Below are positions 1 to 6,215 of a DNA stretch of 6,215 bases, piece after piece. Origin of the DNA: Thermoproteota archaeon. GTDB lineage: Archaea > Thermoproteota > Methanomethylicia > Culexarchaeales > Culexmicrobiaceae. The translations under genes and the position numbers were made by a program. The notes below the pieces were generated by a model. That model saw only the letters and a list, made by a program, of their open reading frames with translations, was not told the DNA's origin and did no database searches. The stretch's first letter is position 1; every line of letters starts with the position of its first letter. The DNA lies in the NCBI GenBank assembly GCA_003650625.1, contig QMQW01000022.1, forward strand, positions 1-6,215, written 5' to 3'.

Positions 1-297
1 CTTAGTAAGAGTTCCAGGAACAGTCCACACAAGCATTCGCTCACTATACGGCGTTAACGTGCCGTCAGGATTAACCCACCACTTCGAGCCATCATCAAGA
101 TAGACTCGCAGGATCCTGCCATCATCAGTCTTATAATCAATATAGGGTCTGGCAGTAACACCTGTCTCACTATTGCCGCTCTCAGCTTTAGCCTCAACCG
201 ATCCCGGCCCACCCTGCATGAAGTAATAGTAGTAGCCTAAAGCAGCAACCACAATTACAACCGCTATTACCGCCAAGAGCTTCCTATTAACCTCCAA
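1..297 (-). CDS. Membrane-anchored exposed protein, 3' end cut by window edge
   Basis: I do not recognise this gene. The reading frame is open from a TGA at 304-306 to the window edge, giving 99 residues without a stop. The chosen start is TTG at 297 (MEVNRKLLAVIAVVIVVAAL); an alternative TTG at 279 would give MAVIAVV. Residues about 7-25 form one strong hydrophobic helix preceded by Arg-Lys, so the protein is probably an N-in, C-out anchored protein. It continues with a Tyr-rich stretch (GYYYYF), then a polar, Gly/Asp/Ser-rich region with DDG repeats (TDDGR, LDDGSKWW) suggestive of a beta-rich ectodomain. It follows the 41-residue gene by a 10-bp overlap and has its own TTCTAT motif about 23-35 nt upstream, inside that gene. 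Its architecture resembles the protein at 2057-2572, but I see no sequence similarity. A surface or virion-membrane role is inference only. Confidence 0.7.
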   Translation of the reverse strand, partial: MEVNRKLLAVIAVVIVVAALGYYYYFMQGGPGSVEAKAESGNSETGVTARPYIDYKTDDGRILRVYLDDGSKWWVNPDGTLTPYSERMLVWTVPGTLTK

Positions 298-412
298 CCT
301 TCCTCAGCCTCCTAACCCTCCAAAATATAGAAATAGCCTGAAAAGTCAGAACTCCAAGAGCAACAGCTGCAGCAAGCAAATCAGAGCCAGCAGAAATAAG
401 CGGATCACTCAT
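287..412 (-). CDS. 41-residue single-span membrane protein
   Basis: This short gene is read directly from the sequence: MSDPLISAGSDLLAAAVALG and so on, ending in a basic tail RVRRLRKVGG and TAA. The ATG at 412 overlaps the last codons of the protease gene by 8 nt. A GGGAGG lies 9 nt upstream, inside the protease gene, so translation is probably coupled. An in-frame ATG at 421 has no room for an SD and is less likely. Residues about 12-32 are hydrophobic (one membrane span), followed by seven residues with five Arg/Lys, which predicts a cytoplasmic C-terminus. I do not recognise a family. The purine-rich DNA coding for the tail also carries the TTCTAT motif and multiple GG runs that serve as the leader of the next gene. 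The gene is supported by position and composition only, so moderate confidence. Confidence 0.6.
   Translation of the reverse strand: MSDPLISAGSDLLAAAVALGVLTFQAISIFWRVRRLRKVGG
291..321 (-). promoter_or_regulatory. G-rich leader with eight GG runs
   Basis: On the coding strand these 31 bases contain eight separate runs of GG or GGG spaced by 1-4 nt, including three GGAGG-type SD cores. They encode the basic tail of the 41-residue protein and lie directly upstream of the next start. They probably provide several overlapping ribosome-binding sites. Two-tetrad G-quadruplex formation is possible but untested. Confidence 0.4.
320..332 (-). promoter_or_regulatory. TTCTAT motif before the left-edge membrane protein
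   Basis: The coding-strand sequence is TTCTATATTTTGG, continuing into GGAGGG. It lies inside the coding sequence of the 41-residue gene, not in a gap. This argues that the motif belongs to the downstream gene and is not simply a terminator after a stop codon. Confidence 0.65.
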
Positions 413-932
413 AATCCTCATCCTCCCTGAAAAACTTCTCCATAAACCCCCAAGCCAACGCACCTACTAGAGCCGCTGGAAGAAGCATTTCAGGGGCGTA
501 GGTTACAGTCAAGTTGTATGATGCGTGGCCCAGCATAGCGCATAGGAGGCCTGGAGTAAAGTTGAACGGCTCCTTGCTCGAGTACCTGTAAACTACAATG
601 CAATTCCAAAAACCAGCTGCTACAGCAGCCATTAAGGCGTACATGTTCTGCTCATAAGCCCACCAATGAGCCATACCAAAACCGACAGCCGCAATAGTGC
701 CAGCAGCCAAATAATGCAATCCAAGATACATCAGCAGTAATGGGACGAAATAGCGGAAGAACATCTCTTCGCTTGGCGCCACTATTAAGCCGTGAAAGAG
801 TGTTGGACTTTCAATGCCAATAGGCGTTGACTGAAGCCTGCCAGTGGCAATGTAGCTGAAAAACAGCGCAATAGCAGTTAAGCCACTATAGCTCAGCAAG
901 TAACCCTTAATCAGCTTAGAAAAGTAACCCAT
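405..932 (-). CDS. CPBP-family intramembrane protease (Rce1/CAAX-protease-like)
   Basis: This is a predicted membrane-embedded glutamyl protease of the CPBP (CAAX protease and bacteriocin-processing, 'Abi') family. With ATG at 932 it has 175 residues. The three family motifs are all present and ordered: EExxxR (E55, E56, R60 in APSEEMFFRY), FxxxH (F85, H89 in FGMAHWW) and HxxxN (H136, N140 in GHASYN). About five hydrophobic helices surround them, and the C-terminus is acidic (FFREDEDYE). It is shorter than many relatives, but the catalytic core looks complete. The ATG overlaps the TGA of the upstream gene (TGATG), with GGTGGTGA as SD, so it is coupled to that small membrane protein; a TTG one codon earlier is possible. 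Members process prenylated proteins or peptides, mature bacteriocins or give immunity; the substrate here is unknown. The surrounding membrane proteins are candidate substrates (inference). Confidence 0.88.
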   Translation of the reverse strand: MGYFSKLIKGYLLSYSGLTAIALFFSYIATGRLQSTPIGIESPTLFHGLIVAPSEEMFFRYFVPLLLMYLGLHYLAAGTIAAVGFGMAHWWAYEQNMYALMAAVAAGFWNCIVVYRYSSKEPFNFTPGLLCAMLGHASYNLTVTYAPEMLLPAALVGALAWGFMEKFFREDEDYE

Positions 933-1132
933 CAATCACCACCTTCCATCCTTCTAGTGAGAAGCCAGCCGAAAAGCGCGCTTGAAACCATACATATAGC
1001 GTATATAATGTAGACTAGAACGTCATTAACCTCGCCTACATACAAGTTGCCGAGCATGCAGTACAGTCCGTAAACTATGCTTAGAGCGCCGATAATTATG
1101 GCGTCCCAAGGGACACCTACCTCCTCGCTCAT
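932..1132 (-). CDS. Small two-span membrane protein, 66 residues
   Basis: The chosen start is ATG at 1132 (MSEEVGVPWDAIIIGALS). It lies just downstream of a TTCTAT motif and a GGAGAG/GGAGG purine tract; a longer in-frame start at 1180 would run through the motif and is unlikely. Residues about 10-31 and 37-59 are hydrophobic, giving two predicted membrane spans with a short acidic loop (YVGEVNDV). The tail is basic then acidic (TRRMEGGD). I do not recognise the family. The stop TGA overlaps the start of the CPBP protease gene, so the two are likely co-translated and may act together. Candidate roles are protease partner, protease substrate or virion-membrane protein, all inference. The first 107 bases overlap the extended frame of the Cys-rich gene upstream. 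Confidence 0.75.
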   Translation of the reverse strand: MSEEVGVPWDAIIIGALSIVYGLYCMLGNLYVGEVNDVLVYIIYAICMVSSALFGWLLTRRMEGGD

Positions 1133-1307
1133 TGCCTCCAACTCTCCGAAAAATAGAATTATCATAAGCCGCAAACCCATAGCCCTTCAAAACGTAAATC
1201 TCAGCGACATCCGGAGGAACACGCTTAAAGTAAATGCAGTCCTCACACTTCCTCGAAAACCTAACCAAAAAGCACTTCTTCAACTCACAAACAGGAGTAA
1301 GCTTCAA
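1026..1307 (-). CDS. Small Cys-rich protein, 3' end uncertain (possible frameshift)
   Basis: The start is TTG at 1307, placed 6 nt after a GGTGA SD that contains the TGA of the upstream gene; a TTG at 1313 would leave no space. The N-terminal part has Cys 7, 12, 21 and 24 (CELKKC, then CEDC), a plausible zinc site, followed by YFKRVPPDVAEIYVLKGYGF. The literal frame stays open to 1026 (93 residues), but the last ~45 residues run through a TTCTAT motif and 107 bases of the next gene. They look like an off-frame reading (NERGGRCPLGRHNYRRSKHS). In another frame TGA TAA occurs at 1159-1164, exactly before the motif, as at other junctions. A one-base difference between about 1165 and 1200 would give a ~48-residue protein with a normal end. 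The N-terminal half is more secure than the C-terminal half. Function unknown. Confidence 0.5.
   Translation of the reverse strand: MKLTPVCELKKCFLVRFSRKCEDCIYFKRVPPDVAEIYVLKGYGFAAYDNSIFRRVGGNERGGRCPLGRHNYRRSKHSLRTVLHARQLVCRRG
1146..1158 (-). promoter_or_regulatory. TTCTAT motif before the two-span membrane protein
   Basis: The coding-strand sequence is TTCTATTTTTCGG, directly followed by AGAGTTGGAGGCAATG, so the purine-rich ribosome-binding tract begins at the end of the motif. It fixes the downstream start at 1132 rather than 1180. Confidence 0.75.
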
Positions 1308-1309
1308 TT

Positions 1310-1645
1310 TCAATCACCACCCAAACCAAAAACCCACTCAGTCAAACGAGCAATGAACCTGAACTGAAGCAAGTAAAGCAAAATGAAAACAACTGCTGCA
1401 AACACCATCCGTCCATACTCAGTAACCAAATCCAAAATCCACTCAAAGTAAGTTGAAACCTCACCATGAGGAACAACCATGCTCTTGAGAAACTGGGCCG
1501 GCGCCAAATAAGCCCAATAGGCAGCCAGGGCCGCCGAAACCAAGCTGTAAAGCCTAGCCCAACCACCGCCCTTAGTAATTGTAATGGCAACTGGAACAAT
1601 CACATAGAAAGTCAGAAAAAATAGGCTTGGAATAATGAAGTCCAT
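1310..1645 (-). CDS. Three-span membrane protein, 111 residues
   Basis: I recognise no family. The start ATG at 1645 overlaps the TAA of the upstream gene (TAATG), with GGAAGCGGAAG just before it, so it is translationally coupled. Predicted membrane spans are residues about 3-23 (FIIPSLFFLTFYVIVPVAIT), 31-52 and 78-98 (MVFAAVVFILLYLLQF). Between spans 2 and 3 is a loop of about 25 residues with acidic and aromatic residues (EVSTYFEWILDLVTEYG). The tail is FIARLTEWVFGLGGD. The frame ends in a TGA embedded in the GGTGA SD of the next gene. It lies in a four-gene unit (two-span membrane protein, small basic protein, this, Cys-rich protein). A membrane or envelope role for the unit is inferred only from composition and context. 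Confidence 0.8.
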   Translation of the reverse strand: MDFIIPSLFFLTFYVIVPVAITITKGGGWARLYSLVSAALAAYWAYLAPAQFLKSMVVPHGEVSTYFEWILDLVTEYGRMVFAAVVFILLYLLQFRFIARLTEWVFGLGGD

Positions 1646-1815
1646 TACTTCCGCTTCCTCTTAGCTTTAAACGCTTCAACTTCAAGTTTAATTTTGACTT
1701 CATCAGCATCCAGCCCTGCAATCAGCTGAATAATGCTCCTGAGATCGCGGACTACACTGTCTTTGCTGCCGCTGCAGGTAAACCTGTTCTTGTAAATTGA
1801 CCTGCGCTTAAACAA
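1645..1815 (-). CDS. Small basic soluble protein, 56 residues
   Basis: The start is placed at TTG 1815 (MFKRRSIYKNRFTCSGSKDS), 6 nt after GAGGGTGA at the very end of the upstream gene and one base after its TAA. Upstream TTG/ATG codons in frame (1875, 1863) would make a long overlap with the membrane protein and lack an SD. The product is rich in Lys/Arg with basic ends (FKRRSIYKNR and FKAKRKRK). A central amphipathic helix (VVRDLRSIIQLIAGLDADEV) and a charged segment (KIKLEVEAF) lie between them. No membrane span and only one Cys. It could bind nucleic acid or contact the cytoplasmic face of its membrane-protein neighbours; neither is shown. Its stop overlaps the next start (TAATG). Confidence 0.65.
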   Translation of the reverse strand: MFKRRSIYKNRFTCSGSKDSVVRDLRSIIQLIAGLDADEVKIKLEVEAFKAKRKRK

Positions 1816-1816
1816 A

Positions 1817-2026
1817 TTATTCACCCTCTTCAGATCCAGCCCTGCCAAGCCACTCAACAGCATAGCCAAGGCCAATCGCTAAACCGCCGACGAGGATCCA
1901 GCCCACTGGCCCCATAGCAATGAAGCTGTTGGTTATCCCCGTCAAAATGTAGCTGCCAAAAAGCATCACTCCACCCTTAATCAGCTTCTTAATCCAAGGA
2001 TGCTCCATAAACTGATCCATAGACAC
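1817..2026 (-). CDS. Small Gly-rich two-span membrane protein, 69 residues
   Basis: The start is GTG at 2026 (MSMDQFMEHPWIKKL), 8 nt after GGAGG; ATG 2020 is an alternative, while TTG 2041 overlaps the SD and motif. After an amphipathic N-terminus there are two Gly-rich hydrophobic helices, residues about 19-38 (MLFGSYILTGITNSFIAMG) and 42-60 (GWILVGGLAIGLGYAVEWLG), then an acidic tail GSEEGE. Small hydrophobic two-helix proteins of this size are typical of major membrane or coat proteins in several archaeal virus groups. That is an analogy, not a detected homology. It is the first gene of a four-gene unit led by a TTCTAT motif, and its final codons supply the SD (GAGGGTGA) of the next gene. 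The strong SD suggests high expression. Confidence 0.75.
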   Translation of the reverse strand: MSMDQFMEHPWIKKLIKGGVMLFGSYILTGITNSFIAMGPVGWILVGGLAIGLGYAVEWLGRAGSEEGE

Positions 2027-2037
2027 ACCAGACCCCT

Positions 2038-2050
2038 CCAAAAAATAGAA
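2038..2050 (-). promoter_or_regulatory. TTCTAT motif before the Gly-rich membrane protein
   Basis: The coding-strand sequence is TTCTATTTTTTGG, the consensus itself, running straight into GGAGGGG. It lies 6 nt after the TAA of the upstream ectodomain protein. Confidence 0.8.
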
Positions 2051-2056
2051 GTAAAC

Positions 2057-2572
2057 TTACGGCGTAGTCTGAAGCCTCACCAGGTTAATGTAGTACTGCT
2101 GGTCAACCTTGACTTCATCATCTTGCTGCAAACCCCACATATTCCACCAGTACTCGACAACCACCAGCCTAACACTGTGCATACCCAAGCCAGCATCATA
2201 ATACCATACAACCTCATGAGTTCCCTCAGGCAAACTGAACTTCTTATTAAGCTTGCAAACCCCATCAACGTAAACCTGAACTTTAACTTGAAACTCCCCG
2301 CTAGGCGGAGTCACAAAGTTAGGAATGCTCGAAGTAACATAGCCCTTAACATCATACTCTAAAACATCAACGCCTCCCTGCCGACCATCCCAAGTCTTCC
2401 ACGCCTTCAATTTAACGCGAACCATAACGTAGTAGTACTTCGGCTTGCCAGGCTCACTCTCATCAATAACGTCAGCAGCCTCCCAAGCGAAATTCTGCAT
2501 TATCGCTGAGCCAAACAGCGCAAAGAACACTAAGCCAAGCACACCTATAACACCAACAGTTTTCCAGTCCAA
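2057..2572 (-). CDS. Membrane-anchored beta-rich ectodomain protein, 171 residues
   Basis: I recognise no family. The start is TTG at 2572 (MDWKTVGVIGVLG) with GAGGTG upstream and a TTCTAT motif before it. Residues about 6-26 (VGVIGVLGLVFFALFGSAIM) form one membrane span with a Lys at the start, acting as a signal anchor. The remaining ~145 residues alternate hydrophobic and polar residues (YYYVMVRVKLKAW, FQVKVQVYVDGVCKL, HEVVWYYDAG, HSVRLVVVEYWW), a pattern expected for an immunoglobulin-like or jelly-roll beta sandwich. It is rich in Tyr, Trp and Val with a single Cys. The short charged start plus one hydrophobic helix also resembles an archaeal pilin, but no clear prepilin peptidase site is visible. 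A surface or virion spike protein is the most likely guess. Confidence 0.8.
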   Translation of the reverse strand: MDWKTVGVIGVLGLVFFALFGSAIMQNFAWEAADVIDESEPGKPKYYYVMVRVKLKAWKTWDGRQGGVDVLEYDVKGYVTSSIPNFVTPPSGEFQVKVQVYVDGVCKLNKKFSLPEGTHEVVWYYDAGLGMHSVRLVVVEYWWNMWGLQQDDEVKVDQQYYINLVRLQTTP

Positions 2573-2582
2573 TTAGCCCACC

Positions 2583-2595
2583 TCAAAAAATAGAA
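2583..2595 (-). promoter_or_regulatory. TTCTAT motif before the ectodomain protein
   Basis: The coding-strand sequence is TTCTATTTTTTGA, continuing as GGTGG. It begins 5 nt after the TAA of the upstream basic protein. Confidence 0.75.
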
Positions 2596-2600
2596 TAGGC

Positions 2601-2918
2601 TTAAAGTGGCTTCTTGAGTCTAAAAGGCTTCCAACCCAGCTTCCGCCTAAACCTGTTTATGAGCCTAATCGACTTCATCTTCTCGCTTTTAGGCATCTTA
2701 CTGCTATGCAGCACAGCTAAGAACAGAGTCCTGGTTCTGGCATTGATTGTTTGAGGAGAAATGCCGTGCTTCAAATCCTCATCCATTTCTCTAAGTATCT
2801 CTTCAACTTCTCTCGAATGGCTCAAACCTGAAGGCTTAATGTCCCTCACTTGCCGTCGCAAGTAAACTGGAGCATCAACATAAACAACCCTACCACCAAT
2901 ATACGTAGGCTTACTCAC
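2601..2918 (-). CDS. Small basic protein of unknown function, 105 residues
   Basis: The start is GTG at 2918 (MSKPTYIGGRVVYVDAPVYL), 6 nt after GGGGGT; the TTG at 2924 is only 2 nt from that SD. The product is soluble and strongly basic at its C-terminus (INRFRRKLGWKPFRLKKPL). A short beta-like N-terminus (GGRVVYVDAPVYLRRQV) is followed by helical segments, one with alternating charge (SREVEEILREMDEDLKHG), then SPQTINARTRTLFLAVL and KSEKMKSIRLINRF. No Cys, membrane span or known motif is visible. The N-terminus resembles the style of ribbon-helix-helix proteins (RVVYVDAPVYLRRQV then a helix), which raises a DNA-binding hypothesis, but the fit is loose. It is a single-gene unit with its own TTCTAT motif, between the 248-residue protein and the ectodomain protein. 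Confidence 0.75.
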   Translation of the reverse strand: MSKPTYIGGRVVYVDAPVYLRRQVRDIKPSGLSHSREVEEILREMDEDLKHGISPQTINARTRTLFLAVLHSSKMPKSEKMKSIRLINRFRRKLGWKPFRLKKPL

Positions 2919-2928
2919 AGCCAAACCC

Positions 2929-2940
2929 CCAAAAATAGAA
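2929..2940 (-). promoter_or_regulatory. TTCTAT motif before the small basic protein
   Basis: The coding-strand sequence is TTCTATTTTTGG, one T shorter than the other copies, continuing into GGGT. It begins 5 nt after the TAA of the 248-residue protein. Confidence 0.75.
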
Positions 2941-2945
2941 GATTA

Positions 2946-3692
2946 TTAGTAGATTTCAGGAAGCTCAGGAATGTACTCATCGTAAGTTCTGATGTAGCCT
3001 TCCTCTTCACGCAGCCTTATGTCAGCCTCCCATGCAGCCATCATAGCCTTAACGTCATCGTCAGTGATGCCAGCATATTTGTCGGCTACTGCATTCATTA
3101 TTTTCCGCATAATTTCGCCTTTCACATAATGGTAGCCCTGCGCCCAATCAAAATCGTGAAGCAAATCAATGTTCTGCATGTCGAAGCCCTGACTCTTAGC
3201 GTAATCGTAAAGCATCCTGATGATGTTTAGCACTGTGATGTAAGTCCAGTTGCCGGCCCGCTTAACTGAAGGTGAAAGCTCATCCCAAACAAAGTCAGCC
3301 ATCCTCTTAACTTCACTTGGAAGTTTGGGCCGCCTTGGAAATGCAGCCTTAAGAACGGCCTCAGCCCTGACAGGCTTCTGAACCTTCTCCTCAACTCTCC
3401 TGGAAACAGCCTCAGCAGCCCTAACAGCCTCCTCAGTAAGCCTCTTAGCAACCTGAATTACTGGATCAAAAGTATGCCTCCACCTGCCACGCCCAATTGA
3501 GCCGCCCCTAGCCAAATCACGTTCACGAGAAAACCTAACAAAGTAGTCGCCGCCCCTATGATAGTAGTATCCCGGGCCTTCCCAAGCAGCCTCAACAATA
3601 ACCCTAGCCTGTTCTCGAGTATAGCCATAGTGCTTCCTCAGCTTGCTAATGAAATCCTTTTTACTTTTAACTTTGAACAGCGGGCCGGGCAT
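2946..3692 (-). CDS. 248-residue charged protein of unknown function
   Basis: I do not recognise this gene. ATG at 3692 follows GGGGTGA by 6 nt, and that SD contains the stop of the upstream winged-helix gene, so the two are translationally coupled. Three regions are visible. Residues 1-75 are basic (FKVKSKKDFISKLRKHYGYT, then RERDLARGGSIGRGRWR) and look like a helix-rich nucleic-acid or protein contact domain. Residues about 78-118 form a long Arg/Glu/Ala helix, possibly coiled-coil (AKRLTEEAVRAAEAVSRRVE). Residues 125-248 are helical with many aromatics (WTYITVLNIIRMLYDYAKS, then DFDWAQGYHYV) and an acidic Tyr/Pro-rich end (YDEYIPELPEIY). There is no Cys and no membrane span. A replication, partition or structural DNA-associated role would fit its pairing with a winged-helix protein; this is inference. 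Confidence 0.8.
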   Translation of the reverse strand: MPGPLFKVKSKKDFISKLRKHYGYTREQARVIVEAAWEGPGYYYHRGGDYFVRFSRERDLARGGSIGRGRWRHTFDPVIQVAKRLTEEAVRAAEAVSRRVEEKVQKPVRAEAVLKAAFPRRPKLPSEVKRMADFVWDELSPSVKRAGNWTYITVLNIIRMLYDYAKSQGFDMQNIDLLHDFDWAQGYHYVKGEIMRKIMNAVADKYAGITDDDVKAMMAAWEADIRLREEEGYIRTYDEYIPELPEIY

Positions 3693-3698
3693 AGTAAA

Positions 3699-3926
3699 TC
3701 ACCCCTTGATGCCTTTAGCCACCTTTTCACCCTTGCTGGTAATCCTGATGATCCAATACTTCCCCTTAGCATCGTACTCTCTGTAAATGAGTCCACGTCG
3801 CTCCAAAGCTAAAACCGTTTGAACGCCGAGCCTACGCAAGCTCTTAACCCTGAGAACTCCATGCGCCCTATAAAGCTTCATCAATACTTCCATCATCTGA
3901 GGAGTAAAAGGCCTCAACCTAGCCAA
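3699..3926 (-). CDS. Winged-helix DNA-binding protein, 75 residues
   Basis: The start is TTG at 3926 (MARLRPFTPQMMEVLMKLYR) after GGGGAT. The order of elements is that of a MarR/PadR-like winged helix: helix 1 TPQMMEVLMKLYRAHG, helix 2 VKSLRRLG, recognition helix VQTVLALERRGLI, then the wing YREYDAKGKYWIIRITSKG, and a short last helix GEKVAKGIKG. The size equals a single bare domain without a dimerisation extension, as often found in archaeal viruses and plasmids. It probably binds DNA and may regulate its own unit, including the coupled 248-residue protein downstream (the stop TGA is part of that gene's SD). The two palindromes near 6027-6089 are one candidate target, but nothing links them directly. 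The fold is assigned with fair certainty, the role is not. Confidence 0.8.
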   Translation of the reverse strand: MARLRPFTPQMMEVLMKLYRAHGVLRVKSLRRLGVQTVLALERRGLIYREYDAKGKYWIIRITSKGEKVAKGIKG

Positions 3927-3934
3927 AGCAATCC

Positions 3935-3947
3935 CCGAAAAATAGAA
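3935..3947 (-). promoter_or_regulatory. TTCTAT motif before the winged-helix gene
   Basis: The coding-strand sequence is TTCTATTTTTCGG, continuing into GGATTGC and the TTG start. A partial second copy (TTTCTACC) lies just upstream on the same strand. Confidence 0.75.
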
Positions 3948-3969
3948 AGGTAGAAACTTGCAGGGGGTA

Positions 3970-4230
3970 CTACTTCGATCTCTCGTAAGCCCTCTTGAGA
4001 ATCGCTCTTACTTTACTCCACCTAGCAGACACCGGAACACTCGTATGGACAAAGTAAATTATGCCGTGTTCAGCATCATAACCTCCACCAGCAGTCAACT
4101 CATTAGCAATGAGATAATGCTCATCCGTAGTAAGATTCCTCAAAGCCTTCTTGCCAGCCCTAGTTAAGTAAACTTCAGTGTAGCCAGGCATAATTTTGGT
4201 CTTCTTAATCCACCTAATCCGCTTAACCAA
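3970..4230 (-). CDS. Small basic winged-helix-like protein, 86 residues
   Basis: The start is TTG at 4230 (MVKRIRWIKKTKIMPGYTEV), 6 nt after GGTGA and preceded by a TTCTAT motif. The segment YTEVYLTRAGKKALRNL matches the strand-turn-helix that ends many winged-helix domains (the 'YxLTxxGxxAL' pattern). The residues before it are too few for a full canonical domain, so this may be a divergent or rearranged version. The second half has a Gly-rich turn (TAGGGYDAEHG), a short beta strand (IIYFVHT) and a basic C-terminal helix (ARWSKVRAILKRAYERSK). No Cys or membrane span. DNA or RNA binding is likely from charge, but the family is not recognised. It forms a single-gene unit and ends 44 nt upstream of the next start. 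Confidence 0.7.
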   Translation of the reverse strand: MVKRIRWIKKTKIMPGYTEVYLTRAGKKALRNLTTDEHYLIANELTAGGGYDAEHGIIYFVHTSVPVSARWSKVRAILKRAYERSK

Positions 4231-4239
4231 AATAGCTCA

Positions 4240-4252
4240 CCAATAAATAGAA
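4240..4252 (-). promoter_or_regulatory. TTCTAT motif before the basic winged-helix-like gene
   Basis: The coding-strand sequence is TTCTATTTATTGG, continuing into TGAGC (GGTGA SD) and the TTG start at 4230. An AT-rich stretch (CTTTTATT) precedes it. Confidence 0.75.
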
Positions 4253-4275
4253 AATAAAAGTCAACTGCTACTCGC

Positions 4276-4635
4276 TTAATATAGAAAATCATCTAAGGTA
4301 CGTTTATGGGCGTTGGGGCTTTTATAATAGCAATTTGAATGATAGCAAAGTTCATCTTCAATCCAAACCAATTCACGCTTTCCAGGCCGCCCATGCTTAG
4401 GATGCTTCTCGTAAAGTTCACCATGAATTACAACTACCGCTTTTTCACCTCTAATCGGCCTGCCACATATAAAGCATCTACCGTAATCAACCCTTTTAAC
4501 TAGCGTTTGCACATAGCTGCCGCCGGCCCGAACATAAACATCCTTGCTAGTTTCAATGTAGCCTCCCTCAAACCTATACTTAGGATCCTTCTGCAAATAC
4601 TCAATTGGAATAACAGGAATACCTCGCTTACCCAT
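4276..4635 (-). CDS. Zinc-binding (treble-clef/zinc-ribbon-like) protein, 119 residues
   Basis: ATG at 4635 is chosen because GGAGGT lies 7 nt upstream; a GTG at 4650 would put that SD inside the gene. The N-terminal half (MGKRGIPVIPIEYLQKDPKY, then YVRAGGSYVQTLVKRVDYG) is beta-like and unassigned. The C-terminal half has CFICGRPI (C54, C57) and CYHSNC (C97, H99, C102), about 40 residues apart, a typical four-ligand zinc site. The first knuckle (CxxCGRPIRGEKAVVV) is the usual first half of a treble clef. Between them lies a Lys/His/Gly-rich loop (EKHPKHGRPGKRELVW). Such proteins in archaeal mobile elements usually contact nucleic acid or other proteins. It follows the methyltransferase stop by 25 nt but has its own motif and SD, and a functional link to the methyltransferase is not shown. 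Confidence 0.8.
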   Translation of the reverse strand: MGKRGIPVIPIEYLQKDPKYRFEGGYIETSKDVYVRAGGSYVQTLVKRVDYGRCFICGRPIRGEKAVVVIHGELYEKHPKHGRPGKRELVWIEDELCYHSNCYYKSPNAHKRTLDDFLY

Positions 4636-4646
4636 TCTAAAAACCT

Positions 4647-4659
4647 CCACATAATAGAA
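4647..4659 (-). promoter_or_regulatory. TTCTAT motif before the zinc-binding protein gene
   Basis: The coding-strand sequence is TTCTATTATGTGG, continuing into AGGT. It starts 1 nt after the TAG of the methyltransferase. It is one of the more divergent copies, yet TTCTAT and the final GG are kept. Confidence 0.65.
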
Positions 4660-4660
4660 A

Positions 4661-6025
4661 CTAGAAGTACTGAGTTAATCGCCGCTGAGTTACAAATGGT
4701 TCCAATCGTTTTCGAGCAATATCGCAATATTCAGGGTTAATGTCAATTCCAATCCATTTTAAATTCCACTTAACCTTTTTAGCAAAATCATTAACATGAA
4801 TCTTGAATTTACTCCACATTCCATGATTAATAAGCTCGCAACATAAGAGAGTAGTACCACTTCCACACATAGGATCTAAAACTATTCCGTCAGGTGGGCA
4901 TGAAGAAAGAATGGGTCTTAAGCAAATGTCTATAGGATAAACTGCAAAGTGCTTTCCCTTAAATGGCCTAGTTGAAATAGGCCAGAAATCACCAGGATTC
5001 TTACCTAACTCATTATACGCATCTGAAGGAGGATAAGCAAACCTAACATCACTTCTATGCTGAATATTCGGCCTCCTACCATCAATCAAATCCTCTAAAG
5101 ACAATCCCTTTAATTCAATAATATCACCAGGATTTTTCCCATTAGGATGAGCAGTTCTAGGAACATCAACTTTCCACCAACCCTTAAGAGTTCTAGGCTC
5201 AACCGAAGAATACTTAGCATCAGAATTTAATCTAACAACATCTCCAGGATTTTTACCCTTATCATTATACGCTTTAACATGAAGAGGATCAGAATAAGAG
5301 AAATTGCCAATTCGATTAACCGCAATATCATGCTTAGTTAAATTCAAAACATCTCCAGGATTCTTACCTTTAGGATGCTGAACTAAATAACCACTTGGTC
5401 TAATACCAAAATACTTACTATTTTCTTGTTTAGTACGCTTCCGGCCCAAATCTTTAATGGAAGTATGAGGCTCTCTAATCAAATCCAAGTTATAGTAATA
5501 CTTTCTCGACTTAACAAAATGAAAAATATGCTCGTAACTCCTAGTTAACCTATCTTTCACGCTTTCAGGCATGTGATTAGGCTTATACCAAATAACATCA
5601 TTTCTAAGAATCCAACCGTCATCAATAAGAGCTAAAGCCAACCTATAAGGCAAACCAACAAGACATTTTCCATTATAAGAATCTCCTATTACAATATACA
5701 CGCTTCCAGTTTTCTTGAGAATCCTTTTAATTTCACGGCAGCCCTCAACAAGATTTTCAATATAATCATCAACAGTAGCTTCTAACCCTATTTGACCATC
5801 AACACCATAATCTCTAAGGCCCCAATAAGGAGGACTAAACATTACTAAATCAACACTTTCACTTGAAAAAGTAGCCATAACATCTATCCAATCACCACAA
5901 ATAATTTGATTTAATGGAAGCTTCTCGAGCCGCTTACCAACGTATTTCCATTTCTGCTTACCACCTTCACTTATAACATCATAGATGTAAGTATGCCCCT
6001 TAATCCGCTTCTCAACCAGCACCAT
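4661..6025 (-). CDS. Beta-class DNA methyltransferase, N4-cytosine type likely
   Basis: This protein transfers a methyl group from S-adenosylmethionine to a DNA base. From ATG 6025 it has 454 residues. Catalytic motif IV SPPYW is at 64-68, followed by GLRDYG; Ser in this position is typical of N4-cytosine enzymes, though an N6-adenine enzyme is not excluded. Motif X (HFAVYPIDICLRPI) precedes motif I LDPMCGSGTT at 383-392, and GIDINPEY follows, so the order IV-target region-X-I is beta class. Residues 5-33 (KGHTYIYDVISEGGKQKWKY) resemble a small archaeal add-on domain. The region between motifs IV and X holds four GKNPGD copies at 220, 257, 296 and 341. The start is fixed by a TTCTAT motif 7 nt upstream; a TTG at 6103 would read through two palindromes. 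No restriction endonuclease is visible beside it. The gene is visibly more A+T-rich than its neighbours and lacks a strong SD, which hints at separate acquisition. Solitary enzymes like this often protect element DNA from host restriction. Confidence 0.93.
   Translation of the reverse strand: MVLVEKRIKGHTYIYDVISEGGKQKWKYVGKRLEKLPLNQIICGDWIDVMATFSSESVDLVMFSPPYWGLRDYGVDGQIGLEATVDDYIENLVEGCREIKRILKKTGSVYIVIGDSYNGKCLVGLPYRLALALIDDGWILRNDVIWYKPNHMPESVKDRLTRSYEHIFHFVKSRKYYYNLDLIREPHTSIKDLGRKRTKQENSKYFGIRPSGYLVQHPKGKNPGDVLNLTKHDIAVNRIGNFSYSDPLHVKAYNDKGKNPGDVVRLNSDAKYSSVEPRTLKGWWKVDVPRTAHPNGKNPGDIIELKGLSLEDLIDGRRPNIQHRSDVRFAYPPSDAYNELGKNPGDFWPISTRPFKGKHFAVYPIDICLRPILSSCPPDGIVLDPMCGSGTTLLCCELINHGMWSKFKIHVNDFAKKVKWNLKWIGIDINPEYCDIARKRLEPFVTQRRLTQYF
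4988..5005 (-). repeat. GKNPGD repeat copy 4 (canonical position)
   Basis: It codes GKNPGD and leads into FWPISTRPFKGKHFAVYP, the usual context of this peptide before motif X in related methyltransferases. It is 18 bp, nearly identical in DNA to copies 1-3. Confidence 0.8.
5123..5140 (-). repeat. GKNPGD repeat copy 3
   Basis: It codes GKNPGD followed by IIEL and is preceded by HPN. It is separated from copy 4 by 45 residues and from copy 2 by 39 residues (start to start). Confidence 0.8.
5240..5257 (-). repeat. GKNPGD repeat copy 2
   Basis: It codes GKNPGD followed by VVRL and is preceded by DK. Its start is 37 residues from that of copy 1. The DNA differs from copy 1 at one base (GGTAAAAATCCTGGAGAT against GGTAAGAATCCTGGAGAT). 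Confidence 0.8.
5351..5368 (-). repeat. GKNPGD repeat copy 1
   Basis: It codes GKNPGD followed by VLNL and is preceded by HPK, the same surroundings as copy 3. It marks the beginning of the repeated part of the target-recognition region. Confidence 0.8.
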
Positions 6026-6026
6026 A

Positions 6027-6057
6027 GTTACCAATAGATAGAATAAATATTGGTAAC
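6027..6057. repeat. Perfect 10-bp inverted repeat at the methyltransferase start
   Basis: The arms GTTACCAATA (6027-6036) and TATTGGTAAC (6048-6057) are exact reverse complements around 11 nt. The structure ends one base before the ATG at 6025 and contains the TTCTAT motif in its loop and inner arm. It could be a repressor operator. In the mRNA it would be a 10-bp hairpin that masks the ribosome-binding region. Confidence 0.8.
6031..6043 (-). promoter_or_regulatory. TTCTAT motif before the methyltransferase
   Basis: The coding-strand sequence is TTCTATCTATTGG, then TAACT and ATG. Unlike the other copies it is not followed by a purine-rich SD, and it is embedded in the inverted repeat. It supports the start at 6025. 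Confidence 0.7.
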
Positions 6058-6067
6058 AGCGACAAGC

Positions 6068-6089
6068 GAGCATAACTGGAGTTATGCTC
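6068..6089. repeat. Perfect 10-bp inverted repeat with 2-nt centre
   Basis: The arms GAGCATAACT (6068-6077) and AGTTATGCTC (6080-6089) are exact reverse complements around GG. It lies 10 nt upstream of the first palindrome on the coding strand and has an unrelated sequence. The near-zero spacer fits a dimeric-protein binding site better than an RNA hairpin. Confidence 0.8.
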
Positions 6090-6180
6090 CCAAGTTCATG
6101 CAATTCCCAAAAAGAATCTTAAAAATAAGAGAACAAAAGCTGATAGAATTAAAGTGATGAAAGTTACTAATTGGTCCGCG

Positions 6181-6215
6181 CTACTTTTTCAATTTTTCAG
6201 CTAGGCATTTTGCTC
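6181..6215 (-). CDS. Possible C-terminus of an upstream gene (partial)
   Basis: The minus-strand frame entering from the window edge reads AKCLAEKLKK and ends at TAG (6181-6183). The Lys/Leu/Glu composition resembles the end of an amphipathic helix, and position and direction fit the co-oriented gene cluster. Ten codons are too few to be sure this frame is coding. Confidence 0.25.
   Translation of the reverse strand, partial: AKCLAEKLKK

What the first reader, a model, noticed from the sequence alone, without database searches (positions are those of the whole stretch)
320..6043. Nine copies of a TTCTATTTTTTGG motif mark the first gene of each expression unit
On the coding strand, 13-nt elements occur at 6031, 4647, 4240, 3935, 2929 (12 nt), 2583, 2038, 1146 and 320. 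TTCTAT is identical in all nine, followed by a T/A-rich part and then GG or GA that is usually the first part of the SD. The link is to the downstream gene: two copies lie inside an upstream frame (320, 1146), and one follows a 155-bp gap (6031). The start codon is usually only 7-15 nt beyond the motif, too close for a TATA box of a leadered mRNA. Possible roles are an initiator/promoter-proximal element, an mRNA cleavage or U-rich termination signal coupled to re-initiation, or a 5'-UTR translation enhancer, perhaps read by an element-specific RNA polymerase cofactor.
Basis: partly seen in the sequence, partly recalled or inferred. Interest (0 to 1): 0.85.

Follow-up and report, generated by a model that had tools for sequence, protein, structure and literature searches.

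The report
Virus-specific gene-start signal in archaea
A 13-letter DNA tag sits just before the genes of this archaeal virus fragment that must be started on their own, keeps its place in related viral DNA, and is not used by genes of the likely host, so it looks like the virus's own gene-start signal, though whether it works on DNA or on RNA is still open.

Summary
All nine copies exist, TTCTAT is identical in each, and they precede 9 of the 15 starts I assigned; random placement gave at most 5. The six starts without a copy overlap, or lie within 6 nt of, the upstream gene. The window is guttavirus-like: one protein is 30% identical to an Aeropyrum pernix ovoid virus 1 protein. A contig fetched by that protein (L002) has four copies, each before a start. 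Homologous genes keep the motif in small contigs of two MAGs from one Thermoproteota order of seven held genomes. In 800 kb from that order the T-rich part shows no link to starts (2 of the 201 best hits, 2.6 expected). APOV1 has no copy at up to three mismatches. It is not an ordinary TATA box, an oligo-T terminator or a conserved RNA hairpin. My best reading, only slightly ahead, is an element-specific promoter-type sequence read on DNA (invariant C and A, A/T exchanged in the tract, GG kept where it cannot be a Shine-Dalgarno sequence, 20 nt shared by two leading genes). The close rival is a translation leader fused to the Shine-Dalgarno sequence. Transcript-end mapping would decide.

The parts
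6031..6043 (-). motif copy TTCTATCTATTGG before g1 (methyltransferase); lies within a perfect 10-nt inverted repeat GTTACCAATA/TATTGGTAAC
6044..6057 (-). GTTACCAATATTTA directly before the motif; with TTCTAT it makes 20 nt identical to L002 4573-4592
6068..6089 (.). perfect inverted repeat GAGCATAACT-CC-AGTTATGCTC in the leader (possible operator, inference)
4647..4659 (-). motif copy TTCTATTATGTGG before g2; the g2 relative in L002 has TTCTATTTAATGG
4240..4252 (-). motif copy TTCTATTTATTGG before g3; the homologous gene in L049 has the same 13 letters
3935..3947 (-). motif copy TTCTATTTTTCGG before g4; the homologous gene in L002 has TTCTATTTTTTGG
2928..2940 (-). motif copy TTCTATTTTTGGG before g6
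2583..2595 (-). motif copy TTCTATTTTTTGA before g7
2038..2050 (-). motif copy TTCTATTTTTTGG before g8
1146..1158 (-). motif copy TTCTATTTTTCGG before g12, inside the g11 frame; the L091 homologue keeps TTCTAT at the same 26-nt spacing but not the T tract
320..332 (-). motif copy TTCTATATTTTGG before g15, inside the g14 frame (residues ISIFW); L051 has TTCTATTTTTTGG before the homologous gene
4661..6025 (-). g1, N6/N4 DNA methyltransferase (PF01555)
4276..4635 (-). g2, 119 aa with paired cysteines (zinc-finger-like by eye); relative in L002
3970..4230 (-). g3, 86 aa; 62% identical gene beside an integrase in L049
3699..3926 (-). g4, 75 aa, MarR-like winged helix by predicted fold; 69-96% identical in nine relatives; candidate reader of the motif (inference)
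2946..3692 (-). g5, 248 aa, no motif (6 nt after g4); PHROG 38579, relative of APOV1 orf15-259
2601..2924 (-). g6, 107 aa
2057..2572 (-). g7, 171 aa, N-terminal membrane segment by eye
1817..2026 (-). g8, 69 aa, membrane protein by eye
1645..1824 (-). g9, 59 aa, no motif (overlaps g8)
1310..1645 (-). g10, 111 aa, no motif (overlaps g9); 62% identical in L091
1026..1307 (-). g11, 93 aa, no motif (2-nt gap); the L091 homologue, parted from g10 by a restriction-modification pair, has one
932..1132 (-). g12, 66 aa, starts 107 nt inside g11; 73% identical in L091
405..932 (-). g13, CPBP/Rce1-like membrane protease (PF02517), no motif (overlaps g12)
287..412 (-). g14, 41 aa, no motif (overlaps g13)
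1..297 (-). g15, runs off the window; 82% identical to the start of a 283-aa protein in L051

Best explanation
The motif is an element-specific gene-start signal read on DNA: a short promoter-type sequence, consensus YTCTATTTWWTGGNG, whose first T usually lies 16-26 nt before the start codon, which launches each independent unit of this guttavirus-like virus and gives very short-leader or leaderless messages. A protein contacts the nearly invariant TTCTAT and the A/T tract is the stretch that melts. Since genes of the likely host order do not use it and most sites lack a host-type TATA box, the contact is probably made by a factor that the element brings; the conserved MarR-like protein g4 is the natural candidate. 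Shown: the sequence, its placement, its conservation before homologous genes, its absence at coupled starts, the lack of host use.
For: Placement at 9 of 15 starts; random placement reached at most 5 in 20,000 trials. Four copies in L002, fetched by protein homology alone, each shortly before a start, with none at the g4-g5 junction, as in the window. Motif before homologues of g2 and g4 (L002), g3 (L049), g15 (L051) and g11 (L091, where g11 is no longer coupled). In the 13 window and L002 sites TTCTAT varies only in its first letter (C in 2) and position 12 is G in 13 of 13; at positions 7-10, 50 of 52 letters are A or T, 9 of them A (list, counted by eye), which looks like melting rather than U-specific recognition. 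GG is kept at g15, 22 nt from the start in the window and 25 in L051, where SD-like sequence lies nearer the start by eye. Window g1 and L002 4608 share 20 nt (GTTACCAATATTTATTCTAT) with an AT-rich core centred 22-26 nt before ATG (by hand) and have poor Shine-Dalgarno matches, as leaderless genes would. Likely host: T-rich part alone 2 of the top 201 hits before starts, 2.6 expected; TTCTAT 6 times in -40..-4 of 749 starts, 17.4 expected. g4 folds as a winged helix like MarR. No shared RNA fold at 23 sites (mean z -0.49).
Against: No TATA box where an archaeal promoter would need one: over 25 sites, 8-nt windows starting 30 to 16 nt before the motif have the lowest AT content (0.52-0.58), and 2 of 17 motif genes have a TATA-type hexamer starting -40 to -22 from the start, against 237 of 749 host genes (one of the 17 starts was set one base off). 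At most sites the motif runs into a Shine-Dalgarno-like GGNG at normal spacing, and coupled starts lack it; a translation element predicts both. In L091 the g12 copy has lost the T tract and GG spacing, and one L051 gene has the variant TTCTCTTTTTTGA. Four plus-strand genes of L049 lack the motif. Similar sequence lies before a few host-type genes, such as a UbiD gene in L093. TTCTATTTWTTGG at up to one mismatch has 113 places in the seven genomes of that order against 57 for the reversed pattern, not explained. g4 was not found in L049, L086 or L087.
Confidence: 0.4

Rival explanations
1. Translation leader: the motif is part of the mRNA, UUCUAU plus a U-rich stretch fused to the Shine-Dalgarno sequence, and lets ribosomes land afresh on a polycistronic viral message wherever the start is not coupled to the upstream stop.
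For: GGNG at SD spacing at most sites; present at uncoupled and absent at coupled starts; 6 of 9 motif starts are TTG or GTG against 2 of 6 without motif; no TATA box at most sites. Adding native 5'-UTRs raised protein yield in Sulfolobus acidocaldarius and the SD mattered there (PMC11627041, passages seen).
Against: Nearly invariant C and A and T-to-A exchange fit U-rich recognition poorly; motif kept at two leading genes with poor SD and at g15 22-25 nt from the start; likely-host genes do without it; no shared RNA structure, although 6 of 23 sites fold with z below -2, each differently.
Confidence: 0.35
2. Termination or RNA-processing signal coupled to the next unit: a U-rich end of one message, a new message after it.
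For: Six window copies follow a stop codon within 25 nt; the tract is T-rich.
Against: Five or more T in a row in only 6 of 13 sites (list); two window copies lie inside the upstream coding frame, about 120 and 32 nt before its end; spacing is fixed to the next start, not to the previous stop; the L049 copy has no evident upstream gene on its strand.
Confidence: 0.1
3. Modular joint: gene plus motif is a shuffled cassette, and the repeat persists because it is also a short homology at which genes are swapped.
For: Between g2 and g4 the window has g3 and L002 another gene of about 130 aa, each with its own motif; a methyltransferase in the window and a restriction-modification pair in L091 lie between motif copies; g3 with its motif stands beside an integrase in L049.
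Against: 13 nt is short for homologous exchange; fixed spacing to starts is not explained; coupled joints lack it.
Confidence: 0.08
4. Coincidence of T-rich intergenic sequence or a composition artefact.
For: T-rich sequence before an SD resembles the motif; the 13-mer at 3 mismatches exceeds shuffles only modestly.
Against: 0 of 20,000 placements; four copies before starts in a relative fetched by protein; 5 matrix hits of 16 or more in 800 kb of host-order DNA against 8 in the window and 4 in 2.4 kb of L002, though the matrix was made from those window and L002 sites.
Confidence: 0.02

Closest known systems
Intergenic repeats of halovirus HF2 that carry promoters (PMC8707807; abstract and passages seen)
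   Same: Archaeal virus with several near-identical short intergenic sequences before genes, conserved in relative position among relatives.
   Different: HF2 repeats are 58 or 29 bp and contain a TATA box, and promoter activity was measured. Here the repeat is about 13-15 nt, abuts the start codon, mostly lacks a TATA box at the expected place, and is untested.
Consensus regulatory sequence of SIRV2 and other archaeal-virus early genes (PMC11065993; abstract and passages seen)
   Same: One sequence repeated before many genes of a virus (11 of 13 SIRV2 early genes).
   Different: Built around a strong BRE and TATA core, which is missing at most sites here.
5'-UTR with Shine-Dalgarno sequence, such as the alba leader of Sulfolobus acidocaldarius (PMC11627041; passages seen)
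   Same: G-rich sequence near the start codon at normal spacing.
   Different: The TTCTAT part shows no link to starts in the likely-host DNA tested here.
Aeropyrum pernix ovoid virus 1 (Betaguttavirus, Guttaviridae)
   Same: g5 is related (about 30% identity).
   Different: No copy of the 13-mer at up to three mismatches; one looser match, CTCTATTTCGGG, 64 nt before a start. No g4 relative in the phage collection.

Membership tests
Archaeal BRE/TATA promoter | TATA box about 26 nt upstream of the start site | tested here: not met
   Lowest AT content in windows starting 30-16 nt before the motif, 25 sites; TATA-type hexamer in 2 of 17 motif genes. Two leading genes do have an AT-rich core before the motif.
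Archaeal BRE/TATA promoter | Drives transcription initiation | not testable with these tools
   No transcript data.
HF2-type promoter repeats | Several copies before genes, conserved in position in relatives | tested here: met
   Window 9, L002 4, and single sites before homologues in L049, L051, L091.
HF2-type promoter repeats | Contains a TATA box at the expected place | tested here: not met
HF2-type promoter repeats | Promoter activity in a reporter | not testable with these tools
   Needs an experiment.
Shine-Dalgarno ribosome-binding site | G-rich match a few nt before the start | tested here: inconclusive
   G at position 12 in 13 of 13 sites, but g15 is 22-25 nt away and two leading genes have poor matches. 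No host 16S 3' end was found in the loci.
Shine-Dalgarno ribosome-binding site | Host genes use the same sequence | tested here: not met
   The GG part is linked to starts in likely-host DNA, the TTCTAT part is not.
Oligo-T terminator | Run of five or more T after the upstream stop | tested here: not met
   6 of 13 sites have the run (one search list); two window copies lie inside coding frames.
Guttaviridae | Homologous core genes | tested here: inconclusive
   Only g5 matched APOV1.
Guttaviridae | Ovoid or droplet-shaped virion, circular dsDNA genome | not testable with these tools
   Fragment only; features from the ICTV abstract in a search listing.

The most novel reading that the evidence does not exclude
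A group of archaeal viruses marks its genes with a private, TATA-less initiation code, TTCTAT-(A/T)5-GG, decoded by a virus-encoded winged-helix factor (g4) that brings host RNA polymerase or ribosomes to viral genes only: one short signal for all independent viral genes, with host genes left out.
Probability: 0.25. Interest if true: 0.82.

Novelty: new variant of a known kind. Interest (0 to 1): 0.55.

Why it matters
Archaeal viruses encode no RNA polymerase of their own and depend on the host's (PMC5569661, abstract start in a listing). A compact signal at nearly every independent start of a viral fragment, kept when homologous genes sit elsewhere, and not used by the likely host, would be a simple way to tell viral from host genes. 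It is also a handle for finding these poorly sampled viruses: a 15-base pattern led to relatives in two genomes here.

Tried and rejected
Ordinary TATA promoter: rejected for most sites. Oligo-T terminator: rejected (6 of 13 sites). Shared RNA hairpin: 23 sites folded, mean z -0.49, 6 of 23 below -2 with differing structures, tract unpaired in 51%. Host-wide signal: loose matrix hits before likely-host starts looked enriched (7 of 79, 1.1 expected), but permuting the first 11 columns and keeping the GG part did as well in 11 of 60 permutations (mean 4.4), and the T-rich part alone gave 2 of 201 against 2.6; the enrichment comes from the SD-like part. In 398 Thermoproteota genomes TTCTATTTWTYGGNG had 33 places in 31 genomes, and the reversed control 33 by my hand count.

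L007: one exact 19-mer in an otherwise different viral contig with no motif excess; taken as chance. L014-L017 (distant g5 relatives, L014 carrying APOV1 sequence): only scattered loose matches, not set against gene starts; in L014-L016 no matrix score above 11.8. Viral-contig scans with g5, g4, g2 and g15 gave no usable relative (one search confirmed one relative but returned no locus). Whole-genome searches with the g5 profile: 1 of 156, 0 of 29, 0 of 227, 4 of 398, and 0 of 7 in the order of G827. That last result speaks against calling this order the host: its MAGs carry relatives of g3, g10-g13 and g15 but none of g5. With g4: 2 of 392, one of them weak and full of stops.

Bias: L049, L050 and L051 were found by the motif itself, and L091, L086 and L087 were taken because they held motif-like hits; L002 alone was found without it. 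Of the contigs behind the 113 hits only part was fetched. They are small contigs and may be misbinned. Gene starts of host DNA came from a simple script. Motif-like sites before the L087 integrase and twice in L086 hint at use by other mobile elements; with 113 hits to choose from this is a lead only.
Full report
What the window is. Fifteen genes run on the minus strand. Pfam finds an N6/N4 methyltransferase (g1) and a CPBP/Rce1-like membrane protease (g13) among the ten proteins scanned. g5 matches PHROG 38579 and orf15-259 of Aeropyrum pernix ovoid virus 1 (29.8% identity, E 1e-17). No other window protein matched APOV1 by tblastn. I call the window guttavirus-like, not a guttavirus.

The observation. 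All nine copies are real. TTCTAT is found 12 times on the coding strand and once on the other. Nine of 15 starts have it 16-35 nt upstream; random placement reached at most 5 in 20,000 trials. I assigned the starts after seeing the motif. The six starts without it overlap the previous gene or begin within 6 nt of it. The motif thus marks starts that cannot lean on the upstream gene.

Relatives. Protein g5 led to L002, a 6.6-kb contig binned with a Candidatus Aenigmatarchaeota MAG; g5 is 66% and g4 75% identical there. L002 has four copies, at 4298, 4587, 4965 and 5406, each shortly before a start, and none at the g4-g5 junction, as in the window. Its other 4.2 kb, with a methyltransferase, scores no higher than 9.9 on the motif matrix. 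A pattern scan of 398 Thermoproteota genomes gave 33 places, no more than its control (control counted by hand), but two lay in MAG G827. There L049 has TTCTATTTATTGGGG, 7 nt after the 13-mer comes the ATG of a gene 62% identical to g3, beside an integrase. Four other genes of L049, on the plus strand, lack the motif. L050, with ferritin, ABC-transporter, MazE and PIN genes and so probably chromosomal, has the same sequence before a decayed start of that gene. The order of G827 has seven held genomes. One, G857, gave L051 with the motif before a gene 82% identical to g15, and L091 with g10, g11 and g12 homologues. In L091 g10 and g11 are parted by a methyltransferase and a DpnII-type endonuclease, and g11, now uncoupled, has a motif 9 nt before its start that the coupled g11 of the window lacks. 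The L091 g12 copy keeps TTCTAT but not the tract. The phylum is taken as Thermoproteota because G724 in it carries APOV1 sequence. That this order is the host is an inference: the g5 profile found nothing in its seven genomes.

Host test. In 800 kb from three genomes of that order, the 749 predicted starts show SD-like and TATA-like hexamers, so the starts are good enough, but TTCTAT occurs 6 times in -40..-4 against 17.4 expected, and the motif pattern 0 times. With a matrix made from the 13 window and L002 sites, hits of 16 or more number 5 in 800 kb, against 8 of the 9 window sites and 4 of 4 in L002, which is partly by construction. A lenient test found hits before starts enriched (7 of 79, 1.1 expected). 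Column permutations show that this comes from the SD-like GG part: 11 of 60 did as well, and the T-rich part alone gave 2 of 201 against 2.6. The seven genomes hold 113 near-matches against 57 for the reversed pattern; I have no explanation beyond sequence bias.

Anatomy. Aligned on TTCTAT, the 13 window and L002 sites give YTCTATTTWWTGGNG; letters 2-6 and G12 are invariant. The tract takes A as well as T (50 of 52 letters at positions 7-10 are A or T, 9 of them A; counted by eye on the list). Over 25 sites, AT content is high just before the motif and lowest in windows starting 30-16 nt before it, so there is no TATA box for a start at the motif. TATA-type hexamers at the leaderless position occur in 2 of 17 motif genes. 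At window g1 and L002 4608, which lead in this sense, 20 nt are identical, including an AT-rich core centred 22-26 nt before ATG; their SD matches are poor. In the window this site also forms a perfect 10-nt inverted repeat, and a second one lies upstream; by eye L002 lacks the right arm. No shared RNA fold was found.

How it most likely works. Two readings remain close. On DNA: a short element-specific promoter-type signal, read by a factor that the element brings, with the A/T tract as the melting region. On RNA: a leader fused to the SD that lets ribosomes land at uncoupled starts. I put 0.40 on the first and 0.35 on the second. The first gains from the invariant C and A, the T/A exchange, the GG kept where it is too far from the start to be an SD, the leading-gene block and the absence of host use. 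The second gains from the missing TATA box and the fusion with the SD. g4, a MarR-like winged helix (AlphaFold mean pLDDT 89.5; best PDB match MarR, E 4.1e-3, none below 0.001), 69-96% identical in nine relatives, is the candidate reader; this is inference.

Comparison. HF2 intergenic repeats (PMC8707807) and SIRV2 early-gene sequences (PMC11065993) are repeated regulatory sequences of archaeal viruses, but both hold TATA boxes. Six literature searches listed no paper whose title or shown start of abstract describes this motif. The lists were short (10 of 144 papers, 20 of 84,016) and most papers were not opened, so I cannot say that it is absent from print.

Noticed in passing
window 6068-6089: Perfect 10-nt inverted repeat GAGCATAACT/AGTTATGCTC with a 2-nt spacer in the leader before g1; possible operator.
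   Followed up: partly
window 6027-6057: Perfect inverted repeat GTTACCAATA/TATTGGTAAC with TTCTAT in its centre; L002 keeps the left half, not the right.
   Followed up: partly
L091 467-2378: Methyltransferase and DpnII-type endonuclease pair between homologues of g10 and g11, with a motif copy on each side.
   Followed up: partly
L002 4608-4974: The g2 relative is split between two frames in this contig; described only.
   Followed up: no
L050 1819-1900: Contig with cellular genes has the motif followed by a decayed start of a g3-like gene, a likely provirus scar.
   Followed up: partly
L051 65-1287: TnpB-like gene (Cas12f1-like TNB domain) beside the viral genes; TTCTTTTTATTGG lies about 10 nt before its listed start.
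   Followed up: no
L086 1057, 1868; L087 1396 (-), 2147: Motif-like sequences before or between genes of other integrase-bearing contigs in MAG G827; perhaps shared by several mobile elements.
   Followed up: partly
window 405-932: CPBP/Rce1-like membrane protease in a virus-like genome.
   Followed up: no
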